A stretch of DNA of 39,353 nucleotides from a virus, in IMG/VR virus record IMGVR_UViG_3300028800_000191, positions 1 through 39,353 of that record; one strand, given 5' to 3'. Positions within the stretch are counted from its first letter, which is position 1. Each line of letters begins with the position of its first letter. The notes below the pieces were generated by a model. The model did no database searches and was not told where the DNA came from. It worked only from the letters and a program-made list of their open reading frames with translations. Shown here piece after piece: positions 1-39,353 of this stretch. The position numbers were made by a program, and so were the translations under genes.

Positions 1-93
1 GATAAGGTGATATCTAATTTCTGAAAACTGATAGATTTTTTCTTCAAGTTTACGAAAATCTTTAACTTCGCTATCTTTGTGATCGAATAACAT
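1..93 (-). CDS. Partial duplicate of the leftward small gene at 39111-39317
   Basis: The leftward reading frame starting with ATG at 93 encodes the same N-terminal residues (MLFDHKDSEVKDF...) as the complete copy at the right end. It is the 5' part of that gene, cut by the window edge, and is present twice only because the terminal repeat is. It should not be counted as a second gene. Confidence 0.8.
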   Translation of the reverse strand, partial: MLFDHKDSEVKDFRKLEEKIYQFSEIRYHLI

Positions 94-129
94 TTTAATC
101 CTGTTGTTCTATTCTAATGACCTGTTTCG
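4..129. repeat. Left copy of terminal direct repeat
   Basis: These 126 bases are identical to 39228-39353 at the other end of the window; the match breaks at base 3 (T here, G at 39227). This indicates that the contig is circular or terminally redundant. The repeat contains the first codons of a leftward gene and the start of the divergent control region. Whether it is an assembly overlap or a true short terminal repeat cannot be decided from the sequence. Confidence 0.95.
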
Positions 130-130
130 T

Positions 131-163
131 AACTCCTCTTGGTTGCCTCCAAGGGGAGTTTTT
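131..163 (+). terminator. Rho-independent terminator-like hairpin in control region
   Basis: Arms 131-142 and 149-160 pair over 12 positions with one G-U pair around a six-base loop, followed by TTTTT-C-TTT on the + strand. No + strand gene lies directly upstream across the circular junction. It may insulate the rightward promoter from read-through, or act as an attenuator for a short leader transcript. Confidence 0.6.
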
Positions 164-205
164 CTTTAAAAACATCATCACTTTACATGCGATCGGATTT
201 TAATG

Positions 206-225
206 CAAACCTAAACGAATGTTTG
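206..225. promoter_or_regulatory. Operator-like inverted repeat CAAAC-N10-GTTTG
   Basis: Perfect five-base arms 206-210 and 221-225 are separated by ten bases, and the right arm overlaps the -35 box of the adjacent rightward promoter. The spacing suits a dimeric helix-turn-helix repressor. The gene immediately downstream encodes a Cro-like protein that would be the natural ligand, but this pairing is inference. Confidence 0.4.
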
Positions 226-251
226 TGTAAAAAAACCCAGTCTGCTATAGT
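223..251 (+). promoter_or_regulatory. Sigma70-type promoter for the rightward early genes
   Basis: TTGTGT (223-228), a 17-base spacer and TATAGT (246-251) give a good sigma70 match, with a TG two bases upstream of the -10 that could act as an extended element. Transcription would begin near 258, leaving a leader of about 27 bases before the ATG at 285. The ribosome site AAGGA at 272-276 lies inside that leader. Confidence 0.7.
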
Positions 252-284
252 GACCTTCAAGTGAATTAACCAAGGAATGTCTAT

Positions 285-563
285 ATGGAATTGAATACCT
301 ACCTGATCTCTAGAAAAATTGATAGAATGGCTTTCTCCAAACAATTAAACTGCGACTACAACACTCTTAATCTGTACATAAGAGGACTACGCATTCCAAG
401 ACTGGATACTGCCCTTAAGATAGAAAAACTCTCTACTGAAAAAGGAATCGTTCGTGTTAGCTGCGAGGATTTGGTAGAATTTTATTTTAAAATGGAAGAT
501 ATAAGAAATAAAAAGGAAAAACGGAAATATGAAAGGAAATTCAAAGTTGATCGAGAAGTGTGA
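285..563 (+). CDS. Cro/CI-like helix-turn-helix regulator
   Basis: This 92-residue basic protein is the first rightward gene after the control-region promoter. Residues about 15-45 (AFSKQLNCDYNTLNLYIRG...) have the spacing of a lambda-Cro/HTH_3 helix-turn-helix, and 'VSCEDLVEF' near residue 58 matches the end of such domains in phage Cro-like proteins. The C-terminal tail is very rich in Lys, Arg and Glu. AAGGA eight bases upstream supports the ATG at 285. It probably binds operators in 94-284 and switches the divergent early operons. No separate CI-size repressor is seen, so whether the phage is temperate is open. The 3' end overlaps the next gene by 35 bases. Confidence 0.65.
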   Translation: MELNTYLISRKIDRMAFSKQLNCDYNTLNLYIRGLRIPRLDTALKIEKLSTEKGIVRVSCEDLVEFYFKMEDIRNKKEKRKYERKFKVDREV

Positions 564-786
564 GAATATCATCTTAAGTCTAGCCAAAGAAAATTTGGAA
601 GGATTTGAATGCGTCACAATTTTAGTGAAATGTATTTCTTGGATGTGTGCAGTCAGTGAAAACCCGCTCGAAAGATTTAAAGATATTCATGATATGCTTG
701 ATGATTACGAAGAACAACATAATATCATGGGACTAGATGATTTATTTGGAGATTCCAAGAATTCCGGTTCCATGGACAGCACCTAA
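529..786 (+). CDS. Small hypothetical acidic protein
   Basis: An 85-residue protein with a predicted helical N-terminal half (residues 5-40, containing three Cys) and an acidic C-terminal tail (DDYEEQ, LDDLFGD). It overlaps its upstream neighbour by 35 bases and the resolvase gene downstream by 50 bases, so translation is probably coupled. I recognise no family. Weak GGA-type ribosome sites lie 5-12 bases upstream of the ATG. Its position between a regulator and a resolvase suggests an early function. Confidence 0.55.
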   Translation: MKGNSKLIEKCENIILSLAKENLEGFECVTILVKCISWMCAVSENPLERFKDIHDMLDDYEEQHNIMGLDDLFGDSKNSGSMDST

Positions 787-1165
787 GGTTGGAAAAGGAA
801 GAAGGTTGTATAATCCTCGAGCAAAAGAAAAGCTGCTCACGCAATGGCTAATAAAAAATAGTTTTCAAGGAATCAGGCTCGATGGATTTGTTGTCCTTGA
901 ACTTTTATTTGAAGAGCCAGTTCCTGCTTCCACATCTAAAAAAAATAAAGCATTGATGTTGTCGGGTGAAATAATCCCGACACGTTGTGACAATACAAAT
1001 CTTCAAAAATTCTACGAGGATTGCTTAAAAGATATCGTATTCAAAGATGATCGTTATGTTGCTAAAAATATAAGTACAAAGTTATATGGAGATAAAGGAA
1101 GAATTTTAGTTAAAATTTGGACTTTGTCAGAATATAGGAATTTAAATGAGAATTGTACTAGATAA
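737..1165 (+). CDS. rusA: RusA-family Holliday junction resolvase
   Basis: This 142-residue protein has the RusA layout: an N-terminal 'IPRIPVPWTAPKVGKGRRLYN' type start, a central beta segment, and the catalytic region 'CDNTNLQKFYEDCLKD' followed by 'FKDDRYV' (residues 84-107). RusA enzymes are dimeric endonucleases that cut Holliday junctions using conserved Asp residues. Here D85, D95 and D104/D105 are present, while Thr87 sits where classical E. coli RusA has its second Asp, a substitution I believe occurs in other phage members. It would resolve recombination intermediates made by the Bet/YqaJ pair encoded leftward at the other end of the map. It overlaps the next gene by 20 bases. Confidence 0.85.
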   Translation: MIYLEIPRIPVPWTAPKVGKGRRLYNPRAKEKLLTQWLIKNSFQGIRLDGFVVLELLFEEPVPASTSKKNKALMLSGEIIPTRCDNTNLQKFYEDCLKDIVFKDDRYVAKNISTKLYGDKGRILVKIWTLSEYRNLNENCTR

Positions 1166-1355
1166 CATCGACGGGTCGATATACGGTGACATCATTATTA
1201 ATCCCAGAGAAATAGAATCCTTGAAGCAGGGTGAAATGGTCGATGGTATAACTATTTTTGATAAAAAAAGATGCTATCTGGGCGTACGATTACAAGGATT
1301 TTGGGAATATGAAGAAGAAAACCAAGGCGAAGAAAAAAATAGCGAAAGTTTTTAG
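1146..1355 (+). CDS. Small hypothetical protein
   Basis: A 69-residue protein with beta-rich first 50 residues (IDGSIYGDIIINPREIESLKQG...) and an acidic tail (YEEENQGEEKNSESF). It starts inside the end of the resolvase gene, and its last 47 bases overlap the following gene in another frame. No family recognised. The compact overlaps suggest one early transcript from the promoter near 223. Confidence 0.55.
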   Translation: MRIVLDNIDGSIYGDIIINPREIESLKQGEMVDGITIFDKKRCYLGVRLQGFWEYEEENQGEEKNSESF

Positions 1356-1530
1356 GGAATATGGAGAAGGGAAGTTACATAGCGGATCGAAGAACGGCCC
1401 CGTTGTCACCAATCATAATCAAGCAACTGCAATTGCACTATCGGAAGCTAGAAAAAAATCAGGAGCGTCAGCACCTAAAGTTAGGAAGACTCGTTCTAAA
1501 GGTACTGTCTATATATCAACCAACGCATAA
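1309..1530 (+). CDS. DUF6496-like small basic phage protein
   Basis: I place the start at the ATG at 1309, after AAGGA at about 1292 and inside the preceding gene, giving 73 residues; a longer frame begins at 1258. The core 'VFREYGEGKLHSGSK' followed by 'NHNQATAIALSEARKKSG' matches the common short phage pattern 'MREFKxGxLxSGSGxxVxxRxQAIAIALSEA', which I associate with DUF6496. The function of that family is unknown. The protein is strongly basic, ending in a Lys/Arg-rich tail, so nucleic acid binding is plausible. Confidence 0.75.
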   Translation: MKKKTKAKKKIAKVFREYGEGKLHSGSKNGPVVTNHNQATAIALSEARKKSGASAPKVRKTRSKGTVYISTNA

Positions 1531-1544
1531 AAATAAGGAATAAT

Positions 1545-1778
1545 ATGTATCAAGACAAAGAAACTGGCCACATGCATTTCACTCGCGAAGATCTAATGAG
1601 CGATCTTGAGAAACTGCAAACCTTTTATGATGTCTTTGGAAAGGAAAAAATTATAAACTGGATGCTCAAAAAAGAGACCTGTTCTATACCAATACAAGAA
1701 AATAAGGCAAACCCAGAAAATGTCGAAGAAATTAGCACTTGCACCCAAAATATGCCCCATAATGCTACAGACAGCTAA
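1545..1778 (+). CDS. Small hypothetical protein
   Basis: A 77-residue protein with a well-placed ribosome site (AAGGA about five bases before the ATG). Residues 10-45 (MHFTREDLMSDLEKLQTFYDVFGKEKIINWML) are predicted helical, and the C-terminal third is polar and probably disordered. No family recognised. Its 3' end overlaps a 45-codon frame that may be translationally coupled to it. Confidence 0.55.
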   Translation: MYQDKETGHMHFTREDLMSDLEKLQTFYDVFGKEKIINWMLKKETCSIPIQENKANPENVEEISTCTQNMPHNATDS

Positions 1779-1899
1779 GGAAGGATTGCTAAAATTCGGA
1801 AATCTCAGCATTCCATATTTGATGAGGAAGCTAAAGTGTTCTGAATCAGTAGCTTCCGATATTTTAAATCAAACTATTACTACAACGTCCGATAATTAA
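1762..1899 (+). CDS. Very small helix-turn-helix-like protein
   Basis: A 45-residue open frame starting inside the end of the previous gene (17-base overlap). The segment 'LSIPYLMRKLKCSESVASDIL' has the alternation of a short winged-helix or helix-turn-helix core, loosely reminiscent of the FtsK gamma/replication-protein type ('S-x-x-x-LQRRLRIGYNRAARI'). There is no clear ribosome site, so it would depend on coupling. It otherwise fills an unexplained 160-base gap. Moderate to low confidence. Confidence 0.4.
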   Translation: MLQTAKEGLLKFGNLSIPYLMRKLKCSESVASDILNQTITTTSDN

Positions 1900-1940
1900 C
1901 CTTATGTTTTAGAAACTTTCAAAATATTAATGGGACTAAA

Positions 1941-2177
1941 ATGAAAAGTGGAAAAATTAATGAAGAATGGAAAAAAACTGAAATTGAGCTTCCACCAAAA
2001 GACGGGATTTACGAGGTTACGAATAATCCGTATTTTGAAAGTGATCCATTCAATCGAGAAATGATATCGACCTGCGTATATGATGGATACGGATTCGAGT
2101 TGCATGGAGTTTATCGAGATCCTTTATACTGGCGTGATTGCAAAAGTCGCGAAAGAAGATATGGAAAAGTAAAATGA
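1941..2177 (+). CDS. Small hypothetical protein, possible DUF551-like fold
   Basis: A 78-residue protein. 'IELPPKDGIYEVTNNP' near residue 16 followed by a Tyr/Gly-rich stretch and 'RDPLYWRDCK' recalls the layout of DUF551-type phage proteins, where 'PPxxGxxVLV' precedes a C-terminal 'HW'-type motif, but the resemblance is weak. The upstream sequence is AT-rich without a strong ribosome site. The stop overlaps the next start (ATGA at 2174-2177). Confidence 0.5.
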   Translation: MKSGKINEEWKKTEIELPPKDGIYEVTNNPYFESDPFNREMISTCVYDGYGFELHGVYRDPLYWRDCKSRERRYGKVK

Positions 2178-2350
2178 AATATGAAGAAATTCCCGAATTG
2201 GATCGTTTCATATATGAACAGATTTGTGATTTATGCACTATAACGACTACCGTTTTGACTCAAAAAGAGGGTAGACATGAATATGATACGGGGATATATG
2301 TGCGCTGTAACTGCGGGAATTACCTCGAATTTATACTGCCTGTTAATTGA
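2174..2350 (+). CDS. Small Cys-containing hypothetical protein
   Basis: I start this at 2174, where ATGA overlaps the previous stop and GGAAAAG lies just upstream; an in-frame ATG at 2138 lacks such support. The 58-residue product has a CxxC at residues 17-20 (CDLC) and a CxCG in 'YVRCNCGNYLEF', together a plausible small zinc-binding fold. No family recognised. It ends three bases before the tRNA-Asp gene. Confidence 0.5.
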   Translation: MKYEEIPELDRFIYEQICDLCTITTTVLTQKEGRHEYDTGIYVRCNCGNYLEFILPVN

Positions 2351-2352
2351 TT

Positions 2353-2423
2353 GGGATTATAGTTTAATGGTAGAATCTCCCCCTGTCACGGGGAAGGCAA
2401 TGGTTCAATTCCATTTAATCCCG
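2353..2423 (+). tRNA. tRNA-Asp (anticodon GTC)
   Basis: The acceptor stem 2353-2359 pairs perfectly with 2416-2422 and the discriminator base is G2423, as expected for Asp. The anticodon stem 2378-2382/2390-2394 closes a seven-base loop with GTC at 2385-2387. The T arm (AATGG-TTCAATT-CCATT) is intact. CCA is not encoded. It would supplement the host pool for GAC/GAT codons. Confidence 0.93.
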
Positions 2424-2425
2424 TT

Positions 2426-2492
2426 GATTGCTAACTAGCTGGCCTCATGGGTGCACCTAGGGAAAGGAAGGCTGTGATGTTAGCAATCTTTT
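2426..2492 (+). ncRNA. Strong hairpin RNA element between two tRNAs
   Basis: Arms 2426-2435 (GATTGCTAAC) and 2479-2488 (GTTAGCAATC) are perfect ten-base complements, followed by TTTT. Inside, shorter AGC/GCT and CCT/AGG pairs can extend the stem around internal loops, and the apex carries the palindrome GGTGCACC. It is not a tRNA: no T arm or anticodon arm can be drawn. It may be a processing signal, a terminator of unusual length, or a small structured RNA cut out of the tRNA transcript. Confidence 0.5.
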
Positions 2493-2494
2493 AA

Positions 2495-2568
2495 AGGAGA
2501 GTATATCAATTGGTTAGATTATCGCTCTGATACGGCGAAGGTTAGTGGTTCAAATCCACTCTCTCCTA
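2495..2568 (+). tRNA. tRNA-Ile (anticodon GAT)
   Basis: Acceptor stem 2495-2501 pairs with 2561-2567, with discriminator A2568. The anticodon stem 2522-2526/2534-2538 closes a seven-base loop reading CTGATAC, giving anticodon GAT. The T arm (AGTGG-TTCAAAT-CCACT) is perfect. CCA is not encoded. Confidence 0.93.
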
Positions 2569-2600
2569 AACGCGAACCAAGGAAATTAAATAGGAGTCCG

Positions 2601-2981
2601 ATGTCTCTAGACGTATATCTAGAAGAGGAAGAAGTTACACATCAAGAAAATATATGTGGTGAGTGCGGAAATATGAGAAAAGTGTCATTCAATAAGACTC
2701 TTTTTCATGGAAATGTCACACATAATCTTACAGCTATGGCGGAAGACGCTCGTCTTTATGATGCGGTATGGAGACCCGATGAGAACAATATAAAATATGC
2801 ATCACAATTAATATCAATACTTAACAAGGGGTTGATATTTTTACACAAAAATCGGACAAAACTTGAAAGACTAAATCCAGAAAATGGATGGGGGTCTTAT
2901 GAGTCATTCTTAATATTTATCTCAGACTATCTGGAAGCATGCGAAAAATATCCTAAATCAATTGTTACGGTATGGAGATAG
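2601..2981 (+). CDS. Conserved phage protein of the 'MSLDVYL' type
   Basis: A 126-residue protein beginning MSLDVYLEEEE. The ordered blocks 'NVTHNLTAMAEDARLYDAVWRP', 'LISILNKGLIFL', 'NPENGWGSYESF' and 'YLEACEKYP' match a recurrent phage protein type I recognise by pattern but cannot name. Two Cys pairs at residues 19-22 (CGEC) suggest a metal site near the N-terminus. GGAG upstream supports the start. In other phages this type often sits near the protein type encoded just downstream, as here. Function unknown. Confidence 0.75.
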   Translation: MSLDVYLEEEEVTHQENICGECGNMRKVSFNKTLFHGNVTHNLTAMAEDARLYDAVWRPDENNIKYASQLISILNKGLIFLHKNRTKLERLNPENGWGSYESFLIFISDYLEACEKYPKSIVTVWR

Positions 2982-2982
2982 A

Positions 2983-3237
2983 ATGATACTTCAACTCAAC
3001 CCCGCGCTCCCTTTAAAACACGTCTCCAGAGGAAATTTCCTTGCGCACTTCATCCATGATGACGGGATAGAGTCCTCTATTCTATTCACTGGCTTTTTAG
3101 ACAACGGCGAAATATGGACATTTAATAACAGAGATTTGCGTGCTCAGAATAATATAACCCTTGGAAGAACCATTATAAAAAATATAAAACCACTTGCAGA
3201 AAATATCAACAAATCGGATAAGACAAATGAACACTAA
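2983..3237 (+). CDS. Conserved small phage protein
   Basis: Start chosen at ATG 2983, preceded by GGAGATAG overlapping the previous stop, giving 84 residues; an in-frame ATG at 2962 lies inside the upstream gene. The pattern 'LNPALPL...GNFLAHFIHDDGIES...GEIWTFNNRDLRAQNNITLGR' matches a common phage protein type whose function is unknown to me ('GECWTFxNxDVRAQxNITLGR'). It forms a pair with the upstream 'MSLDVYL' gene. Confidence 0.75.
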   Translation: MILQLNPALPLKHVSRGNFLAHFIHDDGIESSILFTGFLDNGEIWTFNNRDLRAQNNITLGRTIIKNIKPLAENINKSDKTNEH

Positions 3238-3254
3238 AAAATTTAGGTGTATAT

Positions 3255-3692
3255 ATGTCTCTAGCCGATATCATCAACAGACAAAAATTATTAGATAAGT
3301 GGTATAATGAAGTTAAGGGTGGTCTTTCCGAATATAGCGAAAATTTGTATAAACAAGTCTCTAATATTACGGAATATCTAATAGCCAATGTTCGCTCAGT
3401 ATGCGAAAACGCTCCACTGCCGCCACCAAATATTCCCTTTGGATACATCTCAACAACAGAGTTTGAGAGAAAATACGGTATTGCGTGTGCTAATACCCTC
3501 AACAAATATTGCAGAGATCAAGATTTTCCGTTCAATTCTTACACACTCGATCCAGAAATATCTACTGCCGATAGATGCTTTTGGTATATCAACCCAAAAC
3601 GTGTATTTGACCATCTCCTCACTAAAAAAAGCTATCAGAGCCGCATAAAACGTGGTCTCTACAAACCTGAATTAAAAGAATTGATGGATTGA
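3255..3692 (+). CDS. Hypothetical protein, possible DNA-binding
   Basis: A 145-residue protein with a helical N-terminal half (residues 1-50), a Pro-rich hinge (APLPPPNIP), then 'YISTTEFERKYGIACANTLNKYCRDQDFPF', which has the look of an excisionase/MerR-like winged helix that recognises DNA. The C-terminus is basic. No family is firmly recognised. It is the last gene before a 70-base spacer. Confidence 0.55.
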   Translation: MSLADIINRQKLLDKWYNEVKGGLSEYSENLYKQVSNITEYLIANVRSVCENAPLPPPNIPFGYISTTEFERKYGIACANTLNKYCRDQDFPFNSYTLDPEISTADRCFWYINPKRVFDHLLTKKSYQSRIKRGLYKPELKELMD

Positions 3693-3763
3693 CCACAAAT
3701 ATCTAGTGTCAATTTAAATTATTTGCTATTCATTGCCTTATGCAACAAACCCAAAGAGGCAAT

Positions 3764-3889
3764 ATGCACATGAAGAAGTCAAAAGTAAAAAAAGCTGTCC
3801 ACAAGATGCACGAGAAAGAAGATAAAATGGAAAAGAAAATGCATCACAAAGAAGAAAAAATGATGGCAAAAGCTAAAAAAGGCTGTTAG
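3764..3889 (+). CDS. Lys/His/Met-rich micropeptide
   Basis: A 41-residue frame with a GAGGC ribosome-like site before ATG 3764. Composition is extreme: almost only Lys, Met, His, Glu and Ala, ending KAKKGC. Such peptides are frequent in phages and may bind nucleic acid, but no function can be assigned. Its TAG stop overlaps the GTG start of the next gene (TAGTG). Confidence 0.5.
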   Translation: MHMKKSKVKKAVHKMHEKEDKMEKKMHHKEEKMMAKAKKGC

Positions 3890-4167
3890 TGAAATATATC
3901 ACAGTAGGGAATCAAAAACCCGAATCAAAGTGTGATGGAAATAAAAAACGTCCTCAATATTGGAAGTATGGGGACGTTCCTACTGATAAAAAAGAATGGG
4001 TAATTGATCTAAAATATCGCCCAAATCCATTTCATATGTGCACACTAAAAATTAAAGACAATCCCAGATGCATTAACGGATGGTGGACAGGTTTCGAATG
4101 GGAAGGACTTAGACTTAAAAATGATTATATTGTCGTTGGCTGGAAACTAAATAAGGAATTTTATTGA
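3889..4167 (+). CDS. Hypothetical protein with GTG start
   Basis: A 92-residue protein translated from GTG 3889 that overlaps the upstream stop by one base. It is rich in Trp and basic residues ('NGWWTGFEWEGLRL', 'IVVGWKLNKEF'), predicted mostly beta. No family recognised. Its stop overlaps the next start as TGATG at 4165-4169, so it is coupled to the ParB-like gene. Confidence 0.5.
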   Translation: MKYITVGNQKPESKCDGNKKRPQYWKYGDVPTDKKEWVIDLKYRPNPFHMCTLKIKDNPRCINGWWTGFEWEGLRLKNDYIVVGWKLNKEFY

Positions 4168-4658
4168 TGTCCGATATCGTTTGGTCAACAGAGACGCGTC
4201 AGGTAAAAGATCTTATTCCTATGAATAATAATCCTAGAAAGATGTCTAAAGAGCAAGCGAGACAACTTACTGAATCTCTAAAGCGTTTTAATTATGTTGA
4301 GACCGTTGCAATCAACACAGATAATACCATCATAGCGGGACATATGCGTATCGCAGCCATGAAGAAATTAGGCTGGATTATGAAAGGAATTGAAGTGCGT
4401 GTTCCAAATAGAAAATTGTCTAAAGAAGAAGTTACAGAATATTGCATTCGAAGCAATCGTAATGTTGGTGATTGGGATTGGGATATTTTAGCTTCGGAAT
4501 TTGATCCACACGACTTAATGGAATGGGGATTTACAGCAGAAGAATTGGCTGATGAAGTTCTTGATCTTAGGATACCAGATGATGACAGCGATTCTTGTGA
4601 TGATTCTACATGCGACAAATGTGGTCAGAAAATTAATAAAAAAAAGGCAAATAAGTGA
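4167..4658 (+). CDS. ParB/Srx-fold (ParB-like nuclease domain) protein
   Basis: Start set at ATG 4167, nine bases after AAGGA and overlapping the preceding stop. The 163-residue product has the ParB N-terminal order: 'VKDLIPMNNNPRKMSKEQARQLTESLKRFNYVETVAIN' then 'IIAGHMRIAAMKKLG' (the GHxR nucleotide-binding box) and 'VPNRKLSKEEVTEYCIRSNRNVGDWDWDILA'. Stand-alone phage members of this CTP-binding/nuclease fold commonly lie near terminase or methyltransferase genes, as this one does. A CxxC pair near the C-terminus (CDKCGQK) may bind zinc. The exact role is unknown. Confidence 0.82.
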   Translation: MSDIVWSTETRQVKDLIPMNNNPRKMSKEQARQLTESLKRFNYVETVAINTDNTIIAGHMRIAAMKKLGWIMKGIEVRVPNRKLSKEEVTEYCIRSNRNVGDWDWDILASEFDPHDLMEWGFTAEELADEVLDLRIPDDDSDSCDDSTCDKCGQKINKKKANK

Positions 4659-4837
4659 TCGTAACATCTGAAAAAGTAAACTTTGTAGAGATCGAGATAT
4701 CTAAAAAAGATATTGAAAAGCTACTGAATGGCTATGATATTTCTAAGGAATCAAGATATGAGCCCAAATGTACTATGAATACAGTAGTTAGGATGTATTG
4801 CTCGGAGCCAGATAATCTTACAGGTTTTGATGAATGA
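4655..4837 (+). CDS. Small hypothetical protein, GTG start
   Basis: A 60-residue frame whose GTG start overlaps the preceding TAA region. It has mixed alpha/beta character (KVNFVEIEISKKDIEKLLNGYD) and no recognised family. Overlap with both neighbours and correct strand support it as a real member of the operon. Confidence 0.45.
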   Translation: MIVTSEKVNFVEIEISKKDIEKLLNGYDISKESRYEPKCTMNTVVRMYCSEPDNLTGFDE

Positions 4838-5033
4838 AACAAAAATAATTAAGGTGAATTTCAGTGGGCTATGGTATTTCCTTGCATTTTTCCTTTACCT
4901 ATTACCATTAGACAACGGATTTATTGGGGCATTTTTCACAGCATTTCTTGGTAGATTTTATGTAGCCTATTTCTTGATCAAACATCACAAGTTATTGATG
5001 GAGTTTTGTGAAAATATTACAGGAGCTTTTTGA
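4830..5033 (+). CDS. Small membrane protein
   Basis: A 67-residue protein from ATG 4830. Residues about 14-50 are strongly hydrophobic (LWYFLAFFLYLLPL, then FIGAFFTAFLGRFYVAYFLI), consistent with two closely spaced membrane helices around a short Asp-Asn-Gly turn, with a basic 'KHHK' after the second. A holin-like role is possible, but neither position nor motif proves it. Confidence 0.5.
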   Translation: MNETKIIKVNFSGLWYFLAFFLYLLPLDNGFIGAFFTAFLGRFYVAYFLIKHHKLLMEFCENITGAF

Positions 5034-5035
5034 AG

Positions 5036-5194
5036 ATGATAGTCAAATTTGAACCTGATGAAGAAGCGCCAGCATATTTCGGTAAAATATATGAGCAAAT
5101 AACACTTTTGACCCCGATTTCTCTTCCTGATCCTTTATTAGTATATGGACGTGTACTACTTACAGAAATGGAGAAAAATAAAAATGCCCCGTAA
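5036..5194 (+). CDS. Small hypothetical protein upstream of terminase
   Basis: A 52-residue frame with AGGAG about ten bases upstream of ATG 5036. It begins MIVKFEPDEEAPAYFGKIYEQ and includes 'LLTPISLPDPLLVYG'. No family recognised. It fills the gap before, and overlaps by 11 bases, the small terminase gene. Confidence 0.45.
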   Translation: MIVKFEPDEEAPAYFGKIYEQITLLTPISLPDPLLVYGRVLLTEMEKNKNAP

Positions 5195-5651
5195 ACCTAG
5201 TGGAAGGCCAGTTGGAAGACCAGAAAAACCAATAGATTGGTCTCAGTTCGAACAACTATGCGCTCTTCAATGTACTCAGTCTGAGATAGGCAGCATGCTC
5301 AAGTTGTGCAAGGAAGCATTAACTAAACGTGTGCGCGAGCACTATGGTGAAGAATACATGACCGTATATAAAAGGTTTTGTGAGAACGGTAAGTGTTCTT
5401 TGCGAAGAAATCAGTTTGTATTAAGTAAAAAAAATGCTTCACTAGCGATTTGGCTCGGAAAGATCTGGCTTGGTCAAAAAGACCCTGGCATTGATGAAAC
5501 CAAAGAGGATGCTCTAAATGCAATTAGACAAGCTATCAAAGAAATTTCCGCAGAACCACGAATTGATGCTTCTCAAAGACCCCCTGTGGAGATTAAACAA
5601 CTTATATTGGATAAAGAACTCGGAGGGGAAAAGACAGAAATTTCAACTTAA
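5184..5651 (+). CDS. Terminase small subunit-like DNA-binding protein
   Basis: Start set at ATG 5184 (GGAG upstream), giving 155 residues; a longer frame from 5145 overlaps the preceding gene. The N-terminus has an AT-hook-like 'GRPVGRPEKP', followed by 'WSQFEQLCALQCTQSEIGSMLKLCKEALTKRV', a helix-turn-helix typical of phage small terminase subunits, then 'SLRRNQFVLSKKNASLAIWLGKIWLGQKD', a conserved oligomerisation segment of this family. Small subunits recognise the pac site and regulate the large subunit. The last 134 bases overlap the large-subunit gene in another frame. Confidence 0.8.
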   Translation: MPRKPSGRPVGRPEKPIDWSQFEQLCALQCTQSEIGSMLKLCKEALTKRVREHYGEEYMTVYKRFCENGKCSLRRNQFVLSKKNASLAIWLGKIWLGQKDPGIDETKEDALNAIRQAIKEISAEPRIDASQRPPVEIKQLILDKELGGEKTEIST

Positions 5652-8010
5652 CTGGGCACAAGAAATCCTATGGAGAGAACAACATGAGTGCAATATCATC
5701 CTTAAAGCTCGTCAGCTCGGAATCACAACATACGGATGTATTTTCCAACTCGACAAAGTACTCTGGGAAGAAAATATTCAAGCAGGAATTATCGCGCATA
5801 CTCTCGATGATGCGTCTAATCTCTTCAAAGACAAGCTTAAATACGCATTTGATCAGTTACATCCCAATATTCGGAAGCTATTCAAACTCGTGGGTGATTC
5901 AGCCAAAGAACTTAGCTTCTCGCATGGTAGCACAATTCGTGTCGGTACATCTCTTCGTTCATCGACTCTTCAATACCTTCATATTAGCGAATTCGGAAAG
6001 ATATGTGCCAAGTATCCAGAGAGAGCGCGTGAGATCATTACAGGATCTCTAAACACGGTTCATGCAGGCCAGCATATTACTATTGAATCTACAGCAGAAG
6101 GAAAAGAAGGCCCATTTTATAATATGTGCCAGGATTCGATGATTAATCCACCTAAATCACCGATGGATTTTAAATTCTTTTTCTTTCCCTGGTGGCAACA
6201 TCCTGAATATTCACAGGGCGTTCAAGTTGAGCTATCGACAGACCTTAAAGAATATTTCAATAAACTGCATTTAGATGGAATCAAGTTAACTGATCCTCAA
6301 AAATGGTGGTATGCGAACAAATATAAAATACAAAAAGATGATATGTTTCGCGAGTTCCCGTCGAAGCCTGAAGAGGCTTTTTCAGCTTCGCAGGAGGGAT
6401 ATTGGTATGCCACTCCTATCAAGGAGATATATGATAGCGGTAGGTGCACTAATATTGCATATGATCGCGGATTGCCTGTACATACTGCATGGGATCTTGG
6501 ACAAAGCGATTATATGGCTATCTGGTTTTTCCAGATAAATAGATCGGATGACATAAATATTATCGATTATTGGCAGAAGAATAATACGCCATTGGATCAA
6601 GTCTCTATCCTGTTAAAAAATAAGGGATATAATTATGGAACTCACATTTGGCCTCATGATGCTAACGCACGCGATCGTGGTGGTATTACTTTTGTTCAGC
6701 AAGCAAGACCGCTGGGACTTACTGGTATTGTGCTTGAGCCTCATTCTTTTATACAGGGTGTTAACCTTGTGAAAACTACTCTTAGCAAATGCTGGTTCGA
6801 TAAGACAAAGTGCGCTGAGGGTTTGAGAATGCTTGAAAATTACAAAAAGAAATGGTCTACTTCCTTCGGTGGGTGGACTGCCGATCCAGTTCACGATGAG
6901 AGCAGTCATGGTTGTTTTATTGGAACAACTTTAATAGACACTCTCGAAGGCAAAAAGCGAATTGATTCTATAAAGAAAGGCGATCAAGTTTTAACAGCAG
7001 TAGGATATAAAAAAGTTACTGATACGTTTGAATATGATGCGCAAGACTTTGTTTATGTAAAAACATCTTCTTCTAGTTTCATATGCACTGGTAACCACAA
7101 GATTTTTACAGAAAAAGGTCTTGAAAGTTCGGATTCATTGAGATATAATGATGCGTTATTTCACAGAAGAGATTTTAGCGCATGCAGAGTGATATTTGGA
7201 TACCATGGAAAGGGGAAAAACTTAGGGTTCAGGGACTATTTCTCATCAATGAAGATAGAGAGATTATCTATTTCAACGGATATAGATATAAATGGGACGG
7301 AAATTACTACCGAAAAGCTGTTAGCAATTGCAGCCCATTCTCCACGCTTCAGAGAGCTGTATGGGCTTATCATTTCGGGGAAATTGGCGAAGGATATCAT
7401 GTTCATCATCGAGACGAAAACAAAAGAAACAATAATATTGAGAATCTTGAAAGAATCGAAATTTCTGCTCACATGCGATTACATTTTACTGAAGAGAAAC
7501 GTAATAATTCTAGGGAAACCATTAAGATCGCTATGCTGCAAGCTAAAGTTTGGCATGCGTCTGAAGAAGGCATGGAATGGCATAGAAAACACGGCAAAAA
7601 AACTTTTAAAAACAAAATTTGGTTTGAAAAATCTTGTGATCAATGCTCAGGAAAATATAAAACTCCATGGGATCATGCCAGATTTTGTTCAAATAAATGC
7701 AAAACAAGAAACAGATATATTTCAGGAATCGACAATGAATCTAGAAAATGCAAAATATGCGACTCAGAATTCGTTTGCAACAGATTCCTTCTTAAGCGAA
7801 CGTGTAGTAAAAGTTGTCATGTCTCGCTCACCAACTACACTAAAAGTTTACGATCTTGAAGTTGAAGGAGACCATTGCTACTTTGCAAATGATATTCTCG
7901 TAAGCAATAGCGATGCATTTAGATATCTTTGTGCGGGTATTAAACGAGCAATTTCTACTGATGGATCTCTAGAAGGAGATTTCAGTGCGCTGCGCAAATA
8001 TTGGGGTTAA
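5518..8010 (+). CDS. terL: Terminase large subunit interrupted by an intein
   Basis: An 830-residue precursor. After removal of a 332-residue intein (residues 466-797) the enzyme would be 498 residues, a normal size. The ATPase half shows a Walker A-like 'LKARQLGITT' (62-71), Walker B 'LQYLHISEF' (151-159) and coupling motif 'STAEG' (191-195). The RNase H-like nuclease has Asp326 in 'AWDLGQSD', Asp381 in 'WPHDANARD', and the last acidic residue Asp799 in 'SDAFRYL' just after the intein. AAAGAGG upstream supports ATG 5518. The enzyme packages DNA into proheads through the portal. Splicing is required to rebuild the nuclease site because the intein lies between 'SHG' and 'SDAFRY'. Confidence 0.93.
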   Translation: MQLDKLSKKFPQNHELMLLKDPLWRLNNLYWIKNSEGKRQKFQLNWAQEILWREQHECNIILKARQLGITTYGCIFQLDKVLWEENIQAGIIAHTLDDASNLFKDKLKYAFDQLHPNIRKLFKLVGDSAKELSFSHGSTIRVGTSLRSSTLQYLHISEFGKICAKYPERAREIITGSLNTVHAGQHITIESTAEGKEGPFYNMCQDSMINPPKSPMDFKFFFFPWWQHPEYSQGVQVELSTDLKEYFNKLHLDGIKLTDPQKWWYANKYKIQKDDMFREFPSKPEEAFSASQEGYWYATPIKEIYDSGRCTNIAYDRGLPVHTAWDLGQSDYMAIWFFQINRSDDINIIDYWQKNNTPLDQVSILLKNKGYNYGTHIWPHDANARDRGGITFVQQARPLGLTGIVLEPHSFIQGVNLVKTTLSKCWFDKTKCAEGLRMLENYKKKWSTSFGGWTADPVHDESSHGCFIGTTLIDTLEGKKRIDSIKKGDQVLTAVGYKKVTDTFEYDAQDFVYVKTSSSSFICTGNHKIFTEKGLESSDSLRYNDALFHRRDFSACRVIFGYHGKGKNLGFRDYFSSMKIERLSISTDIDINGTEITTEKLLAIAAHSPRFRELYGLIISGKLAKDIMFIIETKTKETIILRILKESKFLLTCDYILLKRNVIILGKPLRSLCCKLKFGMRLKKAWNGIENTAKKLLKTKFGLKNLVINAQENIKLHGIMPDFVQINAKQETDIFQESTMNLENAKYATQNSFATDSFLSERVVKVVMSRSPTTLKVYDLEVEGDHCYFANDILVSNSDAFRYLCAGIKRAISTDGSLEGDFSALRKYWG
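6913..7908 (+). mobile_element. Intein in terL
   Basis: In-frame insertion of 332 codons, from Cys466 to Asn797 of the precursor. Block A is 'CFIGTTLIDTLEGKKRIDS' with Cys1, block B is 'CTGNHKIF' with the catalytic His527, block F is 'VYDLEVEGDHCYFAND' and block G ends 'ILVSN' followed by Ser+1. The penultimate residue is Ser instead of the usual His. The central part (about residues 551-770) shows no endonuclease motif in this frame; an HNH endonuclease is encoded there in a different frame. The site, next to the last catalytic Asp of the terminase nuclease, is a typical conserved intein target. Confidence 0.93.
7182..7859 (+). CDS. HNH homing endonuclease nested out of frame in the terL intein
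   Basis: A 225-residue protein lying wholly within the intein but in another reading frame. Residues 55-101 carry a classic HNH_3-type core: 'LQRAVWAYHFGEIGEGYHVHH', 'DENKRNNNIENLE' and His97 in 'SAHMRLHF'. The C-terminal part has two Cys clusters, C152/C155/C169/C173 and C190/C193/C208/C212, likely zinc fingers for target binding. A frame stop TAG lies two codons before the ATG, so it is not a simple extension of an upstream frame. AGAAGAGA about nine bases upstream could serve as ribosome site. It would cut intein-less terL alleles and drive intein homing. The stop falls inside the sequence coding intein block F. Confidence 0.88.
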   Translation: MQSDIWIPWKGEKLRVQGLFLINEDREIIYFNGYRYKWDGNYYRKAVSNCSPFSTLQRAVWAYHFGEIGEGYHVHHRDENKRNNNIENLERIEISAHMRLHFTEEKRNNSRETIKIAMLQAKVWHASEEGMEWHRKHGKKTFKNKIWFEKSCDQCSGKYKTPWDHARFCSNKCKTRNRYISGIDNESRKCKICDSEFVCNRFLLKRTCSKSCHVSLTNYTKSLRS

Positions 8011-8039
8011 ATGAGCCTAAATAATGGAATATAAAAAAT

Positions 8040-8312
8040 ATGAAAATTATACCAACTAGTGGCAGACTTGTTCTGCAAAAGATTAAAGAAGAAGAAAAAC
8101 CCCAGGGGCTTGTTATTGTACCTAACTCTGCGCCCGTTCAAGCCAAATATAAGATCGTTGCTGCTCCAGCGTTCTATATTGATACTGGCATGCGTTTAAA
8201 TGTAGGTGATGTCGTATACATCGACAAGTACAAGGCTATGGAGATAACAAAAGATGGCTCTAGTTATCTGGTTATTAAAGAAGAAGATGTTATTGCCTAT
8301 GAGGCGGGGTGA
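8040..8312 (+). CDS. GroES-like (Cpn10) cochaperonin
   Basis: A 90-residue protein of the usual GroES length. It starts 'IPTSGRLVLQKIKEEEKPQGLVIVPNS' (the Cpn10 first strand and mobile-loop-containing region) and ends 'VVYIDKYKAMEITKDGSSYLVIKEEDVIAYE', matching the GroES C-terminal barrel strands. Phage GroES homologues such as T4 gp31 replace or assist the host cochaperonin in folding the capsid protein on host GroEL. No GroEL is encoded here. The mobile loop between residues 22 and 36 is short and atypical. It sits 30 bases after terL and ends right at the methyltransferase start. Confidence 0.82.
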   Translation: MKIIPTSGRLVLQKIKEEEKPQGLVIVPNSAPVQAKYKIVAAPAFYIDTGMRLNVGDVVYIDKYKAMEITKDGSSYLVIKEEDVIAYEAG

Positions 8313-9149
8313 ATGTTAAATGGTTTGGATTTATTTAGCGGAATCGGAGGAATCTCAGTCGCACTTAAAGAATGGGTCAGACCAGTCGCCTATTGCGAGA
8401 TCGACCCCTATTGTCAAGGAGTACTCATCACCGATATGGAAAGAGGTAGATTGTGCAGTTCACCCATTTGGGATGATGTCAAAACGCTTCATAGATCACA
8501 TATCGGATCTATGCCCATCGATATCATTTACGGGGGCTTTCCATGCCAGGATATCAGCGTTGCGGGTCGTGGAAGGGGTCTGGAGGGGGAGCGAAGCGGT
8601 CTATTTTTCGAGATCGTGCGCTTGGCCAAAGAAATCAAGCCCAAGTTCTTATTCCTTGAAAACGTCCCAGCAATCACCTCAAGAGGAGGACTTCAAGTCG
8701 TTAGAGAAATTACCGAAATGGGGTATGATTGTAGATGGTGTGTTATATCCGCTGCATCAATTGGAGCACTACACCGTCGCGAAAGGTGGTTCTTGCTTGC
8801 CAAGTCCAGCGGCAAGGGACTGGAAGGACACAGGGACGGAACCGAGCGCTCAAGCGAGAAAGAGTCCATGCCTTCCAGCGTTCATGAATATGATGTTTCC
8901 AACTCCCCAAGCTTGCGATGCAACCAAGGGTCCAGCGAAGGAATATATACCGAACGGCAGACAAGCAAGCATGCGGAATCTACCAACAATAGCAGCCAAG
9001 TTCTCAACTACTGGCAAAATACTGAACCCCCAGTTTGTGGAGTGGCTCATGGAGTACCCAATCGGGTGGACAGAATTAGAGCACTGGGCAATGCGGTGGT
9101 TCCAAGCCAAGCGAAAAAAGCGTTCAAAATCTTAATGGGGCTTACATGA
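8313..9149 (+). CDS. C5-cytosine DNA methyltransferase
   Basis: A 278-residue enzyme that transfers methyl from SAM to C5 of cytosine. Motif I 'DLFSGIGG' (6-13), motif IV 'GGFPCQD' with catalytic Cys78, motif VI 'ENV' (116-118), motif VIII-like 'GALHRRERWF' (151-160) and motif X 'RALGNAVVPSQ' near residue 255 are all present. Between about residue 163 and 235 the expected target-recognition domain is replaced by a short Ser/polar-rich stretch. A second frame is open along almost the whole gene (8320-9135). No cognate restriction enzyme is adjacent, so it is probably an orphan enzyme masking the phage genome. GGGGTGA precedes ATG 8313; the stop overlaps the next start (ATGA). Confidence 0.9.
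   Translation: MLNGLDLFSGIGGISVALKEWVRPVAYCEIDPYCQGVLITDMERGRLCSSPIWDDVKTLHRSHIGSMPIDIIYGGFPCQDISVAGRGRGLEGERSGLFFEIVRLAKEIKPKFLFLENVPAITSRGGLQVVREITEMGYDCRWCVISAASIGALHRRERWFLLAKSSGKGLEGHRDGTERSSEKESMPSSVHEYDVSNSPSLRCNQGSSEGIYTERQTSKHAESTNNSSQVLNYWQNTEPPVCGVAHGVPNRVDRIRALGNAVVPSQAKKAFKILMGLT
8320..9135 (+). CDS. Overlapping second-frame protein within the methyltransferase gene
   Basis: A 271-codon frame with ATG seven bases after that of the methyltransferase, running almost to its end with no stop. Its C-terminal half contains 'CLPSPAARDWKDTGTEPS', 'MFPTPQACDATKGPA' and 'LNPQFVEWLMEYPIGWTELE', a pattern I recognise from many annotated phage proteins ('LPTPxAxDxK ... LNPxWVEWLMGFPxGWT'). 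The region coding 'NPQFVEWLMEYPIGW' is the same DNA that codes the 'VPNRVDRIRALGN' part of the other frame. Either both products are made, or the second is a shadow preserved by constraint on the methyltransferase. No good ribosome site of its own; coupling to the first start is possible. Function unknown. Confidence 0.45.
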   Translation: MVWIYLAESEESQSHLKNGSDQSPIARSTPIVKEYSSPIWKEVDCAVHPFGMMSKRFIDHISDLCPSISFTGAFHARISALRVVEGVWRGSEAVYFSRSCAWPKKSSPSSYSLKTSQQSPQEEDFKSLEKLPKWGMIVDGVLYPLHQLEHYTVAKGGSCLPSPAARDWKDTGTEPSAQARKSPCLPAFMNMMFPTPQACDATKGPAKEYIPNGRQASMRNLPTIAAKFSTTGKILNPQFVEWLMEYPIGWTELEHWAMRWFQAKRKKRSKS

Positions 9150-9340
9150 TCTGGAAGGACGCTATAAATACACCTCCTGAATGTCACTGCAAATGCGAGG
9201 TTCTATTGCCGCGTGAAGACGGCGACATAGACCAGTATGAGGCGGACTATGACATATTTATGAAGGTGTTCTTAATACCTACCCTTAGTACCGATAAAGA
9301 GGGCGTTCATACTCATGTCAGTCATTGGAGGGCTTTATGA
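9146..9340 (+). CDS. DUF551-like small protein
   Basis: A 64-residue protein. The order 'WKDAINTPPE' at the start, 'EVLLPRED' in the middle and 'VSHWRAL' at the end fits the DUF551 pattern (W-x-PP ... VL ... THWxPLP) common in phages and prophages; function unknown. It is coupled on both sides by ATGA overlaps, to the methyltransferase upstream and the phosphoesterase downstream. Confidence 0.7.
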   Translation: MIWKDAINTPPECHCKCEVLLPREDGDIDQYEADYDIFMKVFLIPTLSTDKEGVHTHVSHWRAL

Positions 9341-10032
9341 TAATAGATTGTATCTCCGACCTCCACGGAAATTATCCCACATTAGACGGCGGTGATCTGT
9401 TGATTGTCGCCGGGGATCTGACGGCTAGGGATACTCCCTATGAAAGATTAGAATTTTTGGAATGGTTAGCTAATCAAGAATACAAAAGAAAGATATTCAT
9501 TGCTGGTAATCATGATAATTCATTAATAAACCAATCATTTACAAAAACGCGAAATGATGGAGTGGATTATCTCTGCGACTCAGGCACTGAATTTGAGTAT
9601 GAGGAACCTGTCCGCAATCTATTTGATCCTAACGACGAATCGCTTTTCTTTAAGAAAAAGCTAAAGATCTGGGGCTCTCCTTGGACGCTTACATTCCCCG
9701 GCATCAATCCCAAATGCACTGCGTTCACTGGCGACGAGGAGCTATTGGCGAGCAAGTTTGCGCTGATCCCTGATGATGTGGACATTTTGATTACTCATGG
9801 GCCTCCTTTCACCATCTTAGATAAGACGAATAGAGGAGAACAAGTTGGCTCTATCAATCTCATGGCTCATCATTTAAAAAGATTGAGGCCTAGGTTGTTT
9901 GTCTTTGGGCATATTCATGAGGCCTATGGGCAAGAAGGACCGCATCAATGGAATAATACTAAATACGTAAACTGCTCTCACGTCAACGAGCATTATGAGC
10001 CGGTCAATAAGCCTATTAGGATTATATTATGA
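9337..10032 (+). CDS. Calcineurin-like metallophosphoesterase
   Basis: Start set at ATG 9337, overlapping the previous stop and preceded by GGAGGG; 231 residues. All metal-binding blocks are visible: 'SDLHG' (D8, H10), 'AGDLTA' (D27), 'GNHD' (N58, H59), 'ITHGPP' and 'FGHIHEAYG'. Enzymes of this superfamily use two metal ions to hydrolyse phosphomonoesters or phosphodiesters; the substrate cannot be read from sequence. This subtype (small, 'xxDTPYERLEFLEWLANQ') resembles stand-alone phosphoesterases found in both phages and cells. It is the last gene of the methyltransferase cluster. Confidence 0.88.
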   Translation: MIIDCISDLHGNYPTLDGGDLLIVAGDLTARDTPYERLEFLEWLANQEYKRKIFIAGNHDNSLINQSFTKTRNDGVDYLCDSGTEFEYEEPVRNLFDPNDESLFFKKKLKIWGSPWTLTFPGINPKCTAFTGDEELLASKFALIPDDVDILITHGPPFTILDKTNRGEQVGSINLMAHHLKRLRPRLFVFGHIHEAYGQEGPHQWNNTKYVNCSHVNEHYEPVNKPIRIIL

Positions 10033-10124
10033 CATCCAAGCGCATGCAAAGGCTTAAATAGATTGGATTGATTGGTTGTTTAAATGACAAAAATATTAAT
10101 TCTGAAAACTACAAGGATTTTATT

Positions 10125-10433
10125 ATGACTTTCACTGTTGAAGATTTTGACTCTATTCATACGCGCTTTGATGATATAGAAGGTATGATCACATCCGTTA
10201 AGTTTAACATTAATGATTTAAAGGAAAAGATAGAACTTAAATTATTTTCTGAAAAATTAGCAGAATATCAATCTCTTATAGAAGATCTTCATGCAAAAAC
10301 AATGGATTCAGAAAAACGCTTAAATAACATGATGCTTGAGTTAAAAGGCATTGTCGGTATGGCAAGAGGAGCACTTGAATCTAGTAAGAAGCTAGCTCTA
10401 CTCGATGAGATCCTGAAAAAAACTGAAATTTAA
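10125..10433 (+). CDS. Coiled-coil hypothetical protein
   Basis: I prefer ATG 10125 (AAGGA nine bases upstream; 102 residues) over a TTG 57 bases earlier. The sequence is almost entirely predicted helix with heptad-like repeats: 'FDSIHTRFDDIEGMITSVKFNINDLKEKIELK' and a second long helix to the end. No catalytic motif or membrane segment. It faces the leftward pair 10436-10889 tail to tail, only two bases apart. Confidence 0.55.
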   Translation: MTFTVEDFDSIHTRFDDIEGMITSVKFNINDLKEKIELKLFSEKLAEYQSLIEDLHAKTMDSEKRLNNMMLELKGIVGMARGALESSKKLALLDEILKKTEI

Positions 10434-10435
10434 AA

Positions 10436-10621
10436 TCATCTAGGATTAATAATCCTATTTATCTCTTTAATCTTTTTATCGGATAATGTTTTATCTGAAG
10501 GAGAACCTATCCCATATCCAATCATTATTCCTATTCCCATTGCAACAAAACAAATTAGTGCTCCTATTCCCATTGCAGCCATGCCTCTAAAAAACCAATC
10601 TCTGCCACTATCATTACACAT
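10436..10621 (-). CDS. Small membrane protein (leftward island)
   Basis: Leftward, 61 residues from ATG 10621, which has AAAGGA six bases upstream. Residues 12-40 (FFRGMAAMGIGALICFVAMGIGIMIGYGIG) form a Gly/Met-rich membrane segment followed by a charged tail. It overlaps the preceding leftward gene by eight bases. Function unknown; a toxin- or holin-like role cannot be excluded. Confidence 0.55.
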   Translation of the reverse strand: MCNDSGRDWFFRGMAAMGIGALICFVAMGIGIMIGYGIGSPSDKTLSDKKIKEINRIINPR

Positions 10622-10889
10622 CTTTAGTCCTTTCTTCAACTTTAGTTTCTAGGATAGAAATTCTTTCAGAAATCCTGGACAACATATAATCCATATCCTG
10701 ACGTTTCAATAAATCATATTTATCATTATAATATGGAGTACTAAATTTTAAATCATATTCTCTTATTTTTCTAATATCAAATTCAAGGCATTCTTTTATG
10801 TAATTTTGCCGTAGGTGTAAAACTATTGCCCATATGATCAATGCAATCTTAAACCCATGAGCACACCAAAAATTCCATATCGATTCCAT
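10614..10889 (-). CDS. Membrane-anchored coiled-coil protein (leftward island)
   Basis: A 91-residue leftward protein with AGGAG seven bases before its ATG. One membrane helix (residues 10-25, GFKIALIIWAIVLHL) is followed by a charged helix ending in 'DYMLSRISERISILETKVEERTK', a coiled-coil pattern. It resembles in plan the other leftward proteins at 23972-24142 and 28432-29119. Lying between rightward genes, it looks like an independently acquired accessory unit. Confidence 0.55.
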   Translation of the reverse strand: MESIWNFWCAHGFKIALIIWAIVLHLRQNYIKECLEFDIRKIREYDLKFSTPYYNDKYDLLKRQDMDYMLSRISERISILETKVEERTKDV

Positions 10890-10962
10890 TTATTAGCTCC
10901 TACTTAACGTTTGATTAAAACAATTTTCTTTAAAATTATGAGGATATTACATAGGTATATCC

Positions 10963-12987
10963 TTGAAAAACAGCGATCCACTTTTTTGGCCAGATACTAG
11001 CACTGACCAATCCATGCGCCAACAGATCAACAAGAACTATTCTGACTGCATAAATATTTTGCAAACACAATGGTATCAAGCTGATTTAGATCAGCGTTTC
11101 GTAATGGGTGATCAAGATCTCTGGGGCTTAATCTTCCCCGGAGTCGCAACATACCGTCGCAAAACATATAATTTCAACATAACAAATGGATTAATTCAAA
11201 CTCCCTCTGGTTTCCAGCGCAGAAATCGAAAGAGTTCAACTTGTATTAATGTTCTTAACGGTCTCGAGAAGACTGCCGCTCAAATGACGAAAGTTCTCTA
11301 CCATACGATCAATAAAAACGGCATTTATCAAAAATATAGCGATACATTTGAGAAAGGAGCACTAACCAAAGGCCTGGGTTTTCTATATACATATTTGGAT
11401 AAAACGGAAGACGTTGTGTCAGGAGATATTAAAAAAAAATATGTAGATATGGGAAGTTGTCTATTTGATCCCTACTTTAGACAGCATGACATGAGTGATT
11501 GCAGATTCTGGTGGACGAGACAATTTTTTGATAGAGAGGAAGCAGCCACACTTTATTCTGAATTCACTGATGAAATCCTTGCTCTTCCAAAGGGAACTTA
11601 TCGTGATGATAAATTTTATTACATGCCCGAGGTTTATCAGATCCAATTCCCCAATCTTGTCGCAATGGATGAATACTGGTATTTGACACATCGAGAAGGA
11701 ACTTTCTTAGTTGATAAGGAAACTGAGGAATGCCAGGAATGGACAGGCGATGAGGAACAATTAAGAGATGCTCTTAGATTAAAAGCTCCCGACGGCATCG
11801 AATTACGTAAGAAACTCGCGGTAGTCAAGCAACGTAGGCCTACCGTACGCAGAACTATCCTAACTAATGATCGCGTAATGGTAGATGAAGCAAACCCATT
11901 GGGCATTGATAAATACCCGGTGACCTGTTGCCTGGGATACTTCAACCCTGACACCCCATACTATGCCTATAAATTCCGTGGAATAGCTAGGGACTGTAGG
12001 GATGCCCAGTACTGTTTCAACCGTTTTCAAGTAAATGGTATGGATCAAGTCGAAGCGCAACAAAGTGGCGTTAAGATGGAAAAGGGGGCTCTAGTTACCC
12101 CTGATGATTCATTGAATCAAGGTAATGGAAGAGTTTTAGTCACTAAGCCCGGAATGTTTAATCTAGTAGAAAAACTCCATATCGACCCTCCATCTCCAGT
12201 ATTTCTTCAAATGGTTGATACGCTAAAGCATTACATGATGGAAATTGCTGGGGTTACTCCAGAAATGATGGGCCAAGAAATTGATGACAAAGCGGGCATT
12301 ATCACAATGATTCGCCAAGCTGCATCGGTTACGCGTTTACAAACGCTATTCGACAACTTCGATGAGTTCCAGAGATTGGATGGAGATTTAACTATTGAAA
12401 TCGTTCAGAAGAATTTCACATCCGCAAAAATTCGTCAGATTATCGGAGAAGATCCAACGCCTGAGTTCGAAAGCAAACTATTCTTCAAATACGGGTGCAA
12501 GGTTGCGACAGGAGTCCTTACAGAGACACAACAGCAGTTAGAAGCTCAACAGCTCTTATACGCAAAGGAAATGGGTGCTCCGATCGATTGGTCAGATATC
12601 CTTCCAAAAATGAATATTCAAGATAAAGACGATCTATTTAAGAGAATCAAAGAAAGAGAAGAGTCTGCCGCTCAACAGCAACAACAAATGGCACAACTAC
12701 AGATGCAGCAGTTGCAGGTTGATAATAAGACAAAAATTGCTTATGCAGAACAGAAAGAAGCTTTAGCTATGCAGCAGATTTCTAAGATAGAGCAAGACAA
12801 AGCAATAGGTGCTGAGAGATTGGAAAGAGCTGAAGAAGAAAAAACAGCAGGACTTCTAAACGTTATCAAAGCATTAAAAGAACTTCAGTCGATTGATCTC
12901 CAGAATTTGGAGCATTCGGTGAATATCCTCCACAGTTTATCTGGGGAGACAAATCAACAAAACAAACAGCCACAGAGGGCTATATGA
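10963..12987 (+). CDS. Portal protein (P22-type)
   Basis: A 674-residue protein beginning at TTG 10963; an in-frame stop at 10939 leaves no ATG upstream, and AGG lies seven bases before the TTG. 'NFNITNGLIQTPSGFQRRNRKS' (about 75-95), 'KGALTKGLGFLYTYLD' and 'DPYFRQHDMSDCRFWWTRQFFDREEAA' are characteristic of P22-like portals. Residues about 560-640 are Gln-rich and coiled-coil (QQQQQMAQLQMQQLQV), as expected of the barrel or C-terminal extension. Portals form dodecameric rings at one capsid vertex, dock the terminase and later hold the tail. It opens the head-gene block. Confidence 0.9.
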   Translation: MKNSDPLFWPDTSTDQSMRQQINKNYSDCINILQTQWYQADLDQRFVMGDQDLWGLIFPGVATYRRKTYNFNITNGLIQTPSGFQRRNRKSSTCINVLNGLEKTAAQMTKVLYHTINKNGIYQKYSDTFEKGALTKGLGFLYTYLDKTEDVVSGDIKKKYVDMGSCLFDPYFRQHDMSDCRFWWTRQFFDREEAATLYSEFTDEILALPKGTYRDDKFYYMPEVYQIQFPNLVAMDEYWYLTHREGTFLVDKETEECQEWTGDEEQLRDALRLKAPDGIELRKKLAVVKQRRPTVRRTILTNDRVMVDEANPLGIDKYPVTCCLGYFNPDTPYYAYKFRGIARDCRDAQYCFNRFQVNGMDQVEAQQSGVKMEKGALVTPDDSLNQGNGRVLVTKPGMFNLVEKLHIDPPSPVFLQMVDTLKHYMMEIAGVTPEMMGQEIDDKAGIITMIRQAASVTRLQTLFDNFDEFQRLDGDLTIEIVQKNFTSAKIRQIIGEDPTPEFESKLFFKYGCKVATGVLTETQQQLEAQQLLYAKEMGAPIDWSDILPKMNIQDKDDLFKRIKEREESAAQQQQQMAQLQMQQLQVDNKTKIAYAEQKEALAMQQISKIEQDKAIGAERLERAEEEKTAGLLNVIKALKELQSIDLQNLEHSVNILHSLSGETNQQNKQPQRAI

Positions 12988-13184
12988 AAGAGAAAATGGG
13001 TTTTAAGAAAGGTTACACCCAGGGCGATATGTCTCCTAAGGTAGAAGACTATCAAGCACCTGTTAGCGAATTCGCAGAACGTGGATTTAGCAAAACAACC
13101 GAATATGTTGAACGCCAAGACAAATTCCGTCATAAGGAAGCTAAAGAATTGGAAAGTCAAAAATATATGGGACGCTATTCTTAA
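12984..13184 (+). CDS. Small hypothetical protein after portal
   Basis: A 66-residue, highly charged protein whose ATG overlaps the portal stop (ATGA). 'FKKGYTQGDMSPKVEDYQAP' and 'EYVERQDKFRHKEAKELESQK' are mostly polar, with helical C-terminal half. No family recognised; coupled expression with the portal suggests a virion or assembly role. Confidence 0.55.
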   Translation: MKEKMGFKKGYTQGDMSPKVEDYQAPVSEFAERGFSKTTEYVERQDKFRHKEAKELESQKYMGRYS

Positions 13185-13358
13185 TTGAAACAACTCCCCA
13201 AGAAGAAACTTACAAAAGCGAGAGCTGATTGTGGCCACTTTGAGGGGAAATATTGGTGCAATTGCAGAACTAGAAATATTAGAAAATGGTTAGGAGTTAA
13301 GCGTTATGGCAAAGAAGTGGATCCAGGAGATGCATATGAAAAAAGGTGCTCTTCATAA
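13185..13358 (+). CDS. Small Cys-rich hypothetical protein, TTG start
   Basis: A 57-residue frame beginning with TTG immediately after the previous stop. It contains 'DCGHFEGKYWCNCRTRN', a compact C-x-H ... C-x-C arrangement that could bind a metal, in a very basic context. It overlaps the following gene by 53 bases in another frame. No ATG and no strong ribosome site, so confidence is limited. Confidence 0.38.
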   Translation: MKQLPKKKLTKARADCGHFEGKYWCNCRTRNIRKWLGVKRYGKEVDPGDAYEKRCSS

Positions 13359-13485
13359 AGATCTAGGAGTTCCAGCAGGAAAGAAAATCCCTGATAAAAA
13401 AATAAAGAAAGCTGAACATTCTAAGAGTCCGACGGTTGCCAAGCGTGCTCGCTTAGCCGAGACTCTCAAAAAATTACATAAGTGA
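13306..13485 (+). CDS. Small basic conserved phage protein
   Basis: A 59-residue protein with AGGAG before ATG 13306. 'MAKKWIQEMHMKKGALHKDLGVPAGKKIPDKKIKKAE...AKRARLAETLKKL' matches a recurrent type of tiny phage protein ('KxGALHxxLGVPxGKKIPxxKL ... KRARLAxTL') usually found in head-gene clusters. Function unknown; the high Lys content suggests nucleic acid contact. Confidence 0.7.
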   Translation: MAKKWIQEMHMKKGALHKDLGVPAGKKIPDKKIKKAEHSKSPTVAKRARLAETLKKLHK

Positions 13486-13491
13486 GATGAA

Positions 13492-13710
13492 ATGAGCAGA
13501 TTACCTAAAGAGCAGATACAAAAACAACCCCTCCAACCAAAAAGCAGAGATGCTATTGGAAATAAAGTTGAAGTTCAAAAAGGCCCAATTCGTCCCGGCG
13601 AAAGAACTAGTAAGATGATGACACATCAAGAGCATGTCAATGAAGCGTTTGACAGAGCTGCAAAATGTCGTAGTGGTCAGACACTGACATTGCATACTCC
13701 AAAGAAGTAA
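13492..13710 (+). CDS. Small hypothetical protein
   Basis: A 72-residue basic protein starting a few bases after the previous stop. Rich in Lys, Gln and Pro over the first half, then 'TSKMMTHQEHVNEAFDRAAKCRSGQTLTLH'. No family recognised. It is followed directly by a strong terminator, so it closes the portal transcript unit. Confidence 0.5.
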   Translation: MSRLPKEQIQKQPLQPKSRDAIGNKVEVQKGPIRPGERTSKMMTHQEHVNEAFDRAAKCRSGQTLTLHTPKK

Positions 13711-13738
13711 TCCATAGCTTGAAACGTTATGGATGTTT

Positions 13739-13771
13739 GGGGCCAGTCTAAAAAACTGAGCCCCCTTTTTT
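13739..13771 (+). terminator. Rho-independent terminator
   Basis: GGGGCCAGT (13739-13747) pairs with ACTGAGCCCC (13755-13764) with one bulged base, followed by TTTTTT-A-TT. It ends the transcript carrying the portal and small downstream genes, and a promoter-like sequence begins right after it. Confidence 0.8.
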
Positions 13772-13772
13772 A

Positions 13773-13800
13773 TTGTAAAAAAATCAATTAAATATATGAT
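13773..13800 (+). promoter_or_regulatory. Promoter-like sequence after terminator
   Basis: TTGTAA (13773-13778), a 16-base spacer and TATGAT (13795-13800). Its predicted start lies within a few bases of the ATG at 13809, which itself has no ribosome site, so a near-leaderless transcript is possible. The AT-rich context makes chance matches likely. Confidence 0.4.
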
Positions 13801-13808
13801 CCACCTAT

Positions 13809-14018
13809 ATGATAAAAAACTGTCCTGGATGTGATTGTGATATCGATCCTGATATCGAATTCTCAGCATATTGCACAAAACACCAATCATATTATTGTAG
13901 CGAGTGTTATCACCTCGGAAATATACAAGAAGAATGTTATGGATGCCATTTCTGTGTTATTCCAAATCCTCAATGGATATGCAACTTAAGAAAGGTAATG
14001 GATGAACGAAAATCCTGA
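13809..14018 (+). CDS. Cys-rich zinc-binding-like small protein
   Basis: A 69-residue protein with ten Cys residues arranged as CPGCDCD, YCTKH, YCSECYH and CYGCHFC, compatible with two zinc sites of a treble-clef or RING-like kind. No enzyme motif. It has no upstream ribosome site but a promoter-like sequence immediately upstream. It overlaps the following gene by 17 bases. Confidence 0.55.
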   Translation: MIKNCPGCDCDIDPDIEFSAYCTKHQSYYCSECYHLGNIQEECYGCHFCVIPNPQWICNLRKVMDERKS

Positions 14019-14568
14019 TCTAGTTAAAAAGGTCATAGACCATAGTAAAAGCCTATACGACCAGTCTAGAGATACTGTAGGGAAGATATACCGTGATGCA
14101 AATCTCAATAACCATGAGGATTTCATTGAGATCGGAGACATGTCTAGAGAGCTTGCTACATCTCTAGTTGAAGATATCAACGATTCTATCAAGAATTTTG
14201 ATCTTAAAGGAAAGCCATATTGGCTAATGGTACATGAATCGAAAGATCTGCAAATGAAGACGGCATTGCGTAGGCGCATACTTTATTTCGGATATAGACC
14301 TTGGCCAGAAGATGATACCGTTGTATTCTGGAAGAATCCCAAAACTCAAGATTTGCGCTTTTGTTGGTGCTTGCCACATTGGTCTGAAATGGATAATGTA
14401 TTGGCTAATCCAGATAATTATGAAGATGAATATGTGTATCAGATCGCAATGTGGAAGAAATTTGATCTTACACCATTTGGATTCTATTATCATACTCAAG
14501 AAAAATGGATTCCTGATCCAAAATTTAGGGACAAAAAATTAATAGACTATGCAAAAAGAAGAAAGTAA
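14002..14568 (+). CDS. Conserved phage protein of unknown function
   Basis: A 188-residue protein. 'PYWLMVHESKDLQMKTALRRRILYFGYRPWPEDDTVVFWKNPKTQDLRFCWCLPHWSEMDNVLANPDNY' is a strongly patterned segment that I have seen in many phage head-gene clusters without a named function. The N-terminal third is helical. Its place between the portal and scaffold genes suggests a structural or packaging-related role. Confidence 0.7.
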   Translation: MNENPDLVKKVIDHSKSLYDQSRDTVGKIYRDANLNNHEDFIEIGDMSRELATSLVEDINDSIKNFDLKGKPYWLMVHESKDLQMKTALRRRILYFGYRPWPEDDTVVFWKNPKTQDLRFCWCLPHWSEMDNVLANPDNYEDEYVYQIAMWKKFDLTPFGFYYHTQEKWIPDPKFRDKKLIDYAKRRK

Positions 14569-14851
14569 AAACATCGTTTTTTTAGACCAGCAAGCAGAAG
14601 ATATTATCTCTCTATTAGAACATCTTTCTCCGACCATGATTACACATGACGGAGCTTCATGTGCAAGGCAGTATTATGAAAGCATGAAAAAGAAAAAAGG
14701 GCGCGCAGTAGCTATTGGATCGTTGAAAATACTTTTAATGAATTTACAGGAAAGTATTAAAAAAGTTGAAAGTGAGTTTTCAGAAAAAATACAAAAGGAC
14801 GAAATATGTGCAGAGAAAAAGAAATCGCCAAAATCGCGTTCGCAGAAATAG
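14549..14851 (+). CDS. Small helical hypothetical protein
   Basis: A 100-residue protein overlapping its upstream neighbour by 20 bases. Predicted mostly helical, with a Lys-rich C-terminus (CAEKKKSPKSRSQK). 'HDGASCARQYYESMKKKKGRAVAIGSLKILLMNLQESIKKVESEFSEK' could be a coiled coil. No family recognised. Confidence 0.5.
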   Translation: MQKEESKNIVFLDQQAEDIISLLEHLSPTMITHDGASCARQYYESMKKKKGRAVAIGSLKILLMNLQESIKKVESEFSEKIQKDEICAEKKKSPKSRSQK

Positions 14852-15012
14852 TCAAGGCAGTTTATGACTTCAAAGATGCTAATCATTGGGATGAAGAAAA
14901 CGGTGATCAAAAATTGGTAGATTCTATTGAAATTCCAGATTCCATCGTTGTGAATAAAAATATTTACAGATTTTCTAAAAAAGATCAAACGACATGCGGT
15001 GAAAAATTCTAA
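14806..15012 (+). CDS. Small hypothetical protein
   Basis: A 68-residue protein with AAAAGGA upstream of ATG 14806. 'IAFAEIVKAVYDFKDANHWDEENGDQKLVDSIEIPDSIVVNKNIYRFSK' is mixed alpha/beta. No family recognised. It converges with a leftward gene, overlapping it by four bases. Confidence 0.5.
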   Translation: MCREKEIAKIAFAEIVKAVYDFKDANHWDEENGDQKLVDSIEIPDSIVVNKNIYRFSKKDQTTCGEKF

Positions 15013-15293
15013 TATTTATTATTAAATGTTTCCGTAGAAATATAGGAACATGAATTTTTCATTTTTACAGTCCAATAATTTCTGTTCTGGATGGATTTAC
15101 CCTCATGAGCGCATTCTTCTGAGCAGTAAGTCCATCTTTTAATTCCACAATCGTTCCCACATATCTTACATATTTTTCCGCTCTCTACATGTCCAATATT
15201 TTTTAATTTTTTCTGATAAACACATTTGTAGCATTCGACTGATTTTAAAAAATCAGACTCTTTTCTCTCCTCATCGCAGGTTGGGCAAATCAT
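15009..15293 (-). CDS. Leftward zinc-finger protein, related in style to the HNH zinc module
   Basis: I take ATG 15293 (94 residues), although the frame is open to 15413. It has two Cys clusters: 'CPTCDEERKESDFLKSVECYKC' and 'CKICGNDCGIKRWTYCSEEC'. The second is laid out like the last cluster of the HNH endonuclease in the intein ('CKICDSEFVCNRFLLKRTCSKSC'). It has no HNH core, so it may be a remnant of a homing endonuclease or an independent DNA-binding protein. It is the only leftward gene in this stretch and sits just upstream of the scaffold gene, suggesting insertion. Confidence 0.6.
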   Translation of the reverse strand: MICPTCDEERKESDFLKSVECYKCVYQKKLKNIGHVESGKICKICGNDCGIKRWTYCSEECAHEGKSIQNRNYWTVKMKNSCSYISTETFNNKY

Positions 15294-15426
15294 TCTCTCA
15301 AACCTATTATTAAAATATTTCTTCGGTTTAAAACTTTTCTTAAATAATGTCCAGTTAAAGGCCTCCACTAGCCTCAATAGTGCGTAACAACTGGTTGAAA
15401 AGGTTCTCACCAAACCAAAGGAACAT

Positions 15427-16179
15427 ATGCAAGAGATCGAAAACGAAGCTGTAGAGCAAGAGATTGCCCAGGAAGTCGCTTCACCCCAGGTTGATGCAGC
15501 TCAGGAAATTGATTCTAGCTCAGTAAACACCGATGAAAAAAGTAATCGGGCATTCGCTGAACTTAGAATTCAAAAAAGAGAGCTTGAGAGAGAGTCCAAA
15601 ATGCAAAAGGAATTGCTGCATCAGCTGATGAATCAGCGAGCACAATCCCAGGTTGTTGAAGCTCCAGAAGAAGATGTCATCGAGTTGCTAGCAAAACAAG
15701 AATATGTTGCAGGTCATGACGTTGCAAAAGCTCTAAAAAAATTAGAGCAGAAGATGAATTTCCAAGTGGAAGAGGTTAAGAAATCTTACGCCACTCAAAA
15801 AGGAAAATCTTCCTTCGAAGAAGCAAAGGCAGAGTACAAGGACTTCGATCAGGTTGTCACTCCTGAGACATTAGATTTAATTGAAGAAACCAACCCAAGA
15901 TTAGCTGCTAGTTTAGCAAAATCAATGACGGATGATCCGTACACTTTTGCTATTCAAAGTTATTCTTACATTAAGGCGAATGGTCTTTATAAATCTAATC
16001 AGTCGAAGAAGATGACGGAAACTGAAAAGAAAATTGAACAGAACAAAAAAACTGTTCCATCACCTCAGGTTTTCGACAAAAGGCCTATGGCTCAAGCATT
16101 CAAACCGACTGAAGAGATGAAAAAAGAACTGCACCAAGAAATGTTAGGATACGCTCGGCAGGTAGGAATGGGTTACTAA
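15427..16179 (+). CDS. Scaffolding protein (capsid assembly)
   Basis: A 250-residue acidic, Gln/Glu/Lys-rich, largely helical protein directly upstream of the major capsid gene, the usual place for a scaffold. It has a coiled coil at about residues 40-75 (AFAELRIQKRELERESKMQKELLHQLM) and a second helical region with 'VEEVKKSYATQKGKSSFEEAKAEYKDFDQVVTPETLDLIEETNPRLAASLAKSM', as in P22-like/N4gp56-linked scaffolds. The Lys-rich C-terminus could bind the capsid protein. Assignment rests on composition, position and neighbours. Confidence 0.75.
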   Translation: MQEIENEAVEQEIAQEVASPQVDAAQEIDSSSVNTDEKSNRAFAELRIQKRELERESKMQKELLHQLMNQRAQSQVVEAPEEDVIELLAKQEYVAGHDVAKALKKLEQKMNFQVEEVKKSYATQKGKSSFEEAKAEYKDFDQVVTPETLDLIEETNPRLAASLAKSMTDDPYTFAIQSYSYIKANGLYKSNQSKKMTETEKKIEQNKKTVPSPQVFDKRPMAQAFKPTEEMKKELHQEMLGYARQVGMGY

Positions 16180-16195
16180 AATTTAGGTAACCAAA

Positions 16196-17143
16196 ATGAC
16201 AGTTTCCATAAGCACAATGCCGCCACAAGTGCAGCAACGCTATAATGCGAAGCTCCTGAGTACGCCAGAGCACAATCTTGTGCACATGTTATTTGCAACT
16301 CCAGTTGAGCTTCCTGACAATATGGGATTTATCGATAGACAGTCACGTTATGACCGTCTAGATCTATTCCAAACGCCACTAGATGATGCACAGATCAATC
16401 CTCCAGCTCAATTGCTTAATCGCGTTGACGTTGATTGCCGAGTTCGAGTCTATGCAACCTACATCGTCCTGACTCGTCAGGTCACGATCACCAACGAAGA
16501 CCCAGTGCTTAACAGCGCAGCAGCTCGTCTTGGACAAGCTTTGAGAGAAACTCAGGACGCCCTGGTAAGAGATAATTTGGAAAGTTCAGCCTCGGTGATA
16601 AATTCCGTAGGGGGAACCAACGGCGATTTACCCACAGAAATGGCCTTATCCGATACAGATGATGTTGTTACAACCCTCCAAAACAATTCTGGAGAGTATA
16701 TAACAAATATTATAGAAGCCGAGGATCGTTTTGGCACATCACCAATTGGTGATAGTTACGGGTGTATGTTAACTACTAGAATGATTCCAGTATTAAATGG
16801 AATACAGAATTTTACTAGGAAGTTTCAATATCCTAACATTAGTAAAACATTAAGCACAGAATGGGGTGGAGTTAATAACACAAGATTCTTTGTTTCTGAA
16901 CAAGGTTCTGTAACTCCTAATGCTTCATTACTTGGTAATGATATTGCTAACTGTTTCGTTTCTGCAAAAGAGGCTTATAAAGTCGTATGGCAAGCGGGCG
17001 GAAAGGCTAGATTTATCTACCTGCCACCTGGCTACAACAATGATCCATGTATGCTTCGTCACACAGCGGGATGCTCGTTCTATCAAGGACAGTGCATCAC
17101 GAACGATCTGTGGATGCAAAATCTAAGATCAACAGGCATATAG
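16196..17143 (+). CDS. Major capsid protein, N4-gp56 family
   Basis: A 315-residue protein. 'IDRQSRYDRLDLFQTPLDDAQINPPAQLLNRVDVDC', 'YATYIVLTRQVTITNEDPVLNSAAARLGQALRETQDALVRDNL' and 'NSVGGTNGDLPTEM' form the hallmark order of N4-gp56-type coat proteins (HK97-like fold). AGGTAA precedes ATG 16196. It is likely the main building block of the icosahedral head, assembled with the upstream scaffold and perhaps assisted by the phage GroES. Confidence 0.92.
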   Translation: MTVSISTMPPQVQQRYNAKLLSTPEHNLVHMLFATPVELPDNMGFIDRQSRYDRLDLFQTPLDDAQINPPAQLLNRVDVDCRVRVYATYIVLTRQVTITNEDPVLNSAAARLGQALRETQDALVRDNLESSASVINSVGGTNGDLPTEMALSDTDDVVTTLQNNSGEYITNIIEAEDRFGTSPIGDSYGCMLTTRMIPVLNGIQNFTRKFQYPNISKTLSTEWGGVNNTRFFVSEQGSVTPNASLLGNDIANCFVSAKEAYKVVWQAGGKARFIYLPPGYNNDPCMLRHTAGCSFYQGQCITNDLWMQNLRSTGI

Positions 17144-17153
17144 GAGGTTTCAT

Positions 17154-18212
17154 ATGTTACCATATTCTTTCATTGGTGCAGATACTTACATCAATGCAGC
17201 AACAGCTCTTCCCACTCGTGTAGCCCTTAGTGCTAAACCAGATTGGTTTTTCGTTAAAGATATCACAAATTGGGGAGCACAAACAACTGCGGCCAATCCG
17301 ATTTACGCGGAATGGTTCTCTAGTATGACTCCTGGATCTTTTTTAGCTTTGGGTCAACCTAGCGGAACAGGAGCTACTGTTACTACATATGCTTCCCAAG
17401 GGACTGCAAATGGATTTACTTTCATCGATCAATCTAATCCCCCTACCTTTACAAAATTAGCGTATACAGCAATCAATGCAACCACATGGGTTGTTTCGAT
17501 GACTAATACGGGAAACATTGTAGTAGGTGATTATGTTAAATTGACTGGTGTGACAGCAATGCTTCAAGCATCTGGGATCATCGCTCAAGTAACAGCAGTA
17601 ACTACGAATACAAGCATCACATTAGGCTACATTGCATCAGCTGTTACAGCTGGAGCTAGTTTTACCGCTAACTCAACAGGTGGATTTGTTCAGAAATTCT
17701 ACCCAAATGCTTTCTATCCTAAAAAACAACAAGTGATCTTCATCACTCAAGCTAATCAAGCTGTTGTGTATTTTGCACAACCTAATGATTACACGCCTGG
17801 TGAGATCGTAGATTTCAATGTTCCCTCGACCTATGGAATGACACAGCTTAACTTCGCGACTGGAATGCCAGGTGGTGCAGCTAGAGTTCTTTCTGTAACT
17901 AATTCAGCTACAGTTTCCTCTATCACCATCAATGTAAATAGCACAGGTTTCACAGCTTTTGCTTATCCAACATCGGCAGCATCTGTCGGAGCGGCTTCAC
18001 CTCCTTTCTGCTTCCCAGCAGGTTCAGGTGTAGTACCTCTAAACGGAAGTGCTAGTGTGCCTCAATCGCCTCCTGGAACAAATCTCCAAGATGCTTTTGA
18101 CAATAGAAATCAGTTTTACATGCAGATCGGATCAAGTGTAGTTGGCTCTAACAGCGCAACTATGCAGTGGTTTGCATTCAAACGTGACTACGGCAACTTA
18201 AGCAATGCTTAA
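17154..18212 (+). CDS. Virion structural protein with FCCH-like beta modules
   Basis: A 352-residue Thr/Ala/Gly-rich beta protein right after the capsid gene (AGGAGG eight bases upstream), so probably abundant and perhaps a head decoration or fibre. Residues about 100-170 and 195-300 look like separate beta modules. The latter ('AVVYFAQPNDYTPGEIVDFNVP ... FPAGSGVVPLN ... NLQDAFDN') recurs as the stand-alone protein at 18621-18980. A hairpin terminator follows the stop. Confidence 0.7.
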   Translation: MLPYSFIGADTYINAATALPTRVALSAKPDWFFVKDITNWGAQTTAANPIYAEWFSSMTPGSFLALGQPSGTGATVTTYASQGTANGFTFIDQSNPPTFTKLAYTAINATTWVVSMTNTGNIVVGDYVKLTGVTAMLQASGIIAQVTAVTTNTSITLGYIASAVTAGASFTANSTGGFVQKFYPNAFYPKKQQVIFITQANQAVVYFAQPNDYTPGEIVDFNVPSTYGMTQLNFATGMPGGAARVLSVTNSATVSSITINVNSTGFTAFAYPTSAASVGAASPPFCFPAGSGVVPLNGSASVPQSPPGTNLQDAFDNRNQFYMQIGSSVVGSNSATMQWFAFKRDYGNLSNA

Positions 18213-18218
18213 AAATAA

Positions 18219-18240
18219 GGGGCAGAAATGCCCCTTTTTT
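18219..18240 (+). terminator. Rho-independent terminator after capsid block
   Basis: GGGGC (18219-18223), a six-base loop and GCCCC (18230-18234) followed by six T. It would set the capsid/decoration transcript apart from the tail genes, allowing high capsid expression. Confidence 0.85.
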
Positions 18241-18260
18241 GATCAAAAAACAAGGGTAAT

Positions 18261-18620
18261 ATGCAAATCAAAGAAACAAGATCACGAACTATCTGTACTC
18301 TAACCGCAGCACAAAAAGCGGCTTCTGCTGAAAAGATTAAAAAATTACAGAAAGAAGGAGAAAAACTCGTTAAGGGTATTTTCGAATTCGTAGATGCACA
18401 AGGTGGATGGCTAGATTTTTCCTATAGATTTTATCCAGGCGAACCAATTCGTACTGTGAAAATTAATCATGGAGAAATCGTAGATGTGCCTACAGATTTG
18501 GCTAAGCATTTAAATAATGTTTATAAAAAAGTCAGAGTGCCTAGCCAGAATTTAGATCAAGGTGCTGATACCATCACCAAGATCTCTAGAACACGATTTA
18601 TTCCTATGGATATGACGTAG
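18261..18620 (+). CDS. Conserved phage structural-region protein
   Basis: A 119-residue protein. 'ICTLTAAQKAASAEKIKKLQKEGEKLVKGIFEFVDAQGGWLDFSYRFYPGEPIRTVKINHGEIVDVPTDLAKHLNNVYKKVRVPSQNL' matches a type I associate with N4-gp56 capsid clusters ('GEIVxLPxxLAxHLNNxxKKxR'), function unknown. AAGGG precedes the ATG. The next gene starts immediately after its TAG. Confidence 0.65.
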   Translation: MQIKETRSRTICTLTAAQKAASAEKIKKLQKEGEKLVKGIFEFVDAQGGWLDFSYRFYPGEPIRTVKINHGEIVDVPTDLAKHLNNVYKKVRVPSQNLDQGADTITKISRTRFIPMDMT

Positions 18621-18980
18621 ATGAGTTTCACATTTGTTCCACAATTCAGCTTTATCGCAGCAATACAGCTGGGTCAGCAGACTGTGGTGACATTTACTGA
18701 AAATTGTGACTTCACTCCTGGAGAAATAGTCTCATTTAGAGTTTCTCCACCCAGTGGAACAACGGAATTAAATAATCAAAAGACAACCGTTCTTGCTAAC
18801 ACAGCCAATTCCATAACGGTGGGAATAAATAGCATGAATTATACTCCTTTTGTTTTTAATCCGATAAATAATTTGGCTTTTCCAGCAATGGTAGTTCCTG
18901 CTGGTTCGGGAATAATTCCTGGATCATTGCCAGCTACCGTGAGTCTGCAAGATGCTTTTGATAATGTCCCAACGACATGA
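18621..18980 (+). CDS. Small structural protein, paralogue of the C-terminal half of the 17154 product
   Basis: A 119-residue beta protein. 'TVVTFTENCDFTPGEIVSFRV', 'NSITVGINSMNYTPFVF', 'VVPAGSGIIPG' and 'VSLQDAFDN' line up in order with the second half of the 352-residue protein upstream. It looks like a duplicated FCCH-like beta module freed as its own gene. A decoration or tail-accessory role is likely but unproven. Confidence 0.65.
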   Translation: MSFTFVPQFSFIAAIQLGQQTVVTFTENCDFTPGEIVSFRVSPPSGTTELNNQKTTVLANTANSITVGINSMNYTPFVFNPINNLAFPAMVVPAGSGIIPGSLPATVSLQDAFDNVPTT

Positions 18981-18986
18981 AGGCGC

Positions 18987-20282
18987 ATGGCAATAGTAAA
19001 TCTAGCTTCGATATTCGCGAAGATAAGAAGATTAACAGGATCATCTGATCCATTGCAACTCCCTGATTTTGCCGTGCCAACTGATCCTAATTCGGTTGGA
19101 TTGGCAGATTATATCAATAGTTTTTATCTATATGACTTTCCTGCTGAGTTTAGAAGCCTTAAATTAAAAGATATTTATACATTTAATACAACGCGAGGTG
19201 TCGATGTCTATCCTTTTGACTCTGAAAAATACACTACTGTCGAAATGCCGTGCTTTTGTGCAAAACGCGAAATCGCATTATTTCAAAATCCGTGGTCTTT
19301 CTACGGCGTAAATTATAACTGGCAGCAGCAGACAAATTTTTCATTTGGCGATAGCACAACTGGCCCCTATTCAGGATTTACAACAGCTCACCCATTGATC
19401 AGAAGTGTTAATAATATCCCATTTTATCAAGAAAGTATTTCAAATATAGTCGTCGATTCGCCGTCAGTTGGATTTACCACCATATATTTTACTGAAAATA
19501 ATTTCTCAGCAGGCCAGAAGGTTTCATTCTCTACAATTCAGGGAACCATAAGCACTGTTTTGAATGGATTTACTTTCACTGTTTCATCTGCAACGATGAA
19601 TTCGATCACCATTCCTGCGACATCTACCGGTTTTACATATACTGGTGGAGGAACGGCAACAACAGCGGGAACGGCATATAACTTCCCTGCTTCAAGAGTT
19701 CAAAATGTTTTAATTACAGCTAACGTCACCAATGGAAATACCCTAAATGTTACCGATGATGGTTTTGGGAATCTAATTGGAGACTGCTTGTCAGGAGCAA
19801 TAAATTATGATACAGGAAACATCACAAATCTTGTCTTCACTGAGGCAGTTCCTGGGGGATTTCCGATCCAAATTCAATACAATCCCGTCACTTTGGCTAT
19901 ACCCTTATCCATCCTTTACTTTCAAAACCAATTCACTCTGAGACCTGTTCCTGATAGAGGATATACGGTTGAACTTGTTGCCTATCGCCAGCCAACACAG
20001 GCTTTAATGGATGTGGGAGCTAATCAAGGAACTCCTGAATTATCTGAGTGGTGGGAATGCATCGCAATTGGAGCTTCAAAGAAAATATTTGAAGATAGAT
20101 TGGATAGTGATGGCATTTCACTCATGGACAAGATGCTCCACGAACGATATGAAGTCGCGTATACACGCACTTATGCGCAATTGGGTAAACAAAGAATAAA
20201 TACAATTTTTGCAGATCAACTTTCTACCAACTATGGAGCTGGTATGGGAGGATTTGGATTCGGAGGAGGAGCAGGATTATGA
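18987..20282 (+). CDS. Head-to-tail adaptor/tail protein
   Basis: A 431-residue protein. The N-terminus 'LASIFAKIRRLTGSSDPLQLPDFAV...ADYINSFYLYDFPAEFRSLKLKDIYTFNT' is typical of a head-tail connector or tail-tubular-like protein in short-tailed phages. Residues about 145-230 hold an inserted beta module similar to those in the 17154 and 18621 products. The C-terminus is Gly-rich (GAGMGGFGFGGGAG). It overlaps the next start by four bases. Confidence 0.6.
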   Translation: MAIVNLASIFAKIRRLTGSSDPLQLPDFAVPTDPNSVGLADYINSFYLYDFPAEFRSLKLKDIYTFNTTRGVDVYPFDSEKYTTVEMPCFCAKREIALFQNPWSFYGVNYNWQQQTNFSFGDSTTGPYSGFTTAHPLIRSVNNIPFYQESISNIVVDSPSVGFTTIYFTENNFSAGQKVSFSTIQGTISTVLNGFTFTVSSATMNSITIPATSTGFTYTGGGTATTAGTAYNFPASRVQNVLITANVTNGNTLNVTDDGFGNLIGDCLSGAINYDTGNITNLVFTEAVPGGFPIQIQYNPVTLAIPLSILYFQNQFTLRPVPDRGYTVELVAYRQPTQALMDVGANQGTPELSEWWECIAIGASKKIFEDRLDSDGISLMDKMLHERYEVAYTRTYAQLGKQRINTIFADQLSTNYGAGMGGFGFGGGAGL

Positions 20283-20857
20283 CATTTATGGCGAATATTC
20301 CCCAAACTGGGCAATCTTTGGGTCAAACGAGAGATGCAATTCGGAATAATTTTACGAATTATAATAATTTGGTTTCTCAAGATCATGTGTCGCCTAACAG
20401 CACAGGACAAGGCAAGCATAATAAATCTACTTACGTTGTTCAGTCGGCAGATCCTGTGACAATAGCTAATGAAATTGCAGAATATTCTAAGGCTGTTGCA
20501 GGTATCGCTCAATTATTTCTAATTCCTGCATCTGCAGGCACGCCGATTCAATTATCACGTTTAGATAAGGGAATCAGTGCAGCAGCAACAGGATGGACAT
20601 TTCTCCCAGGTGGAATCATAGTCCAATGGGGAAGCACGGGAGTAGTTAACGGTGCATTCACAACAAATTATGTCGCCAGAGGAGGCATTGCATTCACAAC
20701 GAATACATTCAGAGTATTCTTAACTGTGGATGATCCAGGTGCTCCCGGGAATCCTATCACAAGTTTTACAGTGAATAGTGGATTAAATTTAGCGGCCTCT
20801 TTTTCAGGAACTACCAACAGATCTATTACATTAAATTATGTAGCTATAGGTAGCTAA
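20279..20857 (+). CDS. Tail fibre-like protein with gp53-type C-terminus
   Basis: A 192-residue protein (or from ATG 20288). The N-terminus 'IPQTGQSLGQTRDAIRNNFTNYNNLV' occurs in phage baseplate/tail proteins. 'GWTFLPGGIIVQWGS...GAFTTNYVARGGIAFTTNTFRVFLTVDD' resembles the receptor-binding tip seen in putative tail fibre gp53-like proteins. Start is ATGA-coupled to the adaptor gene. Confidence 0.65.
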   Translation: MTFMANIPQTGQSLGQTRDAIRNNFTNYNNLVSQDHVSPNSTGQGKHNKSTYVVQSADPVTIANEIAEYSKAVAGIAQLFLIPASAGTPIQLSRLDKGISAAATGWTFLPGGIIVQWGSTGVVNGAFTTNYVARGGIAFTTNTFRVFLTVDDPGAPGNPITSFTVNSGLNLAASFSGTTNRSITLNYVAIGS

Positions 20858-23191
20858 ATGTCATTGCAGTCTTTCCCTATTGTTGGACTGACTAAGGGAT
20901 TACAAAAAAATGTAAAGTCTGCAATGCTTCCAGAGCAAGCATGGGCTGTCCTTGAAAATTCCTACACTTACAGAGAAAGAGAATTAAAGCGCGAAGGAAA
21001 GAAATTCCTTGGAAGATTAAGAAGAGTTTTTACAGGTCAATCTCTAGGATCGACGTCCGCTGGCCCCACGACAATTACCCTAAATATTTTCACTCTTTCT
21101 TCAATTACAGAACCTCAAGCAGAAATTCAAGGAGGATCTCTAGTAATTACTGTGGGAGCACCTGATACTGCGACATTTACCGATTTAGGAAATGGAACAT
21201 TTTCAGTTACTGGAAAGGGAGTAGCTGCGGGTTCATCAATCAATTACATAACAGGTATCGCAACTCTAGTATTTACCTCATTGACTGGAGGCGGGGCGAT
21301 CACTGCCACTTTTGGCTATTTTACCACACTTCCAGTTATGGGGATTCCTCAGAGAGAAATACCAGCTATCAATGACGAACAAACAATCTGGTTCGATACG
21401 AAATATGCTTATATTTGGAATGGCACAGATTTCCAAGAATTTATTCCAGGAACCACATGGGACGGCACAAATGCCGATCTATTTTGGTCAGTGAATTATA
21501 GGGGTTCGTCAGCAGCGATTAGATTATTATTTACCACGAATGATGTCGCTGATGCAGGTGATCCAATTCGATATACAGACGGCACTACATGGACTACTTT
21601 TGCTCCCCTTGTCACCGCAACTTCTACTCTTTGGCAATGTAGAATGTTAGTTCCTTATTACGGAAGATTATTGGCATTTAATACATGGGAAGGCCTTACA
21701 GGCAGCGGAACAGGTGGTGCAGTCAACTTTTACAACAGATGTCGTTTCTCTCAATTAGGAGATCCTACAGATCAAACTTTAGGTTGGAGAACGGATATTT
21801 TTGGACGTGGGGGAATTGCAGATGCTCCCGTTACAGAGCAAATCATTAGTGCTACATTTATTAAAAACACTCTTGTGGTGGATTTCGAAAAATCAACATG
21901 GCAATTAAGATATCAGGGGGAAAATGGAACGCCATTCATTTGGGAAAGAGTGTCTGCTGATTTTGGGAGCGAGTCTACTTTTTCTTCTGTATTGTTTGAT
22001 AACCATAGGTTGGTTGTGGGTGACAAAGCCATCACAGCAGCAACATCAATCGGAGTACAAAGAGCTGATCTTGACATTCCCGATCAAGTATTCCAATTCA
22101 AGAACGCAAATAATGGCGTAGAAAGAGTCACGGGAATAAGGGATTATAAAAGGGAACTGGTATTTTGGAATTATCCCGATTCTCAGACGCAAGCAGCAAT
22201 TGGTGTGCCAATAACATTTCCAAACAAAGTTTTGGTATACAATTATCGTAATAATTCCTGGGCTATTTTTAGAGATTCCATCACAGTATTTGGAACTTTT
22301 CAGAGTAGCAGCAATATTACGTGGGATAGCTTGGAAACATTCTGGGACGATGAGACAGTTTATTGGGATGATCCTGATACTCAAAGCCTATTTCCTATTA
22401 TTGTTTGCGGGAACCAACAGGGCTTTGTTTCATGTTATGGCTATCCTTCCCCCTCTCAAAGATCAACAGTGCAAGCAAACGACCAAGAAACGCTTACAAT
22501 ACAGGCTATTAGTCTTTCTCTTGGCTCGATTGTAGTGACATCTGTAAATAACGGCCTTATTGCAAATGAAATAATATACATCAGCAACATGAATTTTATA
22601 GATAGCACGACGATGTTGCCCGTCACGACAAACTTAAATAATGGGATTTATCAAGTTCAGCCGATTGATGCCAATACATTTCAATTATTTAAATGGGATT
22701 TTACAAATCAAGAATATGTAAATAATTTCTCATTCACTCCTGTTCCTTCAACATCGACGTATGTAGGGGGTGGACGTATAACTCTTTTCCCTAAAATGAA
22801 TTTGCTTTCTAAGGATATAAATATCTATCAAGGCAAGAGTTTACAAACTAAACTTTCACGATTAGATTTTCTAATGCAATCCGTTTCTGGAGGAGCCGTT
22901 ACAGTTAAATTATTTTTAAACTCTTCTGCAAACGCATCAACTCCTGGAGAAATAGGGAATAATAATCTAGTTTGGAATAGCCACATGAGTATTGATGCCA
23001 AACCTCCATTCTACACTCCAGGATCAGATTACTCATGGTTCAGATTCTATGCGACACTATCAGCACAATATTTTAGCATCAATATTACCTATGACGATAA
23101 TCAAATGAATACCTTGTCAACACATTCAAATGCTGCTACACTTTACGGAATTAATGCTTGGTGTCGTCCTGGAGGGAAAAATGTCTTCTAA
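20858..23191 (+). CDS. Large tail/stabilisation structural protein
   Basis: A 777-residue, beta-rich protein in the position where P22-like phages encode tail stabilisation (gp10-like) proteins. It begins 'LQSFPIVGLTKGLQKNVKSAMLPEQAWAVLENSYTYRERELKREG', a signature of tail hub-like proteins that bind the portal/adaptor. Around residues 545-640 lies an FCCH-like module ('GSIVVTSVNNGLIANEIIYISNM ... LNNGIYQVQPIDANTFQLF'). Assignment by length, position and beta content, not by a firm motif. Confidence 0.6.
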   Translation: MSLQSFPIVGLTKGLQKNVKSAMLPEQAWAVLENSYTYRERELKREGKKFLGRLRRVFTGQSLGSTSAGPTTITLNIFTLSSITEPQAEIQGGSLVITVGAPDTATFTDLGNGTFSVTGKGVAAGSSINYITGIATLVFTSLTGGGAITATFGYFTTLPVMGIPQREIPAINDEQTIWFDTKYAYIWNGTDFQEFIPGTTWDGTNADLFWSVNYRGSSAAIRLLFTTNDVADAGDPIRYTDGTTWTTFAPLVTATSTLWQCRMLVPYYGRLLAFNTWEGLTGSGTGGAVNFYNRCRFSQLGDPTDQTLGWRTDIFGRGGIADAPVTEQIISATFIKNTLVVDFEKSTWQLRYQGENGTPFIWERVSADFGSESTFSSVLFDNHRLVVGDKAITAATSIGVQRADLDIPDQVFQFKNANNGVERVTGIRDYKRELVFWNYPDSQTQAAIGVPITFPNKVLVYNYRNNSWAIFRDSITVFGTFQSSSNITWDSLETFWDDETVYWDDPDTQSLFPIIVCGNQQGFVSCYGYPSPSQRSTVQANDQETLTIQAISLSLGSIVVTSVNNGLIANEIIYISNMNFIDSTTMLPVTTNLNNGIYQVQPIDANTFQLFKWDFTNQEYVNNFSFTPVPSTSTYVGGGRITLFPKMNLLSKDINIYQGKSLQTKLSRLDFLMQSVSGGAVTVKLFLNSSANASTPGEIGNNNLVWNSHMSIDAKPPFYTPGSDYSWFRFYATLSAQYFSINITYDDNQMNTLSTHSNAATLYGINAWCRPGGKNVF

Positions 23192-23375
23192 TGCAATTCG
23201 AGATAGTGATTTTATTCGGGCTAGAAAAAAGGTGGAAAAATGGGGATTAGATCTTCATATGGAAGCTGGAGACGAAGGAGATGACATCGTCTATTCGGTA
23301 AAAAACAGATTATTTTCTTCCATTGATATAGATGATATAATCGAATGGATAAATGAGGAATTTGAAGAAAAATGA
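23181..23375 (+). CDS. Small acidic hypothetical protein
   Basis: 64 residues from ATG 23181, preceded by GGAGGG, overlapping the end of the large tail gene by 11 bases. Acidic and helical ('SSIDIDDIIEWINEEFEEK'). No family recognised; coupled by ATGA to the following gene. Confidence 0.5.
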   Translation: MSSNAIRDSDFIRARKKVEKWGLDLHMEAGDEGDDIVYSVKNRLFSSIDIDDIIEWINEEFEEK

Positions 23376-23854
23376 CTAGACCTGTCGGATATGCATTAAT
23401 ATCAAATCAACTTCCAATATCGCAAGAATTCCCCAGTGAGCCAGATCAATTTCTTGAAACGCTTACTCTATGGGAGAAAAGAGTTTCCAGCGCAGTAAAT
23501 TCAAAAGAAGATGGACTCCACACCGTTCAGGAATCTTTGAGTTTTAAGCAATATTTCACTGTTCAAATGCCAGGAGTTTTTAGAAATGTCTACAGAAAAT
23601 GCTTTGACATGGTCTTCTTAAATGGAGGTGTGCCAATAGCTGGCGGAGCAACCGTCTCATTTCCTCATGATATTATCGGGCTGATGTTTGCAGGAGATAT
23701 AAAAGCAGATTGTACGAGTGCTACTCCAACTTATTTTTCAGTAATGGGACAACCCACAGTTTATCTTGATGCAACCAATGTGAATTTCACAAATCCACTG
23801 AGTAGCGTTGCATTAACGGATGTGATTGTGATCGCTGAGTATCTGAAGAATTAA
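23372..23854 (+). CDS. Hypothetical virion-associated protein
   Basis: A 160-residue protein. A helical N-terminal third ('EFPSEPDQFLETLTLWEKRVSSAVNSKEDG') precedes a beta-rich domain ('VFRNVYRKCFDMVFLNGGVPIAGGATVSFPHDI'). This order resembles short phage tail proteins with a capping beta domain. Its 3' end overlaps a leftward gene by 68 bases. Confidence 0.55.
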   Translation: MTRPVGYALISNQLPISQEFPSEPDQFLETLTLWEKRVSSAVNSKEDGLHTVQESLSFKQYFTVQMPGVFRNVYRKCFDMVFLNGGVPIAGGATVSFPHDIIGLMFAGDIKADCTSATPTYFSVMGQPTVYLDATNVNFTNPLSSVALTDVIVIAEYLKN

Positions 23855-23975
23855 TGTTTTTCAATTTATGTATTTCTAATAATACCCTTTTTTCCATTTC
23901 GCACATATGATGGTGCAATCCTGCTTGTGCAATAATTGTGATAACAGGAATAACAAAATAAATAAATATTTTCAT
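23787..23975 (-). CDS. Small signal/anchor-bearing protein (leftward island)
   Basis: A 62-residue leftward protein whose ATG overlaps the previous leftward stop (ATGA) and is preceded by AAAGGA. The N-terminus 'MKIFIYFVIPVITIIAQAGLHH' is a membrane segment or signal peptide. The C-terminal part reads through the end of the opposite-strand gene, so the true protein may be under two-strand constraint. Confidence 0.5.
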   Translation of the reverse strand: MKIFIYFVIPVITIIAQAGLHHHMCEMEKRVLLEIHKLKNINSSDTQRSQSHPLMQRYSVDL

Positions 23976-24142
23976 TTTTTATCCTTTATGGGCATCCCCA
24001 TCATGGAAAGAATGGTTTCGACTACGGTAATTCGAGTTTCTAGATTATTCATACGACTGTCTAATCCTCTCATTTGAACTATCAACCATCCAAATCCCGC
24101 TCCCATCATACCTATAAGCGACCAAAATTGAATATTATCCAT
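23972..24142 (-). CDS. Small membrane coiled-coil protein (leftward island)
   Basis: A 56-residue leftward protein with AAGGAGTG upstream of its ATG at 24142. 'FWSLIGMMGAGFGWLIVQM' is a membrane helix, followed by 'LDSRMNNLETRITVVETIL', a short coiled coil. The plan matches that of the leftward proteins at 28432-29119 (one helix, then heptads with 'R-x-x-x-LE/IE'). Confidence 0.6.
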   Translation of the reverse strand: MDNIQFWSLIGMMGAGFGWLIVQMRGLDSRMNNLETRITVVETILSMMGMPIKDKK

Positions 24143-24254
24143 TTTTCACTCCTTTTTGCATCCAATTTACCACCCTAACAAGATATTTTCTATTAAACAA
24201 AGAAGTTGATATATGCAAAAATCTTTAATAACGTAAAGAAAAAATGGGTGTAAT

Positions 24255-25019
24255 ATGCCGAATTGGGGAAATGCTGCAACAGGAACAGTGTCTGGAGCAG
24301 GTATTGGTTCTGTAGGTGGGCCAATTGGAGCAGGAATTGGTGGATTAGTAGGGTTAGTGGGAGGGTTATTTGGTAAAGGTGGTGGTAAGAAAGACAAATT
24401 TAGTCAAATAGGAAACCTTAATCCACAGCAAAATCAACAGTTGGGAAATGTTCTAAATCAGGCGAATGCATCAGGGCAAGCTGGAGGAAATTACAATCTT
24501 GCAGAACAGTATCAAAATAGAATGCTACAAGGAGATCCTGAGGCGTATGCACAATGGGCTCAGCCATATGAAACCCAATTTAATGAGCAAATGCTTCCTG
24601 GAATAGCTGAAAGATTTGCTGGCTTATCTGGAGCACATGGAAACCCAGCTAATTATTCAGGATTTGGCCAAGCTATCGGGGGCGCAGCAACTCAATTTAA
24701 ATCTAATCTCGCATCTCTGTATGCGCAAATTCAACAACAAGCGGCTCAACATGCAACAGGTCAATATAACACCCTAAATTCTCTTGGTTTAGGTACTCAA
24801 GCATTTCAAAATGCTTATCAACCGGGAAGTGTAGGAGCTTTAGGACAAATAGCTTCTGGAGCTGGTCAAGGAATTGGTCAGGGTATTGGTCAAAAAATAG
24901 GCACTAATTTTAGTAATATGTTCCAACAGGGACAGACACAAAATCAATCTATCCAAGATACGTTTGGTCCAAATGCAGGAAATGGAACTTATAACCCTTA
25001 CTCAGGCTACCAAGGATAA
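24255..25019 (+). CDS. Ejection-type virion protein, Gly-rich N-terminus
   Basis: A 254-residue protein. Residues 7-45 ('ATGTVSGAGIGSVGGPIGAGIGGLVGLVGGLFGKGGG') form a Gly/Ala-rich membrane-active segment, followed by a Gln/Asn/Ala-rich helical body. Such proteins follow tail genes in short-tailed phages and are usually internal proteins delivered with the DNA (P22 gp7/gp20-like in plan). No enzymatic motif. It heads a run of three contiguous genes to 27747. Confidence 0.6.
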   Translation: MPNWGNAATGTVSGAGIGSVGGPIGAGIGGLVGLVGGLFGKGGGKKDKFSQIGNLNPQQNQQLGNVLNQANASGQAGGNYNLAEQYQNRMLQGDPEAYAQWAQPYETQFNEQMLPGIAERFAGLSGAHGNPANYSGFGQAIGGAATQFKSNLASLYAQIQQQAAQHATGQYNTLNSLGLGTQAFQNAYQPGSVGALGQIASGAGQGIGQGIGQKIGTNFSNMFQQGQTQNQSIQDTFGPNAGNGTYNPYSGYQG

Positions 25020-25021
25020 TT

Positions 25022-26266
25022 ATGGTACAAATTCTTCCCCCTAAAACGAGTCTAGGAAATCAATTTGGTCAGGCAGTAGGAAGCGGTCTATCTTCAGGAA
25101 TTCAACAAGGTAATCAGGTAGGATTTCAACGTGGAATGCTTCAGGATGCTCTTAAAAATTTAGAAAATCTTCCAAAAGAAACAACTCCCTTTCAATTAGC
25201 TAGTAAATTAATGCAGGCTACGGCGGGTATTCCTGGAGCTGAAAGATATGTGGGTCAGTTATATCCTCTTTTGCTTGGTCAATTAAGATCAGACCAAGCT
25301 TTTGGACAGAATGACAATGGTCAGGGACAAGGTGGTCAATTTGAGAGCAACGGAGAATCTTCTTATGGTCAAACTGCACAATCTTTAACTCCTAGTGCAT
25401 CGCAATCGCCAGGCGGAGAATCAGGAGGAATACTTGGATCTATCATTCCTCAAGATCAGATCATAAAGCAAGCTCAACAATACGGCCAAAATACAGGAAC
25501 AGGAATTGAAGGTGCTAATCAATATCAACAATATTTATCAGGACAAAATAAGCTTGCACAGCAGCAGAGACTTTCAGCAGAACAAAAAGCTTCCGATATA
25601 GGAATTCCTAATGAAGAATTGCCCGCTTTTATGCAGCTAGGACAAAGACATAAAAACGCTAAAACTTTAGATGATTGGGTAAGAGCGACGGATAGAGATT
25701 ACAAAGAATACAGAAATTTAAGTAAGTCTTTGGATTCTAAAACATATCCAGGAACGATTAGAGGTTTACTTGCTGGCCCATCTGTTAGAGAGGGGAGATT
25801 AAAAGAACTGGATAGCACAGTAAAAAGATTGGTAAATATGGGGTTTGAACCTCAAGTCAGAGAAAAACTTTCTTCGGCTGGATTATCTCCGGCAGAAGTC
25901 GAAGAAAGATTACATCCTTTTTCGAATGAGACAAAAATTGAATTAAGCAAACTTCCTTCCCAAGGGCCAATTTTCCAATCGGAAAAAAATCTTGGTAAAA
26001 AAGAGGAATATGTAAAAGAATTCCTCCAGAAAAATGTTAACAATGATACCTCTCTTTTAGCGCTTCGCAACCGTCTATGGCAAGATAAAGGATATGATTG
26101 GAAAAGGATCTCCAAGATAATGAATGAAGCTTTAGATCCACAAAAACTCACAGCAGCGCAGACCAATGAACTTGGAATTTTAGAGACAGAACCTCCCCGC
26201 CAATCCTTAAATTATATTTTTAGAGACATCGGAAACTTCCTAAATGCAACAGAAGGTCAAAAATGA
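25022..26266 (+). CDS. Ejection-type virion protein
   Basis: A 414-residue protein with AAGGA upstream. 'SLGNQFGQAVGSGLSSGIQQGNQVGFQRGML' at the N-terminus and a Gln/Gly-rich region to about residue 185, then a charged helical C-terminal half. Composition and position between two similar genes indicate an internal/ejected protein. Function in infection cannot be read further. Confidence 0.55.
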   Translation: MVQILPPKTSLGNQFGQAVGSGLSSGIQQGNQVGFQRGMLQDALKNLENLPKETTPFQLASKLMQATAGIPGAERYVGQLYPLLLGQLRSDQAFGQNDNGQGQGGQFESNGESSYGQTAQSLTPSASQSPGGESGGILGSIIPQDQIIKQAQQYGQNTGTGIEGANQYQQYLSGQNKLAQQQRLSAEQKASDIGIPNEELPAFMQLGQRHKNAKTLDDWVRATDRDYKEYRNLSKSLDSKTYPGTIRGLLAGPSVREGRLKELDSTVKRLVNMGFEPQVREKLSSAGLSPAEVEERLHPFSNETKIELSKLPSQGPIFQSEKNLGKKEEYVKEFLQKNVNNDTSLLALRNRLWQDKGYDWKRISKIMNEALDPQKLTAAQTNELGILETEPPRQSLNYIFRDIGNFLNATEGQK

Positions 26267-27747
26267 CCGCTATTGCTCAAGCTCTTGCTCAGGGATATGG
26301 TGGAGAAGAAATCATAAAGTATTTGAAAAGAGCATTTCCAAAGATGGCTCCGAGCATTGCTAAAGCGACAGCAAATGGTTATGGAGCTGATCAGATACTT
26401 AAATATGTGAGCCGTTTACTTGAAGATGAAAAGCCTACAAAAGGTTTATCACCTCATGAAATTGAGAAAGGAAATCAAGAGAGAACAAATAAACTTGGAA
26501 AACAAATATTAGGTTCCGCAGCGACAGGATTAGGACTTTCTGCATTTGCTAAAAATGTTCCGAATATAATCAAAGGTGCGCAACAAGCAATCGGAACTCC
26601 CTCTCTTCAATTACCTAATAGCGGAACTTCAGTAGGATCAAACATAGGCCCAAAGCCAATGGCGGGTGCTCCCATTACACCTCCGCCTATCAATGCCTCC
26701 TCACCAGTTGCGCCAGGAACGCCTATTCAACCACAGGCTGTCCAACCAGTCCAACCACCTCAACAAAACGCTCCTAACGTCGACTCTTCTCAAATTATCG
26801 CAGATATGGGTATCGGCTCACAAGTTAAGAACTTAGCAGAAGCTGGGAATGATCCAGAAGCCATCGCGACCGCTGTTGGAATATCTCTAAAACCCAATCA
26901 GAAGAAATGGCTGGAAGAACAAATCAAAGCTGGAACAGCAAAATCTCTTCCAGAAATGATCTCAGATTTTCTATCAAATCCTTCATCTAATGAGAAAAAA
27001 TCTCCTGAAATTGCAGAAAATATGCAAAAACAAGCTCAAAATTCTAAAGTTGAGCGTATAAATACGGAAAATGGAGGTTATTATGAAGGCCCAAATTTTG
27101 AGCAAACTGGAACGGCTAAAAAGCTAAAAAAAATTGAAGAAGAAAAGCCAATTGAAAAGGGTTCTATTGTCGCAACTCCATCGGGTGAATCTGGAACTAT
27201 TAAATCTCTCAGAAATAAAGAAGCTTTGATCGATGAAGATGGAAAACTTCATAAAGTTAAAAAAGAAGATTTAGTTCAGATTCCTGAAAACATTAGAAAT
27301 CAGAACTTTGAAGAAATACTGGATAAATATTTTCATCAGTTTCCAGAAGAAGGTGAGGGAAGTCTTTCAGATAATCTTTCCGGAGCATCCTATTCCCCTG
27401 GTCACGGAATTTTTCCTTCACAAACTTTGGTCTCTTTTATCGATTCTCCTCATAAAATATATCTTTATGAAAATGTAGAACCAGAATTATTCGACACAAT
27501 TTCTGAAGGAACTGGAACAACCAAAACAAGTGGTGGAACGGGATTACCTGGAAAATATCGTGTTGGATTATTTGACTCTCGTGGAGGCCCATTTCAAAAA
27601 GTTAGAGAAAATCCTGAAAAGTATCCATTCACTGTTTTTAATGTTGAATATAGTATGTTTGGTGACCTAGCACAAACACTTAAACAAAGAAGATTAAGAA
27701 AAAAACGAGAAGATCGTGAAAAACAAAAAAGAAACAAGTCCTCCTAA
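26263..27747 (+). CDS. Large ejection-type protein with KTSC-like C-terminal domain
   Basis: A 494-residue protein, ATGA-coupled to the gene upstream. An N-terminal helical duplication ('YGGEEIIKYLKRAFPKMAPSIAKATANGYGADQILKYVSRLL'), a Pro/Gln-rich linker (about 130-170), a small KOW-like stretch ('GSIVATPSGESGTIKSLRNKEALIDEDGKLHKVKKEDL', about 303-340), and a C-terminal segment ('SFIDSPHKIYLYENVEPELFDTI ... GKYRVGLFDSRGGPFQKV') resembling a KTSC domain. The last 30 residues are very basic, so DNA contact is plausible. Confidence 0.55.
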   Translation: MTAIAQALAQGYGGEEIIKYLKRAFPKMAPSIAKATANGYGADQILKYVSRLLEDEKPTKGLSPHEIEKGNQERTNKLGKQILGSAATGLGLSAFAKNVPNIIKGAQQAIGTPSLQLPNSGTSVGSNIGPKPMAGAPITPPPINASSPVAPGTPIQPQAVQPVQPPQQNAPNVDSSQIIADMGIGSQVKNLAEAGNDPEAIATAVGISLKPNQKKWLEEQIKAGTAKSLPEMISDFLSNPSSNEKKSPEIAENMQKQAQNSKVERINTENGGYYEGPNFEQTGTAKKLKKIEEEKPIEKGSIVATPSGESGTIKSLRNKEALIDEDGKLHKVKKEDLVQIPENIRNQNFEEILDKYFHQFPEEGEGSLSDNLSGASYSPGHGIFPSQTLVSFIDSPHKIYLYENVEPELFDTISEGTGTTKTSGGTGLPGKYRVGLFDSRGGPFQKVRENPEKYPFTVFNVEYSMFGDLAQTLKQRRLRKKREDREKQKRNKSS

Positions 27748-27814
27748 AACTTCAACTGCCTTACTAAGGTATTTCATAAAGCAGTTGGAGAAAGCAGCTA
27801 AAAAAAATAAGTAG
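27716..27814 (+). CDS. Possible basic micropeptide, GTG start
   Basis: A 32-codon frame starting inside the end of the ejection gene, with AGAAG upstream of GTG 27716. It encodes a Lys-rich helix ('TALLRYFIKQLEKAAKKNK'). No family, and small enough to be chance; it otherwise fills a gap between two genes. Confidence 0.3.
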   Translation: MKNKKETSPPKTSTALLRYFIKQLEKAAKKNK

Positions 27815-27819
27815 GCTAT

Positions 27820-27942
27820 ATGACAATTGAACAAGAACCGGAAAATAAAAATGAAGTCGAAAAAAACTCTAAAGTTCTTACCGACCTCAGCTTTATCAAG
27901 AAATTGATTGATAAGTTTAAGAATAAAAAATCTAAGGAATAA
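27820..27942 (+). CDS. Small charged hypothetical protein
   Basis: A 40-residue frame with TAGG near the ATG at 27820. 'EKNSKVLTDLSFIKKLIDKFKNKKSKE' is an amphipathic basic helix. Its last bases overlap the end of the leftward gene 27932-28129. Last rightward gene before the leftward island. Confidence 0.4.
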   Translation: MTIEQEPENKNEVEKNSKVLTDLSFIKKLIDKFKNKKSKE

Positions 27943-28129
27943 TGAGAGTCTCTTCTAATTTTTCGCAGGTGGAAGAACTCATAGTTATTGTGAAGTAATT
28001 TTCATCAACTGTATAAAACTTTACTTCAACATTGAAATCCCCATATTTCTGGATATATATCCTTGAAATTTCGTCTAAGTTAACGTAATGATATTTATTT
28101 GTTAAGTCACTTAATTTAAACCATTTCAT
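27932..28129 (-). CDS. Small hypothetical protein (leftward island)
   Basis: A 65-residue leftward protein with AGGAAAA before its ATG. Beta-rich with 'YHYVNLDEISRIYIQKYGDFNVEVKFYTVDENYFTITMS', a pattern seen in small phage and bacterial proteins of unknown function. Last gene of the leftward island. Confidence 0.55.
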   Translation of the reverse strand: MKWFKLSDLTNKYHYVNLDEISRIYIQKYGDFNVEVKFYTVDENYFTITMSSSTCEKLEETLIIP

Positions 28130-28163
28130 TGATTTTCCTCATCAGTGATTTCCATTTCTAGCC

Positions 28164-28445
28164 TCAATTTTTTCTATTTTCTTTTATTATTTTTCTAGAA
28201 TTTTCCATAAATTCCAAAAATCCTTCTGTTTTCTCTTCTACTATTTTCTCAATCAACTTCATCATATCTATTTCGCATATACGATTAATTTCACTAGAGG
28301 GGATTCTAAAATCACTTCTAGAACCTATGCCAGTTCTAAACGCTTGTATGCGACCATTAGCAATACCTTTACGAACCGTATTAGGATGTATGCGAACTAT
28401 TTCTGCGAATTCCATAACGGTTAAAAATTCTTTAGTTTCTTTCAT
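28164..28445 (-). CDS. Excisionase/MerR-like helix-turn-helix protein
   Basis: A 93-residue leftward protein. Residues 7-55 ('FLTVMEFAEIVRIHPNTVRKGIANGRIQAFRTG ... DFRIPSSEI') match the HTH_17/excisionase-type winged helix: 'LTVxEFAxxxxxHxxTVRxxIxxGxIxAxRxG ... RIPxSE'. The C-terminal half is a charged helix that may dimerise. No integrase is present, so it is more likely a regulator of this island or of the facing tail fibre genes than an excisionase. It overlaps the upstream leftward gene by 14 bases. Confidence 0.75.
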   Translation of the reverse strand: MKETKEFLTVMEFAEIVRIHPNTVRKGIANGRIQAFRTGIGSRSDFRIPSSEINRICEIDMMKLIEKIVEEKTEGFLEFMENSRKIIKENRKN

Positions 28446-28626
28446 TTTTAGACTCCAAAAATCTCTGCATCATTTGGACATATCTTTCTTCAATAGTACA
28501 AAGTCTTCCATGAAAATCTTTCATCTCTTTTGCGTTTTCATTTTGTACTTTCATAGTTTCTCTATGCATGTAAAAACATGCTCCTATAGTAGATCCTGCA
28601 ATCGCCATTACTTGATACCAATCCAT
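28432..28626 (-). CDS. Small membrane coiled-coil protein, member 1 of island family
   Basis: A 64-residue leftward protein. Membrane segment 'WYQVMAIAGSTIGACFYM' then 'KEMKDFHGRLCTIEERYVQMMQRF'. The 'EMKDFHxRLCxIEE' motif is shared with the third member at 28919-29119, showing duplication. Its start lies next to a 29-base direct repeat that includes the ribosome site GAGG. Confidence 0.65.
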   Translation of the reverse strand: MDWYQVMAIAGSTIGACFYMHRETMKVQNENAKEMKDFHGRLCTIEERYVQMMQRFLESKNERN

Positions 28627-28655
28627 AAAACCTCAAATAAAAATGCTTTAGTTTC
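28627..28655 (-). repeat. 29-base direct repeat, copy 1
   Basis: Identical to 28888-28916. On the leftward strand it carries the GAGG ribosome site of the 28432-28626 gene and the end of the upstream spacer. A shortened 12-base copy occurs at 29121-29132. The repeats mark tandem duplication of a gene with its translation start. Confidence 0.85.
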
Positions 28656-28887
28656 TAACATGTTCAACCTTAGATGCTGCTAATTCTTGTGAAACCAATC
28701 CTTTTATGTAAATTATTGTTTCTATTTTTGTAAGTCGATTTTCAATCGAAGAAAATCTCCTCTCAATTTCTAAAAAACGATGATCTACATCATTAAATTT
28801 CCCATTCATCCAAATTACCGATCCTAAAATTCCACCTAGCACTATTACTGTATCAACGTGTTTCTTGACCCACCCATTTTTTTCCAC
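28648..28887 (-). CDS. Small membrane coiled-coil protein, member 2 of island family
   Basis: A 79-residue leftward protein with a membrane helix ('VDTVIVLGGILGSVIWM') and a heptad region 'FNDVDHRFLEIERRFSSIENRLTKIETIIYI'. Same plan as its neighbours but without the 'DFHxRL' motif. The 29-base repeat upstream supplies its GAGG ribosome site. Confidence 0.65.
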   Translation of the reverse strand: MEKNGWVKKHVDTVIVLGGILGSVIWMNGKFNDVDHRFLEIERRFSSIENRLTKIETIIYIKGLVSQELAASKVEHVRN

Positions 28888-28916
28888 AAAACCTCAAATA
28901 AAAATGCTTTAGTTTC
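28888..28916 (-). repeat. 29-base direct repeat, copy 2
   Basis: Identical to 28627-28655 and placed in the same way just upstream of the start of gene 28648-28887. Confidence 0.85.
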
Positions 28917-28918
28917 AA

Positions 28919-29119
28919 TTATTTTTCTCTATTTTTTTCTTCGATTACACATAATCTAGCATGAAAATCTTTCATTTCTTGGTGAATAGCATTTATCAAC
29001 TCACGCATTCCTTCTAATTTGCTATCCATATGTCTGTAATCTGCACGAGATTCCGTACGATTCCATAAAAACAATCCAAAAACACCAACAAAAAAAATTG
29101 AAAACTGAATCCAATCCAT
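28919..29119 (-). CDS. Small membrane coiled-coil protein, member 3 of island family
   Basis: A 66-residue leftward protein. Membrane helix 'FSIFFVGVFGLFLW' followed by 'RADYRHMDSKLEGMRELINAIHQEMKDFHARLCVIEEK', a pattern I have seen in short phage and prophage proteins of unknown function. First gene of the island. A partial copy (12 bases) of the repeat lies before its start. Confidence 0.65.
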   Translation of the reverse strand: MDWIQFSIFFVGVFGLFLWNRTESRADYRHMDSKLEGMRELINAIHQEMKDFHARLCVIEEKNREK

Positions 29120-29167
29120 AAAACCTCAAATTTACTTTTTACACACTTATCTTAACATAACACGTGA

Positions 29168-29187
29168 TTATTTGTTAATACAAATAA
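29168..29187. promoter_or_regulatory. Operator-like perfect inverted repeat
   Basis: TTATTTGT-TAAT-ACAAATAA: eight-base perfect arms around a four-base spacer, in the 142-base divergent region between the leftward island and the tail fibre genes. A CACGTG palindrome precedes it at 29161-29166. Likely a binding site for a dimeric regulator, for instance the helix-turn-helix protein of the island. Confidence 0.5.
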
Positions 29188-29202
29188 ATCTTTGTCACTT
29201 CT

Positions 29203-29231
29203 TTGACTTAAATACTTTTCTTTAATATTTT
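29203..29231 (+). promoter_or_regulatory. Promoter-like sequence for the tail fibre genes
   Basis: TTGACT (29203-29208), 17 bases, TATTTT (29226-29231). The -35 box is near consensus, the -10 weaker. It would start transcription about 25 bases before the ATG at 29262. AAGG precedes that ATG. Confidence 0.5.
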
Positions 29232-29261
29232 TAGGTCAACAGCAACAAAAAAGGTTTTTTT

Positions 29262-30245
29262 ATGCGAAACAGAATTCAAAACGCCTACGGAGTAGGTGGC
29301 CCAATAATTCCAGTATTTCCAGTTCCTATTAAAGCACAAAGAGCCCCTGTAAACGGAACAGACATTGATTTTCCTCAGGGACAAACATGGTGGGATAATT
29401 CTCAAAATCCTCCTGTTGAATATGTCTATAACGGAAATGGAACATGGTCAACAGCAGATACCCCGGTTGGTGCTGTTAGTTCTGTCACGGGCACAACAAA
29501 CCAAATCGCAGCAGCTCCTACTTCAGGTGCAGTAATACTTTCTTTAATAGGTCCGTACACACCCGCAACATACACAGCTCATGGCGTATTACTTGGAGAA
29601 GGCACAGGTTCTATTGTAGCGGTGGCTCCTTCAGCGACGGTTGGACAGGCTTTAGTTTCTACAGGAGCAACAACTGATCCCGCTTACGGAACTGTTACAG
29701 TTCCTGGGGGAGGGACAGGCGCAGCAACATTAACTGGTATCGTTACTGGAAATGGAACAGCAGCCATGACAGCTAATGCCGTTACACAACATGGAGTATT
29801 GATTGGAGGAGCAGCTAACGCAGCTTCATCTCTAGCAGTTGCAGCCACTGGAACATTACTCGCAGGAGCCACTGGAGCAGATCCAGCATTCACAGCTTCA
29901 CCATCTGTCACAGGATCACTTACAGCAGGTACTACATTAACTGCAACTCTTGGAGCCATCACAGCGACTAATGGAAATTTAGTCCTAGGAACTGCTGGAA
30001 ATAAAATTTCGATCACTACAGGAGCAAATGCTTCTCTGGGTACTACAGCAGCGATGGGTGGAACACCTGGAACGGTAACCGTTACAAGTACCGCTGTTAC
30101 AACTTCAAGCATAATTATTTTTAGCAGAAATACTACAGGGGGAACTCCAGGTAATGTTTCCATAAGTGCACAAACTAACGGAAGTTTCACATTGCTTTCT
30201 ACAGGAAATGAAACTAGCACATTTAATTACCTAATAATTAATTAA
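29262..30245 (+). CDS. Tail fibre protein
   Basis: A 327-residue protein rich in Thr, Gly and Ala with repeats of fibre type ('GGGTGAATLTGIVTGNGTAAMTANA', 'AAATGTLLAGATGADPAF'). The region 'SSVTGTTNQIAAAPTSGAVILSLIGPYTPATYTAHGVLLGEGTGSIVAVAP' is paralogous to a segment in the 638-residue protein downstream. Such sequences form trimeric shafts of host-binding fibres. First of five adhesin-like genes. Confidence 0.75.
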   Translation: MRNRIQNAYGVGGPIIPVFPVPIKAQRAPVNGTDIDFPQGQTWWDNSQNPPVEYVYNGNGTWSTADTPVGAVSSVTGTTNQIAAAPTSGAVILSLIGPYTPATYTAHGVLLGEGTGSIVAVAPSATVGQALVSTGATTDPAYGTVTVPGGGTGAATLTGIVTGNGTAAMTANAVTQHGVLIGGAANAASSLAVAATGTLLAGATGADPAFTASPSVTGSLTAGTTLTATLGAITATNGNLVLGTAGNKISITTGANASLGTTAAMGGTPGTVTVTSTAVTTSSIIIFSRNTTGGTPGNVSISAQTNGSFTLLSTGNETSTFNYLIIN

Positions 30246-30253
30246 GGTTAAAA

Positions 30254-30574
30254 ATGTCTATTAATAATAGCCAGCAACTAGAGTTTGGAACTGAATTTTC
30301 TGCCACGATGACAGGAAGTTCAGTTTTAATCGGAACGCTAGCTGTCCAGGCAGCTAAGATAATTTTTGATAATCAAGGAACCGCATCCGTTGCGATTTAT
30401 GTGGATGGAACAGATTCATCTAATCTTTGGCACACATTTCCAGCTGGAGAAGCGATAATTATCGATTGTAATGATGATTTCGCTAAAGGGCCTATCCGTA
30501 TCGGATCAACATTTTATGGGCTGGGCGCATCTGGAACTTTCTCCATTTCATATCTATATTTTAAACCTGGATGA
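30254..30574 (+). CDS. Small tail-associated protein
   Basis: A 106-residue beta protein: 'AKIIFDNQGTASVAIYVDGTDSSNLWHTFPAGEAIIIDCND' has a jelly-roll or beta-sandwich look, with a pattern ('IIFDNQxxxxVxIxVDGT ... TFxAGEAIxxD') that I associate with small proteins beside phage fibres. It may be a fibre tip or chaperone. Exact role unknown. Confidence 0.55.
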   Translation: MSINNSQQLEFGTEFSATMTGSSVLIGTLAVQAAKIIFDNQGTASVAIYVDGTDSSNLWHTFPAGEAIIIDCNDDFAKGPIRIGSTFYGLGASGTFSISYLYFKPG

Positions 30575-30577
30575 GAA

Positions 30578-31189
30578 ATGAGCCAAATTTATAAGCAAAC
30601 TACAGGTTCGGGCCCACCAGGTAGTGTACTTGAAACATTGAGTGCAGAAGGGGGCCCAGCAACTCCTCCGACAGCTGGAGATAATTATAATTTCTCCGGA
30701 TCGATAGCCGGTGGATCGGCAGCAAATGGGGCCATTGAATTCATTACTCCAGGTGGCCCAGGAGCCGCCACTAATGGACAGATGGATGCAAAAGTTCTTG
30801 TTGACGGAACGACCATCACCATCAACTCATCAAATCAGCTCGTTGCATCGGGAGCTTTTCATTGGACTGTAACTGCAAGCACTGCATTCACTCCAGCAAA
30901 TAATACAGGGTATATTCTTACAGGAACCTCTCTTTGTACTATCACTCTTCCGCCTGCACCTGCACTAGATTTTTGGTTTGCTGTTGTCGATCGATCGGGA
31001 AATCTATTTAAGATTGCTCAAAATGCGGGAGACTCCATCCAAATGGGTAGCCTTCTTACGACAACAGGAACAGGCGGATCTGTTAATTCTACGGCAGTCG
31101 GCGACAGAATCGATCTAGTATGCTGGGCGCAAGGCCCAGGATCATCTTGGATGACAGTTGAATCTCTTGGAACCCTAACTTTGGTTTAA
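30578..31189 (+). CDS. Adhesin-like tail protein with TTTGTGG-type C-terminal head
   Basis: A 203-residue protein. The C-terminal half 'TGYILTGTSLCTITLPPAPALDFWFAVVDRSGNLFKIAQNAGDSIQMGSLLTTTGTGGSVNSTAVGDRIDLVCWA' follows a widespread tail/adhesin pattern ('IAQNAGQSI ... TTTGTGGSxxS ... DxVELVC'). It may be a receptor-binding domain. The N-terminus looks like a short collar that attaches to the fibre complex. Confidence 0.7.
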   Translation: MSQIYKQTTGSGPPGSVLETLSAEGGPATPPTAGDNYNFSGSIAGGSAANGAIEFITPGGPGAATNGQMDAKVLVDGTTITINSSNQLVASGAFHWTVTASTAFTPANNTGYILTGTSLCTITLPPAPALDFWFAVVDRSGNLFKIAQNAGDSIQMGSLLTTTGTGGSVNSTAVGDRIDLVCWAQGPGSSWMTVESLGTLTLV

Positions 31190-31190
31190 A

Positions 31191-32099
31191 ATGGCAGTAA
31201 ATAATTCAACTTTCAAGTGGGGAGTGGCAAAATGGATTGTCGATCCAGTTCTTGGCTCTGGTACTCATCAGACTATAACGGCAGCTTATAATGATGCCTC
31301 TGCGGGCGACACGATTTTTGTTCGTCCCGGAACATACACTGAGAATCCTACCGTTAAAGCAGGGGTAAACCTAACAGCATTTACATGCGATGCTTATACA
31401 CCTAACGTGACGTTGGTGGGAACTTTATCTTTTTCGACAGCTGGAACATCAAGTGTTAGCGGAATAGCTCTTAAGACTAATTCAAGTTTTGCAATTGCCG
31501 TCACAGGATCGGCAGCCAGCATTTTAAATTTCATAAACTGTTCTATAATTTGCTCCAATAATACTGGAATATCGTTCACGTCTACCAGTGGCAGTTCAAG
31601 TTTAACATTCAGATATTGTCTTTTTGATACACAGACAACAGGAATAGCTTATTGGACAAATACAACTACTGGATTCATGGCGGTTTATTCTTGCGATTTT
31701 TCGAATAGTGGAGCTTCTTCAACTGCTTCATCTACTTCATCTGGAAACATTTTTATAAATTTTAGCTATCTGAGAGGAGCTTTAAGCACATCAAGTACTG
31801 GAGTCTATCAAATACACGACTCTGTATTAGATTGTGCTATAATAAACACTGCTGTTCTCACTGCTGCTGGAACGAATACTAATAATACAATTAATAATTC
31901 CACAGCAACATCCGGAACAGCCTCCTGTTTAATAATAGGATCGGGTTGTATTGTAGCAATAACAGGAAGCAATTTTGCTTCTACTAATACTAATGTTTTT
32001 ACAGGAGCCGGTTCATTGCTATATGCATTTATTGCATTTTCGGGTTCCTCATCAGGACACAATGTCACAACAGAATCTCCATTTGCAACTCTAATATAG
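31191..32099 (+). CDS. Beta-helix adhesin or tailspike-like protein
   Basis: A 302-residue protein rich in Ser, Thr and Asn. 'QTITAAYNDASAGDTIFVRPGTYTENPTVKAGVNLTAF' is the entry motif of right-handed parallel beta-helix (pectin-lyase-like) proteins, followed by beta-rich rungs ('LNFINCSIICSNNTGISF', 'LTFRYCLFDTQTTGIAYW'). Possibly a capsule- or lipopolysaccharide-binding spike. No catalytic residues can be assigned. Confidence 0.65.
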   Translation: MAVNNSTFKWGVAKWIVDPVLGSGTHQTITAAYNDASAGDTIFVRPGTYTENPTVKAGVNLTAFTCDAYTPNVTLVGTLSFSTAGTSSVSGIALKTNSSFAIAVTGSAASILNFINCSIICSNNTGISFTSTSGSSSLTFRYCLFDTQTTGIAYWTNTTTGFMAVYSCDFSNSGASSTASSTSSGNIFINFSYLRGALSTSSTGVYQIHDSVLDCAIINTAVLTAAGTNTNNTINNSTATSGTASCLIIGSGCIVAITGSNFASTNTNVFTGAGSLLYAFIAFSGSSSGHNVTTESPFATLI

Positions 32100-32106
32100 G
32101 TAAAAT

Positions 32107-34023
32107 ATGTCTTGCGGTTCAACGACCAGCGGAACTTTATTTCAGACAAATCTTGCAAACGCAAATTATGTTGCAGCAGATGCTAACGGCGTATTGATCA
32201 AAGGTACTGGATCTGTTGTTGGCGAGACGATCACTGGGGATGTAGGGGGTGCAATCAGCCCTTCCTCGGGAAATTGGAACCTAAAAGCTACATCCTCAGC
32301 TGGTTCTTCTATTAGTTTTTCAGGATCTGGAAGCACACTTACGTTGAATGACACAGATGCAAATGACAATATCATTATTGGCGCAGGTGCAGGCAACGGA
32401 ACGCTTTCTGGCTCTGAGAATACTGGAGTGGGGCGCGTCGTGTTCAGTTCTTTAACAAATGGAGGCGCAAACACAGCTTTCGGTTGGAGTGCAATGCAAC
32501 ACGCGACCACAGATCTTTACAACTGCGGATTTGGTGCACAAGCTCTTCAAACTTTGGTGGGATCTGTTGGTCATAACACAGGTATAGGAACAGCCAGTCT
32601 TAATGCAATAACTACAGGAAGGGACAATACTTGCCTTGGCTACTTATCTGGAGGAGCTTATACGAGTTCAGAATCTTCCAATATAATAATTGGATCATCG
32701 GTTCAAGGAACAGCAGGTGAATCCAATACTATTAGGATAGGAACTCAAGGATCTGGAACAGCCGCACAAAATAGATGTTTCATTGCGGGGATTGAAGGCG
32801 TTACTGTTTCGAATTTAAACGTGGTAACAATCAACACCTCAACCGGCCAGCTTGGATCACAAGCCGCTGCGAATGTGGGAACGGTAACACAATTCGATGT
32901 TTTAGTTGGAGGATCAGGAGGAGCGATTGCCTCTGTTGGCCCCGGAAGCGCAGGTCAAGTTCTACAATCGGGAGGGAATGCAGCTAACCCTGTATACTCA
33001 ACAGCAACGTATCCTCTCACAACGACAGCTAACGACATTCTTTACTCATCTTCAAGCAACGTTGTTGGACAAATAACGACGGCCAATAATGGAGTACTTA
33101 TAACCAGTGCTTCCGGAGTTCCCTCTCTATTGGCGGCTGGCACAACAGGTCAAGTATTAACCGCAACTACTGGATCTCCGGCAACATGGGCTGCTCCGGC
33201 GACCTCTGGAACTGTAACTAGCGTATCTGGAACAGCCAACCAGGTAGCCGTAGCCACAGGAACAACAACACCAGTCATATCTCTAATAGGCCCGTACACA
33301 CCCTCGACTTATGGTGCTCATACAGTAATTGTGGGTGAGGGAACAAGTTCAATGGTGGGAATAGGGCCTGGATCATCAGGGCAAGTGTTTCAGTCGGGAG
33401 GAGCTTCAGCAGACCCCGCTTATTCCACAGCAACATATCCAGCAACAACCACTATAAATCAGATACTTTACTCCTCATCAGCAAATACGATTGCTGGACT
33501 AGCAACAGCTAACGGAGGAGTATTTGATACCACCTCTAGTGGGGTTCCTCAAGTAGACACTACTAACTTCTCAGTTCTAAGTACTGGGGTGCAGGTAAAA
33601 GGTAATAATACAAATACTGCTCCTCCTGCTGGATTTATTGGTGAAAACATTAGAAGTTTTGTTCCTCAAGCATCTGCTGTCTCTGTGTCTAATGCTTCAC
33701 CAACTAATATAACTAGCATCTCATTAACAGCTGGAGTATGGGACATAAGTGCTATTGCATGTTTAACTGGAACATTGACAGCAACTTATAATTTTGTGGC
33801 TATTAGTCCTTCTAGCGCTACTCTGCCTGCCACTACCTCTTATGGAGACAATGTGGTCATGACTCCATATCCTCCGAATGCGACTTGCAACCAAGCACTA
33901 ACTATACCAGCATATCGCGTAACTATTGCTTCTACAACTCCTTATTACCTAGTCGTTCAAGTTGGATATACGGTAGGAACTTGTACGGGATATGGAAGGC
34001 TTTCAGCTACTCGAGTTGGATAG
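32107..34023 (+). CDS. Large trimeric tail fibre/adhesin
   Basis: A 638-residue Thr/Ser/Gly/Ala-rich protein. Residues 95-210 carry 'NTGxGxxxL' fibre repeats ('NTAFGWSAMQ', 'NTGIGTASLNAITTG', 'NTCLGYLSGGAY'), then 'NTIRIGTQGSG ... NRCFIAGIEGVTVSN', a YadA-head-like pattern. Residues about 380-450 duplicate a module of the 29262 protein. The C-terminal 140 residues ('FIGENIRSFVPQASAVSVSNASPTNITSISLTAGVWDIS...') form a distinct beta domain that probably binds the receptor. Its 3' end overlaps a leftward gene by 17 bases. Confidence 0.8.
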   Translation: MSCGSTTSGTLFQTNLANANYVAADANGVLIKGTGSVVGETITGDVGGAISPSSGNWNLKATSSAGSSISFSGSGSTLTLNDTDANDNIIIGAGAGNGTLSGSENTGVGRVVFSSLTNGGANTAFGWSAMQHATTDLYNCGFGAQALQTLVGSVGHNTGIGTASLNAITTGRDNTCLGYLSGGAYTSSESSNIIIGSSVQGTAGESNTIRIGTQGSGTAAQNRCFIAGIEGVTVSNLNVVTINTSTGQLGSQAAANVGTVTQFDVLVGGSGGAIASVGPGSAGQVLQSGGNAANPVYSTATYPLTTTANDILYSSSSNVVGQITTANNGVLITSASGVPSLLAAGTTGQVLTATTGSPATWAAPATSGTVTSVSGTANQVAVATGTTTPVISLIGPYTPSTYGAHTVIVGEGTSSMVGIGPGSSGQVFQSGGASADPAYSTATYPATTTINQILYSSSANTIAGLATANGGVFDTTSSGVPQVDTTNFSVLSTGVQVKGNNTNTAPPAGFIGENIRSFVPQASAVSVSNASPTNITSISLTAGVWDISAIACLTGTLTATYNFVAISPSSATLPATTSYGDNVVMTPYPPNATCNQALTIPAYRVTIASTTPYYLVVQVGYTVGTCTGYGRLSATRVG

Positions 34024-34243
34024 AATTTTTACAATCGCAATGGGGGGAATGGATTAGATTTTGGATCTCAAAATAGCATCCATTCCATAGCGCAATATAT
34101 TTCCATTCGTAAGGATCGAAGAATATAATTGAGTTACCTCCTTCAATTTCTAAATATTCACCCGAATATTTATAAGGAGATATTGGTTCAAATGCGATTA
34201 TAGATTGTGAAATAAATGAACAAAATAACAGGTACTTAATCAT
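34007..34243 (-). CDS. Secreted small protein with signal peptide
   Basis: A 78-residue leftward protein from ATG 34243 (AAGGA nine bases upstream). The first 19 residues 'MIKYLLFCSFISQSIIAFE' look like a Sec signal peptide, and the mature part is aromatic-rich ('GGNSIIFFDPYEWKYIALWNGCYFEI') with three further Cys near the end that may form disulfides. The start codon overlaps that of the opposite-strand lipoprotein gene. Function unknown; superinfection exclusion or lysis are possible. Confidence 0.6.
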   Translation of the reverse strand: MIKYLLFCSFISQSIIAFEPISPYKYSGEYLEIEGGNSIIFFDPYEWKYIALWNGCYFEIQNLIHSPHCDCKNSIQLE

Positions 34244-34415
34244 GAGACTTATTCCTTTTCTAGTATTTTTCGCAGCATGCAACCCTTTAATGTGGAAAGC
34301 CGCAGAAGATGGCATTGTTGGTGAAATAAAAGTGGCAGAACAAGTGATTCAGGATCTATCAGGTTCAGCTACCCAACAATCACCAGACGTTTTAGTTCCA
34401 ATAAAAAAGTTTTAG
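34242..34415 (+). CDS. Small lipoprotein, candidate outer spanin
   Basis: A 57-residue rightward protein. The N-terminus 'MRLIPFLVFFAACNPLMWKAAEDG' carries a lipobox ending at Cys13, so the mature protein would be a lipid-anchored peptide of about 45 residues. 'IVGEIKVAEQVIQDL' follows. Short lipoproteins of this kind can be phage outer spanins that disrupt the outer membrane at lysis, or exclusion proteins. No partner inner spanin is recognised. AGG lies about nine bases upstream. Confidence 0.55.
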   Translation: MRLIPFLVFFAACNPLMWKAAEDGIVGEIKVAEQVIQDLSGSATQQSPDVLVPIKKF

Positions 34416-34417
34416 TA

Positions 34418-34525
34418 TTACTTTTTTGGCCTATTATATTTCCAATAGCAGAATGCTATTCCTGCTAGACATATGATCAACCCTAAAATATTTGTGTTAG
34501 ATTCATATGCAAAATAACCGCGCAT
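34418..34525 (-). CDS. Very small membrane protein
   Basis: A 35-residue leftward frame whose ATG overlaps the upstream stop (TAATG). 'ILGLIICLAGIAFCYW' is a single membrane helix, followed by a basic tail. Translational coupling supports it. Function unknown. Confidence 0.45.
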   Translation of the reverse strand: MRGYFAYESNTNILGLIICLAGIAFCYWKYNRPKK

Positions 34526-35043
34526 TAATGATCACGCCCTGCACCGGTGGGCTGCCATGTTCCTACGCCACCATAATCTCCCCAACCACCGATTAAACCA
34601 AAATCTCTCAAAGTTCCATTGACACCCTTTTCAAGAGCTGTTTGACCATATCCCACAGCATTTTCCATATCACCTGCCAAAAAACTTCCTATAGCTAGCC
34701 CAGCATCAGAAAGACAATCGATATTATTCTTAATGGAAGGATGGTCAAAAAAATCTCTAACATACTTTTCAGCAGCAGAACTTTCGTGATTACTTCCTGC
34801 GAGTACAGACCCATTCCCGTAATTGCTAGCTAGTGTGTCCCATTGCCATCTATTCCATGTAGCAGGATCTGTCAGATCTGGAAGGCTCCTAGCCACTATG
34901 TAGGGTATTTCAGGAAGATGCCTCGCAAACTCTTGAACCATTCCATTCCCTTGTTCAATAAAATGCCCTGCTCCTCTAACTACGTGACCAACCATTTGCG
35001 GATTCATTCCAGCTAATCTTTCACCAACGGGTATATGCGACAT
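34525..35043 (-). CDS. Hypothetical protein
   Basis: A 172-residue leftward protein with GGAGCGA before its ATG. It is rich in Gly, Asn, His and Trp, with 'PATWNRWQWDTLASNYGNGSVLAG' and 'IDCLSDAGLAIGSFLAGDMENAVGYGQTALEKG'. I recognise no lysozyme, amidase or other enzyme motif. Placement next to secreted and lipid-anchored proteins makes a lysis role conceivable only. Confidence 0.5.
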   Translation of the reverse strand: MSHIPVGERLAGMNPQMVGHVVRGAGHFIEQGNGMVQEFARHLPEIPYIVARSLPDLTDPATWNRWQWDTLASNYGNGSVLAGSNHESSAAEKYVRDFFDHPSIKNNIDCLSDAGLAIGSFLAGDMENAVGYGQTALEKGVNGTLRDFGLIGGWGDYGGVGTWQPTGAGRDH

Positions 35044-35068
35044 ATTCGCTCCAATTTATTCAAATACA

Positions 35069-35398
35069 TTAATTTAGGCGTGGATTTCTGTCACTGAAAG
35101 TAATTTCTTCATCATCATAAACGTCACCTGTTAAAAAAAATATTCCCTCGTTTTCTTTTCCAGGTATTCCCCACCCTAGCCCTGCATAAAAATCTAAGTA
35201 AGTCCATGAATAGGCTATTCCAAACGGATGAGGAGTCAAACGTTTAAACCCTTTCTCCTTCGACTCAAAATACATGACAGCATAGTTCCCCTCGTGATCC
35301 TTTATCAACAGATCACAGGTTTTTTTAGGCTGCGAATGCTTAAATCTCCTAAATTTTAGGTTAGAAAATATTTTTTCTAGTTTTTGATATTGTGACAT
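35069..35398 (-). CDS. Hypothetical protein
   Basis: 109 residues if translated from ATG 35398 (AAGG six bases upstream); a longer frame from 35428 has no well-spaced ribosome site. 'RFKHSQPKKTCDLLIKDHEGNYAVMYFESKEKGFKRL' and an aromatic-rich segment ('GIAYSWTYLDFYAGLGWGIPG') stand out. No family recognised. Confidence 0.5.
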   Translation of the reverse strand: MSQYQKLEKIFSNLKFRRFKHSQPKKTCDLLIKDHEGNYAVMYFESKEKGFKRLTPHPFGIAYSWTYLDFYAGLGWGIPGKENEGIFFLTGDVYDDEEITFSDRNPRLN

Positions 35399-35476
35399 AG
35401 CATGCCTTATGTAAAATTTTATACCCATATCGCAAAAGCACCATCTCCTTCAAGTATTTATCTTTTTCTAATTCTA

Positions 35477-36379
35477 TCATTTTATGTCTATCCCTCTGTT
35501 TCTGAAACTGTTTACAACAATTTCCTTGAATTTAGAATCTTTGTAGTATATTTTGAACATTTTGCCATCTCTTAGAACAAATTCAGCATAATCTCCAGGG
35601 CGAGCACTGAAAATTCTATCAGAATGGTACCTTCTTTCGATTGTATTAGCCCAAGACCTATGATCACCCTCCAAAATCCCATCTACGCAACCACGGCCAT
35701 TTAAAGTGGGTTTTATAGAGTTCTTGGTGGATGATGCGGGGTTATCTTTTCTTCTTCTTATCCACTGCCTTAAAACAGCCGCATAATCTTTATAGGGTTT
35801 TTTCCCTGTAGCCGCAAGATAATCATTAATTTCTTCTATAAGACCTTTAATGATCTCTGTTCCATGCGCCTCACAAAGTTCTTTAAATTCTTCTTTTGAT
35901 AACTTTACGAAAGCGCCGCAGGCCACACGCACAATTTCCCCTTTAGGGGGTAGGGGTGTTTTCTTAGTATCTGTTTTAGTATCTGGTATAGGTGTGGGCA
36001 GATGCCCACTTCCGATTTGGGCATCTGCCCTTTCGTAAGAATTATTTGAAAATGCATACCATGTAGTCTTGTCGAATGGTGTTTTGTTGAAATTTCCTTT
36101 TATCAGAACAGGTTCAAATTCCAATTCATCACTTTTACTACGCCGAGACTTTCCCGTAGCAAGTCTTTCAATCGTTTCCCTGACCTCTTCTTTTGATAAA
36201 TAAGGGAAGTGAGCACAAATTTCTTCATGTGTTTGGTAAGTCCATGTCTTACCATCCTTAAAATTTCTACCTAATCTCTTGTTTATGGATATCCAATGTT
36301 GAAAATGATGAATAATAATGGCTTCTGGAATTCCGTAAATGGAGGCTAAGTTGATATCGAATGAATGGTGTAATGACAT
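35477..36379 (-). CDS. Phage replication initiation-like protein
   Basis: A 300-residue leftward protein. The N-terminal 110 residues ('IYGIPEAIIIHHFQHWISINKRLGRNFKDGKTWTYQTHEEICAHFPYLSKEEVRETIERLATG ... VLIKGNFNKTPFDKTTWYAFS') match the winged-helix start of phage replication proteins ('HHFxHWI ... TxEEIxxxFPxLS ... GNFNKxxxDxTxWYA'). The centre has a DnaD-like helical region ('FKELCEAHGTEIIKGLIEEINDYLAATGKKPYKDYAAVLRQWIRR'). It probably binds the origin and recruits the host helicase, as no polymerase or helicase is encoded. The origin may lie within or near this gene. Confidence 0.72.
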   Translation of the reverse strand: MSLHHSFDINLASIYGIPEAIIIHHFQHWISINKRLGRNFKDGKTWTYQTHEEICAHFPYLSKEEVRETIERLATGKSRRSKSDELEFEPVLIKGNFNKTPFDKTTWYAFSNNSYERADAQIGSGHLPTPIPDTKTDTKKTPLPPKGEIVRVACGAFVKLSKEEFKELCEAHGTEIIKGLIEEINDYLAATGKKPYKDYAAVLRQWIRRRKDNPASSTKNSIKPTLNGRGCVDGILEGDHRSWANTIERRYHSDRIFSARPGDYAEFVLRDGKMFKIYYKDSKFKEIVVNSFRNRGIDIK

Positions 36380-36427
36380 TGTATCTCCTCGAGAGTTGGG
36401 AGATATAAGATAGACTCGATAGAGTAC

Positions 36428-36564
36428 TTGAGAAATATTAGGTTTTAATTTACTTTGAGCTAAATGGCCCTTTTAAGTAAGATCGCCTACGCTTTCAAAA
36501 GCAAAATCCTGCTACGGACTTTCTTCTTATATCTGACCCCGAGCGACTAACTCGGGGTTTTTTT
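36428..36564 (+). ncRNA. Putative rightward small RNA upstream of the replication gene
   Basis: TTGAGA (36428-36433), 17 bases and TACTTT (36451-36456) form a promoter candidate. A strong terminator ends at 36564, and no coding frame lies between. The predicted transcript of about 100 bases would run divergent to the replication gene. It may also be only a terminator with a chance promoter. Confidence 0.35.
36537..36564 (+). terminator. Rho-independent terminator
   Basis: CCCCGAG (36537-36543), loop CGACTAA, CTCGGGG (36551-36557) and seven T. It works only on the + strand. No + gene ends nearby, so it terminates an unannotated transcript or isolates the 36667 operon. Confidence 0.85.
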
Positions 36565-36596
36565 ATTTTCCATCATATTAATCTGAGAATTCTATT

Positions 36597-36623
36597 TGTA
36601 GCAAATAGTTTGTTTGTGCTACA
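36597..36623. promoter_or_regulatory. Operator-like inverted repeat TGTAGCA-N13-TGCTACA
   Basis: Perfect seven-base arms 36597-36603 and 36617-36623 lie about 45 bases before the start of the 36667 gene. It may control the small rightward operon. The binding protein is unknown; its arms differ from those of the other two operators. Confidence 0.4.
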
Positions 36624-36666
36624 TTTGAAAATCTTTAAAACTATTCGTAAAAAATATAGGTGGTCT

Positions 36667-36903
36667 ATGAGTGGAAAAATCGTTCAACTGGATATGTTTC
36701 TACAAGATGAAGTACAAAGAATTGCCCATGAAAAAGATGAGGCGCAGAAACAAGAAAAAAAATTTCAGACTGAAGCTAAAAGCTGCATCCGTGGATTATT
36801 CGCAGAAAATTCCCGAACAAGGAAAGAAGTGGATGATCTTAAAGTTATCATCTTCAATCTATATCAAGACGTAAAAAATCTTAAGGAATATGCACGTGGG
36901 TGA
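36667..36903 (+). CDS. Small coiled-coil protein
   Basis: 78 residues from ATG 36667 (AGGTGG five bases upstream); a longer frame starts at 36610. The sequence from residue 14 on ('EVQRIAHEKDEAQKQEKKFQTEAKSCIRGLFAENSRTRKEVDDLKVIIFNLYQDVKNL') is a nearly continuous helix. Overlaps the next gene by 14 bases. Function unknown. Confidence 0.55.
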   Translation: MSGKIVQLDMFLQDEVQRIAHEKDEAQKQEKKFQTEAKSCIRGLFAENSRTRKEVDDLKVIIFNLYQDVKNLKEYARG

Positions 36904-37126
36904 GGGTATTGTTTGCTTTTTTTTGATATGTATAGGAATGCTAGCATATCTTCTGATGAAAAATATTAATGCTCACAGGATTCATGACGCTAGGATTGAT
37001 TCCTTGAATACGCAGGTTGATATGTTAAAGGCCATGCTATTTCTCAAAGAATATGATCCTAATGTTCTTAGTCCTATTGAGCAAAAGAGAAAGCCGGGAA
37101 GGCCTAAAAAAGAAAAAACCCCCTAG
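36890..37126 (+). CDS. Membrane-anchored protein with AT-hook-like tail
   Basis: A 78-residue protein. 'GIVCFFLICIGMLAYLLM' is a membrane helix, followed by a short coiled coil ('IDSLNTQVDMLKAMLFL') and a basic end 'KRKPGRPKKEKTP' with a GRPKK AT-hook core. This would let a membrane protein contact AT-rich DNA. The stop lies within the hairpin of a leftward terminator. Confidence 0.55.
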   Translation: MHVGEGIVCFFLICIGMLAYLLMKNINAHRIHDARIDSLNTQVDMLKAMLFLKEYDPNVLSPIEQKRKPGRPKKEKTP

Positions 37127-37139
37127 AAAACTCTAGGGG
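37111..37139 (-). terminator. Rho-independent terminator of the recombination operon
   Basis: CCCCTAGA (37120-37127), AAAC and TCTAGGGG (37132-37139) pair perfectly; on the leftward strand the hairpin is followed by a T-rich run (complement of 37111-37118). It ends the leftward operon coming from 39317 and overlaps the 3' end of the opposing gene. Confidence 0.85.
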
Positions 37140-37166
37140 TATCTATGGAGTAGATATGAAGCTACT

Positions 37167-38063
37167 TTACTGTATAGTGAAACGAAATCTTGTTGTCGAT
37201 GGTTTTCTATATCTTTCGAGATCTATGGTGGGAATATGAAAGTTAGGGAATAACTTTTGGATATCAACCATGAAATCGTCTATTGCCTTAGGATAGTCTA
37301 TTCTTCCGTCAGCTTCGTGCTTAAGAACCTTTAAACCATTGCCCGTCGCGCTTTTCCCTTTTGTTAGGGATACGATTTCTTCGCGCAACGCTTTGTCTTT
37401 TTTTTCGTACAACTCTAGCATGTGTTTATTTTCTTTGTAGAGCTGGCAAATATTTTTCCATTCAGGATCTCCCTCAAAATCTTGAAGATCTTTATCTGTC
37501 ATTTCAGGAGGAATGCGCGCTAAAACGTGATTATTCCAAAAATTCTCAGCTTCTTTCATAAGATCAATGCAATACATGTACTCCTTATACAAAACTACCT
37601 CTGCATAAGAATCTGCGTACGGATGTTTGCTAACATACGTAATATGATCAAGATCTGTGCAACACATAATCCACATTAACTGAGGCAAATATTTTTCTGG
37701 AACTTTTCCATTTACTGCCATTTCATGATCTTTAATATTTCTGAAGGGGCATTTTATCTCGAAAACTTTTTTCCCATTGAATGTTATGGCATCAATTGAA
37801 CATCGCATCCAAGGCTTATCTAATCTTTCCACATTTCTAGGCTCTAAGAAAATATCATATTTATCTTCGATCCATTTACGCGCAATCGGTTCCATTTCTC
37901 TTCCATGTGCCATCGCTTCATTATCATCTTGATTTTGAGATCCATGTACCTTTTCTTTCCATATGTCATACTTGGTTTTCCAGGCATGAACTCCAGTTAG
38001 GACAGCAATATCGCTGCTGCCCAAACCACTTCTACGCCACTCAAGCCACGCTTTGTGATCCAT
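37167..38063 (-). CDS. YqaJ-type (lambda-exonuclease-like) viral recombinase nuclease
   Basis: 298 residues from ATG 38063 (GAGAGG about six bases upstream; 23-base overlap with the Bet gene); a longer frame begins at 38096. 'AWLEWRRSGLGSSDIAVLTGVHAWKTKYDIWKEK' is the YqaJ start with 'GSSD', 'AMAHGREMEPIARKWIEDKY' supplies the catalytic Glu, 'WMRCSIDAITF' the metal-binding Asp and 'VFEIKCPF' the E-x-K of the PD-(D/E)xK fold. It resects double-stranded ends so that the annealing protein can act. Together they form a Red-like system. Confidence 0.9.
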   Translation of the reverse strand: MDHKAWLEWRRSGLGSSDIAVLTGVHAWKTKYDIWKEKVHGSQNQDDNEAMAHGREMEPIARKWIEDKYDIFLEPRNVERLDKPWMRCSIDAITFNGKKVFEIKCPFRNIKDHEMAVNGKVPEKYLPQLMWIMCCTDLDHITYVSKHPYADSYAEVVLYKEYMYCIDLMKEAENFWNNHVLARIPPEMTDKDLQDFEGDPEWKNICQLYKENKHMLELYEKKDKALREEIVSLTKGKSATGNGLKVLKHEADGRIDYPKAIDDFMVDIQKLFPNFHIPTIDLERYRKPSTTRFRFTIQ

Positions 38064-38811
38064 TAGATGCCTCTCTAGCTTTAATTGTTGAATCAAGTCG
38101 TTTAGCCAGTACTGGGAAATATTTAGCGTCGATGTCGTAAATATCTTCGACCTTAAATCTTTCAGAGCACCATTTATAGACCTTTTTTTCTATGTCTTTG
38201 TCATTAAGTTCAAGAAAAAGATAATCAATCTGCGCAATTTGTTCTTCGCTGAGAGGTGTTGGAGTCTCAATAATTTCTTCCTGGATCGGAGTAGGAATAG
38301 AATCTGCTTGATTCATCTCATCACTAGTATAGATACCTGAAAGTTCAGCAGGGAAAGCTCTCCTTAATGCCAATGCCTCTGCACATTTAGCTAGCATGGT
38401 TCGTGGCATCTTATTCCAAAGGCCTTGATTTGCATTATATTCCTCCATATATGCAGTGGAAGCCACTTCATGCCATATATTATCTGATGTTCGCTTCTTG
38501 ATATAAGAAGTTGCGGAAGTAATTTTTCCTTTCTCATCATAAGAAAACGAAGACTCACGACCAGGAGAATAGTTACCAGTCCTCTCAGCGATCAATCTAA
38601 AGCCATCAATGCCAGTCTGTATTGTCATAGAGTTGCCGCGCTTTATAGCATATATTTGTTTCATAAAAGGGTCTAATCCAGTTCTCTTGCAAGCATGCAT
38701 GAATAGTTCAAGTTCATCATCAGACCCTCCTTTGCAAAATGTTCTCTTGATTAGATCCTTCTTTGAATCTAACGCCTCAATCTCACCTGATTTATTTACT
38801 GTAATGCTCAT
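38041..38811 (-). CDS. bet: RecT/Bet-family single-strand annealing protein
   Basis: A 256-residue leftward protein. 'DDELELFMHACKRTGLDPFMKQIYAIKRGNSMTIQTGIDGFRLIAERTGNYSPG' and 'RTMLAKCAEALALRRAFPAELSGIYTSDEM' are hallmark blocks of phage recombination protein Bet/RecT. It anneals complementary strands in recombination and repair and partners with the YqaJ nuclease encoded next. An acidic C-terminal region (about 180-215) could be a host-interaction tail. Start is ATGA-coupled to a small upstream gene. Confidence 0.92.
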   Translation of the reverse strand: MSITVNKSGEIEALDSKKDLIKRTFCKGGSDDELELFMHACKRTGLDPFMKQIYAIKRGNSMTIQTGIDGFRLIAERTGNYSPGRESSFSYDEKGKITSATSYIKKRTSDNIWHEVASTAYMEEYNANQGLWNKMPRTMLAKCAEALALRRAFPAELSGIYTSDEMNQADSIPTPIQEEIIETPTPLSEEQIAQIDYLFLELNDKDIEKKVYKWCSERFKVEDIYDIDAKYFPVLAKRLDSTIKAREASNGSQSVA

Positions 38812-38948
38812 ATTGCTCCTATATCGTATGTCTCTAAGTTATAAAAAATATTCAATGCTTCTACTTTGTCCAATGGATCTGAAGGATTTAAATCTTTCCA
38901 CCATCCTAAAAAATGCTCTGAAGAATGAAAAACTTGGTCTTCTATCAT
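38808..38948 (-). CDS. Small hypothetical protein, coupled to bet
   Basis: A 46-residue leftward frame with GAGAGG upstream of ATG 38948. Its stop overlaps the Bet start (ATGA) and its start overlaps the stop of the upstream gene (ATGA). Composition is acidic/aromatic ('HFLGWWKDLNPSDPLDKVEALNIFY'). The double coupling makes it very likely real; no family recognised. Confidence 0.65.
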   Translation of the reverse strand: MIEDQVFHSSEHFLGWWKDLNPSDPLDKVEALNIFYNLETYDIGAI

Positions 38949-39118
38949 GCTAACCTCTCTTCAGGTTCATCATAATAGGCCTCTGAGCTGATCAAATCCT
39001 CATACCAGTCTTCGAATGATTGGCAGTCGCAGCCGTCTTCTTGCACATTGCATTTGCAGTTCTTTTTTAGTATTTCTTGGTATTCTTCTTCTAACCATTC
39101 GATTCTCAATTTAGACAT
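38945..39118 (-). CDS. Small acidic Cys-containing protein
   Basis: 57 residues from ATG 39118 (AAAAGGA eight bases upstream); an in-frame codon at 39145 lacks a ribosome site. 'EILKKNCKCNVQEDGCDCQSFEDWYEDLI' carries a CxC ... CxC cluster that may bind a metal. Overlaps both neighbours in the operon. Function unknown. Confidence 0.55.
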   Translation of the reverse strand: MSKLRIEWLEEEYQEILKKNCKCNVQEDGCDCQSFEDWYEDLISSEAYYDEPEERLA

Positions 39119-39317
39119 CAGAATTTTCCTTTTTAAAATTTTCATTTATCTCATTAATCAAGGAAGCATGATATTGAATTTTTTTCAAATGGTGAGTTGC
39201 TTCTTGAAAAGAAAGTTTTATCTGGAGAAGGTGATATCTAATTTCTGAAAACTGATAGATTTTTTCTTCAAGTTTACGAAAATCTTTAACTTCGCTATCT
39301 TTGTGATCGAATAACAT
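39111..39317 (-). CDS. First gene of the leftward recombination operon
   Basis: A 68-residue helical, charged protein ('FRKLEEKIYQFSEIRYHLLQIKLSFQEATHHLKKIQYHASLINEINENFKKE'). AGGA six bases upstream supports ATG 39317. Its promoter must lie in the control region, that is bases 94-284 read leftward across the circular junction. No family recognised. Its first part is duplicated by the left terminal repeat. Confidence 0.6.
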   Translation of the reverse strand: MLFDHKDSEVKDFRKLEEKIYQFSEIRYHLLQIKLSFQEATHHLKKIQYHASLINEINENFKKENSDV

Positions 39318-39353
39318 TTTAATCCTGTTGTTCTATTCTAATGACCTGTTTCG
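39228..39353. repeat. Right copy of terminal direct repeat
   Basis: Identical over 126 bases to positions 4-129. See the left copy; the pair implies a circular map of about 39.2 kb. Confidence 0.95.

Follow-up and report, generated by a model that had tools for sequence, protein, structure and literature searches.

The 39,353-nucleotide stretch of viral DNA analysed here (IMG/VR record IMGVR_UViG_3300028800_000191; hereafter, the window) raises the question of why a complete HNH endonuclease gene lies out of frame within the intein of a terminase large subunit gene (terL) whose own frame stays open.

Anatomy of the intein and its nested gene

In the window, terL is a stop-free open reading frame of 830 aa (5518-8010, +) with the following features:

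5518-6912 (+): TerL N-terminal extein (phrog_2 terminase large subunit, 2.3e-28; Terminase_6C, 2e-4; uninvaded homologues 73-80% identical)
6913-7908 (+): intein in the terL frame, 332 aa (Pfam Intein_splicing, 5e-8; PT-HINT, 4e-7)
6913-7182 (+): N-terminal half of the splicing (HINT) domain, with Cys1 and blocks A and B (TxxH) (AF2 block pLDDT 83-97, residues 1-90)
7165-7171 (+): weak purine-rich Shine-Dalgarno-like AGAAGAG, 10 nt 5' of the HNH ATG (read from the sequence)
7176-7178 (+): TAG stop in the HNH frame, just 5' of the HNH start codon (read from the sequence)
7182-7859 (+): HNH homing endonuclease gene, 225 aa, with its own ATG and stop (HNH_3, 1.6e-12; phrog_15471 HNH endonuclease, 1.1e-31)
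7183-7812 (+): open stretch of the terL frame serving as a pass-through linker, with disorder predicted and no protein conservation (AF2 block pLDDT mostly 34-61; omega mostly at least 1)
7350-7475 (+): HNH catalytic core, residues 57-98 (Pfam HNH_3 match)
7635-7700 (+): first four-Cys cluster, C152, C155, C169, and C173, a probable zinc site (at least 90% conserved in 40 relatives)
7749-7817 (+): second four-Cys cluster, C190, C193, C208, and C212, a probable zinc site (at least 90% conserved in 40 relatives)
7813-7908 (+): C-terminal half of the splicing domain, with blocks F and G, ending ILVSN (AF2 pLDDT 80-95, residues 301-332; NCBIfam intein_Cterm, 1.3e-5)
7909-8010 (+): TerL C-terminal extein, SDAFRY onward, including the stop codon (alignment to uninvaded TerL proteins L258-L260 and L266, e.g., CADSFRYLVAGIKR)

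The intein is inserted at the TerL nuclease motif (HDxxSHG^SDAFRY), and its catalytic residues are Cys1 (6913), a TGNH block B, Asn332 (7906-7908), and a +1 Ser. Cys1, block B, the terminal Asn, and the +1 residue were preserved in nearly all relatives listed. The penultimate residue in the window is Ser rather than the His found in many relatives; a penultimate His is usual in inteins but not strictly defining, and it is inconsistently maintained among them (PMC5050341). In the AF2 model of the terL frame, the two terminal blocks (residues 1-90 and 301-332) were well predicted, and the splicing domain that they form has a HINT fold matching the gp41-1 intein (prob 1.00, rmsd 1.4, 86 columns), which was the best solved relative both by sequence (1.4e-6) and by fold (2.9e-7). 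An HMM built from relatives placed the end of the N-terminal splicing half at 7191.

The HNH codons are offset by +2 from those of terL on the same strand, equivalent to the -1 frame, and the endonuclease therefore does not share the frame of the splicing domain. Core residues H75, H76, D78, N84, N88, and H97 were invariant across 40 relatives, and the AF2 model of the HNH frame had a mean pLDDT of 94.8. By its profile matches and this conservation, the second frame encodes an HNH nuclease with a catalytic His/Asn core, predicted to cleave DNA. Searches of the PDB with the HNH protein by sequence and by fold returned little, and PADLOC run on the window returned generic homing-endonuclease models only. 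Upstream of the nested ATG, the longest exact match to the anti-Shine-Dalgarno complement was 3 nt. The profile matches and Cys conservation listed above bear out both elements that the earlier note had read from the letters, namely a terL-frame intein at 6913-7908 and a complete out-of-frame HNH gene at 7182-7859, with two Cys clusters and an ATG after an in-frame TAG.

Two other features of the window were recorded. Immediately after terL lies a second dual-coded stretch, in which frames 8313-9149 and 8320-9135 (+) overlap almost fully. One frame matches a C5-cytosine methyltransferase (PF00145, 2e-39); the other matches phrog_1008 DNA methyltransferase (5e-16, best over residues 73-227) and also mycobacteriophage regions with two annotated DNA methylase genes. 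Upstream of the packaging genes, tRNA genes for Asp(gtc) and Ile(gat) were found at 2352-2424 and 2495-2568 (+).

Distribution of the nested layout among relatives

A tblastn search of annotated phages yielded 20 records with relatives of the HNH protein. The gene lies inside terL at offset +2 in the isolates Acinetobacter phage Highwayman and Tetrasphaera phage TJE1 and in the complete phage record Rhodobacteraceae phage LS06-2018-MD07, each annotated with "terminase large subunit," and is likewise nested at +2 in the gut-phage record MT838676. Free-standing relatives adjoin terL or terS in PAE1, SN1, FBPa53, Poludnitsa, EauM-23, BP10, and Shemara.

Combining annotated phages, viral contigs, and bacterial and archaeal genomes gave 161 distinct HNH loci, which we classed with HMMs of both splicing halves. 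In 109 of the 161, the HNH gene lay inside one unbroken terL-intein ORF, at offset +2 in 98, at +1 in 11, and in frame in none. Another 18 were flanked by the two halves of a split terL intein; the remainder either had no detected intein (30/161) or were cut at contig ends (4/161). The nested loci form 67 clusters at 50% HNH identity. Exteins were TerL in at least 42 of the 50 tested, belonging to several TerL families, and the usual insertion point, found in most loci, was the TerL C-terminal motif (D)xxH^(x)DAxRY.

We also assembled a sample without reference to the nuclease, using a scan with intein N-terminal halves plus one locus found via the window's own N-terminal half. These 61 distinct inteins, drawn mostly from one subclade, comprised 55 with a nested HNH gene at +2, 1 with a nested gene at +1, and 5 mini-inteins that lack HNH, have linkers of 23-34 aa, and occupy the same kind of TerL site. 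Scanning with the N-terminal half of the window intein alone gave a single weak locus, and scanning with intein alignment A6, which was insufficiently conserved, found little. The nuclease behaves as a removable module. Inteins kept with a broken HNH frame, which the earlier note had named as evidence against its reading, were encountered only as these clean mini-inteins (5/61) or as split, HNH-deleted derivatives (BL3 and L011), and both fit a modular nuclease. In the HNH tree, layout labels were clustered (22 changes versus 42 when shuffled) with several switches among +2, +1, split, and free-standing forms, on a topology with many weak branches.

Several observations were made alongside this census. 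The mini-inteins (L235, L241, L244, L251, and L254) are small and contiguous and may suit protein engineering. Apparently unrecognized split terL inteins are present in two isolates, Lactobacillus phage CL2 (L016, 1670-2771) and Brochothrix phage BL3 (L002, 727-2607); in both, the N-terminal half lies in the annotated terL, the C-terminal half is encoded apart from it (by gp3 in BL3 and by an unannotated ORF in CL2), and an HNH gene or HNH remnant lies between them. LAGLIDADG_3 and Hom_end matches in 1 of 50 TerL N-exteins (or in one member each) suggest that the terL gene concerned holds a further intein, with its endonuclease in frame.

Constraint on the two frames and expression of the nested gene

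To ask how often the terL frame would be open by chance, we shuffled HNH codons synonymously and counted terL-frame stops. In the window, this frame contains 0 stops across the HNH gene versus ~3.2 expected, with a probability of being open of ~0.006; the much smaller odds given previously (2e-5) came from a uniform random model and do not hold once the HNH protein is taken as given. Of the 120 loci whose two splicing halves share a frame, 109 were open versus 10.4 expected, although these are not independent trials because the loci are related. Since the nested class is itself defined by an unbroken ORF, zero stops within it is not a test, and the noncircular figures are this ratio and the 61-locus sample. 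The third frame of nested loci carried 1482 stops versus 1520 expected, and stops in the terL-equivalent frame were also near expectation in free-standing (98 versus 104) and split (120 versus 115) HNH genes, so only the frame that needs to be read through is kept clear. Stop avoidance is seen again at the protein level: Met was followed by a codon starting with A, which gives TGA in the terL frame, in 0 of 142 cases in +2 HNH genes versus 32 of 93 in free-standing and split genes. A chance open frame is thus ruled out by the shuffle counts.

Substitutions were counted in 18 pairs of related loci. Changes synonymous in HNH and nonsynonymous in terL were in excess in +2 pairs (516 versus 283 expected), as were HNH-silent, terL-altering changes in +1 pairs (138 versus 64 expected). 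Omega was mostly 0.2 to 0.5 in the HNH frame and mostly at least 1 in the terL frame of the overlap, with lower values there in a few pairs that differed at few sites. Purifying selection acts on the HNH frame, and the terL frame in the overlap is relaxed. Together with the low-confidence middle of the AF2 model, these counts identify the terL frame through the HNH gene as a pass-through linker. A conserved second protein there, considered because of matches to PHROG 30251 and 35162, was rejected on the same counts; the matches fit a coding shadow cast by the HNH motif, a KNGI stretch lying under KEWHxSEEG. The earlier note's reading of a nested, dual-coded unit of intein and nuclease is supported, the layout recurring in 109 loci, and both frames are indeed kept open; the middle of the terL frame is not a maintained second protein, and across the overlap only the HNH frame is constrained at that level.

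HNH start codons are mostly ATG. An in-frame stop precedes them by a median of 15 nt, and by no more than 30 nt in 69% of loci. Shine-Dalgarno matches of at least 5 nt precede 33% of nested +2, 53% of free-standing, and 56% of split genes, versus 8.6% of matched controls; many of the nested genes, among them the majority at +1, have no strong Shine-Dalgarno. From the start codons and this enrichment, we infer as the best account that the HNH protein is initiated separately from its own start, which would decouple nuclease synthesis from terminase synthesis. Programmed -1 ribosomal frameshifting, by which TerL and the N-terminal splicing half would be fused to HNH and no separate start would be used, agrees with the commonest offset (+2 corresponds to a -1 shift) and with the fact that ribosomes translating TerL already cross the site. 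However, slippery heptamers occurred in the possible shift interval in 7% of loci versus 6% of control windows, with none in the window, and the +1 copies would require another shift. The nearby upstream stops and the Shine-Dalgarno enrichment at the HNH start also argue against it, and we regard frameshifting as improbable.

Mobility and comparison with known systems

The TerL genes of L258-L260 and L266 are uninterrupted at the exact intein site. In L258, whose TerL is 78% identical, the empty site reads VHDECSH^CADSFRY, compared with VHDESSHG-intein-SDAFRY in the window. HNH pairs 60-74% identical reside in TerL proteins that are less than 30% identical, and such similarity between nucleases at the same site of unrelated TerLs is suggestive of transfer. 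The HNH gene probably spreads the intein, with target cleavage and homing predicted from these sequence comparisons.

Rather than homing, the HNH protein might serve TerL as a packaging cofactor, a role described for HK97-type HNH proteins, and be kept for that function. Literature cited in passages of PMC10448857 and PMC12613952 indicates that HNH proteins encoded next to terminases can take part in packaging, and free-standing relatives do adjoin terL. However, the HNH gene resides in an excisable intein, mini-inteins do without it, and the signs of transfer just described point to mobility. We found no clear member of the HNH family near terL in close uninvaded relatives, which argues against an essential packaging role, and we likewise judge this explanation unlikely. 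An RNA-level intron with an intron-encoded HNH gene is less probable still: phages often carry such genes and ICP1 has a spliced terL (PMC10448857), but the terL frame is open throughout and carries both intein halves, the catalytic Cys and Asn, and a HINT fold, and an Rfam search of 5000-9500 at the gathering threshold gave no match, including none to group I intron RNA structure. Finally, although the window is a metagenomic contig and in-frame endonucleases are the rule in inteins, displacement of an ordinary in-frame HNH domain by two compensating assembly or sequencing indels, the other objection foreseen in the earlier note, has next to no probability, because Highwayman, TJE1, and LS06-2018-MD07 show the same +2 layout, as do more than 100 contigs with none in frame, and the HNH gene has independent start and stop codons. 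The layout of the window is neither error nor chance.

We therefore consider it very probable that the locus is a mobile intein that occupies the TerL nuclease motif and carries its homing nuclease as a separate, out-of-frame nested gene, across which the terL frame is pass-through only. A complete HNH gene would occupy, out of frame, the splicing-domain loop that usually holds in-frame endonucleases. Ribosomes reading terL would cross it in the wrong frame, producing a long, probably disordered linker, and the two splicing halves would fold together, excise the linker, and restore TerL. Initiation by other ribosomes at the nested ATG would yield the HNH enzyme. In a coinfecting phage whose terL lacks the intein, this enzyme would cleave that same motif, and repair would then copy the intein along with its nuclease. 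All that selection would require of the terL frame in the overlap is essentially freedom from stops, and loss of openness would yield a split intein with the HNH gene between its halves. The frame bias may have a simple origin. In-frame insertion of a gene that ends in its own stop would cut TerL short, which would account for the absence of in-frame copies. In free-standing HNH genes, the two out-of-frame options contain 98 (+2) and 295 stops in 3266 codons, and the 98:11:0 distribution would follow from +2 making about one-third as many stops as the other.

A broader, two-part proposition is that, across tailed phages, the standard mobile intein at the TerL nuclease motif has an out-of-frame nested nuclease, and that this form is also the missing step from contiguous to split inteins, in which HNH invades a mini-intein, readthrough is forced, and lost openness gives "fractured" genes, including the gp41-1 type; we advance it tentatively, as slightly short of an even prospect. 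The series of free-standing nuclease, mini-intein, nested +2 or +1, and split forms offers material for testing nuclease entry and split-intein origin. More generally, the layout is a recurrent natural way to carry two functions in one DNA stretch, with one gene having to be read across another without meeting a stop. Annotations of many phage terL genes, and of the HNH genes they contain, are probably wrong. The gp41-1 intein is a widely used protein-ligation tool, and the loci described here include many new relatives of it, both contiguous and split.

Open PMC full texts yielded no description of an intein type with an out-of-frame nested nuclease, though one may exist elsewhere. Besides the fractured genes considered below, the nearest parallels are the ShiLan domain and Pacc40 insertions in phage methylases, which contain out-of-frame HNH genes and are explicitly not inteins (Arsenault et al. 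2025, PMC11855218). Like these, the window has an out-of-frame HNH gene in an insertion that is open in the frame of the host gene, and, as with Pacc40, relatives carry a similar HNH gene free-standing beside the host gene. Unlike these elements, which have no splicing domains and presumably remain part of the methylase, the window HNH gene is enclosed by a complete intein, and nested HNH inteins lie in terL across many phage groups. Canonical bifunctional inteins, including those in mycobacteriophage TerL, also hold the endonuclease between splicing blocks B and F, whereas in the window the endonuclease has a separate start and stop in another frame; the mycobacteriophage TerL inteins surveyed lie in the ATPase domain (Kelley et al. 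2016, PMC5050341), in contrast to insertion at the C-terminal nuclease motif here. The free-standing HNH genes next to terL in Pseudomonas phage PAE1, Sphaerotilus phage SN1, and others belong to the same HNH family, with the Cys clusters and ~35-40% identity, but they lie outside inteins and show no stop avoidance in another frame. Fractured genes, reportedly described by Dassa and colleagues in 2009 and said to be the source of gp41-1, have split inteins with a free-standing endonuclease gene between the halves. That study is cited in PMC10448857 and PMC7090010. Resemblance to them is close in that a phage intein and a separately encoded nuclease form one unit, gp41-1 is the closest solved intein, and the 18 split relatives carry HNH between the halves; the window differs in that terL (5518-8010) is unbroken, one ORF running through the out-of-frame nuclease gene. 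The arrangement is thus real, widespread, and apparently unnamed, a variant of the mobile intein rather than a new category.
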